From positions 1,984,001 to 2,048,000 of the forward strand of contig NZ_CP021023.1 in assembly GCF_002117005.1 (NCBI RefSeq): 64,000 nt of DNA, written 5' to 3'. Under the pieces are notes generated by a model, which ran no database searches, had not been told where the DNA came from, and saw only the letters and a program-made list of their open reading frames with translations. This document shows positions 1 through 64,000 of the stretch, piece after piece (position 1 is the first letter of the stretch; every line of letters starts with the position of its first letter). Both the position numbers and the translations under genes were made by a program. The DNA is from Sedimentisphaera salicampi (lineage in GTDB: Bacteria > Planctomycetota > Phycisphaerae > Sedimentisphaerales > Sedimentisphaeraceae).

Positions 1-989
1 GCCTTACAATGCATTTTATCTACCGAAAAGAAGAGCTCGAAAAGGCTGACGGCCAGATGAATATGCCCGAGCCAGAGGTTTCCCGTCCTCTCTGGCAGAA
101 CGGACTGTTTTTCGGCGTGATGATAGGGGTTTTGGTATTCGCAAACTGGGGAGCTCCTAATGATTTCCATTTCAAAACCGAAAACGGAGAAACCTTCCGA
201 GCGGCAGTAATAGAAAGCCCTGAGCATTCAGGCAGAGAAGACGGGGCTTACGTTCTAAAAATTCTCGTCGGGGAAAATGCCGGCGAAGAGGCTGAAATCA
301 AGGCTGAGAATATTGCAAGCAAGGAAGCTGCCGCCGGCGCTTGGACAAGCATCTGGAAGCACAAATGGGTGATTACTTCCGTTTTTGCCGTCGCTCTTGC
401 GGTAATACTGATATTCTGGTTTTCAATTCCTGCTTGGAAAATTATAGTCGGTGCAGTGCCTGTTGGTATTCTTGCTTTTGCCCTCCCGATGGAAGGGATG
501 ATGGTGATGATTCCATTTTCTGCAGGGGTGATAGCCCTTTCCTGGGCAGCGAGCACTACAGAAGGCGAAGCGGAGGAGTGGTTCAGCTCTACGTGGTCTT
601 TTGCCAAACAGATTCTGCCTCTGCTGTTTTTCGGCGTAATCGTGGCAGGTCTTTTGCTTGGAAGGCCAGGGAATGAAGGCCTGATTCCCTCGGAATGGGT
701 GGCCAGCGCGGTAGGCGGAAATTCGGTCTCCGCAAATCTTTTCGCCTCAGTGGCGGGGGCATTTATGTATTTCGCCACATTGACAGAGGTTCCGATTCTC
801 CAAGGGCTCATTGGAGCGGGGATGGGCAAAGGCCCGGCGCTTGCCCTGCTTCTTGCAGGTCCGGCTTTGAGCCTCCCGAATATGCTGGTAATCCGTTCAG
901 TGATGGGAACAAAGAAGACGCTCGTTTTCATAGCGCTGGTGATCGTGATGGCCACTATTTGCGGAATAATTTTTGGAAGTTTCTTTTAA
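1..989 (+). CDS. Permease of the DUF318/ArsP_1 type, 5'-truncated by window edge
   Basis: The reading frame is open to the left edge (codons from base 3), so the first ATG at 9 is probably internal and only the C-terminal part is present. The visible 326 residues hold a hydrophilic stretch (about residues 50-115), then hydrophobic segments around 120-160, 165-180, 200-215, 235-270 and 300-325. The glycine/proline-rich end, with EVPILQGLIGAG and LAGPALSLPNM, is typical of the predicted-permease family that includes ArsP organoarsenical exporters. Such permeases are often encoded beside small disulfide proteins, as here (3494, 3784). Substrate is unknown; arsenic or another thiol-reactive compound is an inference from arsC at 4983. 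Confidence 0.72.
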   Translation, partial: LTMHFIYRKEELEKADGQMNMPEPEVSRPLWQNGLFFGVMIGVLVFANWGAPNDFHFKTENGETFRAAVIESPEHSGREDGAYVLKILVGENAGEEAEIKAENIASKEAAAGAWTSIWKHKWVITSVFAVALAVILIFWFSIPAWKIIVGAVPVGILAFALPMEGMMVMIPFSAGVIALSWAASTTEGEAEEWFSSTWSFAKQILPLLFFGVIVAGLLLGRPGNEGLIPSEWVASAVGGNSVSANLFASVAGAFMYFATLTEVPILQGLIGAGMGKGPALALLLAGPALSLPNMLVIRSVMGTKKTLVFIALVIVMATICGIIFGSFF

Positions 990-1065
990 AAACGCTCGCA
1001 TTCAATTATGATATTGCAGGCTAAGCCATTTTTGGAACTAAAAACTGTAAAGGCAGCAATACCTG

Positions 1066-1863
1066 ATGTTAAAAACTGCTGTAATAAAATTAGACCTCAA
1101 AGAACCCGCAGAAAAGCTGCTGGAGATGGCGGAGTTTATGCGACATTTCGGCACAAAAACCCTGCATATAATTTCTACAGCGGACAACCACAGAAACCGC
1201 AAGAGCATCAATGAAAAAACCGAAGAAGCGGCGGAAAAATTCCGCAGCCTTGGGTACAACGCTCAGGTTCATATCCGCAGAGGCAATTCAGCTACACAAA
1301 CGCTCAAACTCGCTGAGGAATTAAAAGCTGATTACATCGGCCTCTACTGGATTCCCGCCGGCGTGATACGAAGGGCTCTTCTGGGAAGTGTGGATGCGGA
1401 GATTCTCTGGCGGGCGAGGATACCTGTTTTTGTGTATAAACGACGGGGATATCTCGATAAGAAAAAGAAACTCGAGAGCCTTCTCTATGCCACCGACTTT
1501 CAGGAAACCGACAGCAAGGTGCTGCCGTATCTCTGCCATCAGCAGAATCCCGCTGTTAAGCTTTATCTGCTCCATGTTGGTGAGCGTGCGCCGGATCCGT
1601 ATGCAGAGCAGCAGAGGCGGGAGCTTGCGAAAAAGAATCTCGCCCGTCTTGCGGAGAAGTGCAGCAAGGCTTTCGGATCGGTTGAACAGATTGAAGTGGT
1701 GGGCTGGCCGAAAAGACGCATACTCTTTCAGGCTTGGAGCAAGGATGTAGATCTTGTGGTTCTGGGGCAGTCTGATAAATCAAGCACCTTCGAGAAAATC
1801 CTCGGCTCCACTGCTGAGGCTGTGGTTCATAAATCAAGGCGTAATGCGCTGCTTATTCCGTAG
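1066..1863 (+). CDS. Tandem universal stress protein (UspA family)
   Basis: This 265-residue protein is twice the length of a single USP domain, which fits two fused UspA domains (about 1-125 and 130-265). The second ends with the ATP-loop-like pattern VLGQSD...GSTAEAVVHKSRRNALLIP (the G-S-T-A-E and V-P terminal pieces are diagnostic). USP proteins are cytoplasmic stress-response factors of variable function. The first domain is divergent. The start ATG has only a weak purine-rich sequence before it. The gene lies between two transporters, with only 14 bases to the next ATG, so it is probably cotranscribed with the BCCT transporter; a stress role linked to solute uptake is an inference. Confidence 0.8.
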   Translation: MLKTAVIKLDLKEPAEKLLEMAEFMRHFGTKTLHIISTADNHRNRKSINEKTEEAAEKFRSLGYNAQVHIRRGNSATQTLKLAEELKADYIGLYWIPAGVIRRALLGSVDAEILWRARIPVFVYKRRGYLDKKKKLESLLYATDFQETDSKVLPYLCHQQNPAVKLYLLHVGERAPDPYAEQQRRELAKKNLARLAEKCSKAFGSVEQIEVVGWPKRRILFQAWSKDVDLVVLGQSDKSSTFEKILGSTAEAVVHKSRRNALLIP

Positions 1864-1877
1864 ATAGAGGTTTGAGG

Positions 1878-3419
1878 ATGCATTTTGCAAAAAAGAATCT
1901 GGTTTTTATTGTCTCGCTTATAAGCGCAGGTTCGCTGATTCTGATTGGCGCATTCAGCCCCAGCCTTCTTGATAAGGCATCCGGGACAGTTTATCAGTCT
2001 ATCATTGATAATTTCGGTTGGTCTTACCTGATAGCGGCATTTTTCTTTCTCGTTTTCAGTATATGTATTGCATTCAGCCGATTCGGCAGCATTAAGCTGG
2101 GCAACGACTACGAAAAGCCCCAATACTCATATTTCGGCTGGTTCAGTATGCTTTTTGCAGCAGGGATGGGGATTGGTATTATCTTCTGGGGCGTGGCCGA
2201 ACCCATGAGCCACTACCTAAACCCGCCGGACTACATCGATCAGCAGTCTGGAACTGCGGCAAATTTCGCCATGCAGTACAGCTTTTTCCACTGGGGCCTC
2301 CAGCCATGGGCGGTTTATATCACGATGAGCCTTTCCATTGCTTATTTCTCGTTCCGCAGGGGAATGCCCACGCTTATCTCGAGCTGTTTCTATCCGCTGA
2401 TAGGCGAGCGTATTTACGGCACTCTCGGATATCTGATCGACATACTTGCAGTCTTCGCCACGCTTTTCGGAATCGTTACTTCGCTCGGGCTCGGGGCGAT
2501 GCAGATTACCAGCGGGCTTGGCTCGGTGTTTGGATTTGCCGATTCCTTCGGGATTACGGTGGTGATAATCGCAGCGGCCACTGTGCTTTTTCTGATATCG
2601 AGCATGACAGGGCTTGATAAGGGCATCCAGATACTCAGCAAAATGAATATCCTGCTTGCCATACTCCTTCTGCTTTTTATGTTCATCGTTGGGCCAACGA
2701 GCTTTATAATGAACACCTTCACAAACACCCTTGCAGATTATATGTCTAACCTGCTGGATATGAGCCTTTCAACAAACCCATTCAGGAGCTATCAGTGGAC
2801 TCAGACATGGACGATTTTCTACTGGGCATGGTGGATATCATGGTCGCCGTTTGTGGGGCTGTTTGTGGCGAGTATATCAAGAGGCAGAACTATACGGGAA
2901 TTTATCATTGGAGCCCTGCTCGTTCCAACAATCCTCAGCTTCGCATGGTTCAGCGTGTTTGGAGGTTCGGCCTTCAGCCTTGAGCTGGGCGGAGCAGAGA
3001 TTGCTTCTGTTGTATCGGAAAACGTATCTGCGGGACTCTTCGAAGTGTACAACCACTTCCCGCTGAGTGCGGGGCTCTCGCTGGTTACAGTTATGCTGCT
3101 GGGTGTTTTCTTTGTAACCTCAGCAGATTCTGCTACCTACGTTTTGGCGATGATGACCTCTAACGGGAAGCGGTCTCCCTCGGCCGGCAAGAAAATTGTA
3201 TGGGGGCTCACCGTTTCGCTCACTGCCGTAATACTGCTCAGTTCAGGCGGTCTGCACGCCTTGCGGAAGATGTCTATCGCTGCTGCACTGCCGTTTACTC
3301 TGATTATGCTGTTTATGAGCTGGAGCCTGCTGAAAGGCCTCAAATACGAATACAGCCAGAGAAACCATGAGCAAATCAAAAAACAAATCGCCCGATCAAA
3401 AGGCGCACAAGAATCCTGA
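1878..3419 (+). CDS. BCCT-family betaine/choline/carnitine transporter
   Basis: This is a roughly 513-residue, 12-segment membrane protein. The family signature is intact near residue 300: WTIFYWAWWISWSPFVG followed by SRGRTIREF. The aromatic box WGVAEP near residue 110 is also family-typical. BCCT carriers import quaternary ammonium compatible solutes (glycine betaine, choline, carnitine) by Na+ or H+ symport or exchange; the exact substrate cannot be read here. I prefer ATG 1878 over the TTG at 1872 because AGAGG at 1866-1870 is spaced correctly only for the ATG. The short C-terminal basic tail (KQIARSKGAQES) resembles osmosensing tails but is much shorter. Uptake of an osmolyte would suit a halophilic host. 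Confidence 0.9.
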   Translation: MHFAKKNLVFIVSLISAGSLILIGAFSPSLLDKASGTVYQSIIDNFGWSYLIAAFFFLVFSICIAFSRFGSIKLGNDYEKPQYSYFGWFSMLFAAGMGIGIIFWGVAEPMSHYLNPPDYIDQQSGTAANFAMQYSFFHWGLQPWAVYITMSLSIAYFSFRRGMPTLISSCFYPLIGERIYGTLGYLIDILAVFATLFGIVTSLGLGAMQITSGLGSVFGFADSFGITVVIIAAATVLFLISSMTGLDKGIQILSKMNILLAILLLLFMFIVGPTSFIMNTFTNTLADYMSNLLDMSLSTNPFRSYQWTQTWTIFYWAWWISWSPFVGLFVASISRGRTIREFIIGALLVPTILSFAWFSVFGGSAFSLELGGAEIASVVSENVSAGLFEVYNHFPLSAGLSLVTVMLLGVFFVTSADSATYVLAMMTSNGKRSPSAGKKIVWGLTVSLTAVILLSSGGLHALRKMSIAAALPFTLIMLFMSWSLLKGLKYEYSQRNHEQIKKQIARSKGAQES

Positions 3420-3493
3420 AAGCGTTAATTTGGGCGCCGATTTAAGCGAATGAGCATACAAATTTATAGTCAATTTTATTAGGAAACTCAAAA

Positions 3494-3727
3494 ATGAAAA
3501 AGATTCAAGTTTTAGGTACAGGCTGCCCAAAGTGCAAAAAGCTGGCTGAAAATGCTGAGGCAGCTGCTGAAGAGCTCGGTATCGAATACGAAATCGAAAA
3601 GGTTACCCAGCTCAACGATATAATGCAGATGGGGGTTATGATGACGCCCGCCTTAGCGATTGACGGGGAAGTGAAGGTAACCGGAAAGACTGCTTCCCCT
3701 GATGATATCAAAGCGATGCTTGCCTGA
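3494..3727 (+). CDS. Small thioredoxin-like redox protein (thioredoxin_3 / redox-active disulfide protein 2)
   Basis: This 77-residue protein has a single thioredoxin/glutaredoxin-like fold with active-site motif C11-P-K-C14 close to the N-terminus and the cis-proline segment MTPALAI near residue 55. Length and layout match the archaeal/bacterial 'redox-active disulfide protein 2' family, which frequently neighbours DUF318 permeases. AGGAAA at 3481-3486 is the ribosome site. The gene opens the thioredoxin / CcdA / arsC unit. A likely role is electron transfer by dithiol exchange, perhaps to ArsC or to the permease; this is inferred from context. Confidence 0.85.
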   Translation: MKKIQVLGTGCPKCKKLAENAEAAAEELGIEYEIEKVTQLNDIMQMGVMMTPALAIDGEVKVTGKTASPDDIKAMLA

Positions 3728-3783
3728 TATCTATTCGCAGTTAGAAAAGAATTTCAACCTCAATAAGCAATTAGGGTGATTCT

Positions 3784-4257
3784 ATGAACAAAACAGGAAA
3801 GATAATTACCGTAGCTGTGCTTATCGCAGTCGTGGGTATTGTGATAGCAATGAAGCAGAAGGACAATTCTCCAGATGCCCAGAGAGCTTCTGAGAACTCG
3901 GCAGATGTTCAAGCAAACCAGACCCCAGACCAGCCTGAAAAAAGCGAATCAAAACAGGACGCAGAAAAGCTGCCTCATTTGATCGATTTAGGTGCTGGCA
4001 AGTGCGTTCCGTGCAAGATGATGAAGCCCATTCTTGACGAGCTCAAGCAAAACTACAATCAGCAGTTTAAGATAACTTTTATTGACGTATGGAAAAATGA
4101 AGATCAGGCTAAGAAATATGATGTGAAGATGATCCCCACTCAGATTTTCTATGATGCTTCCGGCGAGGAGCTTTTCAGGCACGAAGGTTTCTATTCAAAA
4201 GAAGATATCTTGAGCAAGTGGGAAGAGCTCGGCATAGAGATACAAAAAGAAAGATAG
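3784..4257 (+). CDS. Membrane-anchored thioredoxin-fold protein
   Basis: The 157-residue product has an N-terminal hydrophobic segment (about residues 6-22, signal anchor), a charged Ser/Gln/Asp-rich linker (25-60) and a thioredoxin domain with active site C74-V-P-C77 and the cis-Pro motif MIPTQIF. The usual WCGPC is replaced by KCVPC, so the redox potential may differ from classical thioredoxin. It should sit on the outer face of the cytoplasmic membrane. The CcdA-like gene follows after 4 bases, the arrangement expected when CcdA hands electrons across the membrane to a tethered thioredoxin. TlpA/ResA-like cytochrome maturation is an alternative role. Confidence 0.85.
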   Translation: MNKTGKIITVAVLIAVVGIVIAMKQKDNSPDAQRASENSADVQANQTPDQPEKSESKQDAEKLPHLIDLGAGKCVPCKMMKPILDELKQNYNQQFKITFIDVWKNEDQAKKYDVKMIPTQIFYDASGEELFRHEGFYSKEDILSKWEELGIEIQKER

Positions 4258-4261
4258 CTGT

Positions 4262-4957
4262 ATGCAGGAGCTTTTTACCCAATTAACTCAGGCCGTGGAA
4301 GGCGCGTGGTACTTTGCAGTTGCAGCCTCGTTTATCTGGGGGATATTAAGCATAATCCTCAGCCCCTGCCACTTAGCCAGCATACCTCTGATTGTGGGCT
4401 TTATCGACGAGCAGGGGAGGATGTCTGCAAAGCGGGCGTTCTGGATATCAACCTTGTTTTCCGCGGGCATCCTGATCACCATCGCAGCGATTGGAGCTGT
4501 TACCGCGTTTGCCGGAAGAATGATGGGAGATGTGGGCAGATACGGCAACTATTTTGTGGCGCTGATATTCTTTGCCGTAGGGCTGTATTTGCTTGAGGTT
4601 TTGCCGAATCCGTTTTCTGCACCCGGGCAGGTTGGTATGAAACGCAAAGGTATGCTTGCAGCATTTATCCTCGGCCTTGTTTTCGGCATCGCCCTTGGCC
4701 CGTGCACATTTGCGTATATGGCTCCTATGCTGGGAGTAACTTTCAAGCTGGCATCCACGAATCTCAGCTACGGCATACTCCTCCTGCTGGTTTACGGCAT
4801 AGGCCACTGCTCTGTTATTGTATTTGCCGGAACATTTACAGAGGTTGTTCAGCGGTATATGAACTGGAATGAAAAATCCAAAGGTGCTGTGATTTTGAAG
4901 AAAATCTGCGGAGCGCTTGTGATTTTAGGCGGGCTCTGGCTGATTTACACCGCCTGA
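4262..4957 (+). CDS. CcdA/DsbD-like transmembrane electron carrier
   Basis: This polytopic protein of 231 residues has six predicted membrane segments. The two cysteines that define the CcdA family are present: C36 in the SPCHLASIP motif of the first segment and C148 in GPCTFAYMAP of the fourth. CcdA/DsbD proteins move reducing equivalents from cytoplasmic thioredoxin to extracytoplasmic thioredoxin-like proteins. The gene begins 4 bases after the anchored thioredoxin (3784) and is followed by arsC after 25 bases, so the four genes form one unit. The partner is very probably the 3784 product. Confidence 0.88.
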   Translation: MQELFTQLTQAVEGAWYFAVAASFIWGILSIILSPCHLASIPLIVGFIDEQGRMSAKRAFWISTLFSAGILITIAAIGAVTAFAGRMMGDVGRYGNYFVALIFFAVGLYLLEVLPNPFSAPGQVGMKRKGMLAAFILGLVFGIALGPCTFAYMAPMLGVTFKLASTNLSYGILLLLVYGIGHCSVIVFAGTFTEVVQRYMNWNEKSKGAVILKKICGALVILGGLWLIYTA

Positions 4958-4982
4958 GAACTAAAAACAACAAAGGTGATCT

Positions 4983-5423
4983 ATGGAAAATACAGAAAAG
5001 CTCAAAGTTTTGTTTCTATGTACCGGCAATTCCTGCCGCAGCCAAATGGCGGAAGGCTGGGCACGGCATCTGAATAATGACTGCATTGAACCTTATTCTG
5101 CAGGCATCGAAACGCACGGCCTGAATCCAAATGCTGTGAAGGTGATGGCTGAGGCCGGCCCGGATATCTCCGGGCATCTTTCAAAACACCTTGATGAGCT
5201 GAAAAACGTTGATTTTGATTTCGTGGTAACCGTATGCGGGCATGCAAACGAAAACTGCCCTATGTTCCCGGGGAAAGCCAAAGTTGTCCATGTTGGCTTT
5301 GATGACCCGCCTAAGCTCGCTGCCGATGCCGTCTCAGAAGAAGAGGCTCTAAATTGCTATCGAAAAGTAAGAGATGAGATAAAAGAATTTGTCCTAAAAA
5401 TGCCCGAAGCGCTGAATCAGTGA
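4983..5423 (+). CDS. arsC: Arsenate reductase, thioredoxin-coupled (LMW-phosphatase type)
   Basis: This 146-residue protein starts with the low-molecular-weight tyrosine phosphatase P-loop C13-T-G-N-S-C-R19-S. It carries the two extra cysteines of thioredoxin-dependent arsenate reductases, C85 and C92 (VCGHANENC), spaced seven apart as C82/C89 are in plasmid pI258 ArsC. The general-acid segment FDDPP lies near residue 107. The reaction is arsenate to arsenite, using a C13-C85-C92 relay regenerated by thioredoxin. A ribosome site AAAGGTG precedes ATG 4983. The linked thioredoxins and CcdA supply reductant by inference; the upstream permease could export the product. Confidence 0.93.
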   Translation: MENTEKLKVLFLCTGNSCRSQMAEGWARHLNNDCIEPYSAGIETHGLNPNAVKVMAEAGPDISGHLSKHLDELKNVDFDFVVTVCGHANENCPMFPGKAKVVHVGFDDPPKLAADAVSEEEALNCYRKVRDEIKEFVLKMPEALNQ

Positions 5424-5480
5424 TAGGCTTTCAGCGGGATCTTTATTGAAACAGAATTGACAATCTTTTGTCTAATCCGC

Positions 5481-6905
5481 TTATGAGTTTGTATCTTCGC
5501 TCAGGGTGAGCAGGAATATCTGGCGGTACTGCTTGCCTGATTCAGCAGTATCCAGATTGAATGCTATCATGCTGCCATCTCTGCTCCAGCATGGGTTTAT
5601 TGGGTGGCTGGAAAATCTTTTTGTTAGCCTTGCCGGCTCGCACGGTCTGCCGTCTTTTATCTTCAAAGCAAATACGCTGTTATCGCATACGTAGCAGACG
5701 GCATGGCTGCCGGGCTTCCAGAAGAAGGTGTCCTGCACGCTGGTATCGTGTTTTGTGAGCTGGATGGGCTCGCCTCCTGCAGGCGAAACGGCGAAAAGCT
5801 GCACCACCCCCTCGTTATCTTTTGCAAGATATGCGATGTATTTTCCATCTGAGCTTGAGAGCACCCAGTGCCGCGGGCTCAAAACGATGCCCGGATATTT
5901 TCTCTCGCCGGTATAGGTGAGCCGTCTTTGCTTTACTCCTTCCGGCGGCGAAGGCATTTGCGTTTTCGTGCCTTCAATTGCCCCATTCCTGCCGGAGGTT
6001 TGGATATTCTCTGGGATATCTGAGATGAACAGCTCAACTAATTCTTCCCCTGATTCAGTTTTGAGTTTGCCTAAATATGCCTGAGCGGGCTGGTATGTCC
6101 CGTCTTTTTTACGATACCCATTTTCGCCAACCCATGCATTGCTGAAAGCCCTGCTTATCTGATTTGAACCGGGCTCTGGATCTGGCACAACACTTGAGAC
6201 AACCACAGAAAAGCACCTGCCCGAATTGTTTTCAGTTTCAGTATGCCCGGACACCTCTACCGGCGTCCCTCTTTTCATAACGCCAACCGTGCGGAGATTG
6301 AGCTTTCGGCCTGTTTTCTCCTCGAGCTCTGCCATTACCGCATCGTTGTATGTAAAGCCGATCCACTCGCCGCAGCCGCTGAACTGATGGGCGTGGGTTC
6401 CGCCCCGCAAAGCGCCGGGTGTGAATGGGGGGTAAACATCTCTTGCATCCATATAGATCCCCTTGCCGGGGGCAGCATTTTCATCCACCATAACGCAGGT
6501 TCTGCGGTGCAGGTCGTAGGGTCGGGATTTGGAGGCGTTTTTTATGCCTCTTATGAAAATGATCTGATCTTTGAACGGGTGATATGCAGGCGTTCCGCAG
6601 CCCGGGCCGTATTCATTCTGCCCGGGCACTTCATAAACCCTCTTTATCTTTCTGTTTTGCGTATTCACCTTTTCGATATACGGATTTGAGCCCATAAGCG
6701 GCCCGTCCGCCCGTGTATCGTAAACGATCCATTTCCCGTCCGGCGAGAAGCCGCCATAAGGGCTGATGTAATGGTTTTGCGTCTTAGTTGTAAGCTGTTT
6801 TAAGTTTGCAGTTTCGGGCAGATTGTTTCTACTGCCTCTATCTAACTTTCCGGCTGAGAGGGATGCTGCTGTTATAAGTAAAACTGTTAAGACAGATTTT
6901 TTCAT
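5481..6905 (-). CDS. YidR-like secreted beta-propeller protein (DUF3748)
   Basis: About 474 residues when started at ATG 6905, which gives a classical signal peptide (MKKSVLTVLLITAASLSAG) and lies 4 bases after the upstream stop. The body contains TolB-like repeats such as FSPDGKWIVYDTR, the conserved GGTHAHQFS.CGEWIGFTYND block and a late GGEPIQLT repeat. These blocks resemble E. coli YidR (DUF3748), and oligogalacturonate-lyase-like propellers more distantly. Function is unknown. It is the last gene of the LacI-controlled minus-strand operon with a URO-D-like protein, an SSS symporter and an aldolase, so a role in handling an imported carbohydrate at the cell surface is inferred. Confidence 0.75.
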   Translation of the reverse strand: MKKSVLTVLLITAASLSAGKLDRGSRNNLPETANLKQLTTKTQNHYISPYGGFSPDGKWIVYDTRADGPLMGSNPYIEKVNTQNRKIKRVYEVPGQNEYGPGCGTPAYHPFKDQIIFIRGIKNASKSRPYDLHRRTCVMVDENAAPGKGIYMDARDVYPPFTPGALRGGTHAHQFSGCGEWIGFTYNDAVMAELEEKTGRKLNLRTVGVMKRGTPVEVSGHTETENNSGRCFSVVVSSVVPDPEPGSNQISRAFSNAWVGENGYRKKDGTYQPAQAYLGKLKTESGEELVELFISDIPENIQTSGRNGAIEGTKTQMPSPPEGVKQRRLTYTGERKYPGIVLSPRHWVLSSSDGKYIAYLAKDNEGVVQLFAVSPAGGEPIQLTKHDTSVQDTFFWKPGSHAVCYVCDNSVFALKIKDGRPCEPARLTKRFSSHPINPCWSRDGSMIAFNLDTAESGKQYRQIFLLTLSEDTNS

Positions 6906-6909
6906 TCTC

Positions 6910-8013
6910 TTACCCCGCCGAAACAGACTGCTCATATTCTTTCGATATATCATCGCAGAGCCTGATAAATTCAATAACTTTCTCATCTTCGGTATCAGAT
7001 TCGATATCCGCAGCTACGATATCGCAAGGCCCGTATTCTGCGGCTATTTTCAAGAGATCTTGTTTAATTTGGTTTATATCTTTGTTTTTCACGTCCATAG
7101 GGGTGTACATAAGCGATCTTCTTGCGTTCGGGAAGAGCTGCCTTGCCCTTTCCAGATCGGAGTCAATTCCCATATCGATATATGCTACGCTGGGAATTTT
7201 GGAATATTCATTCAGGTACGGAGTTGCGTTCCAAGCGCAGTTGTGCAGGCCGAAGCAGTTGTCTCTTTCGGCAATTTTTATGTCCTGAGCGAGCAGGAAT
7301 TCCCTGTACTGCTCGGGGGCAATCATATTCACAAGGCAGTTGCTCACATTTGAGAAGCTGTTTTCGAAGCCGCTGTCGCTTTGTATTTTCTGCACGATTG
7401 TGCTAGCCTCAAGCATCGTCCTGCATATAACATCGAAAAGATGCCGGCATCTTTCGTGATTATCGAACATATCGAGGAAAAGATCCTCGCCACGAATCCT
7501 TTGGGCATTGTTCAGCACTCCCTGCCAGTTCATAAAGCCCTTGATGATTCCGTGTTTGTTTCTTATTGCTTCAAGCTGGCCGAGCAGATTCTGGAAAATT
7601 TCGCTCTTGTACAAGTCTGGGACTTCGAGATTGTCAATCTGCTCTGCTGAGAGATAGTCTTTGCTGGTGCATGGCCAGTTGTCGCTGGAGTAAACAATCG
7701 GTATGCCGAAAATTGCTGAGATAATGCAGGCGCCGAAAGTGCCGGTGAGGATATCAGGCTGCATCTCGGGCTGATCTATCGCTGCGATTGACGAGCCCGG
7801 GAAACGCACCTCCAGCTCTCTTCTCATCAGTTTTATTGTTTCCTCGCGGTAGTCTAAGTCCGTATGCCATTTTTCACCAAAATCTATCTCCAGCGTCTGA
7901 CGGTACCATTTCGGGGTGAAGCCGATTTCCGGCCTGAGCCAAGGGAGCTTGCCTTTTGCCGGACGTCTTGTGGCTGGGGCTGCGGGTGCTATATAGCTTA
8001 TTAACTGCTGCAT
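6910..8013 (-). CDS. Uroporphyrinogen-decarboxylase-like protein
   Basis: This 367-residue protein of the URO-D/methyltransferase superfamily has a TIM-barrel-type pattern with the segments IPIVYSSDNWP, FGLHNCAWNATPYL and VAYIDMGID. It lacks the N-terminal arginine-rich uroporphyrinogen site of HemE, so heme synthesis is unlikely. Relatives in Planctomycetota and Lentisphaerota are often found in sugar-utilisation loci and are annotated only by fold. The start ATG is 3 bases downstream of the symporter stop, so translation is probably coupled. The substrate is unknown; methyl transfer or a lyase reaction on a sugar acid are possibilities not decided by sequence. Confidence 0.7.
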   Translation of the reverse strand: MQQLISYIAPAAPATRRPAKGKLPWLRPEIGFTPKWYRQTLEIDFGEKWHTDLDYREETIKLMRRELEVRFPGSSIAAIDQPEMQPDILTGTFGACIISAIFGIPIVYSSDNWPCTSKDYLSAEQIDNLEVPDLYKSEIFQNLLGQLEAIRNKHGIIKGFMNWQGVLNNAQRIRGEDLFLDMFDNHERCRHLFDVICRTMLEASTIVQKIQSDSGFENSFSNVSNCLVNMIAPEQYREFLLAQDIKIAERDNCFGLHNCAWNATPYLNEYSKIPSVAYIDMGIDSDLERARQLFPNARRSLMYTPMDVKNKDINQIKQDLLKIAAEYGPCDIVAADIESDTEDEKVIEFIRLCDDISKEYEQSVSAG

Positions 8014-8016
8014 ATT

Positions 8017-9603
8017 TTAAGCCTTTCTTTTTACAAATCTGCTTATCAGCAGCCCTGATACAAGTATTACCATCGTTCCGAATACGGGAATAAGGAAGGA
8101 ATGCAGATGGCTTTTCAGGTGATCCGGAAGCGCTCCAATCTTTGGTGATAATGTCATATATGCTATAACTATCAGCCCCATTATCACTGACGCAGCAGCG
8201 ATTGGGCTGTTTGCCCTTCTGCTTATCAGCCCGAGCAGGAAGAGCCCGAGCATACCGCCTCCGAATATACCTGCCAGCGTCCACCACGCATCAAGCGCGC
8301 TGGTTATGTTCACCAGCAGAAGCGCTGTTCCAGTTCCCAAGAGTCCCCAGAGGATTGTTGCGGTGTAGATGGCAAGCATAGACTGCTTCTCGGTGGATTT
8401 TTTATTGATAAATCGCTGATACCAGTCCGTTGCGATCAATGTTGCAGAGGAGTTCAAACTCGTTGATACAGTACTCATCGCTGCTGCAAATATAGCGGCA
8501 ATCAAAAGCCCCGTTACGCCTACGGGGAGCTGTTTGCCGATGAAGTGCGGAAATACCTTGTCTCCCATTTCAGAAATAGTAACAGACTCAGCCCTTTCAT
8601 CAAGCATCTCTCTAAACCCTGCGTCGCTCTCAGAGACGTTTTCTCTTAAAAGCTGCTGCTCTGCTACAGTATATCTAACTTCCTGCATATACTCAGGGTG
8701 AGTTTGATAGTAGGCATAAAGCTGAGTTCCTATGAAGAAGAATACCGCTGATACCGGCAGATAAAGAAGGCCGCCGAGCCAGATGCTTTTTCTCGCTTCT
8801 TTCGTGTTTTTAGAGGCGATGTAGCGCTGGATATAGCTTTGGTCTATACCGAAATTCTGAAGATTTATCACCACTCCATAAACCAGTACAACCCAGAAAG
8901 TTGCGTTGGTGAGCGATGGCCCGAAGCTTCCGAGGCTGAATTTATCATTAGCCGCAGCTATCTCAAATACCTGTGCAGGACCTTCGGGCATATTAAAAAG
9001 CATTATGGCCGAGCAGGCAACCGCACCAACCATCAGAACAATAGCCTGAAGCGCATCTGCCCAGATAATCGCTGCAATACCGCCAACGAATGAATAAACC
9101 GTAACAGAGAGACCTGTAACAAGGATGATAAGCCTTATATCTTTACCAAGAAGCACGCTCAGAGGCAAAGCCATCAGATACATCACAACCCCCATACGTG
9201 CAAGCTGAGTAAGCACGTAGAAGAAGCTTGCGTACATCCTCGCCCACGTTCCGAATCGGTGTTCAAGGTGCGCATACGCTGAGACTTCCCCCGTCCTTCT
9301 GTAGTAGGGCAGGAAAAACTTCACAGCAATCCACGTTGCCACAGGAATCGAAAGGCTGAATACAAACGGGTTCCAGTTTCCGCCGAACGATTTGCCCGGG
9401 AGCCCGAGAAAACTTATGCTGCTCAAGTAGGTGGCGAATATTGAAAGTCCGCAAGCCCAGCCGGGCAGAGCTCTGCTTGCTGCTGTAAAACCCTCCACCG
9501 ATCTGCTTTTTCGGTAGAAGTAGAAACCGATTCCCATAGTGAGCACAAAATAGAGAGCGAGAATCACCCAGTCTGCGCCGGTGAAATACGTTTCAACTTT
9601 CAT
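8017..9603 (-). CDS. Sodium:solute symporter (SSS family)
   Basis: This 528-residue protein has about 13 membrane segments and begins near residue 10 with WVILALYFVLTMGIGFYFYRKSRSVEGF, the typical SSS opening. It continues with ATYLSSISFLGLPG and the GGIAAIIWADALQ block that carries SSS-type Na+/substrate contacts. SSS carriers import sugars, sugar acids or sialic acid with Na+. It sits between the aldolase and the URO-D-like gene in one operon, so the probable substrate is the sugar or sugar acid that the aldolase cleaves. A hydrophilic loop around residues 300-345 is longer than usual. Confidence 0.9.
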   Translation of the reverse strand: MKVETYFTGADWVILALYFVLTMGIGFYFYRKSRSVEGFTAASRALPGWACGLSIFATYLSSISFLGLPGKSFGGNWNPFVFSLSIPVATWIAVKFFLPYYRRTGEVSAYAHLEHRFGTWARMYASFFYVLTQLARMGVVMYLMALPLSVLLGKDIRLIILVTGLSVTVYSFVGGIAAIIWADALQAIVLMVGAVACSAIMLFNMPEGPAQVFEIAAANDKFSLGSFGPSLTNATFWVVLVYGVVINLQNFGIDQSYIQRYIASKNTKEARKSIWLGGLLYLPVSAVFFFIGTQLYAYYQTHPEYMQEVRYTVAEQQLLRENVSESDAGFREMLDERAESVTISEMGDKVFPHFIGKQLPVGVTGLLIAAIFAAAMSTVSTSLNSSATLIATDWYQRFINKKSTEKQSMLAIYTATILWGLLGTGTALLLVNITSALDAWWTLAGIFGGGMLGLFLLGLISRRANSPIAAASVIMGLIVIAYMTLSPKIGALPDHLKSHLHSFLIPVFGTMVILVSGLLISRFVKRKA

Positions 9604-9670
9604 AGCCTATTGGTCTCCTGTTAAAATTAATTTTGAGGCCATTATAATCTTTGAAGCCCTTTGCAGGCAA

Positions 9671-10618
9671 CTATTTATTCTGCTCAATGGCAGAATAATC
9701 ACAGCCTATACTGCTGAGCTCTTCATTGTTTTCAGAAAGAAATTTCTTAATCCGCTCTCTTTGAATTTTATCTGCCGGCAGAAGAGGGCTGGCAATGAAA
9801 TCCGGACACAGATTTTTCTCGTATAGAGCATATTTAAGGCCTGAGATATAGCTTGGCTCATAAATGTTTTCAGCCATTTGAGCTACAAGACTTTTACAGT
9901 ATTCAGATGCAGCTGCATCTTTAGCTTCTAAAGACTGGAAGAATCTTGCAAAAAGGTTAGGGTAAATATTCGCCCCGCCTGTGATTCCGCCGTTTGCCCC
10001 CGAAGCTACAGCCTCATCAAGCAGCATTTCCGGCCCAATCATTACAGACCAGTCCGGACGGACAGCCTTGAGCTCTAAAACCCGGCGGAAATAATCCATG
10101 TCCGCAGAGCTGTCTTTCACTCCGATTATACCGGGCAGCTCTGTGAGTTTTCTGAGCGTTTCAATCTCGAAAACCGTCTTAGTGCAGCTGGGCATATTGT
10201 AGAGAAAAATAGGCAGCTCTATTTTTTCGTGAAGGTCTTTGATGTATTCACAGAGCTCGTTCTGTGTGATGGGGAAATAGTAAGGCGCACATACAACTAC
10301 AGCGTCCGCTCCGTTCTCTTCAGCCTCTCGCGCAAGCTCAAGCGTGTCTGTAATTGATGTAGTTGTGATCCCCGCAAGCACCAGCAGCCGCTGGTTTATA
10401 ATTCTGCAGCTTCGCTGAATTACCTCTTTTTTCATCCGCAGGCTGAGGCTCGCTGCCTCGCCGGTTGTTCCGAGAATAAAAAGACCGCTCACACCGCCTG
10501 CGATTATGTGTTCTATGAGTCTGCCCAGCTTTTCTGTATCAAGCTTTTCATGAGACTCCAGCGGTGTAACCAGCGGCGGGATTATTCCCTTGTACTGTTT
10601 GTCTTTTTCTAAAACCAT
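9671..10618 (-). CDS. DHDPS/N-acetylneuraminate-lyase family aldolase
   Basis: The 315-residue class I aldolase is recognisable from GTTGE (50-54), the Tyr140 motif FLYNMP and the Schiff-base Lys168 in GIIGVKDSS. The family includes DapA, NanA and 2-keto-3-deoxy sugar-acid aldolases; residues decisive for one substrate cannot be assigned by eye. The operon context (SSS symporter downstream, LacI-type regulator upstream, sialidase-like and sulfatase genes nearby) argues for a catabolic aldolase rather than lysine biosynthesis. The promoter with its operator palindromes lies at 10648-10712. NanA-like activity is attractive because of the sialidase-like protein at 16544, but unproven. Confidence 0.82.
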   Translation of the reverse strand: MVLEKDKQYKGIIPPLVTPLESHEKLDTEKLGRLIEHIIAGGVSGLFILGTTGEAASLSLRMKKEVIQRSCRIINQRLLVLAGITTTSITDTLELAREAEENGADAVVVCAPYYFPITQNELCEYIKDLHEKIELPIFLYNMPSCTKTVFEIETLRKLTELPGIIGVKDSSADMDYFRRVLELKAVRPDWSVMIGPEMLLDEAVASGANGGITGGANIYPNLFARFFQSLEAKDAAASEYCKSLVAQMAENIYEPSYISGLKYALYEKNLCPDFIASPLLPADKIQRERIKKFLSENNEELSSIGCDYSAIEQNK

Positions 10619-10647
10619 AATAATTCCTGATTCTTCTTGATTTTGCT

Positions 10648-10712
10648 AAAACGTTTTTATGTTAAACGATTGTAAACAATCAAATGCAAAAGGTCAACAG
10701 GAAAAACGTTTT
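10648..10712 (-). promoter_or_regulatory. Sigma70 promoter of the aldolase operon with two LacI-type operators
   Basis: Read on the minus strand, a -35 TTGACC (10697-10692) and a -10 TACAAT (10674-10669) are separated by exactly 17 bases. The palindrome AAAACGTTTT occurs at 10703-10712, just upstream of the -35, and at 10648-10657, just downstream of the expected start point. Centre-to-centre distance is 55 bases. The adjacent LacI-family gene makes these the likely operators; repression by one or both sites is inferred. Confidence 0.75.
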
Positions 10713-10760
10713 TTCTGTTAATCAGAGAAAAAATATGGCTTGAATCTAAGAGTTTTTGGG

Positions 10761-11825
10761 TTAAATCCCCATTTCGAAGTTTGTGATGCTGCCTCTTCTG
10801 GTGGATTCTCTCAGCACAGGCATAACAGGAACGACCACCTGAGTGGGCATTGTAATAGTGCCTTTGATTTGTTTGAAAAGCAGCCTCACTGCTTCTTCGT
10901 GAAGATTGTGCTGAGATCTTGTGAAAGTGCTTAGAGGAGGGTCTATGTAGGGAGAAACGGAAGAATCACCAGTTCCTATAACAGTTATATCTTCCGGGAT
11001 TTTCAGCCCTTTTTTCTTAACAGCGAGATATGAGCCTACTGCAAGCGAATCGGTGATTGTGTAGAGCCCGTCGATTTTCCCGCCGGAATCAAGAAAGTTT
11101 TTCATCGCTTCGTATCCATGTTTTTCGGTGAAGCCTTCCGCCACTAATTCTATCGGCTTATTTCCGCTCAATCTCTCTGCATCTTCCCTGAACCCTTCAA
11201 TACGTGCTATTGTGGTTTGGGTGAGAATCTTTGAATAAAGTATTACAGGATCTTTGCTGCCGGAGGAATAAAGGATGTCCGCTGCCTGCCGGCCTGTCAT
11301 ATGCGCAACTGTCTTAACTGAGGAGTAGTGCGGGATGTCACGTCCTATAAATACTACGGGAGAGCTGATTACGTTTTCGGAGAGAAATTCATCATCAGTA
11401 GGTATAGTGTTTGCGATTAAGGCGGCATTGAATCTTGTTCCGTCCAGAAGCCCCGGAAGCTTCTTGAGCTCGCCTGCCTCAAACATATCTACTGTAACGT
11501 TGAAGTTTATATCCTTGTATTCGTCTTCATTGCCCACTTTCTGGAGAGTAGTTATAACTGAGCTTATAAGCGGCAAAGGAGCCTGAAAAGATGTTAGAAC
11601 AGCTATTGTGATAGGATATTTGCTGGAGCTGTAAGATCGAAGCATCCTCGCAGAGATATTCGGGAGGTAGCCAATTTCGCGGGCAGCCTCTTTAACCCTC
11701 TTCACAGTGTCCGGCGATATCCTTCGTTCCTCGTGCCTGTTGTTAAGCACTGAGGAAATCGTTGATATCGAGACCCCGAGCTCCTTGGAAAGCTGCCTTA
11801 TTGTTACCTGTTTGTTTTTAGTCAT
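10761..11825 (-). CDS. LacI-family transcriptional regulator
   Basis: This 354-residue protein has an N-terminal LacI HTH (TIRQLSKELGVSISTISSVLNNR, residues 8-30) with hinge helix near 50-60 and a periplasmic-binding-protein-like effector domain to the C-terminus. The family binds CG-centred palindromes, and four AAAACGTTTT sites flank this gene: two before the aldolase operon, two before the LamG gene at 12138. It therefore probably controls both divergent arms. A TATAAT-like -10 on the minus strand at 11914-11909 may serve the gene itself. The inducer is unknown, presumably a sugar released by the secreted enzymes. Confidence 0.9.
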   Translation of the reverse strand: MTKNKQVTIRQLSKELGVSISTISSVLNNRHEERRISPDTVKRVKEAAREIGYLPNISARMLRSYSSSKYPITIAVLTSFQAPLPLISSVITTLQKVGNEDEYKDINFNVTVDMFEAGELKKLPGLLDGTRFNAALIANTIPTDDEFLSENVISSPVVFIGRDIPHYSSVKTVAHMTGRQAADILYSSGSKDPVILYSKILTQTTIARIEGFREDAERLSGNKPIELVAEGFTEKHGYEAMKNFLDSGGKIDGLYTITDSLAVGSYLAVKKKGLKIPEDITVIGTGDSSVSPYIDPPLSTFTRSQHNLHEEAVRLLFKQIKGTITMPTQVVVPVMPVLRESTRRGSITNFEMGI

Positions 11826-11950
11826 AATTATGCTTTTAAGGCTGTACTGAGTTTTTCTGCCGAAAACGGCGAAACCTCTCCGCTGAAAAACATTCGGCTT
11901 TATTCTGCATTATACAGATATATTGAAAAAGGTGTTACTAAAAAATAAAA

Positions 11951-12028
11951 AAAACGTTTTTTTAGGTTGATTGGCTTCGGCGATTAGCTGATCTTTTTCT
12001 TGACAGGAAAAACGTTTTTGTGTAAGAT
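11951..12028 (+). promoter_or_regulatory. Sigma70 promoter of the LamG/sulfatase arm with operator in the spacer
   Basis: TTGACA at 12000-12005 and TAAGAT at 12023-12028 are separated by 17 bases. An AAAACGTTTT palindrome at 12009-12018 lies entirely within that spacer, and a second copy lies at 11951-11960 (centres 58 bases apart). A repressor on the spacer site would block RNA polymerase directly. The leader to ATG 12138 is about 100 bases. The rest of the 11826-12137 gap holds only the probable promoter of the LacI-type gene. Confidence 0.78.
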
Positions 12029-12137
12029 TATTTAAATTTTGACCAGGGTTTGGTGAAAATCAAACTTGCAGCGACGAGTTGAGCATCTTGCTGATAATAT
12101 CTAAAATATTTTTAATCTTTTTTTTGAAAGGCTTGTT

Positions 12138-14315
12138 ATGGTTAAGAAATTTTGTTTTACTTTCAGTTTCATCTTGCTGTTTGCCGGTATATCAGGTGCT
12201 TCGCTGAAGCATCACTGGCCGCTTGATGAAACCACTCTGGATTACGACGGGACATGGATTGGTGCTAAAGAGCTTATTACCGGCATCGAGGGGAAAATGT
12301 TTGGCTATGCAAGCGAGAGTGATGTAACTCAGAGCGGAATTAAGCTGCTCGGCAATCCAGGCCCTCAAGGAGGAAGCGATTACGCCTACGATTTGGAAAC
12401 CGACGGCGGAATCGGGGGAGTTGCTACTCAGGTTTACGGCGCACTGCCTGCCACAAGCGATTTTACTGCTGTTATCTGGTTTAAGACATCTCTGCCCCAC
12501 GCCTCACAGGGGCATATCTTCAGCAACAACAGCGGCCAGGCCGGAAGGTGCAATCTTTTCATTCACAACAGTATGCTTGGTTTGTGGGCAGACGGATTCT
12601 CCAGCACGCTTTCAAGCGAAGAGGCCGTGGACGACGGCAACTGGCACGAGGCAACTTTCTCAAGAAAAGGTTCAACCTTTTATCTCTTCCTCGACGGCAC
12701 CCTTCAGGATACCGGCGATTTCCCGGGCGTGAGCATTGATCAGAGCACATTCTGGATGATGGGGCGTCAGCGAAGCTGGGGCGGCGATTACGAAGGAATG
12801 GTATCTGACGTGAAGGTTTACGATACAAACTATACGCAGGTTTCAACCGGTGCTTGGAATCCAGCTCCTGCCGCTGAACAGATTGAAGTGGGTACTCCCA
12901 ATAATGGCGGACTGGATGTACAGCTGAGCTGGCAAACAGCCAGAGACCCTGAAAACCCGGATGCTGTGAACCCCGATGTAAACGTGCATTATCTGTATCT
13001 CAGCGACAATCAGAACACCTCCTCAGACCCGAATCTTTATCTGTTTGACACGATACCGGTTACAGGCGATAAAGACACTCTTCAGACTAAAACATTGAGC
13101 CTCGATTACGACGGCCATTATTACTGGAAGGTTGAGGAAGGGCTTGATGACGGCGCAGGCGGGACATATCCTGCCGGCAGCGAAAACAACATTGATGGGT
13201 TGAAGTGGAGATTTGAAACGCTCGCCTCTGTTCCTCTTTTAACAGATCCTTCAGATCAAATGGTTGACCCGGGAGAAACAGCAGCATTCTCAGTTGAGAT
13301 CGATTCGCTCGGCCCAGTAAACCAGTGGAACTGGTATAAACAGGGCGATCCGGATACGCTGGTTGACGATTCTGATTCTGATATCACAATCACAAACACT
13401 CAAACCTCCAGCACGCTCGAAATAGCAGACGCAGACGAAGCTGACGGCGGCTTCTACTACTTTGAGGCAGTAAACGACGGAGGCCAGTCAGAGCCCACAA
13501 CAGCTGCAGAACTCAGGGTTAAAGCACTTATAGGGCACTGGAAATTAGACGGCACAGCGGCTGATTCCAGCGGCAACGGCAACAACGGTACTGTTCAAGC
13601 TGTAGAAGGCGGAAGTAATCCGCAATGGGTAGATGGCTTCGACGGACAGGCTTTTTATCCTGACGAGCAATATTATGTGCAGATTCCGCACGATTCGATA
13701 TTCAATGTGCTCGACAGCCTCACTGTTTCGGTATGGGTTAAGGGCGGCATTATGAATCCGAACTGCCCGTTTGTTGCAAAGCACGAATTCATTTCCGGAT
13801 GGATGCTCAATCGTACCGGTTCAGCAGGCAATGCCCGCTTTATTGCAAGGGATGCTGCGAACTACCACCGCTACGGGCCTTTTGCTATCGGCTCAACTGA
13901 CCTTCAGGATGAGCAGTGGCATCAGGTAGTTGGCGTGCTTGATTCGGCGAACGGTCATTACAGAATTTATGTTGACGGTGTGCTTGAAGATACCCAGCCA
14001 TACGACCATACGCAGATGGTATTCAACGATGCGCCAATACTGATCGGCGCTTCACAGTTTAATGATGCAATAAACGGTTTTGCTCTGAATGCAGCACTGG
14101 ATGATGTTAAAATCTATAACTATGCCAAAGATCCTGTTGAAGTTGCACAAGACTATACATCGATGGCAGGCGGAGAAATATGCGTTGAAAGGCCTGCATT
14201 AGATATCTCAGGCGAGGCGGGCGAGCCCGACTGCGTTGTGGATATGTGGGACCTCCTCGAGCTTTCTGAAAACTGGCTCGACTGCGCATTAGTACCGGAA
14301 TGCTATTTGTACTAA
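12138..14315 (+). CDS. Secreted LamG/Ig-like protein with dockerin-like tail
   Basis: The 725-residue product has a signal peptide (MVKKFCFTFSFILLFAGISG), a first LamG/concanavalin-like domain (about 22-240), a fibronectin-like linker (245-365), an Ig-like domain (about 368-460, with the DEADGGFYYFEAVN strand) and a second LamG domain (about 463-675). The C-terminus reads PDCVVDMWDLLELSENWLDC, a single calcium-loop dockerin-like motif. LamG domains bind glycans or proteins; no catalytic domain is visible. It is the first gene behind the operator-controlled promoter at 12000, followed by two relatives, so a surface glycan-binding role is inferred. Confidence 0.82.
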   Translation: MVKKFCFTFSFILLFAGISGASLKHHWPLDETTLDYDGTWIGAKELITGIEGKMFGYASESDVTQSGIKLLGNPGPQGGSDYAYDLETDGGIGGVATQVYGALPATSDFTAVIWFKTSLPHASQGHIFSNNSGQAGRCNLFIHNSMLGLWADGFSSTLSSEEAVDDGNWHEATFSRKGSTFYLFLDGTLQDTGDFPGVSIDQSTFWMMGRQRSWGGDYEGMVSDVKVYDTNYTQVSTGAWNPAPAAEQIEVGTPNNGGLDVQLSWQTARDPENPDAVNPDVNVHYLYLSDNQNTSSDPNLYLFDTIPVTGDKDTLQTKTLSLDYDGHYYWKVEEGLDDGAGGTYPAGSENNIDGLKWRFETLASVPLLTDPSDQMVDPGETAAFSVEIDSLGPVNQWNWYKQGDPDTLVDDSDSDITITNTQTSSTLEIADADEADGGFYYFEAVNDGGQSEPTTAAELRVKALIGHWKLDGTAADSSGNGNNGTVQAVEGGSNPQWVDGFDGQAFYPDEQYYVQIPHDSIFNVLDSLTVSVWVKGGIMNPNCPFVAKHEFISGWMLNRTGSAGNARFIARDAANYHRYGPFAIGSTDLQDEQWHQVVGVLDSANGHYRIYVDGVLEDTQPYDHTQMVFNDAPILIGASQFNDAINGFALNAALDDVKIYNYAKDPVEVAQDYTSMAGGEICVERPALDISGEAGEPDCVVDMWDLLELSENWLDCALVPECYLY

Positions 14316-14359
14316 GATGTTAGATTAACAAAACTAAACAATTATAGAGGTTTGATATT

Positions 14360-16462
14360 ATGAATAAAACGGTTTTAACATTAATAATATTTGCATGCGG
14401 GATTTTTGCAGGTGCTTCGCAGGCGGAATTAACGGCTTGGTGGCCTTTGGATGAACAGGCCGGCCCCGCCTATGAAATCGCCTCCGATTACCCAAACGGT
14501 TCAATTATTGGTTCGCCGGTTTTCAGGGCAGAGCAAGGCCCAACAGGCACCAACGACTGGGCATACAGCTTTGAAGGGACAGCAAGCGGAGTTCAAACCG
14601 GAATCGCTGAGCTTGTGCCTGCTCAGGGGGATTTCACGATAACCGCTTGGATTAAAACAAGCGATCCCCACACTTCGCAGGCGCAGTTAGTAAGCAATAA
14701 TATATGGCCAAATCCGGGACGCTGCGCATTGGGTTTGCAAAGCGGCAATTCAACTTTCTGGGCTGAAGGCTTCACCTCAGGTGTGATAACCTCCACTACT
14801 AACGTAAGCGACGGGCAGTGGCACGAAGTGAGCGTTTCACGTATAGGCAGTATGTTTTATATGCTTGTTGACAGAGTGGTAGAGGATACTTACGAAAACG
14901 CATCAGTAAGCATAGACCAGACAACAAACTGGCGAATTGCCCAGAGACCAGACGGCACATCTTTATTTAACGGGCTTATTGCTGATGTGAAGGTTTATGA
15001 CACCGGCTACGATGAAATTTATTACCCCGCTTCTAATCCTTCACCTTCAGTAGGTGCGGAAAACGTTGACTTAAACGCTTCTCTTGAATGGAAGGAAGGC
15101 GTTGATCCATCTGATATTTCTCAGCCCAACCCGGATGTGAAGAAGTATTACCTGCTGGGCAATTTCTCAGACCCTTCAAGCTCTGAGCTCCAGCATATTG
15201 CCACTCTCGATCTCGGCGATACCACCTACGGCGATCAGGCAGGAGAAGAGCTCAATCTCCAGCTCGATGAAACGTATTACTGGAGGGTTGATGAGGCAGT
15301 GGAGCAGAGCCCCGGCGTTCTTTATCCTGCCGGAGATCCGAACAATATTGTGGGCGGAACTTGGACTTTCACCGCGCAGTCTTCTGTGCCTGTAATAACT
15401 CAGCAGCCGGAAGACGTGCTTCTTGATGCCGAAGGCGATGACGGCGTGTTTGAAGCGGCTGCAGAAAGTGAGTCTCCAATGAGCTATGCTTGGTATAAAT
15501 CCGATGACTTCGCAAACGATACCTTCGCTGATGATGTTCAGGTAGGCGGGAATTCAGCAGTACTCACTGTATCATCAGCTCAGATTGATGATGAAGGCTT
15601 CTACTACTGCGAACTGAACAACAGCAGCGGAACTCCGGTTTATACGTCGCCTGCAAGGCTTGCTGTTAAACGTCAGCTTGCCTACTGGACAATGGACGAG
15701 GAAGACTTCGACAGCACTTACTACCTCGATATGAGCACTGAAGACCCTGTAATGCACAATGCAGACCCCAACGGAACGCCCGCTTTTGTAAGCACAGGTA
15801 TTCAGGGCGATGCGGTGAGCGTGGATTCAGTGAACAGCTATGCAGATGCCGGGACATTCGATCCATCCCGCTATTCCGATCAGATCACAATCAGTGCTTG
15901 GGTTCGCGCAGAAGGAACAATCTGGACAGGCGGCGGAAACGGAATCGTTACAAAAGCAGATGAATCTGGGCGGCGCTGGATGCTTATGATACGTTCTGGA
16001 GACGGCGGACACGCAGGTACAGGCTGGATTCGATTCTCCACCTACAACGGCGGCGATATATGGGTAGGCCCAGATGCTGCGCCGAAAGATGAGTGGACTC
16101 ATATCGCAGCAGTTGTTGATGGAAGCGGCACAGGCAAAGTTTATCTAAACGGCATTCTTGCCGGCCAAGACAGCGGCTGGAACTGGGGTACAGCAGAATC
16201 TGCTAAGATATGGATCGGCAAACACTTTGCCGACACCTTCCCAGGTGATATTGATGATGTAAAGATTTACAACTACGCACTCTCCGAGCTCGATATTGCT
16301 CTTGAATATACCGGCATCACAGGCGAAAGCATCTGCCTTGAATCTCAAAGGCCTTCTTCGCAGTTTGATGTGAACGGAGACTGTATCGTGAATTTTGAAG
16401 ATTTCACAGAATACGCAGCGCAGTGGCTTGATTGCGGTCTTGTACCGAGCTGTTTGGATTGA
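14360..16462 (+). CDS. Secreted LamG/Ig-like protein with dockerin-like tail (paralogue)
   Basis: This 700-residue paralogue of the preceding gene has the same order: signal peptide (1-22), LamG (about 24-215), linker (220-340), Ig-like domain (345-435, DDEGFYYCELNN), second LamG (about 438-655) and the dockerin-like end DVNGDCIVNFEDFTEYAAQW. Gap to the preceding stop is 44 bases, with AGAGG at 14346-14350 as ribosome site. The tail has a more canonical DxNxD calcium loop than that of its neighbour. Binding of the same polysaccharide target is inferred from the arrangement. Confidence 0.82.
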   Translation: MNKTVLTLIIFACGIFAGASQAELTAWWPLDEQAGPAYEIASDYPNGSIIGSPVFRAEQGPTGTNDWAYSFEGTASGVQTGIAELVPAQGDFTITAWIKTSDPHTSQAQLVSNNIWPNPGRCALGLQSGNSTFWAEGFTSGVITSTTNVSDGQWHEVSVSRIGSMFYMLVDRVVEDTYENASVSIDQTTNWRIAQRPDGTSLFNGLIADVKVYDTGYDEIYYPASNPSPSVGAENVDLNASLEWKEGVDPSDISQPNPDVKKYYLLGNFSDPSSSELQHIATLDLGDTTYGDQAGEELNLQLDETYYWRVDEAVEQSPGVLYPAGDPNNIVGGTWTFTAQSSVPVITQQPEDVLLDAEGDDGVFEAAAESESPMSYAWYKSDDFANDTFADDVQVGGNSAVLTVSSAQIDDEGFYYCELNNSSGTPVYTSPARLAVKRQLAYWTMDEEDFDSTYYLDMSTEDPVMHNADPNGTPAFVSTGIQGDAVSVDSVNSYADAGTFDPSRYSDQITISAWVRAEGTIWTGGGNGIVTKADESGRRWMLMIRSGDGGHAGTGWIRFSTYNGGDIWVGPDAAPKDEWTHIAAVVDGSGTGKVYLNGILAGQDSGWNWGTAESAKIWIGKHFADTFPGDIDDVKIYNYALSELDIALEYTGITGESICLESQRPSSQFDVNGDCIVNFEDFTEYAAQWLDCGLVPSCLD

Positions 16463-16543
16463 TATAATCTAATGTTTCCTGCCGGCGGTAAGATTTTAGC
16501 TCCCTTGCCGCCGGTTTTTGTTGATACGAACTTAAGGAACAAT

Positions 16544-19108
16544 ATGAAAAGATATTTTTTTCTTCTCACAGCATTTCTCTTTATCAGCTCTCCTATGTTT
16601 TCAGCGCAGCTCCTCCGCCACTGGAGCCTCGATGAAGCCTCGCTCAATTACGACGGGGGAAAATGGAGCGGAACTGAAGAAGATATAAGCAAAACAGCAG
16701 GAAGGCTCTTCGGTTTTGCAGAATTCAGCGATATAGGTCAGTCCGGAGCGGGTTTGATAGGCAATAAAGGAGCACCGGGAAGCAATGATCTGGCATATGA
16801 TTTCCAAACCGATCCTTCAATCGGCGGAGTGGCAACGCAGGTTTACGGCGCACTGCCCGAGACGGGCGATTTTACGCTTGAAGTTTGGATCAAAACTTCA
16901 TCCCCGCACACCTCTCAAGGACATATCTTCAGCAACAGCAGTAATCAGCCCGGCAGGGCATCTCTTTATATTCAAAACGGCAAGGCCTCTTTCTGGGCAG
17001 ACGGCTTCAGCTCAGCCCTGAGCTCTGTAAGCAATGTTGACGACGGCCAATGGCACAAAGTTTCCGCTGCGAGAAGCGGCGAGAATTTCTACCTCAAAAT
17101 AGACGAAAGATTGGAGGCGTGGTCTGAAGAAAAGGGAATCATCTTCGATCAAAACACCTTCTGGATGATTGGCAGGCAGCGGTCTTGGGCAGGAAATTAT
17201 GAAGGTATGGTTTCTGATGTGAAGGTGTACGACGAGGCGCTTTTTGGAAGCCCTCAGCAGATTGAATACTCCACTCCTGAAAACGGTTTTCAGTTTGCAG
17301 ACCCTTCAGCAGCAGCTCTGAGCTGGGAGGCTCCCAAAGGAGTTGATGTGATGGAATACAGAGTGTATTTCAGCGAGGATTTTCAAGCTGTTTCGGATTT
17401 ATCAAGCGATGAGGCTTTAGCAGACACTATCCCCGCAGGGCAGGAGAGAACATACAGCCCTGAAGGCCTTGAATTCAACACTACTTATTACTGGCGCATT
17501 GATGCAGAGACTTCAGGCGGCGAAGCGGTGCAGGGGCGCATAAGCAGCTTCCGCACAGAGCCGCTCGATATCCCCGGGCAGGTGATTGCTCATTCGCCTA
17601 AATCAAGCGGTATATATATCGGCTCCCCGGCAATTGCAATCCTTCCCAGCGGCGAGTATGTTGTGAAGTTTTGCGAATTCGGCCCGGGTTCTACATTCGA
17701 TACAAGCCTTATATACATCTCAAGCGATAAAGGAAAAAATTGGAAGCTCGTAAACAGATACAAAGGGATGTTCTGGTCTAACCTTTTCCTGCATAATTCG
17801 GAGCTGTATCAAATGGGAGCAAGCAAAAGATATGGGCAATGCGTTATCAGAAAATCTTCCGACGGCGGCCGCACTTGGACAACGCCGCAGGATGAAAACA
17901 GCGGGATAATTCTGCCCGATTCCCAGTACCATACAGCCGCAGTGCCGATGGTTGTGAGCAACGGCAGAATCTGGCGGGCAATGGAAGACGGGCAGAACGG
18001 AACAAAATGGGGTGAGCGTTTCAGGGCGTTTGTTATGAGCGCACCCTTAGATTCGAATCTGCTCAAGGCCTCAAGCTGGACAGCCACAAACAGAATCGCC
18101 TACAACGAAAACTGGCTCGGCGGCGAATTCGGCGGATTTCTCGAAGGCAATGCCGTGCTCACGCCGGACGGGCAGGTCGTGAATATCCTGAGGGTGGATT
18201 ATCGAGACGTTCCCGAGAAGGCGGCGATTATCCGTGTATCAGAAGACGGAGAGACTGCCTCATTCGATCCCGAAAATGATTTTATCACCTTCCCGGGCGG
18301 GTGCAAAAAATTCACAATCCGCCGAGACCCTGTTACAAACCGCTGCTGGACACTTTCCAACGCGGTGCTTCCGCAGCATGAGGGCGGGAACGTGGAGCGT
18401 ACACGAAATGCTCAGGTGCTTATGTCTTCAGAGAATCTGCGTGAATGGACAGAGCACAAGGTTGTTTTGTATCACGAAGATGTGAGCAATCACGGATTCC
18501 AGTATCTCGACTGGCGATTTGAAGGCGATGATATCGTGGCCGCTTCCAGAACTGCCTATGACGACGGCCTCGGCGGCGCGGACAACCAGCACAACTCGAA
18601 TTTTATTACGTTCCACAGATTCGAAGATTTCCGCGGGCCTCACCGGCCGTACATAAAATCTCAGCCGGAAGATTCCCTTCAAACCCCGGCAGGCAGAGAT
18701 ATTTCTTTCGAGATTACTGTAAACAACGGCGCCGATTCTTTTACGTGGTATAAGAAAAACTCTAACGGCAGTGATTTAAAAATCTCAGCCGGCGGGCGAT
18801 TTTCTTTAGAATCAGGCTCCGGCAGCTCCCAGCTTACAATAGAATCAATCTCGAATGAAGATGAAGGCGAGTATTACTGCGTTGCGGAAAACTCCGCAGG
18901 ACAGGTTCGCTCTGAACCGGCCAAACTCACCATCGACAAACAAGCCTGCACCGCTGCAAGTTTGATGAAACTGAATCTTCAGCGGCAGAGTGGATTCTGG
19001 AGCGGCGTAATTGATTCGGCTTATCAAAGCTTTGCCCATTTCTCCGGCTTTTCAGAAAATGACGAGCTCACGCACTCTGGCTTAATAGTTTTAGGCAGAA
19101 CAAGGTAG
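16544..19108 (+). CDS. Secreted LamG + sialidase-like (Asp-box) + Ig protein
   Basis: I start at ATG 16544 because AAGGA at 16534-16538 precedes it and the next residues form a signal peptide (MKRYFFLLTAFLFISSP). Domains: LamG (about 20-240), fibronectin-like linker (245-340), a six-bladed sialidase/BNR-like region (350-705) with Asp-boxes SSDKGKNWKLV and SSDGGRTWTTP, then an Ig-like domain (about 710-800). This is a candidate exo-acting glycosidase, possibly a sialidase, but catalytic residues were not verified. Unlike its two neighbours the tail is not a clean dockerin-like motif: it ends FSENDELTHSGLIVLG, which looks like a decayed version. Confidence 0.78.
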   Translation: MKRYFFLLTAFLFISSPMFSAQLLRHWSLDEASLNYDGGKWSGTEEDISKTAGRLFGFAEFSDIGQSGAGLIGNKGAPGSNDLAYDFQTDPSIGGVATQVYGALPETGDFTLEVWIKTSSPHTSQGHIFSNSSNQPGRASLYIQNGKASFWADGFSSALSSVSNVDDGQWHKVSAARSGENFYLKIDERLEAWSEEKGIIFDQNTFWMIGRQRSWAGNYEGMVSDVKVYDEALFGSPQQIEYSTPENGFQFADPSAAALSWEAPKGVDVMEYRVYFSEDFQAVSDLSSDEALADTIPAGQERTYSPEGLEFNTTYYWRIDAETSGGEAVQGRISSFRTEPLDIPGQVIAHSPKSSGIYIGSPAIAILPSGEYVVKFCEFGPGSTFDTSLIYISSDKGKNWKLVNRYKGMFWSNLFLHNSELYQMGASKRYGQCVIRKSSDGGRTWTTPQDENSGIILPDSQYHTAAVPMVVSNGRIWRAMEDGQNGTKWGERFRAFVMSAPLDSNLLKASSWTATNRIAYNENWLGGEFGGFLEGNAVLTPDGQVVNILRVDYRDVPEKAAIIRVSEDGETASFDPENDFITFPGGCKKFTIRRDPVTNRCWTLSNAVLPQHEGGNVERTRNAQVLMSSENLREWTEHKVVLYHEDVSNHGFQYLDWRFEGDDIVAASRTAYDDGLGGADNQHNSNFITFHRFEDFRGPHRPYIKSQPEDSLQTPAGRDISFEITVNNGADSFTWYKKNSNGSDLKISAGGRFSLESGSGSSQLTIESISNEDEGEYYCVAENSAGQVRSEPAKLTIDKQACTAASLMKLNLQRQSGFWSGVIDSAYQSFAHFSGFSENDELTHSGLIVLGRTR

Positions 19109-19154
19109 CTTTAACACTTTTTATGAACAAAATTGGAAATATGAAGGCTTAAAA

Positions 19155-20792
19155 ATGAAACAGTCAAACAAAAAATCAGACGCAAATTTCGACCGCAGAA
19201 GCTTTTTGTATGCCGCCGCAGGGACGGCAGTTTTAGGTTCTTTCAAATCGAAGGCAGGCTCAGACTATTCGGGCATCAGCATCAGCAAAAGCCTCAAGCC
19301 CAAAGAAATGCCGAACATCATCATTATGATGACAGACCAGCAGCGTTTTGATGCGCTGGGCTGCATGGGCGACAAGGCCGCCCACACGCCGAATATAGAC
19401 AGGCTTGCTGAGGAGGGCACGCTGTTTGAACGCTGCTATGTGAGCAATCCGATATGCACGCCAAGCAGGGCGAGTATGCTAACGGGCAAAACAGTACCCG
19501 GGCACGGGCTCTACCGCCTGTACGACAATCTGCCCGAGGATGAGATTATGTTCCCTGAATACCTTCGCAGAGCCGGCTACAAAACAGCGATGTTCGGCAA
19601 GATGCACACCTCAGGCAGGCTCAAGGAGGCCAAAGAAAGACACCCCAACGACGGCTTCGAGATCTACAAATGGTGTATTGAACCGTATATCCATCAGGAC
19701 AGCCCGCTGAATGCATACACCAAATGGCTCAGAGAGAAAGACCCCGCTTTCGCAGAGAAGCTCAGGAAAAAGGGCAGGAGCATAAGCCGCATCCCCCGTG
19801 AGCTGCATATGACAAAATGGGCAGCGGATAATACGATCGACCTGATAAACGATTACAAAGAGGGAAATCCGTTTTTCGGGATAATGAGCGTGTTTGATCC
19901 GCACAACCCCTATGAAGGATATCCGCCGGAAATGGCAGAGCTTATCGACGAGGATAAAATAGAAGATCCGATCCTCAAAAAAAGCTCAGATGAGCCCAGC
20001 CCAATAGCCTATGAACGAAACAGATCACATCTTGGCAGTATTGATAATTTCAGCCTTGAAGAGCTGCGCGAAATGAAAAAGAACTACCTTGCAACGATCG
20101 CTTTCTTTGATGAGCAGGTTGGCAGGGTGCTGGATGCCCTCGATGAGAAGGGCATAGCCGACAACACGCTTGTTGTGGTAACATCAGACGGCGGAGATAT
20201 GCTCGGAGACCACCAGCTCCTTGCCAAAGGCGCTTTCCTCTACGAACAGAGCATTCGCGTTCCGCTGATAATGCGCTGGCCGAGTAAGATGCCCTCGGGC
20301 AAGCGGGTAAGAGAGCTCACTCAGCTCCAAGACCTCGCCTGCACCTCGCTTAGCGCAGCAGGAATAATGAACGAGAAGATTCAGAGCACTATGCCCGAAT
20401 CGCTCAATCTGGCAGCTCTCGCCAACGGCAATGCGGAGAGGTGGCGTGATTTTGCCGTTTCAACTTTCCGCAACACGGGGATTATGGTTGACGGGCAGTA
20501 TCCAGACCCGCCCATTCATATAACGATGATAAGGGAAACCAGATACAAGCTTATTGCATACCTCAACCCGCGCGGGAGCGAAGAGCCCTTTGAAGGCCAG
20601 ATCTTTGATATGCACAAAGACCCCCACGAACTAAACAACCTCTGGGACAGTCCTGAGCATATCGAGATAAAGCTCAGGCTGATCTCTAAGCTTGCAGGCT
20701 GGGAAACAAGGCAGGAGCTTATGCTCGGCTCGCCGATCGGCGGGGATGTGCCCGGGGCTAAGGAGAGGCTCGATAACCGCCTGGAAAAATAG
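19155..20792 (+). CDS. Tat-exported sulfatase
   Basis: The 545-residue protein has a twin-arginine signal (FDRRSFLYAAAGTAVLG, residues 12-28) and the type I sulfatase signature C101-T-P-S-R-A-S, whose cysteine is converted to formylglycine. Metal ligands appear in NIIIMMTDQQRFD near residue 60 and in TSDGGDMLGDH. It removes sulfate esters from a polysaccharide outside the cytoplasm. It lies 46 bases after the sialidase-like gene and is followed by a second sulfatase, so a sulfated glycan is the probable substrate of the whole locus. The maturing enzyme is not recognisable in this window. Confidence 0.92.
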   Translation: MKQSNKKSDANFDRRSFLYAAAGTAVLGSFKSKAGSDYSGISISKSLKPKEMPNIIIMMTDQQRFDALGCMGDKAAHTPNIDRLAEEGTLFERCYVSNPICTPSRASMLTGKTVPGHGLYRLYDNLPEDEIMFPEYLRRAGYKTAMFGKMHTSGRLKEAKERHPNDGFEIYKWCIEPYIHQDSPLNAYTKWLREKDPAFAEKLRKKGRSISRIPRELHMTKWAADNTIDLINDYKEGNPFFGIMSVFDPHNPYEGYPPEMAELIDEDKIEDPILKKSSDEPSPIAYERNRSHLGSIDNFSLEELREMKKNYLATIAFFDEQVGRVLDALDEKGIADNTLVVVTSDGGDMLGDHQLLAKGAFLYEQSIRVPLIMRWPSKMPSGKRVRELTQLQDLACTSLSAAGIMNEKIQSTMPESLNLAALANGNAERWRDFAVSTFRNTGIMVDGQYPDPPIHITMIRETRYKLIAYLNPRGSEEPFEGQIFDMHKDPHELNNLWDSPEHIEIKLRLISKLAGWETRQELMLGSPIGGDVPGAKERLDNRLEK

Positions 20793-20857
20793 AGACTAAT
20801 AGTGTTAGTTCAAAAAAAGAGAACACTTAGCAGTAAAATTTTTATGAGGCTTATGAG

Positions 20858-22324
20858 ATGGAAGAGAATAAAACATTAAAAAACAGAACTGAGTTAAATC
20901 GTCGCACTTTTCTCAGGTCTGCTGTTGGAGCAGCATTTGCAGGTGCAGGAATAAGCGGGCTCTCCAGCTATGCTCAAGCAGCTTCGAAGAGTTATTTTGG
21001 AAACAATCAGGGCAGCCTGCCTAATATAGTTTTTATTATGGCTGATGATCTGGGCTTCGGCGAACTTGGCTGTTATGGTCAGGAAAAGATTAAAACGCCT
21101 AACATTGACAGGCTTGCATCTGAAGGAATGCGTTTCACTCAGGCTTATGCAGGTTCAAGTGTATGTGCACCTTCACGCTCCAGCCTTTTAACGGGATTCC
21201 ATAACGGTCATAACCGCATCAGGGACAATCTCCCGCATGGCGTATTTCTACGTCCGGATGATGTTACCGCAGCAGAAGTATTGCAGCGGGCTGGATATTA
21301 TACCGGATGCATCGGTAAATGGGGAGTGGGCAATCCCGGTTCATGGGGCGTGCCAGAGCGTCAGGGATTTGATTATTTTTACGGACATAAGAATCAGGAC
21401 CAGGCGCACTTTTACTACCCAGACTACCTTTGGGAGAATGATAAGGTTAAGCTGCTTCAAGAAATGGAAATTGTTAATGAAGTAGGGAAAATGGTCGGCA
21501 ACAGAGGCGGAGAGAATAGATTCTACACCCACGACCTTTTCACCAAAAAAGCTCTTCAGTTTATTGACAAGAATCATAAAAGTCCGTTTTTCCTTTATCT
21601 TCCTTATACTATTCCCCATTTTTCAGATTATCCCGCCGGAACCCCCGAACATTTCATCGTGCCCGATGATAAGCCGTATAGCGAAAAAGACTGGACGCAA
21701 ATCCAGAAAAATTATGCGGCAATGATTACGCGAATGGATGGAGACGTTGGCAAGATAATTGGCAAGCTCAAAAAGTATGGTCTTGAGTCTAACACGTTAG
21801 TAATATTTACCAGCGATAACGGCCCATACGGTGGCGCACCAACGGACTTTTTTAACAGTGCTGGTCCTTTCCGAGGTAAAAAAAGAGATCTCTATGAGGG
21901 CGGTATTCGAGTACCTTTTATAGCAAAGTGGCCGGGCGTGATAAAACCGGGTACTAAGAGCGAACACATAATAGCATTTTGGGATGTGCTGCCTACTTTA
22001 GCTGAAACAGCAGGATTAAAGCCGCCGAAGAATATAGACGGGATTTCCTTTTTGCCTGTTTTGAAGGGGAAGGAGCAAAAAGAACATGATTATCTGTTTT
22101 GGGATTACGGCCATGTACGAAAAACCTATAAAGCCGCGTTGCGAACTGGGGAATGGAAAGGGGTTTTTCAGACCGGCAGGCCGCCGGAATTGTATAACCT
22201 CAAAAAAGATAAGGGTGAAAATAATAATATAGCAAAACATCATCCTGAGATTGTTCAAAAAATCAGAGCTTTGATTGATAAAGCCCGCAAGGGCACTGAA
22301 AATTATCCAAACAGGGAATTTTAG
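20858..22324 (+). CDS. Tat-exported sulfatase (arylsulfatase A-like)
   Basis: This 488-residue sulfatase has a twin-arginine signal (LNRRTFLRSAVGAAFAGAG, residues 13-31), metal-binding NIVFIMADDLGFGELGCYG, formylglycine site C103-A-P-S-R-S-S and the second metal site FTSDNGPYGG. The length matches arylsulfatase A-type enzymes. It is not a close duplicate of the preceding sulfatase, so the pair probably acts on different sulfate positions. AGGCTTATGAG precedes the start. A strong bidirectional terminator at 22364-22404 closes the LamG/sulfatase arm. Confidence 0.92.
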   Translation: MEENKTLKNRTELNRRTFLRSAVGAAFAGAGISGLSSYAQAASKSYFGNNQGSLPNIVFIMADDLGFGELGCYGQEKIKTPNIDRLASEGMRFTQAYAGSSVCAPSRSSLLTGFHNGHNRIRDNLPHGVFLRPDDVTAAEVLQRAGYYTGCIGKWGVGNPGSWGVPERQGFDYFYGHKNQDQAHFYYPDYLWENDKVKLLQEMEIVNEVGKMVGNRGGENRFYTHDLFTKKALQFIDKNHKSPFFLYLPYTIPHFSDYPAGTPEHFIVPDDKPYSEKDWTQIQKNYAAMITRMDGDVGKIIGKLKKYGLESNTLVIFTSDNGPYGGAPTDFFNSAGPFRGKKRDLYEGGIRVPFIAKWPGVIKPGTKSEHIIAFWDVLPTLAETAGLKPPKNIDGISFLPVLKGKEQKEHDYLFWDYGHVRKTYKAALRTGEWKGVFQTGRPPELYNLKKDKGENNNIAKHHPEIVQKIRALIDKARKGTENYPNREF

Positions 22325-22363
22325 CCTGCGAGGCAGACTGAAAAAGAAAGTTGGTCAAATTAA

Positions 22364-22404
22364 AAAGGCATTCTGAAGTTGTGAACTTGTTTCAGAATGC
22401 CTTT
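22364..22404. terminator. Bidirectional intrinsic terminator
   Basis: A 14-base perfect stem, AAAGGCATTCTGAA (22364-22377) against TTCAGAATGCCTTT (22391-22404), with a 13-base loop and flanking A- and T-rich tracts. It sits between convergent genes: the sulfatase (+) and the fucose-isomerase-like gene (-). Confidence 0.85.
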
Positions 22405-22425
22405 GCTTTTTAGCAGTTTCGCTTT

Positions 22426-23940
22426 TTAAGATTTGATCTCGGAGGGAGTGCAGTAATCGTAGCACTCAAACGGGATATCCATCTGTTCTGCGAGGGCTTT
22501 GAGATCAGCTAAATAATCCCCGAACACCACCATTGGATGGTTGCTGTTTAGGTTCTGCTCTATTTTCGAGCAAAGCCTTAAATACCACTGCGGCCAGTCT
22601 CTGTTGCATCTTTCCGTACGCTCAAGCCACTGCTCTTCAGTAGGCACATCGGTAACGCCTCTTCCTGCGCAGAGATACATCTTGTTGTTCCGGTAGCTGA
22701 ATCTTGCCCAAGTTGCAACGCCCGGCTTCTTCACAGCCGCTGAGCATGTTCCTCCGCCTGCCTTGAAATACATCGGCGTCTGGCGCTCGCTCCAAGCCCC
22801 TTCCAGAGATTCGTGGCTCCCGTGTGCGAAATAGGGGGCTAATGCGCCTGAATTTACAAACCAGTACAGCCCTTCCTTGCTGTCCCAGTAGCGAAGGTCG
22901 TTGAAGCCCACAGGCTCCCCGCCGGAGAGCAGCTTGAGCACCTGCATTGTAACAGCGGCTCCGTCGTCTGCCTCTGTGGCTGAAACGAAGGTGTTTCCGT
23001 CGCTGTCGGGGCGGAGTTTGTTGTTGAGGATTCCGAGCGTAAGGTCGGTTGCGGGGTAGTGCTGTATCCAGTCGAGCTGGTCCTGCACTCCGATAAAATC
23101 AAGCCCGAATTCTTCCTTCAGCTCCAGAAGGGCGTAATAAACTTTCATCTGGAATATCACCATATCCTTCGTGAGAACCTTCTCCGGATCGCTTCCCAGC
23201 TTGAATTCCATCCCTTTGTCCATAAGAAACTGCATTGCCTTTTCGGCTTTGGCGTCATCGATTTTCTCCGCCATTTTGGCAAGCCGGAGGCCGTCGAAAC
23301 CGAGCCGGGCAATCCCGAAATACTGCAGGAAATCAGCATCAGAGATCTTGTTCCACATCTCCATCGAACGCGGCCCGACTGCTCCGTAGATCATACCTGA
23401 AAGCTGCTCTCTCACGAGCTTCGCCTTTTCCCTGCTTTCCTGTGATACGGGGATTTCAACGCTCTTTTGCTCGGGGTAGTCGTATCTGCCAGTTTCAAGG
23501 AATGTACTAACTGCCTCGGAGTACGCATCGTGCTGCTCAAAATCCTCAACGAAGCATCTGCTTGTTTCCATCCCCACCTGCGAGCAGCCGGCAGCCGCTG
23601 CCATAAGCCCAACTGCCCCGGGGAAATCCGGTATAAGGCTTCCCAGCAGAAGCTTCTTGCAGTTTTCAGGTGTCTGCCAGAGCGGGGATACCACGAAGTC
23701 AGGATATGTCCAGCCGGCGAAAAAAACTATAAGCCTCTCTGCGCTGGATTTCTCGATGGTTTGCATGCCTTCGTAAACGCTCGAAGCGAAGCCTTCCGGA
23801 TTGAGAACATTCGGCTCCCAGCCGGCATCCCTGATTACCTCGCAAAGGTGGCTGATCTGTTTCTCAGCTACAGGCCATACGGTTTGATTGCAGATTGGGC
23901 GTGCATCCAAAGGCAGGTAAATATCCACGGTTTTGCTCAT
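22426..23940 (-). CDS. L-fucose/L-arabinose isomerase-like protein
   Basis: Started at ATG 23940 (MSKTVDIYLPLD; GGAAAAAC upstream), the protein has about 504 residues. It shows the FucI/AraA fold and the expected metal ligands: Glu in ATEADDGAA, Asp about 25 residues later in GFNDLRYWD, and a late His in SNHPMVVFGD. The family interconverts aldoses and ketoses with Mn2+. No signal peptide is seen, so it is cytoplasmic. It is divergent from the XylR-like regulator at 24175, which probably controls it. Substrate (fucose, arabinose, rhamnose-like) cannot be fixed by eye. Confidence 0.78.
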   Translation of the reverse strand: MSKTVDIYLPLDARPICNQTVWPVAEKQISHLCEVIRDAGWEPNVLNPEGFASSVYEGMQTIEKSSAERLIVFFAGWTYPDFVVSPLWQTPENCKKLLLGSLIPDFPGAVGLMAAAAGCSQVGMETSRCFVEDFEQHDAYSEAVSTFLETGRYDYPEQKSVEIPVSQESREKAKLVREQLSGMIYGAVGPRSMEMWNKISDADFLQYFGIARLGFDGLRLAKMAEKIDDAKAEKAMQFLMDKGMEFKLGSDPEKVLTKDMVIFQMKVYYALLELKEEFGLDFIGVQDQLDWIQHYPATDLTLGILNNKLRPDSDGNTFVSATEADDGAAVTMQVLKLLSGGEPVGFNDLRYWDSKEGLYWFVNSGALAPYFAHGSHESLEGAWSERQTPMYFKAGGGTCSAAVKKPGVATWARFSYRNNKMYLCAGRGVTDVPTEEQWLERTERCNRDWPQWYLRLCSKIEQNLNSNHPMVVFGDYLADLKALAEQMDIPFECYDYCTPSEIKS

Positions 23941-24174
23941 ATTGTTTTTCCTTTCAGTTAATTCTTCCAGCTTAAGCACCAAAAGAAAGCTTTTGATTAT
24001 AAAGCTGCTTTTATGTGAACATATTTACGCTTTCAACAAATTATATTAGATTTCCACACTCCGGTGAATGCCAATTTACTTCAAAAAAATAACCATTTTC
24101 GGAAAATAAGATTTACTTGCTTCAAGCTTCGCTTAAACTACTCAGCAGTGAATGAAAGCCTGAAGAAAAACAAA

Positions 24175-25347
24175 ATGAAAAAAGTAATACTGCTCACAGA
24201 AGGTCTTAGCACTTATGCACGCCAGCTTCTGGATGGGTTGTCTGAATATTCCAGAATAAACGGCCCGTGGGCATTTTACAGGGAATCCCTTATCCCCTTC
24301 TACAGAGCCGGGCAGAGCGATTATCTGCCTGAGCATATAAAATCTCTCAATGCTCATGGAGTGATTGTTCGAGCTTCCGGGCCGAAGATGGCGCAGGCGG
24401 CGAGGAGCCTTGGGCTTCCGGCTGTGGCCTGCGATGACAATAATCTTATGCCGGAGGTGCCGAATATTGTCAGCGATTATGAGGCCGTGGGCAAGATGGC
24501 AGCGGAGGATTTGCTCGCACGCGGGTTCAAAAACTTCGGCTACTGCGGTTTTGATGATATGTACTGGTCTGTCCAGAGGCAGCGATTCTTCAAACATACT
24601 GTTGAGAAGGCCGGATGCAGAGTAAATGTGTACTCAAGCCCCAAAAGAGCAGAACAAAACTCAGGCGGCCAGGAGCTTGCAAGCTTAGCTCAGTGGGTAA
24701 GCTCTCTTCCCAAGCCGGCTGCTGTTATGGCCTGCAACGACGACCGCGCAAATCAGGTGATTACCTCCTGCAATATCACAGGCATAAATATTCCTGAGGA
24801 GGTTGCTGTTTTGGGCGTTGATAATGATTCCCTGCTCTGCACCCTCTCAAATCCCCATCTCTCGAGCATTGCTCTGGATGCAAGGAAGGCCGGCTTCAAG
24901 GCTGCAGCGCTGCTTGACAGGATGATGAGCGGGCAGGAAGCAGCGAATCATACGGTAACTGTGCGGCCTACGCATATAGAAAGACGGCGTTCTGCCGATA
25001 TTTTCGCCCTTGAAGATGAGCAGGTGGCTGCGGCGGTGCAGTTTATCCATAAAAACGCAAGAGAGCCGATTCAGGTTAGTGATGTGGCAAGGGAGGCTGC
25101 TTTGTCTCCAAGGGCTCTTTACAGCAGGTTTCACAAGTATCTTGGCAGGAGCGTCTATGAGGAGATTAAGCGCGTGCGGATCAAGGAGATCTCGCAAATG
25201 CTTCTCAGCACAGACCTGCCGGTTTATCAGATTGCTCTTTGTTTCAATTTTTCAAGCATTGAGCATATTGGAAGGTATTTCAAAAGCTATACCGGCATAT
25301 CTCCGCTTGCCTATCGAAAAAGATTCAGCACCCGCAGCTTTGACTGA
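24175..25347 (+). CDS. XylR-like regulator (sugar-binding domain + AraC HTH)
   Basis: I start at ATG 24175 (MKKVILLTEG), which begins the first beta strand of the binding domain; upstream residues of the longer frame have no domain character. About 390 residues: LacI/PBP-like effector domain (1-275) and a C-terminal AraC-type double HTH (about 285-385; REAALSPRALYSRFHKYLGRSVYEEIKRVRI and SSIEHIGRYFKSYTGISPLAYRKR). The layout matches XylR, which activates sugar-catabolic genes on binding its sugar. The divergent isomerase-like gene is the natural target. Confidence 0.88.
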   Translation: MKKVILLTEGLSTYARQLLDGLSEYSRINGPWAFYRESLIPFYRAGQSDYLPEHIKSLNAHGVIVRASGPKMAQAARSLGLPAVACDDNNLMPEVPNIVSDYEAVGKMAAEDLLARGFKNFGYCGFDDMYWSVQRQRFFKHTVEKAGCRVNVYSSPKRAEQNSGGQELASLAQWVSSLPKPAAVMACNDDRANQVITSCNITGINIPEEVAVLGVDNDSLLCTLSNPHLSSIALDARKAGFKAAALLDRMMSGQEAANHTVTVRPTHIERRRSADIFALEDEQVAAAVQFIHKNAREPIQVSDVAREAALSPRALYSRFHKYLGRSVYEEIKRVRIKEISQMLLSTDLPVYQIALCFNFSSIEHIGRYFKSYTGISPLAYRKRFSTRSFD

Positions 25348-25471
25348 TTATAAAAAACGCAAGCCGGCAATTTGCTCGAAGTTGCAAAATGTAAGCTCTT
25401 CGCTATATTAGCGGACTGAATTTGCAGCAGAAAATGAGTTTCACTAAGTCTAAATTTCAAGCGGGGCAGTA

Positions 25472-25765
25472 ATGGAAAATCCGTTCTTCATAGAGCTTCT
25501 TGAGGCGGGGATGGTGGTTTGTTTCGGGGCGGCATGGCCGATATCAATACACAAATCCATCACCTCCAAGACCTCCAAAGGCAAGAGCTTCGTGTTTTTG
25601 CTGGTGATATTCGCCGGCTATATACTCGGCGTATCCCGAAAGGTAATCACAGACACCTACAGCATCGCATTCTACGCATACTGCCTGAACCTGCTGATGG
25701 TGGGTGCAGATTCGATGCTCTGGCTGATCAACCACCACCGGCACGACAAAAAAGCCCAGTTATAA
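25472..25765 (+). CDS. Small three-segment membrane protein, possibly PQ-loop/SemiSWEET-like
   Basis: This 97-residue protein has three hydrophobic segments (about 4-24, 40-58 and 66-88) and a positively charged cytoplasmic loop (HKSITSKTSKGKS). Size, three-helix layout and an early W-P-I-S motif recall half-transporters of the SemiSWEET/PQ-loop type, but the match is weak and no function is claimed. GCGGGGCAG is the only purine-rich sequence before the start. It lies alone between the XylR-like gene and a convergent terminator. Confidence 0.6.
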   Translation: MENPFFIELLEAGMVVCFGAAWPISIHKSITSKTSKGKSFVFLLVIFAGYILGVSRKVITDTYSIAFYAYCLNLLMVGADSMLWLINHHRHDKKAQL

Positions 25766-25813
25766 AAAAACCGCTCAACAGGAACTAAAAATTCTTCAGC
25801 TCTCATTGAGCGG
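25764..25813 (-). terminator. Intrinsic terminator of the exported isomerase-like gene
   Basis: On the minus strand an 8-base perfect stem (arms 25813-25806 and 25778-25771, CCGCTCAA/TTGAGCGG) encloses a 27-base loop and is followed directly by seven T. It lies 22 bases after the stop of the gene at 25836. Confidence 0.72.
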
Positions 25814-25835
25814 CAATAATTCTATGGTGAGTTTT

Positions 25836-27464
25836 TCAGCAGCCGGCCTGAACGACTCCGAAATTCATTATTTTACCAAGCTTTTTGAGCTCTCTGGTAT
25901 AGTCGCCGTAAACCATCACAAGATGTGAGCCGAAATCCTGCGTTTTCTCAAAGACATCTTCAATATCTTTCACCCGAATGTCCACCCCGAGGGTGCATCC
26001 CCTTCGGTGCATTCCGTATCCCCTTTGGATTTCGCCCTTTGTAACCATCAAACTGTCGAATGAAGGATTGAATCTTCCGAGCGTTACCATTTCGCCTTTA
26101 TCACTGTTGAAATCGTATTTTACTGTAGGCCCGAAGCCCTGGGCGGTGAAATTCCGCAGCTCAAACGGGAGTGGTTCGCTTTCAAAGCCCTTCATTTTCA
26201 GCCCGGGCACACTGTGCCATACTGAGAGGATGTTTTTCTCGCCTTTATGCTCTTTAAAGTATTCGGGGTTGCCCATATATGCAGATTTCTTGGAGAGGTA
26301 GCTGAATGCCATCATAGCGATCAGCGCGTTGAAATCGAGCTGGCATACCGATGGATAGCCTGAATCTTTGAGCAGTGAATGCGTCAGGCAGGGCGTTATT
26401 TTCTGGTCTTGAGCTATTTCGAGCGGGCATACCTCTCTGCATCCAACTCCGAAGCATGTGCAGCCGTTTTCGTCCATAAGTGATTTAACAGCCATATAGT
26501 AAATTATGGAGCTTCGGACAAACTTTTTGTCTGTATGCAGAGCGTTTGCCTTTGAAACGAGCTCTTCTGTTAGTTTGTCTGCCTTGCGTGATTCGGCAGG
26601 GTTTTTCTTGATAGCTTCCATTCGATCTACAGCGTCTTGATTGGACAGCGGTACGCAGCCCATACCGTACATCTCTTTTAGGTCGTCGAAGTGGTAGAAA
26701 ACGCTCCCGAGTCCATGCGGGGTTTTGCCGTAGCGGTCTGTGAGAACGAGCATTGAGCTCTCCGCAAATGCCTTTTTCACCCAAAGCATCTTCAGGATCT
26801 GGTCTAAGTCTGCCCAGTCGTATGCGAGATACCCTTCAAGCCCCTTGTGCTTGAGCCCTGCTTTCATATCCACAAGCCAGCCGCCGATATCTTTGCCCCA
26901 AGTTTTAAGCCGTTCGGGGTTGGAGTAAGTAACTGTGGCGACGGGTTTGTTGAATTTTTCTGCGAGAAATATGCCCACCTGTCCGTTGAAGCCGTCGAGG
27001 GTAACCAGCAGGTCGGTATTTTCTATCTCCTCTGCCACTTTATTGATCTCGCTGTCGGGAAATCTGAAATGGCAGTCCTTTTCTTTCACCAGCATTTTGA
27101 AATCAACTGTGGGCAGAAGCTCCACCTCTTCAGGGAAATTTCTCGAGCTGATCATTTCCTTTCTTTGCTGAAAAGTTCGCTGATGTTTTTTGATGTCCGC
27201 TTCACGGGTTAGGTTTTCCATGCTCCCAATTCGGCAAGGGCCTTCGTGGGCGGTATCGTGGATAAGCCCGCATATAACGAATCGCACTCTCAGCTTCTTT
27301 TTGAAAAGCGGGTTAAAATCAGAAAACCCTTGGCTCTGCTGGGCAAACGCGGCCCCTGGAAACAAGCTTGAGTTTAATGAGAGCCCGCCGAGAAGCATCG
27401 TGCTCCCGCCTATGAAATCTCGCCTGTTGATGCAGTTATTGCATCCTGAATTATTCTCCGGCAT
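25836..27464 (-). CDS. Tat-exported fucose-isomerase-like protein with altered metal site
   Basis: The 542-residue protein starts with a twin-arginine signal (NRRDFIGGSTMLLGGLSL, about residues 13-30), unusual for a sugar isomerase. The rest resembles the FucI-like fold, with a conserved C-terminal GSHLVMVYGDY carrying the metal-binding His. At the place of the catalytic E-x-D the sequence is C-Q-L-D-F, and 24 residues later M-G-N-P replaces the expected Asp, so two of three metal ligands appear changed to amides (E to Q, D to N). It may be a binding protein or a non-isomerase. It follows the prepilin-like gene by 47 bases. Confidence 0.7.
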   Translation of the reverse strand: MPENNSGCNNCINRRDFIGGSTMLLGGLSLNSSLFPGAAFAQQSQGFSDFNPLFKKKLRVRFVICGLIHDTAHEGPCRIGSMENLTREADIKKHQRTFQQRKEMISSRNFPEEVELLPTVDFKMLVKEKDCHFRFPDSEINKVAEEIENTDLLVTLDGFNGQVGIFLAEKFNKPVATVTYSNPERLKTWGKDIGGWLVDMKAGLKHKGLEGYLAYDWADLDQILKMLWVKKAFAESSMLVLTDRYGKTPHGLGSVFYHFDDLKEMYGMGCVPLSNQDAVDRMEAIKKNPAESRKADKLTEELVSKANALHTDKKFVRSSIIYYMAVKSLMDENGCTCFGVGCREVCPLEIAQDQKITPCLTHSLLKDSGYPSVCQLDFNALIAMMAFSYLSKKSAYMGNPEYFKEHKGEKNILSVWHSVPGLKMKGFESEPLPFELRNFTAQGFGPTVKYDFNSDKGEMVTLGRFNPSFDSLMVTKGEIQRGYGMHRRGCTLGVDIRVKDIEDVFEKTQDFGSHLVMVYGDYTRELKKLGKIMNFGVVQAGC

Positions 27465-27511
27465 CTTTTTTATCCTTTCATAAAGCTTCTTTAATAACGG
27501 GTCTTTTTAGC

Positions 27512-28324
27512 CTAACGCGCATTTGCCTCGCCAGCGGTGTCTTTCATCCATTCGGGCCAGTCGTTATGTTTCGGCCAGATCGTTGATTTATCCCAACCCA
27601 TATGCCAGTCGAAGTTCCAGAGGCTTTTGAGGCCGAGTTTCTCAACGTGCCCGTCCACCATAGCCATATTCATAGAGCCCTGATGGCGGTCTATGCAGAA
27701 CCTCGCCATGCTGGTATCGCCTCCGCCGAGTTTATTACGCTGATCGCCTTCTACAGCACGAGGCGCTGTCGGCCAAGGAGAGTGATTTTCTTTCGGGTGG
27801 CCTCCCCATCTCCAGCAGTCTCCAAACATAGGCACTTTGTGAGGCTGACTCACCCTTGTAACCTTACACCAGTGTTCTTCATCAAAACCCCATAAATCAC
27901 CGTCTCCATCGTATCCCTCAACCTGTTTCAGATTGTAGAGCCAGTTGTTGATTCCGAAGCTGGATTTGAATGTGCCGTCCGGTTCGCCTGACACATCTTC
28001 GCTCCAAGCTGCAAAGCAGCCTCTTCCGCCCTCATCCACGGTTTTCGTTGCCGTAGGGCAAAGCCGCATAGATTCCCCTCCGTCCTCGTAATACGGGCGG
28101 AGCGGTTCTACCCACAAACCTGTATCTCCGGGCATAAAGGAATTGTTGTTGTCTGCGAGGTAGAGGCCGAAAATTGTTCCCCACTGCCTCAGGTGAGATT
28201 GACAGAGTACCGTTTTTGCCTGCTCCCTTGCCTTGCTCAAAGCCGGCATAAGAACCGCCATCAAAAGAGCGATTATTGATATTACAACGAGCAGTTCAAT
28301 TAGAGTAAAAGCTTTCTTTTTCAT
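27512..28324 (-). CDS. Prepilin-type (type II pseudopilin-like) secreted protein
   Basis: The 270-residue protein has the N-terminal cleavage/methylation motif K-K-K-A-FTLIELLVVISIIALL and a helix continuing through ALSKAREQAKTVLC. The C-terminal domain contains a Trp-rich region and DRHQGSMNMAMVDGHVEKL, the 'H-x-G.N..F.DGHV' signature of the large Planctomycetota/Lentisphaerota prepilin families. Exact function is unknown; these are processed by a prepilin peptidase and may form surface structures. The isomerase-like gene 47 bases downstream is probably cotranscribed. Confidence 0.88.
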   Translation of the reverse strand: MKKKAFTLIELLVVISIIALLMAVLMPALSKAREQAKTVLCQSHLRQWGTIFGLYLADNNNSFMPGDTGLWVEPLRPYYEDGGESMRLCPTATKTVDEGGRGCFAAWSEDVSGEPDGTFKSSFGINNWLYNLKQVEGYDGDGDLWGFDEEHWCKVTRVSQPHKVPMFGDCWRWGGHPKENHSPWPTAPRAVEGDQRNKLGGGDTSMARFCIDRHQGSMNMAMVDGHVEKLGLKSLWNFDWHMGWDKSTIWPKHNDWPEWMKDTAGEANAR

Positions 28325-28569
28325 CTTATATCTCCTGTATAAACATAAAATCTCTCATTTATATATATCATAAGGGAAAGATGATTTCCGTTTTTTTTTA
28401 AATTTCATAAAAAATGGGAGCAGGAATATTATTCGGCAAAGCTTTAGTAAGATTCGCTGAGGACTTGCCGGGCGCATTTTCCGCTAAAGCTGCAGAACTT
28501 TATATATTATCGGCAGACGCAGAGTATTCCTGCGGCGGGAAGAGCTTTCGGATTAAAAGCTGCTGTTTT

Positions 28570-30207
28570 CTATTCTCTTACTTGTGAACGGTATTTGTTT
28601 GTAATTGGAAGTCTCCTGTCTCTTCCAAAGGCCTTTGGCGTAATTTTTATACCTGGGGGAGACTGCCGCCTCTTGTATTCATTGAAATCCACCATCCGAA
28701 GCAGCCTGTTTACATCTTCGGTTTTGCAGCCTTCGCTTCGCAGCTGGTCTGCGGACTTATCCTGCTCTACGTACCCCTTTATAATCGCATCGAGCAGGTC
28801 GTAATCGGGGAGTGAATCTACATCGAGCTGCTCTTCCCTGAGCTCTGCGGAAGGCGGTCTTGTGATTGTGGATTCGGGGATCATTTCGCCGAATATCTCA
28901 TTTATGTAATTAGAGAGCCTGTAGACCATCGTTTTTGTTACATCTTTAATCACCGCAAATCCGCCTGCAGTATCGCCGTAGAGCGTTGAATAGCCCACAG
29001 CGGTTTCGCTTTTATTTCCGGTAGTAAGCACCATATATCCAAACTGATTGCTCAAAGACATAAGGATAGTTCCGCGGATTCTGGCCTGAAGATTTTCGTA
29101 TGCAGTGCCCGAATCGTCCCAGCCGGGTATCATTGAGAGTGCATTATGGAAGGCTGAAAGCGTTTCTGAGATCGGGATAGTTTTGAAGCTTATCCCGAGA
29201 TTTGCAGCAAGCAGCTCAGCATCAGTTATTGTTTCTGATTTATTGAACTTTGAGGGCATTGTAATCCCGAACACGTTCTCGCTTCCCAGCGCCTTCACGG
29301 CAATTGCAGCTGCCAGGGCAGAGTCAATCCCGCCAGAGATGCCTATAATCACCTTGTCAAAGCCGTTCTTGCGGACATAATCCTTTGTCCCGAGTACCAG
29401 AGCCTCATACACCTCCTCCACAACGTTTCTGGGCTGAGGAGCCTTTTCCTGACAGGCAATGATATCTGTTTTCCCGTTTTGCTTCTGCACGTCTGCATAG
29501 ATTATATCCTCCTCGAAGTATTTTGCTTTTGCTATTATATTGCCCGAGGAGTCTGTAATAATGCTTCGCCCGTCGAAAACCAGCTCATCCTGTCCGCCCA
29601 CGAGGTTGCAGTATATCAACGGTACGCCGAGTGTTTCTGAGCAGTTGGAGATAATCTGCTTTCTCTCTTCGATTTTGCCTTTATGGAACGGAGAAGCTGA
29701 GATGTTTACGAAAATATCCATTCCGGGGAAGAGGCTTTTATACAGCTCCACCTGCTCGGTCTCCCATATATCCTCGCATATGCTCAGCCCAACGCGCAGA
29801 CCCGCAACATCAAAACACAGCGGGATCTTGCCCCTGCTGAAGTATCTGCGTTCATCGAAAACGCCGTAGTTCGGAAGCTGCATCTTGTTGTATATGGTTT
29901 GAATCTCTCCGTCCGAAGCGAGAAGCAGGGAATTGAAGCAGCCTCCTTTATCGCATATCGGCGAGCCGAATATTATCGCAGGACCCGTGCATTTCTCTGC
30001 GAGCTTTCGAGAGGTTTCTCGGCAGTCTTTGAGGAAGTGCTTTTTGAAGAGCAGGTCTTCGGGAGGGTAGCCCGAGATGCTCATCTCCGGAAAAACTGCA
30101 AGCTGAACGCCGTTCTCAGCGGCCTCCTGATATGCTCTGAGTATTTTATCTGCGTTGCCCTGAAGGTCTCCTACTACGGGGTTAATTTGTGCTGCGGCTA
30201 TTCTCAT
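28570..30207 (-). CDS. nadE: Glutamine-dependent NAD+ synthetase
   Basis: Started at ATG 30207 (MRIAAAQINPVVGDL), the protein has about 545 residues, the normal length for the two-domain enzyme. The N-terminal nitrilase-type glutaminase shows its Glu (FPEMSISGYPPEDL), Lys (YNKMQLPNYGVFDE) and Cys (LSICEDIWE). The C-terminal synthetase has the P-loop ISGGIDSALAAAI near residue 295. It makes NAD+ from deamido-NAD+, ATP and glutamine in the cytoplasm. The three in-frame codons upstream of 30207 that include another possible start add nothing conserved. The neighbours are unrelated. Confidence 0.95.
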   Translation of the reverse strand: MRIAAAQINPVVGDLQGNADKILRAYQEAAENGVQLAVFPEMSISGYPPEDLLFKKHFLKDCRETSRKLAEKCTGPAIIFGSPICDKGGCFNSLLLASDGEIQTIYNKMQLPNYGVFDERRYFSRGKIPLCFDVAGLRVGLSICEDIWETEQVELYKSLFPGMDIFVNISASPFHKGKIEERKQIISNCSETLGVPLIYCNLVGGQDELVFDGRSIITDSSGNIIAKAKYFEEDIIYADVQKQNGKTDIIACQEKAPQPRNVVEEVYEALVLGTKDYVRKNGFDKVIIGISGGIDSALAAAIAVKALGSENVFGITMPSKFNKSETITDAELLAANLGISFKTIPISETLSAFHNALSMIPGWDDSGTAYENLQARIRGTILMSLSNQFGYMVLTTGNKSETAVGYSTLYGDTAGGFAVIKDVTKTMVYRLSNYINEIFGEMIPESTITRPPSAELREEQLDVDSLPDYDLLDAIIKGYVEQDKSADQLRSEGCKTEDVNRLLRMVDFNEYKRRQSPPGIKITPKAFGRDRRLPITNKYRSQVRE

Positions 30208-30718
30208 TACATTACTTCTATGAATTAACAAACGGTATTAATGACAGATGATTTTATCCGCAAGCGCACAAAATGCAAACTGCAAGTAATATTTCTTGAG
30301 TGTTCATTTAGGCTTTGGCGGGGCAGTGAGAATAGAAAAAATCCAAGGAAAATTACTTTCCAATGGTATCCCCAAATGGGAGATTTACTGAAATTCTTGG
30401 GAAAATAAGCTCAAATCAAAAATTTTATTTGAATTCAATTTCTTTAAATGCTATAAGAAAAAGAAGTCTTTAGTCAGGCTGTTTTTGGCAGAATATTAGA
30501 GTCGTTAGAAGCCCAGTTAAGGAAAGAGTCAATGCAATTATTCAATTAACAATGCCCAAAAACGCCTGGTTTTCCTCTCAAAGTTTGCCGGGGGTTCCCA
30601 AGCCTCCGGCATTCTATAAAAGGTGGATTGTTGTTTTATGCAAAAGTGCCCGCGAGTTAAACTCACGAGCACTTTTTTAGGTTCTAAAGAACCGGATATG
30701 TATGAAGCCTGCTTTTAC
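30208..30718. other. Intergenic gap, 511 bases
   Basis: Apart from the terminator hairpin at 30642-30678 I see no gene, RNA or repeat here. The stretch 30240-30600 is AT-rich and has stop codons in all frames. Confidence 0.5.
30642..30678. terminator. Terminator hairpin downstream of the GH43-like gene
   Basis: An interrupted inverted repeat AAAAGTGC...GAGT / ACTC...GCACTTTT (30642-30678) with an AA-centred loop and T-runs on both strands (six T on the plus side, four on the minus side). It lies 40 bases beyond the stop of the minus-strand GH43-like gene, which it probably terminates. Confidence 0.65.
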
Positions 30719-31822
30719 TTAGAACTCTTGTTTTTCATCTTCTCCCGGGCTTGCGTATGCAGGGTCTAGGGCTTTAACGTGTATCTCCCCGCTGTCGAGC
30801 TGTCTGATGTCCATCGGAACTATCGTAACTCCCTGCTCGTTGATGGTGTAGGCATCGCCGCTGATGTCCATTGTTTCCGCTGCAACCTTGCCTATCGGGG
30901 GAACATCGGCATTAAAGAAGGCAGTGCACCACCAGTTGCCTTCTTTGTCCTGAAACGGTGTTCCGTGGCCGAGGAATCTGCCTGCGAATTTTCTGTCTGT
31001 GTATTTGCCGGTAATCTCATCTGCTACAGAGTAATAAAGATTGTATGAGCCGTGTCTCATTTTCAGAGTTGACCAGCCGGTGCCGAAAAGGACGTATTTA
31101 TCGCCGATTTCACGCATAAGGCAGCCTTCATGCCCCATTTTTCTGTTTGGAGGGCCGATTTTAGTTGGTTTTGCTTTGAAGCCGGATAAATCATCCTTGA
31201 GCGGAGCGGTTTGAGTTGCGCCCCAGATCATCCAGATTGTGCCGCTTTCGTCTTTGAAAAGCGACGGATCGTGTTTTCTTCCGATATCGGCTCCCATTGG
31301 GTTTTCATACGGGCCTTCAAGCTGGAAGTCTTTGGTCAGCGATAAATTTGCACCCTTCACTGGCGAGGGGCTTGTATGAACTATCGCCCATTTTCCGCCT
31401 ACATTATGGATCTCCGGAGCCCAGAGCCTCCAATTGCTTCTGTCAACTTCTTTGAATCTTTCGGGACGTGCTTTAGGCCAGATTCCATCCAGAATAGAGT
31501 ATGGAGTTCCAAGGTATTCCCACTCCACCAGATCTTTGCTTCGCCATGCCTGCATTTTGTATCCCACAACGCTGTCTGAGCCGAGCCCGTCGTTGTAGGG
31601 ATTTTCATACTGCTGGGGGTTGTCCGGCAGGGGTGTTGTTCCGGTAAGGTAGTACCAGCCGTCCGGCGAGAGCACGATGTAGGGGTCTCTTATCCAGCCG
31701 TCTTTGATGTGAAGTGCTTTATCTCTGCTTTCAAGGCCGGCTCTGATTTCCTCTGCCGGCATAGCCGCAAATAATGAGACGGAGAAACATACTAAAATGA
31801 GCATCCAAATGTGTTTTTGCAT
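30719..31822 (-). CDS. Secreted GH43/GH117-like glycoside hydrolase
   Basis: The 367-residue protein has a signal peptide (MQKHIWMLILVCFSVSLFA) and a five-bladed propeller pattern of clan GH-F type. Candidate catalytic residues are the Asp of WIRDPYIV (about 45), the Asp of GRKHDPSLF (about 187) and the Glu of MGHEGCLM (about 232). The family contains arabinanases, xylosidases and, in GH117, agarooligosaccharide hydrolases; the substrate is not readable. Secretion and nearby sulfatase and isomerase genes suit degradation of algal or plant polysaccharide. A long 5' gap separates it from the divergent 32052 gene. Confidence 0.8.
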   Translation of the reverse strand: MQKHIWMLILVCFSVSLFAAMPAEEIRAGLESRDKALHIKDGWIRDPYIVLSPDGWYYLTGTTPLPDNPQQYENPYNDGLGSDSVVGYKMQAWRSKDLVEWEYLGTPYSILDGIWPKARPERFKEVDRSNWRLWAPEIHNVGGKWAIVHTSPSPVKGANLSLTKDFQLEGPYENPMGADIGRKHDPSLFKDESGTIWMIWGATQTAPLKDDLSGFKAKPTKIGPPNRKMGHEGCLMREIGDKYVLFGTGWSTLKMRHGSYNLYYSVADEITGKYTDRKFAGRFLGHGTPFQDKEGNWWCTAFFNADVPPIGKVAAETMDISGDAYTINEQGVTIVPMDIRQLDSGEIHVKALDPAYASPGEDEKQEF

Positions 31823-32051
31823 AATAAACCTTTCTTAAATATTAATTTGCATTCCTAAGATAAATATCCAAAGAGAAGAAATTTTACGAATTATTTATTG
31901 AGCTTTTAACCCGCAGAAAACTGAGGCCTTATATTTTTATTGTAACAAGCCCTTTTTTTAATAACATTTCCATAAGCGGCTGCAGTTGTACAATGGTTTT
32001 TATCTGCGGTTTTTTGCAAATTATATAGCGGTTTCAGGAATTGGGTTGAAT

Positions 32052-32987
32052 ATGCAGGTCAGAGAGCTGAGAGTTCTCGAGGAGAAATGGGATTATCTGA
32101 TTATCCTCGATGCGTGCAGATACGATTATTTCGAGAAATACTACAAATTTTTCCTCCCGGGTGAGCTGGAAAAACGAAGAACCCCTGCCTCAAACACTCC
32201 CCGCTGGAGAGATGCGAATTTCCCGGATTACTATGAGGATGTGGTTTATATCTCAGCGAGCCCGATGATGAGCACTGAGGGAGAAGTTTACGGATACAAT
32301 GCCAAAGATCACTTCAGGCATATTCATGAGGTATGGAAAGAGCTGTGGGACAATAATCTTGGAACTGTTGCTCCGATACCTTTAGTAAACAAAGCTCTTG
32401 AAATCATAGGTGATTACAGCGGGAAAAAATTCATTATCCATCTGCTCCAGCCCCACGCACCCTATATCTTTTCCGGAGTGCGGGGATACAGCTCCGGAGA
32501 CCTTTCAGGAAAGCGCAAGATGCTCGAATCTGAAAACTACAGCGAGAACAAATTCCTGCGCAGGTTTTTCGAGAAGAACAAATTCAAGCTTCGCAAACTC
32601 ATTAGAGGCCATAATCAGCCCGACTGGGTTCTGCGAAAAATCCTCGGCCTCGCCCCGTCGGGCGCGATGGAGGCTATGTGGCGAAAGGGCGGAACTCAAA
32701 CGCTCAGAAATGAATATGAGAAAAATTTGATTGCTGCGCTTGCGTCGGTGAGAATCTTCGCTGAAAAGGCAGAGGGAGAAACCTTAGTTATCGCAGACCA
32801 CGGGGAACTGCTGGGAGAAAATGGTATGTACGGGCATCCGGAAGATTCAGGCAGCGAAATCCTGATGAATGTTCCCTGCCTGAAAATCAACTCAAAGGAG
32901 CTGAAAAAAGAGGGGGACAGCTCTCAGGCAGAAGAAGATGACCAGCAGACGGTGGCAGATAAGCTCGGGCAGCTCGGCTATATGTAA
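32052..32987 (+). CDS. Alkaline-phosphatase-superfamily (sulfatase-like) protein
   Basis: I place the start at ATG 32052 (MQVRELRVLEEKWDYL), with AGGA at 32037-32040; a TTG at 31986 is possible but gives no domain. About 311 residues. Metal and nucleophile segments: YLIILDACRYDYF, the candidate Thr in ASNTPRW, LLQPHAPYI and ADHGELLGENGMYGHP. It lacks a signal peptide and the CxPSR motif, so formylglycine chemistry is excluded. It ends in a Q/D-rich tail and LGQLGYM, an ending shared with 34339 and 36041. The stop overlaps the next ATG by one base, so coupling to the flippase is likely. Confidence 0.75.
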   Translation: MQVRELRVLEEKWDYLIILDACRYDYFEKYYKFFLPGELEKRRTPASNTPRWRDANFPDYYEDVVYISASPMMSTEGEVYGYNAKDHFRHIHEVWKELWDNNLGTVAPIPLVNKALEIIGDYSGKKFIIHLLQPHAPYIFSGVRGYSSGDLSGKRKMLESENYSENKFLRRFFEKNKFKLRKLIRGHNQPDWVLRKILGLAPSGAMEAMWRKGGTQTLRNEYEKNLIAALASVRIFAEKAEGETLVIADHGELLGENGMYGHPEDSGSEILMNVPCLKINSKELKKEGDSSQAEEDDQQTVADKLGQLGYM

Positions 32988-34348
32988 TGAGCAATTATCA
33001 GACACAAAAGCCTCATAAAGACCTTTACAAAAAGACCCTCCAGAGCGGAGGCTGGGTTTTCGGGCTCAGGCTTTTTAATCACCTGCTTTCAATACTCCGG
33101 CTCGGGGTGCTGGCAGTATTTCTCACACCCGAACAGTTCGGCGTTGTTGGGGCGGCGCTTCTCTTGGTGGAAGTGCTCGAAACATTCACGCAAACAGGTT
33201 TCAATCAGTCGCTCATAGCCAAAAAGGGCAGTGTTGATCAATGGCTCAATACCGCTTGGACAGCGGGCTTGATTCGGGCAGCAGTTTTATACGCTGTAAT
33301 TTTCTTCGCCTCACCTTTTGCTGCTGAGCTGAAGGCCTCGGGCGAGCTGGCCGCCCAAACCACTATGATTATGAGAGTTATCGGCCTTTTGATAATAATA
33401 AAGGCAATGAACAACCCGGGAGTTCTATACTTCTCCAAAGATCTCAGCTTCGATAAAGTATTCAAAATAAACTCCATCTCAAACACAGCTGCTGCGATAA
33501 TATCGATTGCGGCCGCTTTCTACTACCGCTCTGCATGGGCGATTGTTATCGGCAAGATTCTCGGCGCAGTCCTTTCGGCTGCCGGCGGCTACCTCCTTCA
33601 CAGCTTCAGGCCGCGCATTGAGATAAAAATTCAAAAGCTCAAAGAGATGTGGGGATTTGGCAAATGGATAACAGGGGGGCGGATTGTAAGCTTTCTAATA
33701 AATCAGGGCGATGATTTTCTCGTATGGTTTTACCTCGGTATGAGGCCGCTGGGGCTCTATCAGATGTCTTACAAGATTTCCACTATCCCGGGCGATTACG
33801 TTTCTAAAACGCTCAATACAACCCTTTTCCCCGCTATGTCCAAGATATCAGACGACAAAGACAGAATGCGTTCGGCGTATCTCAAGCTCTTCAGAATGGT
33901 TTTTACATTTTCCTGCCCGGTAGTGATATGCCTTATCCTCGGCAGTGAATTTCTCTGGCTTGTTCTCGGGAATAAATGGGCGCCTGCGATACCGGTTATT
34001 CAGATCCTGTGCATCAAGGGATTCTTCCAGACAATGGGCACATCCCGCGGGCCGGTTTTCCTCTCGATGGGCAGGCCGAATATAGCCTTCTACATCAAGC
34101 TTGTAAGGTTCGGATTCCTCGCAGCTGTAATATTTCCGCTCGCCTCTAATTACGGGGTGCAGGGTGTTGCATGGGCGGTGGCAGCGGCGGCGGCTCTTCC
34201 ACAGCCCCTCGGATTCTACTGGACAAACCGCCTTCTCGGAATCAAGCCCGGCGAATATCTCCCGCTTATCGTTCCCGGCCTTCTGCTCGGTGTGGCAGCG
34301 GTTTTAGGGGCGTGGGGGGTTGTTTTTCTCGCTTCAGTCTATATATAG
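32987..34348 (+). CDS. Polysaccharide flippase (MOP/Wzx family)
   Basis: This 453-residue protein has about 12-14 membrane segments and the pattern of lipopolysaccharide/O-unit flippases: an early VFGLRLFNHLLSILRLGVLAVFL and a long LTPEQFG motif near residue 45. Wzx proteins move lipid-linked oligosaccharides to the outer face of the inner membrane. It is translationally coupled to the AlkP-superfamily gene upstream (stop and start share one base). Its 3' end overlaps the convergent gene 34339 by 10 bases. A role in exporting a surface glycan modified by its neighbours is inferred. Confidence 0.86.
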   Translation: MSNYQTQKPHKDLYKKTLQSGGWVFGLRLFNHLLSILRLGVLAVFLTPEQFGVVGAALLLVEVLETFTQTGFNQSLIAKKGSVDQWLNTAWTAGLIRAAVLYAVIFFASPFAAELKASGELAAQTTMIMRVIGLLIIIKAMNNPGVLYFSKDLSFDKVFKINSISNTAAAIISIAAAFYYRSAWAIVIGKILGAVLSAAGGYLLHSFRPRIEIKIQKLKEMWGFGKWITGGRIVSFLINQGDDFLVWFYLGMRPLGLYQMSYKISTIPGDYVSKTLNTTLFPAMSKISDDKDRMRSAYLKLFRMVFTFSCPVVICLILGSEFLWLVLGNKWAPAIPVIQILCIKGFFQTMGTSRGPVFLSMGRPNIAFYIKLVRFGFLAAVIFPLASNYGVQGVAWAVAAAAALPQPLGFYWTNRLLGIKPGEYLPLIVPGLLLGVAAVLGAWGVVFLASVYI

Positions 34349-35925
34349 CCCAGATCTCTGAGCTGGTCTTCCACCCCGCTCTGCTGGTCGTCGCTGTAGT
34401 CAACGCTTTCTTTCCCTTGCGAATCGCTTCTGCCGTATTTAGGCTCTATATCTTCGCTGAAGATATCGCTGAGGAACTTCCCGTCTGTATGGCCGGGAAT
34501 TTCTGCCCCGAGAAAGCCGAGGATGGTAGGCGCTATGTCTATTATCTCGGCGTCCTTATTCTGCTGCTTAATCTGAACCCCCGAGGCTGCCCAGAAGCCC
34601 TCTATCGAATGCGTTCCGCCTGAAAGGCCGCTATTATCGGGCGATGATATCACAGCAGAATTCTCATCACGTGAGGGGGTTACCGCATTTAATGCACCTT
34701 CAATAAGCTCTGCTTTCATTGCAGGTTCGCTCAGACTCTCGTTCTCAGGGATCTCTATTTTGCTTATAACAGGATTCTGCGATTCAGGCCCGTAGGCCTC
34801 CAGCAAACTTTCCCGAATCTTTGCAAGACGGCTTTTCTGCGAGGCATCTGTTACGTAGAAATATGCCCCCATAGCCCCGAGACAGAAGATATTGGGCTGC
34901 TGAAAGTCTATCATCTTGCGAAGGTGTTCGAGATGTTTCTCGCAGAAGAGTCTCGTATCAGGCTTCGAGCCCGCTGAGACGGCTTTCTTCTTTGCCTCGC
35001 CGTAAATGCCCGCCATCTTCTTCAGCAAGGGGTGCTTATCTTTCAGTTCATCGCTGATAAGTCCGCTTTTTTTCTCTGAATCAAGGAGCTTAAGGAAGCC
35101 GTTTTGATGCAGCCAAGTGTTGATGGAGATAGTTTTATTATGAGCGCAGAAGCCGTGATCGGAAACCGCAAGCTTTAAATCGCCAGAAGCGGCAAATGAG
35201 AAAAGCTCTTTCAGCGCATTATCGCAGGCCGAATAAATCTCTGCGATTTTATTAAACGCAGCCTTATCAAAGCCGGGCTCCTCTGGATCAATTGCCCACC
35301 AGAGCTTGTGCTGAAGCACGTCTGTCATCTGAAACTGCACGCTGGCAAGGTCGAAATCTTCGCTGCTTAGTATTTCCTTGGCGAGGCTCAGCCTTGCATT
35401 TATCAGCCTCTTAGCCCTTTCAGCGAAGAGGTCTATGTTTCCGTCCCATCTTTTGTCAACGATCTTGTAATCTTCATTGCCTGCGATGTATTTATCATAA
35501 ACCTCCGGCGGGTGAACACTTTCTCTGCTGAGCTGAGGTGATAAGAGCCCTGGAATAATTATCCCGTTTACCTCTGGAGGGGGCGAGGTTACAGGCATAT
35601 TGATGCTGATAACTCTCTTGCCCGCATTTGACAGAAGCTCCCAGAGAGAAGGCACTTTTATATCCCTGAAGCTGTTAAGGCGAATCTGCCTCTTATCGCT
35701 TTGGTATCTGTGGAAGGTGTAGATTGAGGTTTTCTCAGGCCGGCAGCCTGTTTGAAGCGAAGACCAAGCGGGGGAGGTTTCAAAAGGCACAATGCTCCGC
35801 AGTACCCCGCTGCTGCCCGACTCGCTCAAAGACTCGAGAAAAGGCATTTTCCCTTCACTGCATAAATATTTGAATATTCGGGGCGAAAAGCCGTCAAGCC
35901 CCGCCAATATCACTTTTCTTTCCAT
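34339..35925 (-). CDS. Alkaline-phosphatase-superfamily phosphodiesterase-like protein
   Basis: The 528-residue protein begins KVILAGLDGFSPRIF (metal Asp), continues with the nucleophile region VPFETSPAWSSLQTGCRP and the second metal site AVSDHGFCAHNK. These are features of type I phosphodiesterase/nucleotide-pyrophosphatase-like AlkP proteins. No signal peptide is visible, so a cytoplasmic location is expected. It ends with an acidic/glutamine tail and LRDLGYI. It is related to 36041, from which it is divergently transcribed across 115 bases. The substrate is unknown; a glycan- or lipid-linked phosphate is a reasonable guess from the flippase and methyltransferase nearby. Confidence 0.8.
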   Translation of the reverse strand: MERKVILAGLDGFSPRIFKYLCSEGKMPFLESLSESGSSGVLRSIVPFETSPAWSSLQTGCRPEKTSIYTFHRYQSDKRQIRLNSFRDIKVPSLWELLSNAGKRVISINMPVTSPPPEVNGIIIPGLLSPQLSRESVHPPEVYDKYIAGNEDYKIVDKRWDGNIDLFAERAKRLINARLSLAKEILSSEDFDLASVQFQMTDVLQHKLWWAIDPEEPGFDKAAFNKIAEIYSACDNALKELFSFAASGDLKLAVSDHGFCAHNKTISINTWLHQNGFLKLLDSEKKSGLISDELKDKHPLLKKMAGIYGEAKKKAVSAGSKPDTRLFCEKHLEHLRKMIDFQQPNIFCLGAMGAYFYVTDASQKSRLAKIRESLLEAYGPESQNPVISKIEIPENESLSEPAMKAELIEGALNAVTPSRDENSAVISSPDNSGLSGGTHSIEGFWAASGVQIKQQNKDAEIIDIAPTILGFLGAEIPGHTDGKFLSDIFSEDIEPKYGRSDSQGKESVDYSDDQQSGVEDQLRDLGYI

Positions 35926-36040
35926 AAATCCACCATTCTAAAAAGAACTTTTAAAGCTAATGCTAATATAAACCTTTATTTCAAAACTGCAATTCATAAA
36001 ATGCAGTTAATGTTTTAAGAGTTTTAGTAAATTAGGAAAA

Positions 36041-37615
36041 ATGAGTAAACTTTTAATTATAGGAATAGACGGCGGTACGTGGGATGTTTTGAACCCCGCC
36101 ATAGAGCAGGGCTGTATGCCGTTTCTTGAAGGGCTGATGAAGGATTCTCGCAGCGGCGTGCTCAATTCCACCGTCCCCGCTATCACGCCCACGGCCTGGT
36201 CCACCTTCCAGACAGGCGTAAGCCCGGCGGCCAACAATATCTTCAGTTTCTCATATCTCAACAGGCAGACAAAAAAGCAGCATTTCTCCACCACAAGCAC
36301 AATGCAGAAGACCATCTGGGAAATCCTCTCAGACAGCGGGCTGAAGGTGAGCGTAGTAAACCTGCCCATGACTTACCCGCCCAGAGAGATAAACGGATAT
36401 ATGGTTACTGGCGTTAATACGCCCTCTGAGGATTCGGATTTCACATGGCCGAAAGAGCTCAAGGCAGAGATCCTCGAGAAATTCCCCGACTACCGAATCT
36501 TCACGCTCGAGAATATGCTCAGAGACTTCTCCGGCTACTACATCGAAAAAATAACAAACAAGCTCACGGAGATAATCTCTCAGAGGCTCGAGGTGGCGAA
36601 ATTTGTGATGAAAAAGCAGGAGCACGATGTTTTTATGCTCCATTTTCAGGCAAACGATATCCTCCAGCATGCATTATGGCCTCTGCTCGATAAAACTTGC
36701 AAAGACTTCGACGAGAAATGGCAGAAATTCATCTTCGAAAAATTCTACGCAAAACTGGACGCCTGCATAAAGGAGCTCAATCAGACCTTTGCAGAAAACA
36801 TCAAGGGAAAAGATTTCAAATGCCTCATCGCCTCAGATCACGGCTTCGAGCACCACGAGGCAAGATTCAATCTTGGCAGCTGGCTCGTTGAAACCGGTTA
36901 TACAAAGCTCCCCGAGAAAAAGCTTTCGCTCAAGAAGAGAATCTCAAAGAGCCTGAAGGTGGGCAGGATCCTAAAGCGGTTCTTCAAAGAACAGGCAGTT
37001 AATAATCTCGAGAAGAAGCTCAAAGTTCGCTCTGAACCGATAGACTACGCACAATCCAGAGCCCTCGCTATCGGCAAGGGCAGCGAAGGCTTTCTATACT
37101 GCTTCGATATGACAGACCGGCAAAAACAGGAGCTTAGAGAAAAGCTCTTGGATATAGACCTGCCGGACCCAGCGGAGGGAAAGCTCTTTGAAAAGGTTCT
37201 AACCGCAAGCGAGCTCTACAAAACCGACATACCCGAAGACTTCCCGGATTTCTTCCTCATACCCAAAAGCGGCTTCACCGTTACCGGCAATATCAAGAAA
37301 GGCCAGCCGCTGTTCTCTGAGGTGCTCAAACAGGAAGACCTGCACCTCGGGAAACATTCGCCCGAGGGGATATTCGTTCTTGCTCATGCGGAAGAATCCG
37401 AAAACGGGCAGGAAAGATCCATATACGATATCGCTCCAACAGTACTTGAGATACTCGGCATTGAACTGCCCGATTATTTCCAAGGAACTCCGCTCACCCG
37501 AAAGGCTTCCGGAAGCGGCAGCGAAGAGAATATTTCCCCAAAGCAGAACGCAGAGACAAACGAAGAGGACGAAGAGAAAATAAAGCAGAGGCTCGCCAAT
37601 CTGGGGTATATGTAG
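36041..37615 (+). CDS. Alkaline-phosphatase-superfamily phosphodiesterase-like protein (paralogue)
   Basis: This 524-residue paralogue of 34339 has KLLIIGIDGGTWDVLNP (metal Asp), VPAITPTAWSTFQTGVSP (candidate Thr nucleophile) and IASDHGFEHHEARF (Asp-His-His metal site). The C-terminus is E/Q-rich and ends RLANLGYM. No signal peptide is seen. The methyltransferase begins one base after its stop, so both are one unit. Three such proteins within 5.6 kb, with a flippase, suggest modification of an exported glycan, but the reaction is not known. Confidence 0.8.
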   Translation: MSKLLIIGIDGGTWDVLNPAIEQGCMPFLEGLMKDSRSGVLNSTVPAITPTAWSTFQTGVSPAANNIFSFSYLNRQTKKQHFSTTSTMQKTIWEILSDSGLKVSVVNLPMTYPPREINGYMVTGVNTPSEDSDFTWPKELKAEILEKFPDYRIFTLENMLRDFSGYYIEKITNKLTEIISQRLEVAKFVMKKQEHDVFMLHFQANDILQHALWPLLDKTCKDFDEKWQKFIFEKFYAKLDACIKELNQTFAENIKGKDFKCLIASDHGFEHHEARFNLGSWLVETGYTKLPEKKLSLKKRISKSLKVGRILKRFFKEQAVNNLEKKLKVRSEPIDYAQSRALAIGKGSEGFLYCFDMTDRQKQELREKLLDIDLPDPAEGKLFEKVLTASELYKTDIPEDFPDFFLIPKSGFTVTGNIKKGQPLFSEVLKQEDLHLGKHSPEGIFVLAHAEESENGQERSIYDIAPTVLEILGIELPDYFQGTPLTRKASGSGSEENISPKQNAETNEEDEEKIKQRLANLGYM

Positions 37616-37616
37616 G

Positions 37617-38309
37617 ATGAACGCTAAGCTCAAAGAGATCTTCAAGCTCCCGTTCAAGCCGTACTGGGCTCTGAGAAAGAAGCTCAGAACTGTTTACCTG
37701 CCCAAGAAATACTGGAACGACCTGCACAGCTCGAAAGATATCGATTCGCTCCGGCGAGTGGGATACAAAAACCGCTCCGAGGAGGAAAACAGGGCTATGT
37801 ATGAAAAGGCAAGACAAACCTTCCTCGGTTTCTGCAAAGAGTGCGGCGTGGATTTCTCAGCCTCGAAGGTGCTCGAGATCGGCTGCGGAACAGGCTTCTA
37901 CACCGATATAATAAGATCTCAGGGCTGCAGACAATACACCGGCATTGATATAAGCAGAGTTACGATTAAGCAGCTCAGAAAGAAATATCGGGGCTGCAAA
38001 TTCAAAACCCTCGATGCAGCTCAAGGAAAGCTCAGGGAAAAATTCGATGTGATCGTTATGATTGATGTTACTCAGCATATCGTAGGCGAGAAGAAATTCG
38101 CTTCTGCAATGAAAAACATCGACCAAATGCTCACCACCGGAGGGGTTTTTATCGTTACCTCATGGCTTTCTGAACAGATAATACAAAACCGCTATTACGA
38201 GGTGAAAAGACCCCTCAGCTGCTACAAACAGGCATTCCCAAAATACAACTTCTCAAAGCCCGAACCCTTCAGAGACAAATACATCTTTTCAATTTTCAAG
38301 CAGAGCTGA
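37617..38309 (+). CDS. Class I SAM-dependent methyltransferase
   Basis: The 230-residue protein has the SAM-binding motif I VLEIGCGTGFYTDII near residue 86, the acidic YTGIDIS at the end of strand 2 and VIVMIDVTQHI for motif III. The N-terminal basic stretch (residues 1-40) could contact a membrane or partner. It is linked to the AlkP-superfamily gene upstream by one base. Sugar or small-molecule O-methylation is a typical role for such genes in glycan loci. Its stop at 38309 lies 20 bases inside the scar left by the accessory element (38289-38342, minus strand). Confidence 0.85.
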   Translation: MNAKLKEIFKLPFKPYWALRKKLRTVYLPKKYWNDLHSSKDIDSLRRVGYKNRSEEENRAMYEKARQTFLGFCKECGVDFSASKVLEIGCGTGFYTDIIRSQGCRQYTGIDISRVTIKQLRKKYRGCKFKTLDAAQGKLREKFDVIVMIDVTQHIVGEKKFASAMKNIDQMLTTGGVFIVTSWLSEQIIQNRYYEVKRPLSCYKQAFPKYNFSKPEPFRDKYIFSIFKQS

Positions 38310-38342
38310 ACGGTCTGCCTTCCGAAGGTCTGCAAAGCCCAT
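38289..38342 (-). pseudogene. Truncated duplicate of the CHC2 primase gene start
   Basis: From ATG 38342 the minus strand reads MGFADLRKADRSALLEN and stops at 38289. The first eight residues are identical to the CHC2-type gene at 38767 and the next residues are near-identical; the rest is missing, because the frame runs into the end of the methyltransferase gene. It is the broken left end of a tandem duplication. Confidence 0.7.
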
Positions 38343-38557
38343 CAGTCCAGCCCTCGCTTTCCGAAGGCAATCTCGAGTTCTTCCGGCGCAGGATCTCGGC
38401 GCTGGAAGATTTCGCCGGCAGGCTGCCTTTAAGCTCTCGATGTCCGGATATGCCTTTGCCAGCTTCGGCTCGGGGCTATTCTCTCGCTTGCCTCTCAGGG
38501 GCTCTGAGTTTCGCTGTGCAGCCTTAATCAGCTCGGGGGCAGCCTCACCCTGCTCTT
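38342..38557 (-). pseudogene. Duplicate of the winged-helix gene tail, fused out of frame to the CHC2 gene
   Basis: A minus-strand frame without a usable start is open from about 38557 to the TGA at 38344-38342. Its end, AGEIFQRRDPAPEELEIAFG, repeats the C-terminus of the 38767 gene product (AGEIFQRRDPTPEDLEIAFG). The nucleotide match covers about 95 bases (38329-38424 against 38750-38851). The frame overlaps the last 30 bases of the CHC2 gene in a different register, so one base change would join them. It is a remnant of duplication and not a separate gene. Confidence 0.65.
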
Positions 38558-38767
38558 CGCTTCAACGTCCCACACAGAGCCGCAGAAGCCGCAGGAATGG
38601 CATTTGTACATCCAGAAGCCAGCCTCATTCTGGTAAATGCCCGCTGAGGGGTGCTTGTCTTCGTGAAACGGGCAGCAGCAGGAATCGCCTTTAAGCTGAG
38701 CCCCGGCGGCCTCAAGCTCTGCGGCCAGAGCCGCCCGGTCCCTCTTGCGAAGGTCTGCAAAGCCCAT
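38528..38767 (-). CDS. CHC2 zinc-finger primase-like protein, short
   Basis: This 79-residue product has the DnaG/P4-primase-type zinc finger: C-C-C-P-F-H-E-D-K-H-P-S (residues about 30-41) and YKCHSCGFCG (about 54-63). Full primases continue with a TOPRIM domain, absent here. The ATG overlaps the TGA of the upstream winged-helix gene by one base (TGATG), so translation is coupled. A second open register begins near 38557, suggesting a frameshift has shortened the protein by about 60 residues. It may be a primase accessory domain or a decayed gene. Confidence 0.6.
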   Translation of the reverse strand: MGFADLRKRDRAALAAELEAAGAQLKGDSCCCPFHEDKHPSAGIYQNEAGFWMYKCHSCGFCGSVWDVEAKSRVRLPPS

Positions 38768-39576
38768 CAGTCCAGCCCTCGCTTTCCGAAGGCAATCTCG
38801 AGATCTTCCGGCGTAGGATCTCGGCGCTGGAAGATTTCGCCGGCAGGCTGAGCTTTTGGCTTCAGGCTGCCTTGAGCTCGTGAAAGCCAGCTGCCGAGGA
38901 AACGGGGCATCCCCGCTGCGGTCTTCCGTTTGGCAGGATTATCCCGCAGCCACTGCTGAGCCTTGCGAAACTCGCTGTCAATATCCACTTCTGCGAAGGT
39001 GTTTTCATACTCTTCGAGTTTGGCTTTTGGCAGTGAGTAATCTTTCCCTCCCTTCAGCACAAAAGCATATCCGGAAGGCTCGTCCACATTACTCTTTTCT
39101 TTTCTTATTCTTTTATGGTCTAATTTTTGAACCGGTTCCGGTCTAATTTTTGTACCACTACCGGTACAGTTTTTAGACCGGTCTAATTTTTGAACCGGTC
39201 TATTTTTTAGACCACTACCGGTACAGTTTTTAGACCAGTCCGATTTTTGAACCGGTCTATTTTTTAGACCACTACCGGTACAGTTTTTAGACCAGTCCGA
39301 TTTTTGAACCGGTCTCATTTTTGTACCGGTTTTATATGTGTTAGATTTGCCTTTGCCCGTTCGATTAACTTCCAGAAGCCCAGCGGATTCCAGCCGGTTT
39401 ATGGAGCTGCAAACAGTTCCAGCGGCAAGCCCGCTTTTTTCCTGAAGCTTCCTCCTGCCCGGATATGCCTCGCCCTGATTTTCGTAATTTTGGATAATCG
39501 CAAGGATTATCTTATCGCTTGCCCGCAGGTCTTTCCGTGCTGCTGTATCGGCATCCAATTTAAAGAACATCTTCAA
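38767..39576 (-). CDS. Winged-helix replication-initiator-like protein with internal 19-residue repeats
   Basis: The 269-residue protein has a HTH_36-type winged helix at the N-terminus (about 15-85; ASDKIILAIIQNYENQGEAYPGRR and GTVCSSINRLESAGLL). A linker of near-perfect 19-residue repeats follows (RPVQKSDWSKNCTGSGLKN, about 88-155), then a charged C-terminal region. A strong AAGGAGG (minus strand, about 39589) precedes the ATG. Its DNA carries an iteron-like array (39118-39332). With a primase-type zinc finger coupled downstream it resembles phage or plasmid initiators such as lambda O, but only by layout; no sequence family beyond HTH_36 is claimed. Confidence 0.72.
   Translation of the reverse strand: MKMFFKLDADTAARKDLRASDKIILAIIQNYENQGEAYPGRRKLQEKSGLAAGTVCSSINRLESAGLLEVNRTGKGKSNTYKTGTKMRPVQKSDWSKNCTGSGLKNRPVQKSDWSKNCTGSGLKNRPVQKLDRSKNCTGSGTKIRPEPVQKLDHKRIRKEKSNVDEPSGYAFVLKGGKDYSLPKAKLEEYENTFAEVDIDSEFRKAQQWLRDNPAKRKTAAGMPRFLGSWLSRAQGSLKPKAQPAGEIFQRRDPTPEDLEIAFGKRGLD
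39118..39332. repeat. Iteron-like array inside the winged-helix gene
   Basis: About eleven degenerate units with core TTTTTGAACCGGT or TTTTTAGACC, spaced 17 or 23 bases, are arranged in higher-order 57-base repeats (TTTTTGAACC begins at 39187, 39244 and 39301; a 63-base variant begins at 39124). The units contain short ACCGGT palindromes and T-runs. They encode the 19-residue repeats of the protein. The pattern is consistent with an origin of replication placed within an initiator gene. Confidence 0.65.
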
Positions 39577-39730
39577 TCCGCCTCCTTTTTATTCTCTGCT
39601 GTCTTTGCTGAAGCTCAGCGCCGGCAAAGCAGAGGTTGAAATCGTATCTGTCTGGTGTTATCAGCCTGAATCGCTTTTGCCTCACCTCCGCAGCCGCCTG
39701 AGCTCGGGGGCTCTTTTTATTCCGCCTCAT
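39560..39730 (-). CDS. Small basic protein of unknown function
   Basis: Using ATG 39730 the product has 56 residues and is rich in Lys, Arg and Gln (MRRNKKSPRAQAAAEV, ending QRIKRRRIEDVL). I do not recognise it. Its ATG overlaps the TGA of the upstream two-HTH gene as ATGA, and its end overlaps the start of the winged-helix gene by 17 bases; both overlaps support real, coupled translation. A DNA- or RNA-binding role is possible from its charge, but is not shown. Confidence 0.5.
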   Translation of the reverse strand: MRRNKKSPRAQAAAEVRQKRFRLITPDRYDFNLCFAGAELQQRQQRIKRRRIEDVL

Positions 39731-40149
39731 TTTCCACCTCGTGATTTGTATTGTCTCCACTGGTCGGCTGGGATAAACCCGCCGGCCTCAATGCTTGCCT
39801 CAAACCATCTTTCCAGTTCCGCTGCCGGAAAAAGCAGTTTGCGGCCTGCCCGCAGGGGGCGAACGCCAATCCTGCCGTCTGAGAGCATTTCGTAGAATAG
39901 AGTTTTACCAACATTCAATTTGGCTCGCACTTGCCCGCTTGTGAGCATTGCTGATTCAGCTTGCATCGGAATCACCTCCTTTCGCTTCGCTGCCATTTCA
40001 GCGAGGCTTGCTTTAACTGTCTCCAGTTCAAATTTGTATTTGCGTCCAATCCTGAGACAAGGAATCTTCCCCGCCTCCACTTGCTCTTTGATCCAGCTGA
40101 GCGGCAAGTCCAGCTCATTTGCAATTTGGTTTATATTTTTCAGTTTCAT
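39727..40149 (-). CDS. Two-domain excisionase/MerR-like HTH protein
   Basis: The 140-residue product (start ATG 40149; a TTG at 40158 is an alternative) carries two excisionase-type HTH domains: NQIANELDLPLSWIKEQVEAGKIPCLRIGRKYKF (about 5-38) and LTSGQVRAKLNVGKTLFYEMLSDGRIGVRPLRAGRKLLF (about 68-106). Such proteins regulate or help excise mobile elements. It is the first gene of a four-gene coupled operon. A perfect 10-base inverted repeat lies immediately upstream (40151-40181), and no ribosome site is visible between that repeat and the ATG. Confidence 0.75.
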   Translation of the reverse strand: MKLKNINQIANELDLPLSWIKEQVEAGKIPCLRIGRKYKFELETVKASLAEMAAKRKEVIPMQAESAMLTSGQVRAKLNVGKTLFYEMLSDGRIGVRPLRAGRKLLFPAAELERWFEASIEAGGFIPADQWRQYKSRGGK

Positions 40150-40150
40150 A

Positions 40151-40181
40151 ATACCCAAAGTTTAACAACTGCTTTGGGTAT
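40151..40181. promoter_or_regulatory. Inverted-repeat operator before the two-HTH gene
   Basis: ATACCCAAAG (40151-40160) and CTTTGGGTAT (40172-40181) form a perfect 10-base dyad with an 11-base spacer (arm centres 21 bases apart). It ends two bases before ATG 40149 on the minus strand, so binding or hairpin formation would affect initiation. The two HTH domains of the downstream product suggest autoregulation. Confidence 0.55.
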
Positions 40182-40186
40182 CAAGT

Positions 40187-40223
40187 GGGGGTGTTAGGTG
40201 GGGTTTTTGGTGGGATGGCGGGG
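40187..40223 (+). other. G-rich tract with four G-runs
   Basis: Runs of 5, 4, 3 and 4 G (40187-40191, 40200-40203, 40212-40214, 40220-40223) with loops of 8, 8 and 5 bases could form a G-quadruplex. It lies just upstream of the operator of the element operon. It may be incidental. Confidence 0.35.
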
Positions 40224-40273
40224 TTTTTTATTTTTTCAGCGGAATTTAAATAGGGACAGTTACCCATTTATTG

Positions 40274-40631
40274 ATGCGTGGCTCGGTTTAAATATCTCGT
40301 TTTGTGAAGTCGCTGCGAAATACTAACGACAATCAGAGCCGTGCGTGGAGTCCGCCGAAGGCGGACGGAGCAAGCGGATAGATTCGTAGCTCGTAGCAAA
40401 ATCAGGACTTGACATCATTAGTGAAAAATTAGCGGGGATTAGTGGTTAGTAAATCCTTAGTGTTGCTTAGCGCTGCTTAGTGGCTTATAAATCTCAGCGG
40501 GGATTAGCGGCTGAAAAATTTTCTCCCCGCCTTTACCTATATTAAATATTTATCCTGTAGATCCTTGCCCCGTAGCCAAAGCGGTTCGGGGCTGTAAATC
40601 CTGTCAAAAAAATATCTCCCCTCTGTGCCCC
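40274..40631 (+). repeat. Dispersed repeat, unit 1 (left part, split by IS110)
   Basis: Begins TGCGTGGCTCGGTTTAAATA and contains the hairpin GTCCGCCGAAGGCGGAC, runs of 'ttagcg/ttagtg' words, and GGTTCGGGGCTGTAAATCCT near its end. The right part of the same unit continues at 41881 after the insertion element. No coding sense is visible in it. Confidence 0.7.
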
Positions 40632-40632
40632 T

Positions 40633-41880
<1,248 letters not shown>

Positions 41881-42400
41881 CTGTGGTTAATATGTATATT
41901 TTCTCTGCGTACTGCTGTCCACTTATTCCGTCCCGCCTGCGGCGGGCCTACATGCGTGGCTCGGTTTAAATATCTCGTTTTGTGAAATCGCTGCGAAATA
42001 CTAATGTCAATCAGAGCCGTGCGTGGAGTCCGCCGAAGGTGAAGAGCCTGTCCGCCGAAGGCGGAAAACAAGCGGATAGATTCGTAGCTCGTAGCAAAAT
42101 CATTAGTGAAAAATTAGCGCTGATTAGCGGTTAGTAAATCCTTAGTGCTGCTTAGCGCTGCTTAGTGGCTTATAAATCTCAGCGGGGATTAGCGGTTAAA
42201 AAATTTTCTCTCCGCCTTTTCCTATATTAAATATTTATCCTGTAGATCCTTGCCCCGCAGCCAAAGCGGTTCGGGGCTGTAAATCCTGTCAAAAAAATAT
42301 CTCCCCTCCGTGCCCCTCTGTGTGCCTCTGTGGTTAATATATATCTTTTCTCTCCGTACTGCTGTCCACTTATTCCGTCCCGCCTGCGGCGGGCCTACAT
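41881..42400 (+). repeat. Dispersed repeat, end of unit 1 and complete unit 2
   Basis: 41881-41951 completes unit 1 (CTGTGGTTAAT ... CCCGCCTGCGGCGGG). Unit 2 runs from TGCGTGG at 41952 to the next TGCGTGG at 42400, giving a 448-base period. Unit 1 would be about 430 bases without the insertion. Both contain the same order of hairpins and ttag-rich stretches. Apparent open frames here are chance. Confidence 0.75.
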
Positions 42401-42615
42401 GCGTGGCTCGGTTTAAATATCTCGTTTTGTGAAATCGCTGCGAAATACTAACGACAATCAGAGCCGCACGTGGAGTCCGCCGAAGGCGAAGAGCCTGTCC
42501 GCCGAAGGCGGAAAGCAAGCGGATAGATTCGTAGCTCGTGGCAAAATTATTAGTGAAAAATTAGCGGGGATTAGTGGTTAAAAATCTCAGCGTCCTTCGT
42601 GGTTTAATACGAATT
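42400..42615 (+). repeat. Dispersed repeat, unit 3 (truncated)
   Basis: A third tandem start (TGCGTGGCTCGGTTTAAATA) followed by the two GTCCGCCGAAGGCGGA-type hairpins and the start of the ttag-rich part, breaking off about 125 bases before the GLUG protein gene. The remaining 42616-42740 is AT-rich and probably carries that gene's promoter. Confidence 0.7.
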
Positions 42616-42740
42616 TTTCAAAAAAATCGGCGAAAATCTTATTTTTACCCTTGAATTAAACCTCTTATCCGCTATTTTAGATTTATATAAACACAATACG
42701 GTTGGCAAATGAAATTTCAATAATGTTTATGAGGAGAAAA

Positions 42741-45299
42741 ATGAATACTTTAAGGCTTCCCATTCTCGCAGCAATCTTTACAGCAAGCATTGCATTCGGT
42801 TTCGCCGCAGGAGACGGCACAGAAAACAACCCATACCAAATTTCCACCCCCGACCACCTCGAAGCGGTGAACAACGACCTCTCCGCCCATTACGTTCTGA
42901 CGAATAACATCGACCTCTCGGATAGAACCTACGAACGAGCCGTTATCGCCCCGGATACTAGTTACATTAGTTGGGGTTTCAACGGTACGCCTTTCTCCGG
43001 CTCATTTGACGGGGCTGGCTATAAGATTTTGAATCTCACCGTTGATACATTAGACGTAACAGAAAATCATCCCCGATATCTCGGACTTTTTGGAAAAATA
43101 AAAGGCGGCGAAATTCAAAATCTTGGTATTGAAAATGCTGGTATAATTGGCTGTAATGATTCGTGGTATCTTGGTGGCCTGTGCGGATATAATAGCAAAG
43201 GCTTAATCAAGAAATGCTATACGAAAGGCTCTGTTTCAGGAGGCGGCGGGCTCGGCGGGCTGTGCGGAGTTAATGCAGAAGGCACAATCTTAAACTGCTA
43301 TGCGGAAGGCTCTGTTTCAGGATATATATATATTGGCAGCAAGGGCGGATTGTGCGGATACAATGAAGAAGGCACAATCACGAATTGCTATGCAACAGGC
43401 GATGTTTCGGGAGATTCGAATCTCGGCGGCCTGTGCGGAGATAATTATGGTGGCACAATCACGAACTGCTATGCGGCCGGCTCTGTTTCGGGCGGTAATG
43501 ATTCATGGTGTTTCGGCGGCCTGTGCGGAGATAATAGCAGCGGCACTATCACGAAATGCTATGCGGAAGGAGATGTTTCAGGTGGTGATAATTCTGATTA
43601 TCTTGGCGGCCTGTGCGGAATGATTGAAGGAGGCAAAATAACTAATTGCTATGCCACGGGCTCTGTTTCGGGAGGCAAAGATTCCGAAGATATTGGGGGT
43701 CTGTGTGGATATAATGATTTGGGAACAATTCAAAATTGCTATTCAAAAGGCGAAATGACAGCTGGCGATAAGAGTAAAAAACTCGGCGGTCTGTGTGGAG
43801 AAAATGAAGGCGGGACAATCACAAATTGCTTCTGGGACAAAGAAGGAAGCGGGATAGCTATAAGCGAAGGCGGAAGGCCTAAGACTACAGCTCAAATGAA
43901 ATCCGCTGCAACATTTTTCGGCTGGAATGACGGAAGCTGGACAATAAATGAAGGCAATGATCACCCTTGCCTCGCTTGGGAAAATGCTGAAGGCTCAGTT
44001 GTTTCTACCAGCTACCAAGCCAGAACTTACAGCGGCGAAGGTACGCAAGAAAATCCTTTCGAAATTTCTGATGCGAAGGATTTAGTCTGCCTCAGCAATC
44101 GCCCGCCAGACTGGGATAAACATTTTGTTCTAATCAATGATATAGATATGGAAGGAGAAATTTATTATCCGATAACAACTTTCAGCGGCAGTTTTGACGG
44201 CAGCAGCTTCAAAATATTTAATCTGGAAATTAACAGTGAATATATAGGGTTGCGTTCGCAACTCGGTCTTTTTGGAAAAATCAATGAAGGAGAAGTTAGT
44301 AATATTGGTATTGAAAATGCTCAGATTACCGGTGGCGAGGATTCTTTGTATTTCGGCGGCTTGTGCGGGTATAACAGAAATGCTACAATCGAAAACTGCT
44401 ATACGACCGGCTCTGTTTCAGGTGGCAATAATTCAAGACTTATAAGCGGCCTGTGTGGAGAAAATGCAGAAGGCAAAATCATTAAATGTTATTCGAAGAG
44501 CTATGTTTCAGGTGGTAATAATTCTGAAGATCTTGGCGGCCTGTGTGGAGATAGCAGCGGCACAATCACAAAATGCTATGCAAGAGGGCATGTTTCTGGC
44601 GGTGATGATTCAAGACATCTTGGCGGCCTTACTGGATTAAATTCGGAAGGCAAAATCAAGAACTGCTATTCTACATGCGATGTTAAAGGGGGGGATGTTG
44701 CGGGAAAACTTGGCGGCCTATGCGGAATAAATTCTGGAGGCACAATTACGAACTGTTATTCGACCGGCTTTGTTTCAGGGGGTGGAGAGCTTGGCGGCCT
44801 GTGTGGATGGAATGGAGGCACAATTAAGAACTGCTATGCAGAAGGCGATGTTTCAGGTGTTGCAGTTATCGGGGCCTTGTGCGGATTTAATACTGATACA
44901 ATTACGAACTGTTATGCTGCGGGCGATGTTTCAGGGGGTGATGATGCAAAGAGTATCGGCGGCTTATGCGGAATAAACTTTGAAGGCAGAATCACGAAGT
45001 GCTATTCTAAAGGTTATGTTACAGCGGGGGGTAAGGCTGAAAATTTTGGCGGATTTTGCGGAAATAATAGCGGGGTAATTATAAACTCTTTTTGGGATAA
45101 AGAAACGAGCGGAATAGATACCAGCGATGGCGGAGCAGGGCTTTATACAAACCAGATGAAGACGCTGAGCACATTTACTAATGCCGGCTGGGATTTTGCG
45201 GACAGTTCAGCGGCAAATGAGGAAGATGGGATATGGCTGATGGATGAGAAAAATTATCCGAAGCTAAATGTTATAATTGAAATAGGACTTAAGGATTGA
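42741..45299 (+). CDS. Secreted GLUG-repeat surface protein
   Basis: I choose ATG 42741, preceded by GAGGAG (42731-42736), giving 852 residues with a signal peptide (MNTLRLPILAAIFTASIAFGFA). The rest is two blocks, each opening with 'G.GT.ENPYQI' (about residues 28 and 435) and continuing with about ten GLUG-type repeats of the form GGLCG.N..GTI.NCYA.G.VSGG. Such proteins form beta-helical adhesin-like rods. The C-terminus stops at YPKLNVIIEIGLKD without the dockerin-like tail usual for this genome; a matching tail lies at 46087-46272. The following gene starts 6 bases later. Confidence 0.85.
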   Translation: MNTLRLPILAAIFTASIAFGFAAGDGTENNPYQISTPDHLEAVNNDLSAHYVLTNNIDLSDRTYERAVIAPDTSYISWGFNGTPFSGSFDGAGYKILNLTVDTLDVTENHPRYLGLFGKIKGGEIQNLGIENAGIIGCNDSWYLGGLCGYNSKGLIKKCYTKGSVSGGGGLGGLCGVNAEGTILNCYAEGSVSGYIYIGSKGGLCGYNEEGTITNCYATGDVSGDSNLGGLCGDNYGGTITNCYAAGSVSGGNDSWCFGGLCGDNSSGTITKCYAEGDVSGGDNSDYLGGLCGMIEGGKITNCYATGSVSGGKDSEDIGGLCGYNDLGTIQNCYSKGEMTAGDKSKKLGGLCGENEGGTITNCFWDKEGSGIAISEGGRPKTTAQMKSAATFFGWNDGSWTINEGNDHPCLAWENAEGSVVSTSYQARTYSGEGTQENPFEISDAKDLVCLSNRPPDWDKHFVLINDIDMEGEIYYPITTFSGSFDGSSFKIFNLEINSEYIGLRSQLGLFGKINEGEVSNIGIENAQITGGEDSLYFGGLCGYNRNATIENCYTTGSVSGGNNSRLISGLCGENAEGKIIKCYSKSYVSGGNNSEDLGGLCGDSSGTITKCYARGHVSGGDDSRHLGGLTGLNSEGKIKNCYSTCDVKGGDVAGKLGGLCGINSGGTITNCYSTGFVSGGGELGGLCGWNGGTIKNCYAEGDVSGVAVIGALCGFNTDTITNCYAAGDVSGGDDAKSIGGLCGINFEGRITKCYSKGYVTAGGKAENFGGFCGNNSGVIINSFWDKETSGIDTSDGGAGLYTNQMKTLSTFTNAGWDFADSSAANEEDGIWLMDEKNYPKLNVIIEIGLKD

Positions 45300-45305
45300 C
45301 AATTT

Positions 45306-46118
45306 ATGAGAAATGATAATTGCTATGAAGAGTCTTTTGTTGCTTTTATGGACACTCTTGGTTTTAGTGATAAGATTAAAGAGAGTGAAAATAATGAATG
45401 TGTCGTTGAAGAAATAGTGAAATCGTTATCTGTTTTCAGTAAATTTCCCAGCGGCGAAAGTCAAAAGAACTCTTCTAATGATTGTGATCGAAAGCAAATT
45501 GATGTTAGAATTAGTTGGTTTTCAGACTCGATAATATTTGTGATGAGGAAGGATAAAGAAACAATATCTGATTTTTTGTATATGGTACGCTTTCTTCAGG
45601 ATGAACTTTGGAGGAACAAAACTTGTCTTAGGGGCGCAATTACTTGCGGAAAGATGTATTGGCGTAAAGGTGGCAATTCAAAGATCACTTTTGGGCCTGC
45701 ACTAATTAAGGCTATCAATCTTGAGTCTAAAATCGCAATTTATCCGAGGATCATTGTTTCAAATAGTTTATATGATTATATTAAAGAGCGTGAAATAGAC
45801 GCATTTCCATTCGCTTCTTCTGAAGAAAACAATAAGCAGCTTTCCGACTATATAATTGAAGATAATGACGGCGTGCGTTTTCTTGATTTGCTTAACCCTG
45901 AAATTAAGCGTTCAGATATTGAAAAAATTACTCCTATAAATAAAAATAGCTTTTCAATTTCGCGCTATCAGCAAGCTGATAATAATCACGAACAAGTAAT
46001 GCAAAATGTAGAAAAATTGATTCGCTTAAACTTGGAAGATCAGCAAGATAAAGGAAATGATAGCGTTAAACAAAAGTATAAATGGCTACATTGTTATAGA
46101 GAGCGCAAACGGCGATGA
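45306..46118 (+). CDS. Orphan protein with nucleotidyl-cyclase-like features
   Basis: The 270-residue protein is AT-rich compared with flanking genes. Its pattern resembles a class III nucleotidyl cyclase core: FVAFMDTLGFSDKI with candidate metal Asp D16, SWFSDSIIF with D74, and CLRGAITCGKMYW, which matches the R-G-A/I-x-x-G strand. FGPALIKAINLESKIA... PRIIVS follows. Family assignment is by pattern only and the product is unknown. No membrane segment. The last residues (CYRERKRR) are read through a remnant of a GLUG gene, so the native C-terminus may be lost. It may be a stand-alone signalling or defence component. Confidence 0.55.
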   Translation: MRNDNCYEESFVAFMDTLGFSDKIKESENNECVVEEIVKSLSVFSKFPSGESQKNSSNDCDRKQIDVRISWFSDSIIFVMRKDKETISDFLYMVRFLQDELWRNKTCLRGAITCGKMYWRKGGNSKITFGPALIKAINLESKIAIYPRIIVSNSLYDYIKEREIDAFPFASSEENNKQLSDYIIEDNDGVRFLDLLNPEIKRSDIEKITPINKNSFSISRYQQADNNHEQVMQNVEKLIRLNLEDQQDKGNDSVKQKYKWLHCYRERKRR

Positions 46119-46272
46119 GGATATCTGGGTTATGCAGGAAAACGGATACCCCAAGCTCGCCGGCAATGCCGGCAGCACCACAGGGAGCAATCCTGCCGAT
46201 ATGAACGAAGACGGCATTGTTGATATTCTGGATTTTGCGGTATTCTCGGAGAATTGGCTTATTGCGGAATAG
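46087..46272 (+). pseudogene. Broken C-terminal tail of a GLUG/dockerin protein
   Basis: In the frame from about 46096 the sequence reads IESANGDEDIWVMQENGYPKL and ends in the dockerin-like ADMNEDGIVDILDFAVFSEN-W. The GLUG protein at 42741 has the same DGIWLMDEKNYPKL segment but then ends differently. This fragment is therefore the displaced 3' end of a GLUG gene, separated from any signal peptide or repeats by the cyclase-like gene. An upstream in-frame ATG at 46057 lies inside that gene and is not a credible start. Confidence 0.7.
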
Positions 46273-46289
46273 TGGGATTTGGCGAAGCA

Positions 46290-46700
46290 GCGGCGGGGCG
46301 CACAGTCTGTGAAAATATATGATATAATCCACTGATTACTCGGATTTCGCAGATTTTTTGTGGCAAGCGGAGCGACGTTCGCCGTGGCCGATACGCTAAG
46401 CATTCGCTGCGGCCAGTCTGTGATGGACGTCTGCTGTCCACTTATTTCTCCGCCGAAGGCGGATTCATGCGTGGCTCTGATTGTCGTTAGTATTCCGCAG
46501 AGATTTTTCGAGGCGAACATTTAAACCGAGCCGCACGTGGAGGTCCGCCGAAGGCGGAACGGAACAAGCGGATAGATGCGTGGCAGAGCGGCGAGTGGCA
46601 GAGTGGCAAGCTGCTTAGTGGCTCATATATCTCAGCGGAAATTAGCGGCTTAAAAAAAGCTCTGCCAAAAAATATTGTCGACACAAATGAAATAGTGAGC
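46290..46700. repeat. Dispersed repeat, degenerate copy
   Basis: Parts of the 40274-42615 repeat recur here in rearranged order: TGCTGTCCACTTAT, GTCCGCCGAAGGCGGA-type hairpins, TGCGTGGCTCTGATTGTCGTTAG, AACAAGCGGATAGATGCGTGG and GCTTAGTGGCTCATATATCTC. It fills most of the 560-base gap between the cyclase-like gene and the unknown gene at 46833. Confidence 0.6.
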
Positions 46701-46832
46701 TCCTAATTTGTTTTGCAAAAAATCTTTGGGGGCAAAAAATGGCTTTGAAACTATTTATATAATAAACGCTACTTAATTCTTTAAGCAATGTATAAACTCG
46801 TAAGTAAGCATTGAAATGTCAAGGTTTTAATA

Positions 46833-47543
46833 ATGAATGAAAAAAACGCAGGAATTGAAAGTTATCTGAATAAGAAAACATTTGAAAAAGGCCAACGTGA
46901 AGACATTCTAAAGCTTGTATTAGGGAATTATCTTAGTCCGGCTTTCGGTGCACTTCCCAAAAGGGAAATAGATTTAATAATGCTTGAAGCTTTAGAAAAA
47001 GTTGGGTATATTGAAAGACAGAATGATATTTATGAGCTCGTAACAAAGCTTCGTGTAACAAGGTCTAAGGCAAGAAATCTTATATATGATAAAGAACTCA
47101 GGAAATATTCAAATGATGAAGATCCTGACAAAATCGTTAAAGAGTATTTAAAACGGCCACTAATTCAAAAGCAAGGGGATTTGTTTGTTTTAGATATAGA
47201 AAACCCTTTGATTATAGATCACTTAAAGTTTAAACTGAAAAAATTAGGATATACATCAGATGGAAGTTTCTCTCAAAGTTTAGTGAAATTATCATTAAAT
47301 TCTTACACAGCATTGATTGAAGAACTTTTAGAACCAGATGAGCAAGAAAGCGTCAAGAAAACGTTAATAGAAGCAGGATTCCCTGATGATAGTTTGCTAG
47401 GATTATTGAGAACTGCATTGAAGGATTTAGCAAAAAAATATGCTGGCGATGCTGGAGCTAAAACTGCAGATAAATTTTATTGCTTTATTTCTGATCTTAT
47501 AGAAAAGAAAGTTTCAAACAACGATAAGAAATATTTTGAATGA
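46833..47543 (+). CDS. Unknown AT-rich gene
   Basis: The 236-residue protein is not recognised. It is soluble, Lys-rich and mostly helical. Residues about 60-90 (YELVTKLRVTRSKARNLIYDKELRK) resemble a helix-turn-helix. The middle has a short beta-like FVLDIENPLIIDHLKF, and the end is again charged. Codon use is AT-rich like the cyclase-like gene and unlike the downstream RluA gene, which suggests transfer. It lies 560 bases from the former across repeats, so a shared operon is not supported. Function is left open. Confidence 0.6.
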   Translation: MNEKNAGIESYLNKKTFEKGQREDILKLVLGNYLSPAFGALPKREIDLIMLEALEKVGYIERQNDIYELVTKLRVTRSKARNLIYDKELRKYSNDEDPDKIVKEYLKRPLIQKQGDLFVLDIENPLIIDHLKFKLKKLGYTSDGSFSQSLVKLSLNSYTALIEELLEPDEQESVKKTLIEAGFPDDSLLGLLRTALKDLAKKYAGDAGAKTADKFYCFISDLIEKKVSNNDKKYFE

Positions 47544-47588
47544 TTAATTTAGTTATGATTTACGATTTAAGGAGCGGAGTAAGAGGAT

Positions 47589-48515
47589 TTGGCGAAGGCA
47601 GAAGCGGAAAGACAGATACCATTCGTTCCCGGCGAGGAGCTGGAGATGACGGTGGGCGGTTCAAAGCAGGACGTTCGTTTAGACAGCTACCTTTGCAGCC
47701 GGTTCGGGCAGCTCAGCCGGCAGAAGATGCAGCGGGTAATCCGGCAGCAGGAGATCCTCGTAAACGGCCTAAAGGCCAAGCCCTCCCGCAAGCTCAGCCC
47801 GGGCGATGTAATCCGGCTCACCCTTCCCTCCCGCGAGATCGATTCTGAGCAGATGGAGCTTGATATCATCTATGAGGATGAGGACGTGATAGCGGTGAAC
47901 AAGGCCGCGGGCGTTATCGTTCATCCGGGCAGGGGCAATCCAAACGGCACACTGCTCAACGGCCTCTATCACTACGCCGCAGGGCGGTTCTCGCCGGACG
48001 TTGTCCATCGGCTCGATAAAGATACCTCCGGAGCGGTTATTTTCAGCAAGCACGCCCGAGCAAATGCGTTCTTATGCGAGCAGTTCCAAAAGCGAACAAC
48101 GCGCAAGATCTACAATGCCGTGGTGAGCTCGAATTTCGCCGAGCCCGAGGGGATTATAGATGCCCCGATGGCCGACCACCCAAACGAAAACATCCACAAG
48201 CAGGCTGTGCGTCCGGACGGGCGAGAAGCAAAAACGGCCTACAGGGTTATCGAGGATCTGGGGGATTTTGCGCTTGTGGAGGTGGAGATCTTCACGGGCC
48301 GAACGCATCAGATCCGCGTGCACCTTGCCCATATCGGTTGCCCGCTTGCAAACGATGAGCTCTATGGCGGCCGGAAGCTCCAGAGCCCTTCGCTCAGCAG
48401 AACAGCTCTGCACAGCAAAACGCTGGAGATAATCCTCCCTTGCGGAGATGAGCGAACAATCTCAGCGGATATGCCCTGCGATATGAAGGCCTTCCTTGAA
48501 AGCCGGAGAGGTTAG
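47589..48515 (+). CDS. RluA-family 23S rRNA pseudouridine synthase
   Basis: About 308 residues: an S4 RNA-binding domain (about 28-85; [19 protein letters not shown]) and the catalytic domain with motif [15 protein letters not shown] (catalytic Asp near residue 143) and [14 protein letters not shown] near 240. It isomerises specific uridines in 23S rRNA, as RluD or RluC does. The TTG at 47589 is very close to its AGAGGA; ATG 47646, with GAGGAG at 47634-47639, is an equally good or better start and would remove 19 residues. The 3' end overlaps the convergent sigma54 regulator by four bases. Confidence 0.9.
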
Positions 48516-50041
48516 ACAATCTGCTTTGGGTATATGTTGTATTTTTTGATTTTGTAGCCCATCATTCTTTCGGTAAGCCCGAGCTGCTCGGCGGCCTTTC
48601 TCTGCTGCCCCTTGTTTTTCTTCAGGGCATCAACGATCATCTCACGTTCGAGATTTTCCACCATCTCAGGCAGGGTTCTGCCCGGTGTTTTATGGGCGGC
48701 CTCTTCAAACTGAAGCGAAGGCGGGAGGTGTTCGCTGCGAATCACCTCTTCATTGCAAAGCAGAACAGCCCTTTCGATGCAGTTTTCCAGCTCCCTAATA
48801 TTGCCCGGCCAATGGTAGCTTGTGAGCATATTGATAGCGGGCGTTGAAAGGCGGGTGATGTTTTTGCTGTTTTCCTTGCTGTATTTCTCGAGGAAGTAGT
48901 CTGCGAGGAGCATAATATCATCTTTTCGCTCTCTCAGCGGCGGCAGGAAGATCGGGAACACGTTAATCCGGTAGTACAGGTCTTCGCGGAAGATGCCGTT
49001 TTTGATGTCTTCCTCGAGGTTGCGGTTTGTGGCCACAACGATTCGCACGTTGGTTTTTATCGTTTCGCTCCCGCCTACCCTCTCAAATTCCTTGAACTGT
49101 ATTGCCCGAAGCAGCTTCACCTGAAGGTTCAGCGAGAAATCGCCAATCTCATCGAGGAATATTGTTCCGCCGTGCGCCCGCTCGAAGCGTCCGATTTTTT
49201 TGTCTGAAGCGCCGGTGAACGCTCCCTTTTCATGGCCGAAGAGTTCGCTCTCAAGAAGCGATTCCGGCAGGGCGGTGCAGTTTATCTTGATAAAGGGCTT
49301 GTCTGCCCTGAGGCTGCTGTAGTGGATTGCGTGGGCGATGAGGTCTTTTCCTGTTCCGCTCTCGCCCCTTATCATAACCGTAGCGTTGCTCTGGGCAACC
49401 TGCTCAACGAGGCCGAAAACCTGCTGCATTGCGTTGCTTGAACCGATCATATTGTGTATTTTGAATCGGTTTCGAAGCTGCTGCCGGAGCTTGAGGTTTT
49501 CTTCCTGCCAGCCCCTCTTTTCCTTTGTGTAGAGGTCGTTGATCTTAACGGCCTGCCCCACCATCGTTGCAATAACGTTCAGGATTCTCGCATCGTTTTG
49601 AAGGCTCTTGCCCGAGCTGGTTTCCTTGCTCACGCTCATCGCGCCGGCGGTTTTCCCCTCCACCTTTATCGGAACGCAGATGAAGGCCATCTTTTTGCCC
49701 TCGCTGGGCTTTCTCTCGCCGGTTTTGGCGAGGAAACGCTTGTCCTTGGCGATATCGGGCACGATCATCGGCTCGCCTGTCTGATAAACTATGCCTGTGA
49801 TTCCCTCGCCCTCACGGTATTCAATCTGCTTTTGCAGCTCTGAATCAATATTATGAGCAACGGCGATTTTTATCGTCTCCGAGTCCGGATCGAGCAGGTT
49901 GATAGTTCCCATCTGAAGCGCCATATGCACTTCAAGAGCCTCCAGCACGCCTGCAAGGGTTCGTTTGAGCTCCAGAGATTCGGCAAGGGCTCTGGCTATC
50001 CGGCTGAGAAGCTCAGTTTCGTGGATACGTCTGTGGGGCAT
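48512..50041 (-). CDS. Sigma54-dependent activator with GAF domain (NifA-like)
   Basis: This 509-residue protein has an N-terminal GAF domain (about 20-165), an AAA+ domain with Walker A GESGTGKD (about 225), the sigma54-contacting loop GAFTGA and Walker [12 protein letters not shown], and a C-terminal Fis-type HTH ([25 protein letters not shown]). The layout is that of NifA-like enhancer-binding proteins. It is divergent from type III glutamine synthetase, whose upstream region has a -24/-12 promoter, so control of nitrogen assimilation is likely. The GAF ligand is unknown. An ACAAAT-N5-ATTTGT dyad lies 64 bases upstream of the start. Confidence 0.93.
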
Positions 50042-50104
50042 AAATGCTCCTTCATTTATTTAGGTTGCAATTGGGGTTTCGGTAAGCCTTTATTACTAAT
50101 CTAT

Positions 50105-50130
50105 ACAAATATGTAATTTGTTCAAACAAA
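50105..50130. promoter_or_regulatory. Dyad symmetry upstream of the sigma54 activator
   Basis: ACAAAT-N5-ATTTGT (50105-50121) is a perfect dyad and overlaps a second one, TTTGTT-CA-AACAAA (50117-50130). Position suits an operator of the activator gene or an upstream activator site for the glutamine synthetase promoter about 280 bases away. Confidence 0.4.
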
Positions 50131-50397
50131 AAATACGTTTTTGTTTATTGTTTTGGCGAAAAATTCAAATTTAGCTCTTTTAATATAGACCCTGCTTATG
50201 TATAATAAAATCTTAAAAAACAGATTCAAATTTTCAGCCGTGCGGTACGGTTTTTTGTAAACAGCTTGTTGGTATGCGTTTATATCAAAACTAACTGCTT
50301 TTTTCCAAGCTAACCTGCCTTCCGGTAAGTCGGCGGTGGTGATTGAAATTATCTTTTCCCGCTGAATTTTGAATGCCTCAGCGGCTTTCGCCGTTTT

Positions 50398-50412
50398 TGG
50401 CACAGCAGTTGT
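50398..50412 (+). promoter_or_regulatory. Sigma54 (-24/-12) promoter of glutamine synthetase
   Basis: TGGCACAGCAGTTGT at 50398-50412 matches the TGGCACG-N4-TTGC consensus, with G-G and G-T exactly 12 bases apart; the last C is a T. The expected start point is near 50424, giving a leader of about 46 bases to ATG 50470, with CAGGAG before it. The divergent gene encodes a sigma54 activator, which supports the call. The rest of the 428-base gap is AT-rich, with no convincing gene. Confidence 0.72.
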
Positions 50413-50469
50413 TTCTGCTGGTGAGAAACAGAAAAAAACTTATTTTAATGATTACAGGAGCAGTAAAAT

Positions 50470-52587
50470 ATGAGTAAAGATGCCAAGAAACCTTTAAGCG
50501 AGATGTTCGGGTCGTATGTGTTTAACGATGCGGTAATGCGTGAACGTCTTCCAAAGACTGTTTACAAGGCATTCAAGAAAACCGTGGAACTCGGCGAACC
50601 GCTTGATGTGCAGGTAGCGGATGTGATTGCAAGTGCTATGAAGGACTGGGCTGTGGAGCTGGGCGCCACCCACTACTGCCACTGGTTCCAGCCGATGACC
50701 GGAGCTACTGCAGAAAAGCACGATTCGTTTATCTCTCCTACGCCGGAGGGAAGAATCATTATGGAATTCAGCGGCAAAGAGCTGATTCAGGGCGAACCGG
50801 ATGCCTCAAGCTTCCCCAGCGGAGGCCTCAGAGCAACATTCGAGGCACGCGGCTACACCGCCTGGGACTGCACAAGCCCGGTATTCTGCAAGAAAGACGG
50901 CGATAATGTAACAATGTTTATCCCTTGCGCTTTTATTTCATATACAGGGCAGGTGCTCGACAAGAAAACCCCTCTGCTCCGCTCAATGGAAGCTGTTGAC
51001 AAGCAGGCAACAAGGGTTCTCAAGGCCCTTGGCAACACCACAAGCAGCAGGGTTAATTCCACTCTCGGCGCTGAACAGGAATACTTCCTCGTTGACAAGG
51101 AATTTGTGGATAAAAGGCTCGATCTGCTTGTTGCAGGGCGCACTCTTTTCGGTGAGTCGCCTTCCAAAGGCCAAGAGCTCGACGACCACTACTTCGGACA
51201 GATTGAATCACGAGTGGCCTCGTTTATGGCCTGTCTCAACCGTGAGCTGTGGAAGCTCGGGATAACCGCCAAAACCCAGCACAACGAGGTGTCTCCGGCT
51301 CAGTATGAGATTGCACCGGTATTCGCTTCGGTTAATGTGGCAGTTGACCACAACCAGCTTACAATGGAAACGCTCAAGAGGGTGGCAAGGGAGCACGGCT
51401 TTGTATGCCTGCTCCACGAGAAGCCATTCGCAGGCCTGAACGGATCGGGCAAGCATAACAACTGGTCTTTGAGCACCGACGACGGAATCAACCTGCTCAA
51501 CCCGGGCGATACGCCTCACGAGAATATGCAGTTCCTCGTGTTCCTTTTTGCTGTGATTAGGGCGGTTGATAAATACGCAGACCTGCTGAGAACATCAGTA
51601 GCAAGCGCATCTAACGACCATCGTCTCGGAGCTAATGAGGCCCCGCCAGCGATTATAAGCATCTTCCTCGGCGAGCAGCTCACAGAGATATACGAACAGA
51701 TAAAATCCGGCGGACCGGGCTCATCCAAAGAGATGGGGCAGCTCAAGCTCGGCGTTTCCACTCTCCCGCAGCTCCCGCAGGACTGCACAGACAGAAACAG
51801 AACCTCACCGTTTGCTTTCACCGGAAACCGCTTTGAATTCCGTATGCCAGGCTCGCTGATGAGCCTTTCAGGGCCAAACTTTGTACTGAATACAATTGTG
51901 GCTGATGTGCTCGAAGAGATGGCCGAAAAATTCGAAAAATTCTCTGCTGATTCGTTCAATGCAGAAGTGCAGAAGATGCTGCATGAATTTGCTGTAGAGC
52001 ATGAGAAGGTGGTATTCAACGGCGACAACTACACAGACCAGTGGGAGGAGGAAGCGGAAAAGAGAGGCCTGCCGAATCTGAAGAACACCGTCGATGCGCT
52101 TGCAAGTCTTGATGATGAAAAGAATATTTCCGTTTTCGAAAGGCAGAAAGTGCTCAACAGCTCCGAGCTGTCTGCAAGGCAGGAGATTCTTTACGAGCAG
52201 TATGCCAGCCTTCTGAATATTGAGGCGCTTGCTGCCTTGAATATGGCCAAGAGGGAGATTCTTCCGGCAGCCGTTAAGTATTCCAGCCAAGTGGCGGCTT
52301 CCGTGAATACTGTAAGCTCAGCAGGGATAGAGCCCACGTCTCAGAGAAAGCTGCTCGTGGAGCTGAACGATACGATCAGCGAACTCTCAAACGCTATCTC
52401 TCAGCTTGAAACTGCGTGTTCAGAGGCCAAGGATATTGAAGAACCTGCTGAATCTGCCAAATGCTACAGGGATAAGGTGATTCCAGGAATGACCGCCTTG
52501 AGAGAAGCCGCAGACAAAATCGAAGGTATGGTGGATGCGGATATTTGGCCGCTGCCTACATACGCTGATATGCTCTTCAAGAGATAA
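50470..52587 (+). CDS. glnN: Glutamine synthetase type III
   Basis: At 705 residues this is the length of GSIII rather than GSI (about 470). Family features: N-terminal FGSYVFND, the [12 protein letters not shown] segment, [10 protein letters not shown] with metal Glu, and [13 protein letters not shown] near residue 325, followed by the GSIII-specific C-terminal helical region (LMSLSGPNF... [14 protein letters not shown]). It makes glutamine from glutamate, ammonia and ATP as a dodecamer. Expression from the sigma54 promoter under the divergent NifA-like activator is inferred. A GC hairpin follows at 52632. Confidence 0.95.
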
Positions 52588-52631
52588 AAAAGACAAAAGC
52601 ATCTTAGCATTGCACCTTAAAACATTTACCG

Positions 52632-52655
52632 GCCGGCGGGGCTGCCCTCGCCGGC
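52632..52655 (+). terminator. GC-rich hairpin after glutamine synthetase
   Basis: GCCGGC (52632-52637) pairs with GCCGGC (52650-52655), with partly paired GGGG/CCCT between. It lies 45 bases after the stop codon. The downstream ATCTCTTTG is only moderately T-rich, so termination is plausible but not strong. Confidence 0.4.
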
Positions 52656-52832
52656 ATCTCTTTGCGCCGGCTTATGCCTTGGGAATTCGGGGCAGAAATT
52701 TCAAATGTTCGATAAATTATGACGCAGAAAAAAACCTCTGAAACGGCTTCCATGCTTAAAATAACAGGCGTCCCTGATAATTCAGCTACTTAAAAAATGC
52801 AGAAATTATTTTGTCTATATTCGTATATTTGT

Positions 52833-52936
52833 TTGATTTTTTTGTAAATCTTATATACTTATGCTTGGAGCTTCCTTTAGTAACAACTATATTGGGACGT
52901 ATTTAATATGAGCCCGCGTGAAAGTAGGAAGCTCCA
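52833..52936 (+). ncRNA. Candidate promoter plus structured small RNA
   Basis: An 11-base perfect inverted repeat, TGGAGCTTCCT (52866-52876) and AGGAAGCTCCA (52926-52936), encloses 49 bases. A sigma70-like promoter (TTGATT 52833-52838, TATACT 52854-52859, 15-base spacer) would start transcription at the foot of the stem. No open frame is present. It lies between convergent glnN and the prepilin-like gene. Family is not recognised, and it could be a mobile-element remnant. Confidence 0.35.
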
Positions 52937-52983
52937 CTAATATATGCCCTGCACGGCTGGAATCATTCTCCCTTCCTTATTCG

Positions 52984-53014
52984 AAATAAAAAGGCTGCCC
53001 GATTTTAGGCAGCC
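52984..53014 (-). terminator. Intrinsic terminator of the prepilin-like gene
   Basis: On the minus strand GGCTGCC (53014-53008) pairs with GGCAGCC (52999-52993) around an 8-base loop, followed by TTTTTATTT. It lies 36 bases after the stop of the gene at 53050. Confidence 0.82.
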
Positions 53015-53049
53015 CTGAGAATTTTGTATAAATTTTCCCCCTTGAAAGA

Positions 53050-53925
53050 TTATTTCCAGTGGTCTTTATCGGGCATAAACTGCCAAGACCACTGCTTCCC
53101 AGCAGCAATCATCTGGATGGTGTCAGTGCCTTTGCATCTGAGCACGCTGCCGTCGATATATCCGCAGTTGATCTCTGTTTTCCCAAAGAGGCCGTCTTTG
53201 GGCACAGTAAATCCGTCTCTGTCCTGTTCAATATTATCTGATGGGTTGGCGTCTTTGAGCACATGGTATGGCGGGTCTTCTACGCCGGCATCATTGCTCG
53301 CCCTTGCCACGGCTGAACCGTTAAACTTATGCGAGCAGACCCAGCTCTGGTTTGGTCTGAGCTGGTCGTAATAGCCCATATAATCGCTGATAAGAAGCTT
53401 GTTATCGCCTTTAGATCTCTTCCCCGGCCCCATAAAGCTTTCTACATTCCTTGAATTCTGGTAGTAAGATTTGAAGTTCCAGTAAAGGGCGTAGGAGCAG
53501 TTGAGGTCTATATTGTTATCAGAGACTACATTATCCTTGTTCGTGTAAGCCTGCTGATACGTATAGGTATCGCCGCCGTCGGTTATGGCAATGGTAGTTT
53601 TATCGAAGCCGGAAACTGGGCAGTTAAACAGCGTAACATCATCCACATAACCTTTAAGGTAGTTGTAGAGGATGGTGTCCTGATCGGCCTTGGTTCGGGC
53701 AAGAAGATTCGGCCTTGCACCTGAGGTTGGGTGAGGCGGGTAGTCATAATTGTCTGCGTGATAAGCTGTAACAGCGGTTACTGCCCCTTTCATATTAGAC
53801 ATACAAACGGTCATTTTTGCCTGCTCCCTCGCCTTGCCGAGAGCGGGCATCAAGATTGCCATCAAAAGGGCTATGATTGAGATCACAACTAACAGCTCAA
53901 TCAGCGTAAATGCTTTATTTTTCAT
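53050..53925 (-). CDS. Prepilin-type (type II pseudopilin-like) secreted protein
   Basis: The 291-residue protein begins MKNKAFTLIELLVVISIIALL, the prepilin peptidase motif, and continues with the long helix LMPALGKAREQAKMTVCM. The C-terminal domain ends with GLFGKTEINCGYIDGSVLR, a variant of the 'N..F.DGHV' signature. It is related in its first 40 residues to the 27512 product but differs afterwards. It is monocistronic, with a strong terminator after it and AGGAGA before its ATG. Its structural role is unknown; these proteins are numerous in Planctomycetota. Confidence 0.88.
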   Translation of the reverse strand: MKNKAFTLIELLVVISIIALLMAILMPALGKAREQAKMTVCMSNMKGAVTAVTAYHADNYDYPPHPTSGARPNLLARTKADQDTILYNYLKGYVDDVTLFNCPVSGFDKTTIAITDGGDTYTYQQAYTNKDNVVSDNNIDLNCSYALYWNFKSYYQNSRNVESFMGPGKRSKGDNKLLISDYMGYYDQLRPNQSWVCSHKFNGSAVARASNDAGVEDPPYHVLKDANPSDNIEQDRDGFTVPKDGLFGKTEINCGYIDGSVLRCKGTDTIQMIAAGKQWSWQFMPDKDHWK

Positions 53926-54156
53926 AACATCTCCTTTAAATAATTAACATAGCTTCATAAAAGTATGTATTTCGCTGCTGTTTTTTTTCAGAGAAATTAT
54001 TTTTTTTTAGTTATCAGGCTTAGGCAGATTCTCTTGGGAGCAAAAAGCTTAATTGTATTTGTTTTTTTATGTTCAATCTCCCGCTTCGCTCTGGAAGAAA
54101 CGGGGTTTTTAGTTTATAATTTCATTCTGAACAGGCTTTAAAACTATGGAGAAAGT

Positions 54157-55581
54157 ATGAAGAGCTTTGCAGGAAAAAAATATTACTTTGTCGGAGCTGG
54201 CGGTATTGGAATGAGCGGCCTTGCAATGGTGCTTCTGCGCAGCGGGGCAGAGATCTACGGCTCAGACCGGCAAGGCGGTTTTGTTATAGAAAAGCTCAAC
54301 AGCCTCGGCGCTGATATAAAGATCGGACATATGAAGGAATGGCTTCAGGCTGCGGGAGAAATGGATGCGGTTGTAATTTCTGCGGCAGTTGGAAGCGATA
54401 ATCCCGAGCTGAAATACGCAAAGGAAAAGGGCTTCCGCGTTCTGAAATACGCACAGATGCTCGGGCAGATAGTAGATCAGCATAAGGGCCTGGCATTTGC
54501 GGGCACGCACGGAAAAAGCTCCACCAGCGGCTGGGCGGCATTTATGCTCTCTCGTCTGGATTATTCGCCAAACTATATCGTTGGGGCGGATATCAAGCAG
54601 CTCGAAGGCTCGAGCGGAGTTGGAAAGGGAAGCGATTTTATCGTGGAGGCCTGCGAATACGACAGAAGCTTTATCAACATCCGCCCTGAAACCGCTGTTA
54701 TCACCAACATAGACCTCGACCATCTCGATTATTACCGTGATATCGATGATATTATCGGAGCCTTCAGCGAATTTCTTGCAGGGGTTAAGCCGGGAGGCAA
54801 GATCCTGCTCAACGCAGACGATAAATATTATGAGCCTCTGCTGAAAAGTTATTATGAACGTATGAGATCCTTCGGCAGGGAGCCCGCTGATATTATTACC
54901 TACGGTATCGAAGCCAATGCTGATTATAAGGCATCCGGTCTGAAGCTTGAGGACGGTACATACAGCTTTGAGCTCTGCTACGACGGCTACCCTACCGGCA
55001 GAATTCATATAGAGCTGCCCGGAGTGCATAACGTTTACAACTGCCTGGCAGCAATAGCAGCCCTTGGCAGCCAGGGCGTTGAGACTGAGGGGCTTATCAG
55101 AACTGCCGGGCTCTTCGAAGGGATAGACCGCAGGCTTATGGTGCTTGCTGAGAGGCAGGGCATCAAGCTCATAGACGACTACGCCCACCACCCTACCGAG
55201 ATAAGAGCATCGCTTGCCGCAATTCGGCAAATGTATCGACCGCAGAGAATCGTATGCGTCTTCCAGCCCCACCAGTACAGCAGAACAAGATTCTTCATAG
55301 ACGATTTTGCCGAAAGCTTTGAGCTTTCAGACCTCGTGATAGTTCCCGAGATATATTTCGTCCGCGATACTCTCGAGAGCACCAAGCAGGTTAGTTCGCA
55401 GGATCTTGTGGAAAAGATAAAAAACAAAGGCAGCGAGGCGGTTTTCATAGATTCGTTCACCGGCATACTGAGCTACCTCAAAGAAAATATAAACAGCGGG
55501 GATGTTGTGATTACCATGGGGGCAGGCGATATCTGGAAAGTGGCAGAGGATTACATCAAATGGCTTCGCACAGGAAGCTGA
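54157..55581 (+). CDS. murC: UDP-N-acetylmuramate--L-alanine ligase
   Basis: The 474-residue protein has the Mur ligase layout: nucleotide-binding GAGGIGMSGLA (about 13-23), the ATP P-loop GTHGKSST (116-123), VEACEYDRSF, NIDLDHLDYY and the C-terminal DDYAHHPTEIRA. It adds L-alanine to UDP-MurNAc in the cytoplasm, the first step of the peptidoglycan stem peptide. The presence of MurC supports a peptidoglycan-containing member of the group. An ABC exporter gene follows after 11 bases. The position outside a dcw cluster is not unusual for the phylum. Confidence 0.93.
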   Translation: MKSFAGKKYYFVGAGGIGMSGLAMVLLRSGAEIYGSDRQGGFVIEKLNSLGADIKIGHMKEWLQAAGEMDAVVISAAVGSDNPELKYAKEKGFRVLKYAQMLGQIVDQHKGLAFAGTHGKSSTSGWAAFMLSRLDYSPNYIVGADIKQLEGSSGVGKGSDFIVEACEYDRSFINIRPETAVITNIDLDHLDYYRDIDDIIGAFSEFLAGVKPGGKILLNADDKYYEPLLKSYYERMRSFGREPADIITYGIEANADYKASGLKLEDGTYSFELCYDGYPTGRIHIELPGVHNVYNCLAAIAALGSQGVETEGLIRTAGLFEGIDRRLMVLAERQGIKLIDDYAHHPTEIRASLAAIRQMYRPQRIVCVFQPHQYSRTRFFIDDFAESFELSDLVIVPEIYFVRDTLESTKQVSSQDLVEKIKNKGSEAVFIDSFTGILSYLKENINSGDVVITMGAGDIWKVAEDYIKWLRTGS

Positions 55582-55592
55582 CAAGAATATAA

Positions 55593-57305
55593 ATGCTGAA
55601 GAAATTCATACAATACTACAAACCCCACAAGGGCCTTCTGATTCTTTCCCTTGGTGCGGCGGTGATAGGTTCTGCTATTACCGTTTTCATCCCTGTAATA
55701 ACAAGAGGGCTTCTCAATGACCATCTGCCCGAAGAGAATATGAGGGCTATCAGTATCAGTGTGGCGGTGCTGTTTGCGATGGTTACCGCTGCCTCAATAC
55801 TCGCCTACATCCGCGTGAAGTGGGGGCATATTCTGGGCGTTCGCATGGAAACGGATATGCGTGCAGATATCTTCCGCCATATCCAGAAGCTCAGCTTCAA
55901 TTATTTCGATAACGTAAAAACCGGCCATATTATGAGCCGCATATCCAACGACCTCAACCAGATAGCAGAAATCGCACACCACGCACCAGAAGACCTGCTG
56001 ATATCAGCGATCGTGATTATCGGCGCATTTATTATGATGTTCAGCTTTAATCCCGTGCTTGCAGGAGCAGCTCTTATCCCGCTGATTGTTATAGTGTCCT
56101 GGGGGATCCTGTACGGCGGGATGATGCGCAAGGGCTTCAGGCGGGTTCGCCGGAAAATTGCCGATATAAACAGCTCTGTAGAAAATTCTGTGCAGGGGAT
56201 AAGGGAGGTTAAGGCGTTTGCCAACGAGCCCGAAGAGATTGAAAAATTCCATTCTGTAAACTACAGCTTCAAAACCGCAAAGGAGCGTATGTATGGAATT
56301 ATGAGCATTTTCTTCTCGTTTATGACATTCCTCACTGAGTCCTATTTTCTCGTAGTGATTTGTGTGGGCGTGTTTCTGATAAAGGCAGACCAGCTTACTG
56401 CCGGCGATCTTGTAGCATTCATCCTGTATGTGCACCTTATCCTGAAGCCCATTCAGAGGCTTGTGAATTTTTCAGAGCAGCTTCAGAGGGGCTTTGCATG
56501 CTTCGAGCGATTCATTGAGATTATGGAGATCGAGCCGGATATCGTTGACTGCGATAATCCCGTGGAGCTCAGAGATGTTCAGGGGCATATTCAATTTGAG
56601 GGGCTCTCCTTCAGCTACGACGGCAAGAATTATGTCCTCAAGGACCTGGACCTCACCATCCCCGCAAACAAAACAGCCGCTCTGGTAGGTGAATCGGGGG
56701 CGGGAAAATCCACCATCGTTTCGCTTGTGCCCAGATTTTATGAGCCTCAGAATGGCAGAATAACAATCGACGGGGTGGATATAATGAAGCTCAAGCGAAA
56801 GTTTCTCCGCGAGAATATCGGGATCGTTCAGCAGTCTGCATTCCTCTTTGATGCAACGATACGCGAGAATATAATGTACGGCAGGCTCGATGCCTCCGAA
56901 GAGGAAATCATAGAGGCAGCGAGAAAGGCAAATATCCTCAAATATATTCAGTCCCTGCCGGACGGATTTGATACGATGGTCGGTGAGAGGGGCGTAAAGC
57001 TCTCAGGCGGACAGAAGCAGAGGCTGTCGATTGCGAGGGTGTTTTTGAAAGACCCGCCGATATTTATCTTCGATGAGGCCACAAGCGCGCTCGATTCCGA
57101 ATCCGAAGCGCTGATCCAAAGTTCGCTGGAGCTTCTCAGCAAAGACCGCACCACCATAGTAATTGCGCACCGGCTCTCTACGGTGCGGGATGCGGATAAG
57201 ATTATTGTGCTCAAAGACGGCAGGAAAATCGAAGAAGGCAGCCACGAAGAACTCATCGCTCAAGAAGGCCAGTACCACAGCTTCTACACAATGAACGTGC
57301 TGTGA
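55593..57305 (+). CDS. MsbA-like ABC exporter (ATPase + permease)
   Basis: This 570-residue half-transporter has six membrane helices (about 15-310) and an ATPase with Walker A GESGAGKST, Q-loop IVQQSAFLF, signature LSGGQKQR, Walker B IFIFDEATSAL and the switch His in IAHRLS. It is of the MsbA/lipid-exporter type and works as a dimer; lipid A or another lipid is a plausible cargo, as lpxB lies in the window too. It starts 11 bases after murC, so the pair is probably cotranscribed. Confidence 0.9.
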   Translation: MLKKFIQYYKPHKGLLILSLGAAVIGSAITVFIPVITRGLLNDHLPEENMRAISISVAVLFAMVTAASILAYIRVKWGHILGVRMETDMRADIFRHIQKLSFNYFDNVKTGHIMSRISNDLNQIAEIAHHAPEDLLISAIVIIGAFIMMFSFNPVLAGAALIPLIVIVSWGILYGGMMRKGFRRVRRKIADINSSVENSVQGIREVKAFANEPEEIEKFHSVNYSFKTAKERMYGIMSIFFSFMTFLTESYFLVVICVGVFLIKADQLTAGDLVAFILYVHLILKPIQRLVNFSEQLQRGFACFERFIEIMEIEPDIVDCDNPVELRDVQGHIQFEGLSFSYDGKNYVLKDLDLTIPANKTAALVGESGAGKSTIVSLVPRFYEPQNGRITIDGVDIMKLKRKFLRENIGIVQQSAFLFDATIRENIMYGRLDASEEEIIEAARKANILKYIQSLPDGFDTMVGERGVKLSGGQKQRLSIARVFLKDPPIFIFDEATSALDSESEALIQSSLELLSKDRTTIVIAHRLSTVRDADKIIVLKDGRKIEEGSHEELIAQEGQYHSFYTMNVL

Positions 57306-57342
57306 GATTAACGCCGCCCCATACTCAATCCCGCTAAATTTT

Positions 57343-58083
57343 TCAATCGTAATAAATCTTTACAAGGCATAGGCCGTTTGGCGGGGCGAGCTGTCCTGCG
57401 GCTTTGCGGTCTTTGGCGGCGAAGATTTCTTCCATCTGCTCGGGCTTCCATCTTCCTCTGCCCACCTCCACGAGAGTTCCCACCATATTCCGCACCATAT
57501 TATACATAAACCTGTTGCCCACAACATCGATAATCACAAGCTCCGTCTCTTCCCGCACACTGCACTGGAAGATTGTTCTGATGCTGTCTGTCCTGCAGTC
57601 CTTGGCGGAGGCGAAAGACTTGTAGTCCTTCGTACCTTCCATCAGCCTTGCGGCCTCGGCCATTTTGCCGGTATTGAGGGGGCGGGGGTAATGCCAGAGG
57701 GTTCGCCAGTTGAAAATGGGCTTATCCCTGCCGGTGTAGATTGAGTATCGGTAATGCTTTTTCACAGGCGAGCCGATCGGATCGAAATCCAGCGGCACCT
57801 CTTCAATGCCGGTGATGCAGATATCTTCCGGCAGGATATTATTTACTGCACGTTTGATATTCTCGAGCGGTATCGGCGTATCTACTACCATATTCGCCAC
57901 CTGCCCGAGGGCGTGCACGCCGGCATCAGTCCTGCTTGTTCCGCAAACGTTCACCTTTCTCTCAAAGAGGGCTGCAAGCGCCTCCTCGAGAGTCTGCTGC
58001 ACGCTCACAGCATCCTTCTGCTTTGCCCAGCCGTGGTATGCGCTGCCGTCGTAGGCAACGGTCATTTTGATATTCTTATCCAA
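57343..58083 (-). CDS. truA: tRNA pseudouridine synthase A
   Basis: The 246-residue protein has the TruA catalytic motif GTSRTDAGVHALGQ (Asp near residue 53), YDGSAYHGWAKQ at the N-terminus and RNRFMYNMVRNMVGTL-like VGNRFMYNMVRNMVGT near 185. It converts U38-40 in tRNA anticodon arms. It follows the aminotransferase gene by 10 bases, and its stop lies 38 bases from the convergent ABC exporter stop. Length and motifs are normal. Confidence 0.95.
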   Translation of the reverse strand: MDKNIKMTVAYDGSAYHGWAKQKDAVSVQQTLEEALAALFERKVNVCGTSRTDAGVHALGQVANMVVDTPIPLENIKRAVNNILPEDICITGIEEVPLDFDPIGSPVKKHYRYSIYTGRDKPIFNWRTLWHYPRPLNTGKMAEAARLMEGTKDYKSFASAKDCRTDSIRTIFQCSVREETELVIIDVVGNRFMYNMVRNMVGTLVEVGRGRWKPEQMEEIFAAKDRKAAGQLAPPNGLCLVKIYYD

Positions 58084-58093
58084 GCCAAGCCTC

Positions 58094-59392
58094 TCAGCTT
58101 GAAAGATACTTTTCGATATTCTCGGCTATGGTTTTCCACGTCCAAAGCCGTTTTTTCTCGTCGGATTCCAGAAGCGTTACTCTGAATCCCATCCTTCCGC
58201 AACAGAATCCTGTCAGCGGTACAACGCAAACCCCTGCCGCTCCGAGCAGGTAGTAAACGAATCGCTTGTCCGGCGGTACATTCTGCACCTTATTCTCAAC
58301 GAATCTGCGCACCTCGGGGTCTTTTATCTCAAGCTTCTGCGAGCAGTTCAGGGCTCCGTCTTCAAACAGCACAGACATATAAAATGCCCCCTGAGGCCTG
58401 TTCACCTTAACGCCCTTTACCTTGCTGAAGAATTCGTAGGCCTCGTTTGCCCTTTTTTCAAACATCTTCTTGCGTCTTGTGAGGTGGTCGATGTATCTTG
58501 GGTCTCCGATTACCTTCGGAATCGCGTATTGCGGGAGGCTGGTTGAGCATACCTCAAGGCGTTTTGCGTTTATAAGGCTTGAGATATAGCTCTTAAACTC
58601 GGGATACTTATCCTGATTGAAAACCTCAATCCACCCGCAGCGTGCGCCGGGCCAAGGGAACTCCTTGGAGATTCCCCGAAGCGCTATCCCGGGAATATTG
58701 CCTATAACCTCGCTGAGATGAACCGTTTCAGCCCCGTTGTAAACTATATGGGCGTATATCTCATCGCAGACGATGAAAATCTTGTTCTTCTTTGCGATAG
58801 CCACAATCTCCTCAAGCAGTTCACGGGAATACACCGCGCCTGTGGGGTTGTCCGGATTTATCAGGAGGATTCCGGCGATTGAGTCGTTGTATTTCACTTT
58901 ATTTTCGATGTCTTCGAGATCGGGAATCCAGTTGTTGTCCGGATTGAGCTTGTATGTAAGGTGCTCATAGCCTGAATGCGCAGCCTCTGCGGAGGAGTGG
59001 GTGGAATATGCCGGCGATGGGCCGAGCACCCTCGCCTCCCTCTTGAGAAAGCCGAAAACTTTCGCTACCGCATCTCCAAGCCCGTTGAAGAATGCAATAT
59101 CGTTTGCAGTTATCTGGCAGCCCCCGCGGATATTCACCTGTTCAGCGAGAAAATCACGCGTTTCGATTGCCCCCTGCGTGTCTGTATAGCCGTAGGTGTA
59201 GTCGCTGCTTACGAGATCTTTGATAATCTCCTTTATCCAGCCGGGAACAGACTCGCCCTTCTCAATCGGATCGCCGATATTCTCCCAAGTAATGTCCACG
59301 CCGAGAGCCTGAAGCTGATGGGCTACTGCCACAATCTCCCTGATCTCGTAAGTGAGCTGGCTTGCGCCTTCGTGAACTATATGTCTTCTCAA
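58094..59392 (-). CDS. Class I/II PLP-dependent aminotransferase
   Basis: This 432-residue fold-type I enzyme has PLP Lys in LRGISKEFPWPGARCGW, cofactor-binding NPDNPTGAVYSRELL (Asn) and IVCDEIYAHI (Asp). The catalytic Lys is followed by 'EFPWPGARCGW', as in alanine/aspartate aminotransferase relatives such as AlaC. The amino-group pair cannot be determined. It is probably cotranscribed with truA downstream. The gene is normal in length. An IS110 copy with repeat sequence lies upstream. Confidence 0.86.
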   Translation of the reverse strand: MRRHIVHEGASQLTYEIREIVAVAHQLQALGVDITWENIGDPIEKGESVPGWIKEIIKDLVSSDYTYGYTDTQGAIETRDFLAEQVNIRGGCQITANDIAFFNGLGDAVAKVFGFLKREARVLGPSPAYSTHSSAEAAHSGYEHLTYKLNPDNNWIPDLEDIENKVKYNDSIAGILLINPDNPTGAVYSRELLEEIVAIAKKNKIFIVCDEIYAHIVYNGAETVHLSEVIGNIPGIALRGISKEFPWPGARCGWIEVFNQDKYPEFKSYISSLINAKRLEVCSTSLPQYAIPKVIGDPRYIDHLTRRKKMFEKRANEAYEFFSKVKGVKVNRPQGAFYMSVLFEDGALNCSQKLEIKDPEVRRFVENKVQNVPPDKRFVYYLLGAAGVCVVPLTGFCCGRMGFRVTLLESDEKKRLWTWKTIAENIEKYLSS

Positions 59393-59499
59393 TTGATCAC
59401 CTTTAATAAAAGCTCGGGGGCAGAAGCCCCGATGCCGACTCTGTTTGTTACACTTCAGCCTGTTATGATATTTAATTGATTATTTTAATCAACTCAAAT

Positions 59500-59771
59500 G
59501 CGGACAAACTCCCCGAAGGCGTGCGACAATATTTTTGGGCAAAGCTCTTTAAAGCCGAATCTATCCGCTTGCTCCCGTCCGCCTTCGGCGGACAGGCTCT
59601 TCGCCTTCGGCGGACTCCACGTGCGGCTCTGATTGTCTTTAGTATTACGCAGCGATTTCACAAAACGAGATATTTAAACCGAGCCACGCATGGAGACCCG
59701 CCGCAGGCGGGACGGAATAAGTGGACAGCAGTACGGAGAGAAAAGATATATATTAACCACAGAGGCACACA
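59500..59771 (-). repeat. Dispersed repeat, copy flanking IS110 copy 2
   Basis: In reverse orientation this reproduces the part of the repeat from CTCTGTGGTTAATATATATC through CCCGCCTGCGGCGGG-type hairpin, TGCGTGGCTCGGTTTAAATA and the GTCCGCCGAAGGCGGAC hairpin to CAAGCGGATAGATTCG. It ends at the insertion element. Together with 61021-61140 it is the split target of copy 2. Confidence 0.7.
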
Positions 59772-61019
<1,248 letters not shown>

Positions 61020-61020
61020 A

Positions 61021-61140
61021 GGGGCACAGAGGGGAGGATTTTTTTGACAGGATTTACAAGATTCACAGGATAGATATTTAAAGGCAAAATTTTGCCCCGA
61101 AGCCTGTGCGGTTCGGGGCTGTTAATCCTGTCTTAGAACT
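61021..61140 (-). repeat. Dispersed repeat, left part at IS110 copy 2
   Basis: In reverse orientation: GACAGGATTAACAGCCCCGAACC ... ATCCTGTAAATCCTGTC-type words and CTCTGTGCCCC, the same elements that precede copy 1 (40540-40631) but with small differences, for example an extra ATCCTGTGAATC. It lies between the insertion element and the PASTA/SUMF1 gene. The few bases 61141-61243 hold nothing else recognisable. Confidence 0.6.
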
Positions 61141-61243
61141 GATCCTGAATAATGATCAATTCCTGCGGTATTTTTAAATTTCAGTCCTCGCTTCGCTCGG
61201 ACGAAGGGTAAAAGAAAAAAGTGCAAAGTGTTAAATCCAGAGA

Positions 61244-62992
61244 CTACGGACGAACTACCCGAAACCCGTGGCTGCTGATAGGGCGGTACGGGTAGTAGTA
61301 GTTCCGGTACGAGACGGAGCAGACGTAGCCACTGCGGCCCCAGCAGCCGCCGCGGAGAACACGATCGCTTCCGCTGTAGATAGAGTTTGTCCACTCGTAA
61401 ACATTTCCCGCCATATCGCACAGGCCGTAGCCGAAGGCTGGGTAATAGCCGACCGGGGTTATACATGGCCGGCCTGATAGGCCGAGCGGGTTTGCATCGT
61501 CATAATTTGCCTTGCTGTGGTCTATGCTCGTTCCGCAGCCGTAGGTGTATGAGCCGTCGTAGTCTGCCGCCGCCTGCCACTCCCACTCTGTGGGGAGCCT
61601 GTAGCCGTAATAGGCGGCGAAAGCCTTAGCGCCGTACCAGCTTACCTCCCCTACAGGATGGTCGCTCATGTCATACCCGTCTCGGGTTTCAACATAGAAA
61701 GAGCCGTCTGAGTAGGATATCTGAGCATCGGAATCATCCATATCGTAGTAAATCTCCCCTGAATAATCCCCGCTGGCCCCGTAAACTTCCCCTCCGGATA
61801 TTTGAACATCGCCTGATGCAAGGGCTTCGTTGAGGTATTGGCAGTACTGGGCGTTGGTCGTCTCATACTTGCTCATATAGCTGGTAAAGCCACCATGGCC
61901 GCTTACTCCGGGATCATCAATATAGACCCATGTCATTCCGGTAGGGTCTGGCTGCTCGCCAAGCGAAACAACAAAATCAACAGCAGAACCAACAGCTATG
62001 CTCTCTCCTGCCAATGGCGATTGGCTGATAACAAGCCCCTCTGCTACAGTTGAGCTGTGCTCTTCAGTTACAGAGCCTACAGTTAAACCGGCGGAAATTA
62101 TAGCCGCCTCCGCCTGAGACTGCTCAAGGCCGGATATCTCCGGCACTGTTACCATCTCCACACCTAAAGAAACAACGAAATCAACAGCAGAACCAACAGC
62201 TATGCTCTCACCTGCCAATGGCGATTGGCTTATCACAAGGCCAGCAGCGATGTTGTCGCTGTAGTCTTCTGTTACATCACCAACACTAAGCCCAGCGGCA
62301 GCGATTGTATTTTCCGCATCAGTTTGATTAAGGGAGACCAAATCCGGCACCTCTGAAAGCTCAGGCCCTTTTGAAACTGTTAGAGCAACCACTGCACCTT
62401 CAGGAAGCACCTCTCCGGCTAAGGGATTCTGGGTGATCACATTGCCTTCGGCAACGGTATCGCTGTACTCTTCTGCAGCAGCGCTGGAAGTTAGCCCTGC
62501 ATCAATTATCTGCTGCTCCGCTTCTGTAAGCGGGAGATTCTCAAGATCAGGTACGAGGGTATAGCCGGGCATTACTTCGAGGAAATGCTTTGCAAAAAGA
62601 CTGAAATCTAGGGCATCAACTACTCCGTCATCGCTTAGATCAGGGGTGTAAACCAAGAAGGAATCTTCAAGATAAAGCACGCCGCTTTCAGAACTAATAA
62701 CTACTGTCCAAAGGCCAACACTTACGCCGCCGGAGACATCAAGCTCCGCTTCTAACTGCTTATCGCCTAATACCGTATAGCTTTCAGCTTTTATCAGCTG
62801 AGAACCTTTAAACAGCCACACACCCTGAACAGGATCGGCAGTGAAAGATGTGCCGTCGCAATCAAGCGAAATTATTGCGGCTTCTCCCTTTACGGCATTT
62901 GAAGGGCTTACATCAAGGATTGAACCTGCAAAAGAACTGCACGCTATTGAAATACACAGGAAAACGCTCAGTAACACCTTTGGAAATCTCAT
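61244..62992 (-). CDS. Secreted PASTA/dockerin-like protein with SUMF1 domain
   Basis: ATG 62992 (MRFPKVLLSVFLCISIACSS, AGGAG upstream) gives 582 residues. Order: signal peptide; TIG-like beta domain (about 22-115); dockerin-like DLSDDGVVDALDFSLFAKHF (about 120-140); three PASTA repeats (about 145-360; VPDL...A...G); and a C-terminal SUMF1/FGE-like domain (about 365-582; LPTEWEWQAAA, DMAGNVYEWTN, RVLRGGCWGRSGYVC). The two cysteines of formylglycine-generating enzyme (GGS-F-L-C-x4-C) are not both present, so catalysis of sulfatase maturation is unlikely. A cell-wall-binding carbohydrate-related role is possible. Confidence 0.8.
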   Translation of the reverse strand: MRFPKVLLSVFLCISIACSSFAGSILDVSPSNAVKGEAAIISLDCDGTSFTADPVQGVWLFKGSQLIKAESYTVLGDKQLEAELDVSGGVSVGLWTVVISSESGVLYLEDSFLVYTPDLSDDGVVDALDFSLFAKHFLEVMPGYTLVPDLENLPLTEAEQQIIDAGLTSSAAAEEYSDTVAEGNVITQNPLAGEVLPEGAVVALTVSKGPELSEVPDLVSLNQTDAENTIAAAGLSVGDVTEDYSDNIAAGLVISQSPLAGESIAVGSAVDFVVSLGVEMVTVPEISGLEQSQAEAAIISAGLTVGSVTEEHSSTVAEGLVISQSPLAGESIAVGSAVDFVVSLGEQPDPTGMTWVYIDDPGVSGHGGFTSYMSKYETTNAQYCQYLNEALASGDVQISGGEVYGASGDYSGEIYYDMDDSDAQISYSDGSFYVETRDGYDMSDHPVGEVSWYGAKAFAAYYGYRLPTEWEWQAAADYDGSYTYGCGTSIDHSKANYDDANPLGLSGRPCITPVGYYPAFGYGLCDMAGNVYEWTNSIYSGSDRVLRGGCWGRSGYVCSVSYRNYYYPYRPISSHGFRVVRP

Positions 62993-63289
62993 TTTAAAAA
63001 CTCCTGATAAATTAAAATCTTCTTCATCTTCAAAATTTACCAGCAAAAAAGTTAATTTCAAGTTAATTTTTAAAAAATCTTTAGCGGGTTCTCCGCAGCA
63101 GGCGGACTGGCTAAGCAAATAAACAGCAAAAAATTCTGCAAAGCATTGCAGCATGATGATTTGCATTTTGCCCAGAAAAATTGTCGCACACCCCCGAAGG
63201 CGTTAATTATTCACCCCTTCAGCGCACAGTGTTTTGAGAGGATTGCACAGGCAGAAACAAGAGGCAGATAAAGCTGATTCGAAACAAAG

Positions 63290-64000
63290 CTAACTCAGCA
63301 TAGAGATCATAATTTCAGCTGTTTTGTTTCTGGATTCTATTTCGGTCATCCGGTTTGTCAGGCTGGTAAGTTCTTTGCTTATTGACTTGAGCTTTTCAGG
63401 ATTTTCAAGCAGGTTTCCCGCTGCTTCTGCGATTGGCTCGGCGGATTTGAAATAGGGCATAAACTCTGGAACAAGCTCCTTGCCGGCAATAATGTTTGGC
63501 AGGGAAAGGTGTTTGAGCCGAACTATAAACCTGCCGGCAAGATTCCACACCACCGGACTGGACTGATACATAATCACCATCGGGCAGCCTGCTGCCGCAG
63601 CCTGAAGCGATGCGCTCCCGCTCGCACAGAGGCACAGATCGCTGTCAAGGCAGGTTCGAATTACCGAATCAATCTCATATCTGCATTCAAATCCCTCAAT
63701 TTGCTCCGCCCTGAGCATATCGATTCGTGATTGATTATTCCCCACAGCAGCAAACTCGGCCTCGGGAAATTTCTGCCAGAGCTTCAGGGCTGTCTCCTGC
63801 ATAGGCTTCCAGAGCGTTTCAATCTCTGCCCTGCGTGAACCCGGGAGGAGGCAGATTTTGGCAGATTCGGGGCGGTAGTTTTCGTATGTCTTTATATTTT
63901 CCTTCGGGTGGATATCCAGCTCATCAAAGAGCGGATTGCCCACGAATTCCGCATCCACGCCTCTGGCCTTGAACCACTGCTCTTCGAAGGGGAGTATGCA
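63290..64000 (-). CDS. lpxB: Lipid-A-disaccharide synthase, C-terminal part
   Basis: The frame is open to the right edge, so the N-terminal part (about 140 residues) lies outside; the visible 236 residues start LPFEEQWFKARGVDAEFVG, the typical LpxB join. Further motifs: LLPGSRRAEIETLW (nucleotide-sugar site), SDLCLCASGSASLQAAAAGCPMVIMYQ and LPNIIAGKELVPEF. It joins UDP-2,3-diacylglucosamine to lipid X in lipid A synthesis. Its presence implies an LPS outer membrane. The internal ATG at 63958 is not the start. Confidence 0.93.
   Translation of the reverse strand, partial: CILPFEEQWFKARGVDAEFVGNPLFDELDIHPKENIKTYENYRPESAKICLLPGSRRAEIETLWKPMQETALKLWQKFPEAEFAAVGNNQSRIDMLRAEQIEGFECRYEIDSVIRTCLDSDLCLCASGSASLQAAAAGCPMVIMYQSSPVVWNLAGRFIVRLKHLSLPNIIAGKELVPEFMPYFKSAEPIAEAAGNLLENPEKLKSISKELTSLTNRMTEIESRNKTAEIMISMLS

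Follow-up and report, generated by a model that had tools for sequence, protein, structure and literature searches.

In phage lambda the origin, made up of iterons and an AT-rich tract, occupies the middle of the initiator gene O (PMC7466680), and RepA_N plasmids have iterons that converge towards a poly-A tract (PMC7145576). Such sequences can also act against the replicons to which they belong: lambda is arrested by ectopic copies of its origin (PMC4488673), plasmids bearing lambda iterons inhibit rep-lambda phages (PMC3349717), and PER is known in streptococcal phages (PMC6356513). Here we describe a four-gene operon with iterons inside its initiator gene, found in the window, by which we mean the whole 64,000-nucleotide stretch of Sedimentisphaera salicampi DNA analysed. 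We consider it likely, at roughly 80%, that this locus is a decaying copy of the replication module of an integrative, satellite-like element, whose initiator would bind the iterons in its own gene, open an A-rich tract and start theta replication.

Operon, initiator and iteron array

The operon comprises the following features (window coordinates):

40152-40180, no strand given: operator-like inverted repeat TACCCAAAG-N11-CTTTGGGTA, directly upstream of gene 1, called from the sequence
39727-40158, minus strand, ATG at 40149: gene 1, two HTH_17 (excisionase/AlpA-type) domains, probably a regulator
39560-39760, minus strand, ATG at 39730: gene 2, short basic protein
38767-39576, minus strand: gene 3, replication initiator with a winged helix (aa 1-85), an array-encoded linker and a helical C-terminal domain
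39125-39327, minus strand: type A iteron array of 11 cores, inside gene 3
39092-39117, minus strand: A-rich tract CATAAAAGAATAAGAAAAGAAAAGAG, presumed unwinding element, its start conserved in the relative L073
38528-38767, minus strand: gene 4 remnant, CHC2 zinc finger (PF01807, 4.2e-7), start of a primase-helicase
38301-38425, minus strand: partial duplication, a 93% copy of 38726-38850 (end of gene 3 and start of gene 4)

Genes 1 and 2 meet in ATGA (39727-39730), genes 2 and 3 overlap by 17 bases (39560-39576), provided that gene 3 starts at the TTG at 39576, and genes 3 and 4 meet in TGATG, so that the gene coordinates bear out the four overlapping minus-strand genes of the original prediction. 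Its description of the third gene, a winged-helix protein with an 11-unit array, agrees with an HTH_36 match (4.1e-6, Pfam) and with a count of exactly 11 cores of the GGTNNAAAA type; the CHC2 primase-type zinc finger that it saw in the fourth is also present, but as a fragment of a primase-helicase and not as a complete small protein. The product of gene 1 matched PF12728 over two stretches (6.1e-15, Pfam profile search), TIGR01764 (1.3e-13) and phrog_66, excisionase and transcriptional regulator (2.8e-9), and the inverted repeat upstream of it recurs in copies L063, L055 and L051. Gene 2 had no family match in Pfam or PHROG searches.

Besides HTH_36, gene 3 matched the replication initiation family phrog_1032 (4.8e-10, aligned over 17-236 of 269 aa) and the O-like phrog_391 (1.9e-5), and Pfam searches with E up to 1 returned neither Phage_rep_O nor RepA_N (PF06970). 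The expectation that its families would differ from those of lambda O thus holds at the Pfam level, but O-like families do match weakly in PHROG. An AlphaFold2 model of the intact copy L063 has an ordered winged helix at residues 1-85 (block means 85-97), an array-encoded linker at 97-198 that is predicted to be disordered (mostly below 50) and a C-terminal part predicted to be helical. The best PDB folds for the N-terminal domain were N-terminal domains of plasmid initiators (4pql, 4.4e-4; 4pt7, 5.4e-4); the Rep-iteron complex 5kbj ranked fifth (1.0e-3), and these matches to a modelled structure suggest the DnaD-like winged-helix fold of RepA_N initiators. Wing and array type covary among copies, which linkage alone explains, since the two are adjacent.

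Counted from the start of the A-rich tract at 39117, the cores lie at offsets -210, -193, -176, -153, -136, -119, -96, -79, -62, -39 and -16, that is, at spacings of 17, 17, 23, 17, 17, 23, 17, 17, 23 and 23 bp, and codon shuffles never reached the repeat count observed in the linker (0/60; row L075). Direct-repeat iterons within the initiator coding sequence and an adjoining AT-rich tract together make up a lambda-O-type layout. In type A arrays, old variation amounts to 2.7% in cores and 15.5% in spacers, the cores being defined by their own conservation. From its sequence, we take the array to be a DNA element of the origin type and not a protein repeat.

Homologous initiators and kind of element

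We compared 27 non-redundant initiators, 26 from genomes of the class (Phycisphaerae) and one from Vibrio phage H20. Direct repeats at 17, 22, 23 or 24 bp were present in the corresponding linker of 24 of the 27, against 1.04 expected from codon shuffles; a lag of 22 bp occurs in 16 loci, 23 in 14 and 17 in 5, each with a shuffle mean of about 0.3. From one genome to the next, the cores have for the most part unrelated sequences, and L079, L083 and L084 have the spacing order 17-17-22-23 in common despite unrelated cores. The H20 homologue carries 24-bp repeats, and Vibrio phages of about 53 kb encode full-length but distant homologues of the initiator. Single-protein and alignment queries of IMG/VR found no close relatives; one match there to the type C iteron pattern was unrelated and was discarded. 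Conservation of the array in homologues, proposed earlier as a check, is borne out by these counts, and the lambda-O-like layout with intragenic iterons and a partner gene downstream is real, repeats in the linker being the common arrangement. Given the homologue arrays, the disordered linker and the RepA-type N-terminal fold, the likeness to lambda O holds in both layout and architecture.

The nearest relative, L041/L073, has an initiator 35% identical overall; the iterons of L073 are near-identical to those of the window copy and its A-rich tract has the same start, and its C-terminal domain is not alignable with that of the window genome. This relative lies in a complete 6.5-kb insertion (L105), flanked by a tRNA-Arg and, at the opposite end, its 36-nt direct repeat. 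L105 encodes a tyrosine integrase (PF00589, 3.5e-22) and a pair of small HTH proteins, one of them with a weak HTH_17 match slightly below the cut-off, as well as the initiator with its type A iterons, a DnaC/IstB-like ATPase (helicase loader) and TerS (PF03592, 8e-26). At 9282-10656 (reverse-complement coordinates) it also encodes proteins of 268 and 156 aa of no clear family, the smaller of which faintly resembles a head-scaffolding family (phrog_15003, E 0.034). Among the proteins scanned, none was recognised as the product of a capsid or tail gene. Seven further homologue loci have an integrase no more than about 4 kb away from the initiator. The original suggestion of a replication core from an integrated plasmid or phage satellite fits this att-flanked element and its integrase and TerS genes; the element speaks for a satellite-like origin of the module, an assignment drawn mainly from one relative. 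The integrase that was to be looked for near the window element is absent within 31 kb; since none of the six integrase-family matches in the window genome comes closer than 31 kb to a module, its copies are not complete integrative elements, and no att repeat was found for them.

Gene 4 of the window is cut after 79 codons, beside the 125-bp partial duplication. An intact copy of the operon (L063, genome 2782688-2786032) has a gene 4 of 591 aa (genome 2782688-2784460) with CHC2, Toprim-like and RecA/DnaB-like parts, matching the primase/helicase family phrog_239 (6e-44). The window operon is a degraded copy in which the primase-helicase is truncated. Synteny with the sister species breaks at the intact copy (empty-site comparison), and the ORF translations of its neighbourhood, read by eye, contained no structural-gene hallmark. 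At L063:2643-5430, we also saw a tandem of three PEP-CTERM-type proteins, each of about 205 aa and nearly identical to the others, with repeats between them.

Were the array simply a coding repeat in the linker of a winged-helix transcription regulator, with no origin function, its being in frame with a unit of 57 bp (19 codons) would be accounted for. This reading is hardly tenable, however, and we rejected it on the homologue spacing statistics, the core-sparing variants and the predicted disorder of the linker. Unit variants mostly alter amino acids and leave the cores unchanged, homologues retain the spacing (17, 22 and 23 bp, not multiples of 3) and not the sequence, and cores persist in gene-less copies with broken frames. 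Homologues without the array, or a protein repeat kept over diverged DNA, had been named as evidence against an origin; what we found conserved are the DNA spacing and the cores. An origin of the module in a decayed ordinary temperate prophage, and not in a satellite, is unlikely but deserves serious consideration. Because of the distant full-length homologues in the 53-kb Vibrio phages, we take the module to occur in ordinary phages as well, and gene 3 matches PHROG phage initiator families; yet the closest element with the same iterons measures 6.5 kb and encodes TerS, none of its scanned proteins was recognised as capsid or tail, and nothing structural was seen by eye beside the intact copy.

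Dispersed origin modules in the chromosome

The window array is one of 24 origin modules (9 of type A, 8 of type B and 7 of type C) that occupy 14 regions of the genome, most of the modules being gene-less. The original prediction had no view of these dispersed copies. Two features of the window recur with them:

38984-39110, minus strand: shared segment, A-rich tract plus the SGYAFVLKGGKDYSLPKAK coding part, repeated in all 24 modules
40247-40272, minus strand: left-end sequence P, AATAAATGGGTAACTGTCCCTATTTA, an imperfect palindrome with 21 genome matches at no more than 2 mismatches, 18 of them exact

All modules have in common the A-rich stretch and about 80 bp downstream of it, and array types A, B and C follow one common spacing measured from the A-rich tract. 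Type C modules always follow an A or B module and, in the copies examined, have no N-terminal initiator part. Variants within this shared part do not sort by array type, a sequence pattern that suggests gene conversion between modules; the codon-position count over the shared 77-bp part comprised 3 singletons only. In gene-less copies, P is joined directly to gene 3 at position ~39374-39384. One left junction is common to five type A copies and a CAGCAGCA-bounded deletion of the winged helix to five type B copies; since the same junction or deletion recurs at several loci, these forms multiplied after gene loss. The sister species has no initiator match and no modules, and other carriers among 397 sampled genomes of the class have one or two loci each.

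The modules sit within intergenic mosaics of repeated phrases, for example at window 40260-40640 and 42000-42500, and such phrases (CCGCTAATC..GCTAATTTTTCACTAATGATTTTGC and ACCACAGAGGCACACAGAGG, among others) fill many intergenic regions of G000:C1. One 381-bp intergenic phrase has 85 matches in the window genome and 23 weaker ones in the sister species, and at L064 an insertion sequence with repeated copies in both species makes up part of the flank. In type A modules without genes, private mutations fall in cores at 5/639 and in spacers at 5/787, these being few events. As recent mutations strike cores and spacers equally, the modules look like passengers in amplifying intergenic repeats, and the simplest reading of the dispersed copies is that they were carried along by this amplification.

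Several further observations were made around these loci. P also stands as a separate intergenic phrase, sometimes without an array (G000:C1:1982848, 2052080, 2143526 and 2458095, plus module loci), and may be a REP-like or recombination sequence. An IS110-family transposase at window 40875-41855 has near-identical copies beside L054, L061, L062 and, twice, L063, and window 42702-45299 encodes an 865-aa protein with many GLUG-like repeats (GGLCGxNxGTITNCYAxGxVSGG). At L056:13680-18942 (G000:C1 about 1568680-1573940), a CRISPR-like array was seen by eye, with units of about GTTGTGGCTTGCTCACAGATTCGG; it adjoins cas2-, cas1- and cas9-like ORFs, and a cluster of origin modules is no more than 10 kb away.

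The dispersed copies might instead be non-autonomous miniature elements, comparable to defective-interfering or MITE-type derivatives: the initiator of a helper, together with recombination at the P palindrome, would mobilise the short P-array-KGG units in trans. The L064a unit is bounded by direct copies of P, left junctions are identical at 5 loci and every short copy retains the array; we still judge this improbable, in that P stands at both ends of that one unit only, the other right ends being of T or G type, P is common between genes without arrays, and no target duplications were found. It is quite improbable that the 24 modules are kept as origin decoys, which would titrate or handcuff the initiators of matching incoming phages or satellites and so confer an incompatibility immunity of three specificities. 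Their number and three specificities, the lack of genes in most of them and the spread of deleted forms after gene loss would suit such a role, and because there are precedents for a functional reading in ectopic lambda origins (PMC4488673), iteron-dependent inhibition (PMC3349717) and PER (PMC6356513), the question is a fair, if unproven, one. Nevertheless, the few private mutations are no rarer in cores than in spacers, the modules travel within a wider intergenic repeat family that lacks iterons, they are absent from the sister species, and no other tested genome has an equal copy number.

Proposed mechanism and comparison with known systems

In the satellite-like module that we favour, the winged-helix initiator would bind the iterons within its own gene, at their 17/17/23-bp spacing, and the bound initiator would open the adjoining A-rich tract, whereupon theta replication would be started by its C-terminal domain and the downstream primase-helicase, in the manner of lambda O and P. 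Regulation of the operon would fall to the double-HTH_17 gene. In this chromosome, the module would have lost its integrase and pieces of its origin would have been copied into intergenic repeat clusters, most of them now presumably passive remnants.

Throughout one family of initiators from Planctomycetota integrative elements, an intragenic, lambda-like origin thus appears to be the rule, with the spacing of 17-17-22/23-23 kept and the iteron sequence free to change, and this spacing rule could be used to find origins in unannotated elements from sequence alone. The results also point to the presence in Phycisphaerae of a satellite-like element that is compact, at 6.5 kb. Furthermore, they describe a naturally occurring chromosome with many ectopic phage-type origins, in which host protection by the dispersed copies is directly testable; if the copies did act as decoys, they would constitute a natural, sequence-specific incompatibility immunity against matching elements.

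Like lambda O with ori-lambda and the O gene of Stx phages, the window gene carries iterons and an AT-rich tract in mid-initiator, and it resembles lambda O in having a predicted N-terminal DNA-binding part, an origin-bearing linker, a C-terminal part and a replication partner downstream. It differs in its HTH_36/RepA_N-like winged helix in place of Pfam Phage_rep_O, in the 17/17/23 spacing of its array and in its partner, a primase-helicase (in L073 a DnaC-like loader) and not P. The initiators of PHROG 1032 and related phage families (phrog_270, 428 and 391) match it in sequence, and the homologue in Vibrio phage H20 has repeats in the corresponding linker, but identity is low (26%) and the repeat sequences are unrelated. 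RepA_N plasmid initiators (pSK41/pTZ2162 RepA and PLE RepA) provide the best fold match for the N-terminal domain, although a Pfam search of the window initiator with E up to 1 did not return RepA_N.

With Gram-negative PICIs (PMC6092414), L105 shares tRNA attachment, an integrase, an AlpA-like small HTH protein, an origin-bearing replication module and TerS; in the window, the HTH_17 doublet (6.1e-15) is the candidate AlpA-like regulator, by a likeness that suggests a similar fold family. Unlike PICIs, L105 measures 6.5 kb and not about 15 kb, the origin lies within the initiator gene and not immediately 3' of it, the initiator is not fused to a primase, and the integrase and specific att site present in L105 are missing from the window copy. 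We have not filed L105 as a PICI because its size and origin position differ. Finally, as in PER and in the resistance conferred by ectopic lambda origins, extra origin copies in the host could, by analogy, titrate an initiator; there the origins are plasmid- or prophage-borne, whereas in the window genome they are chromosomal and dispersed.
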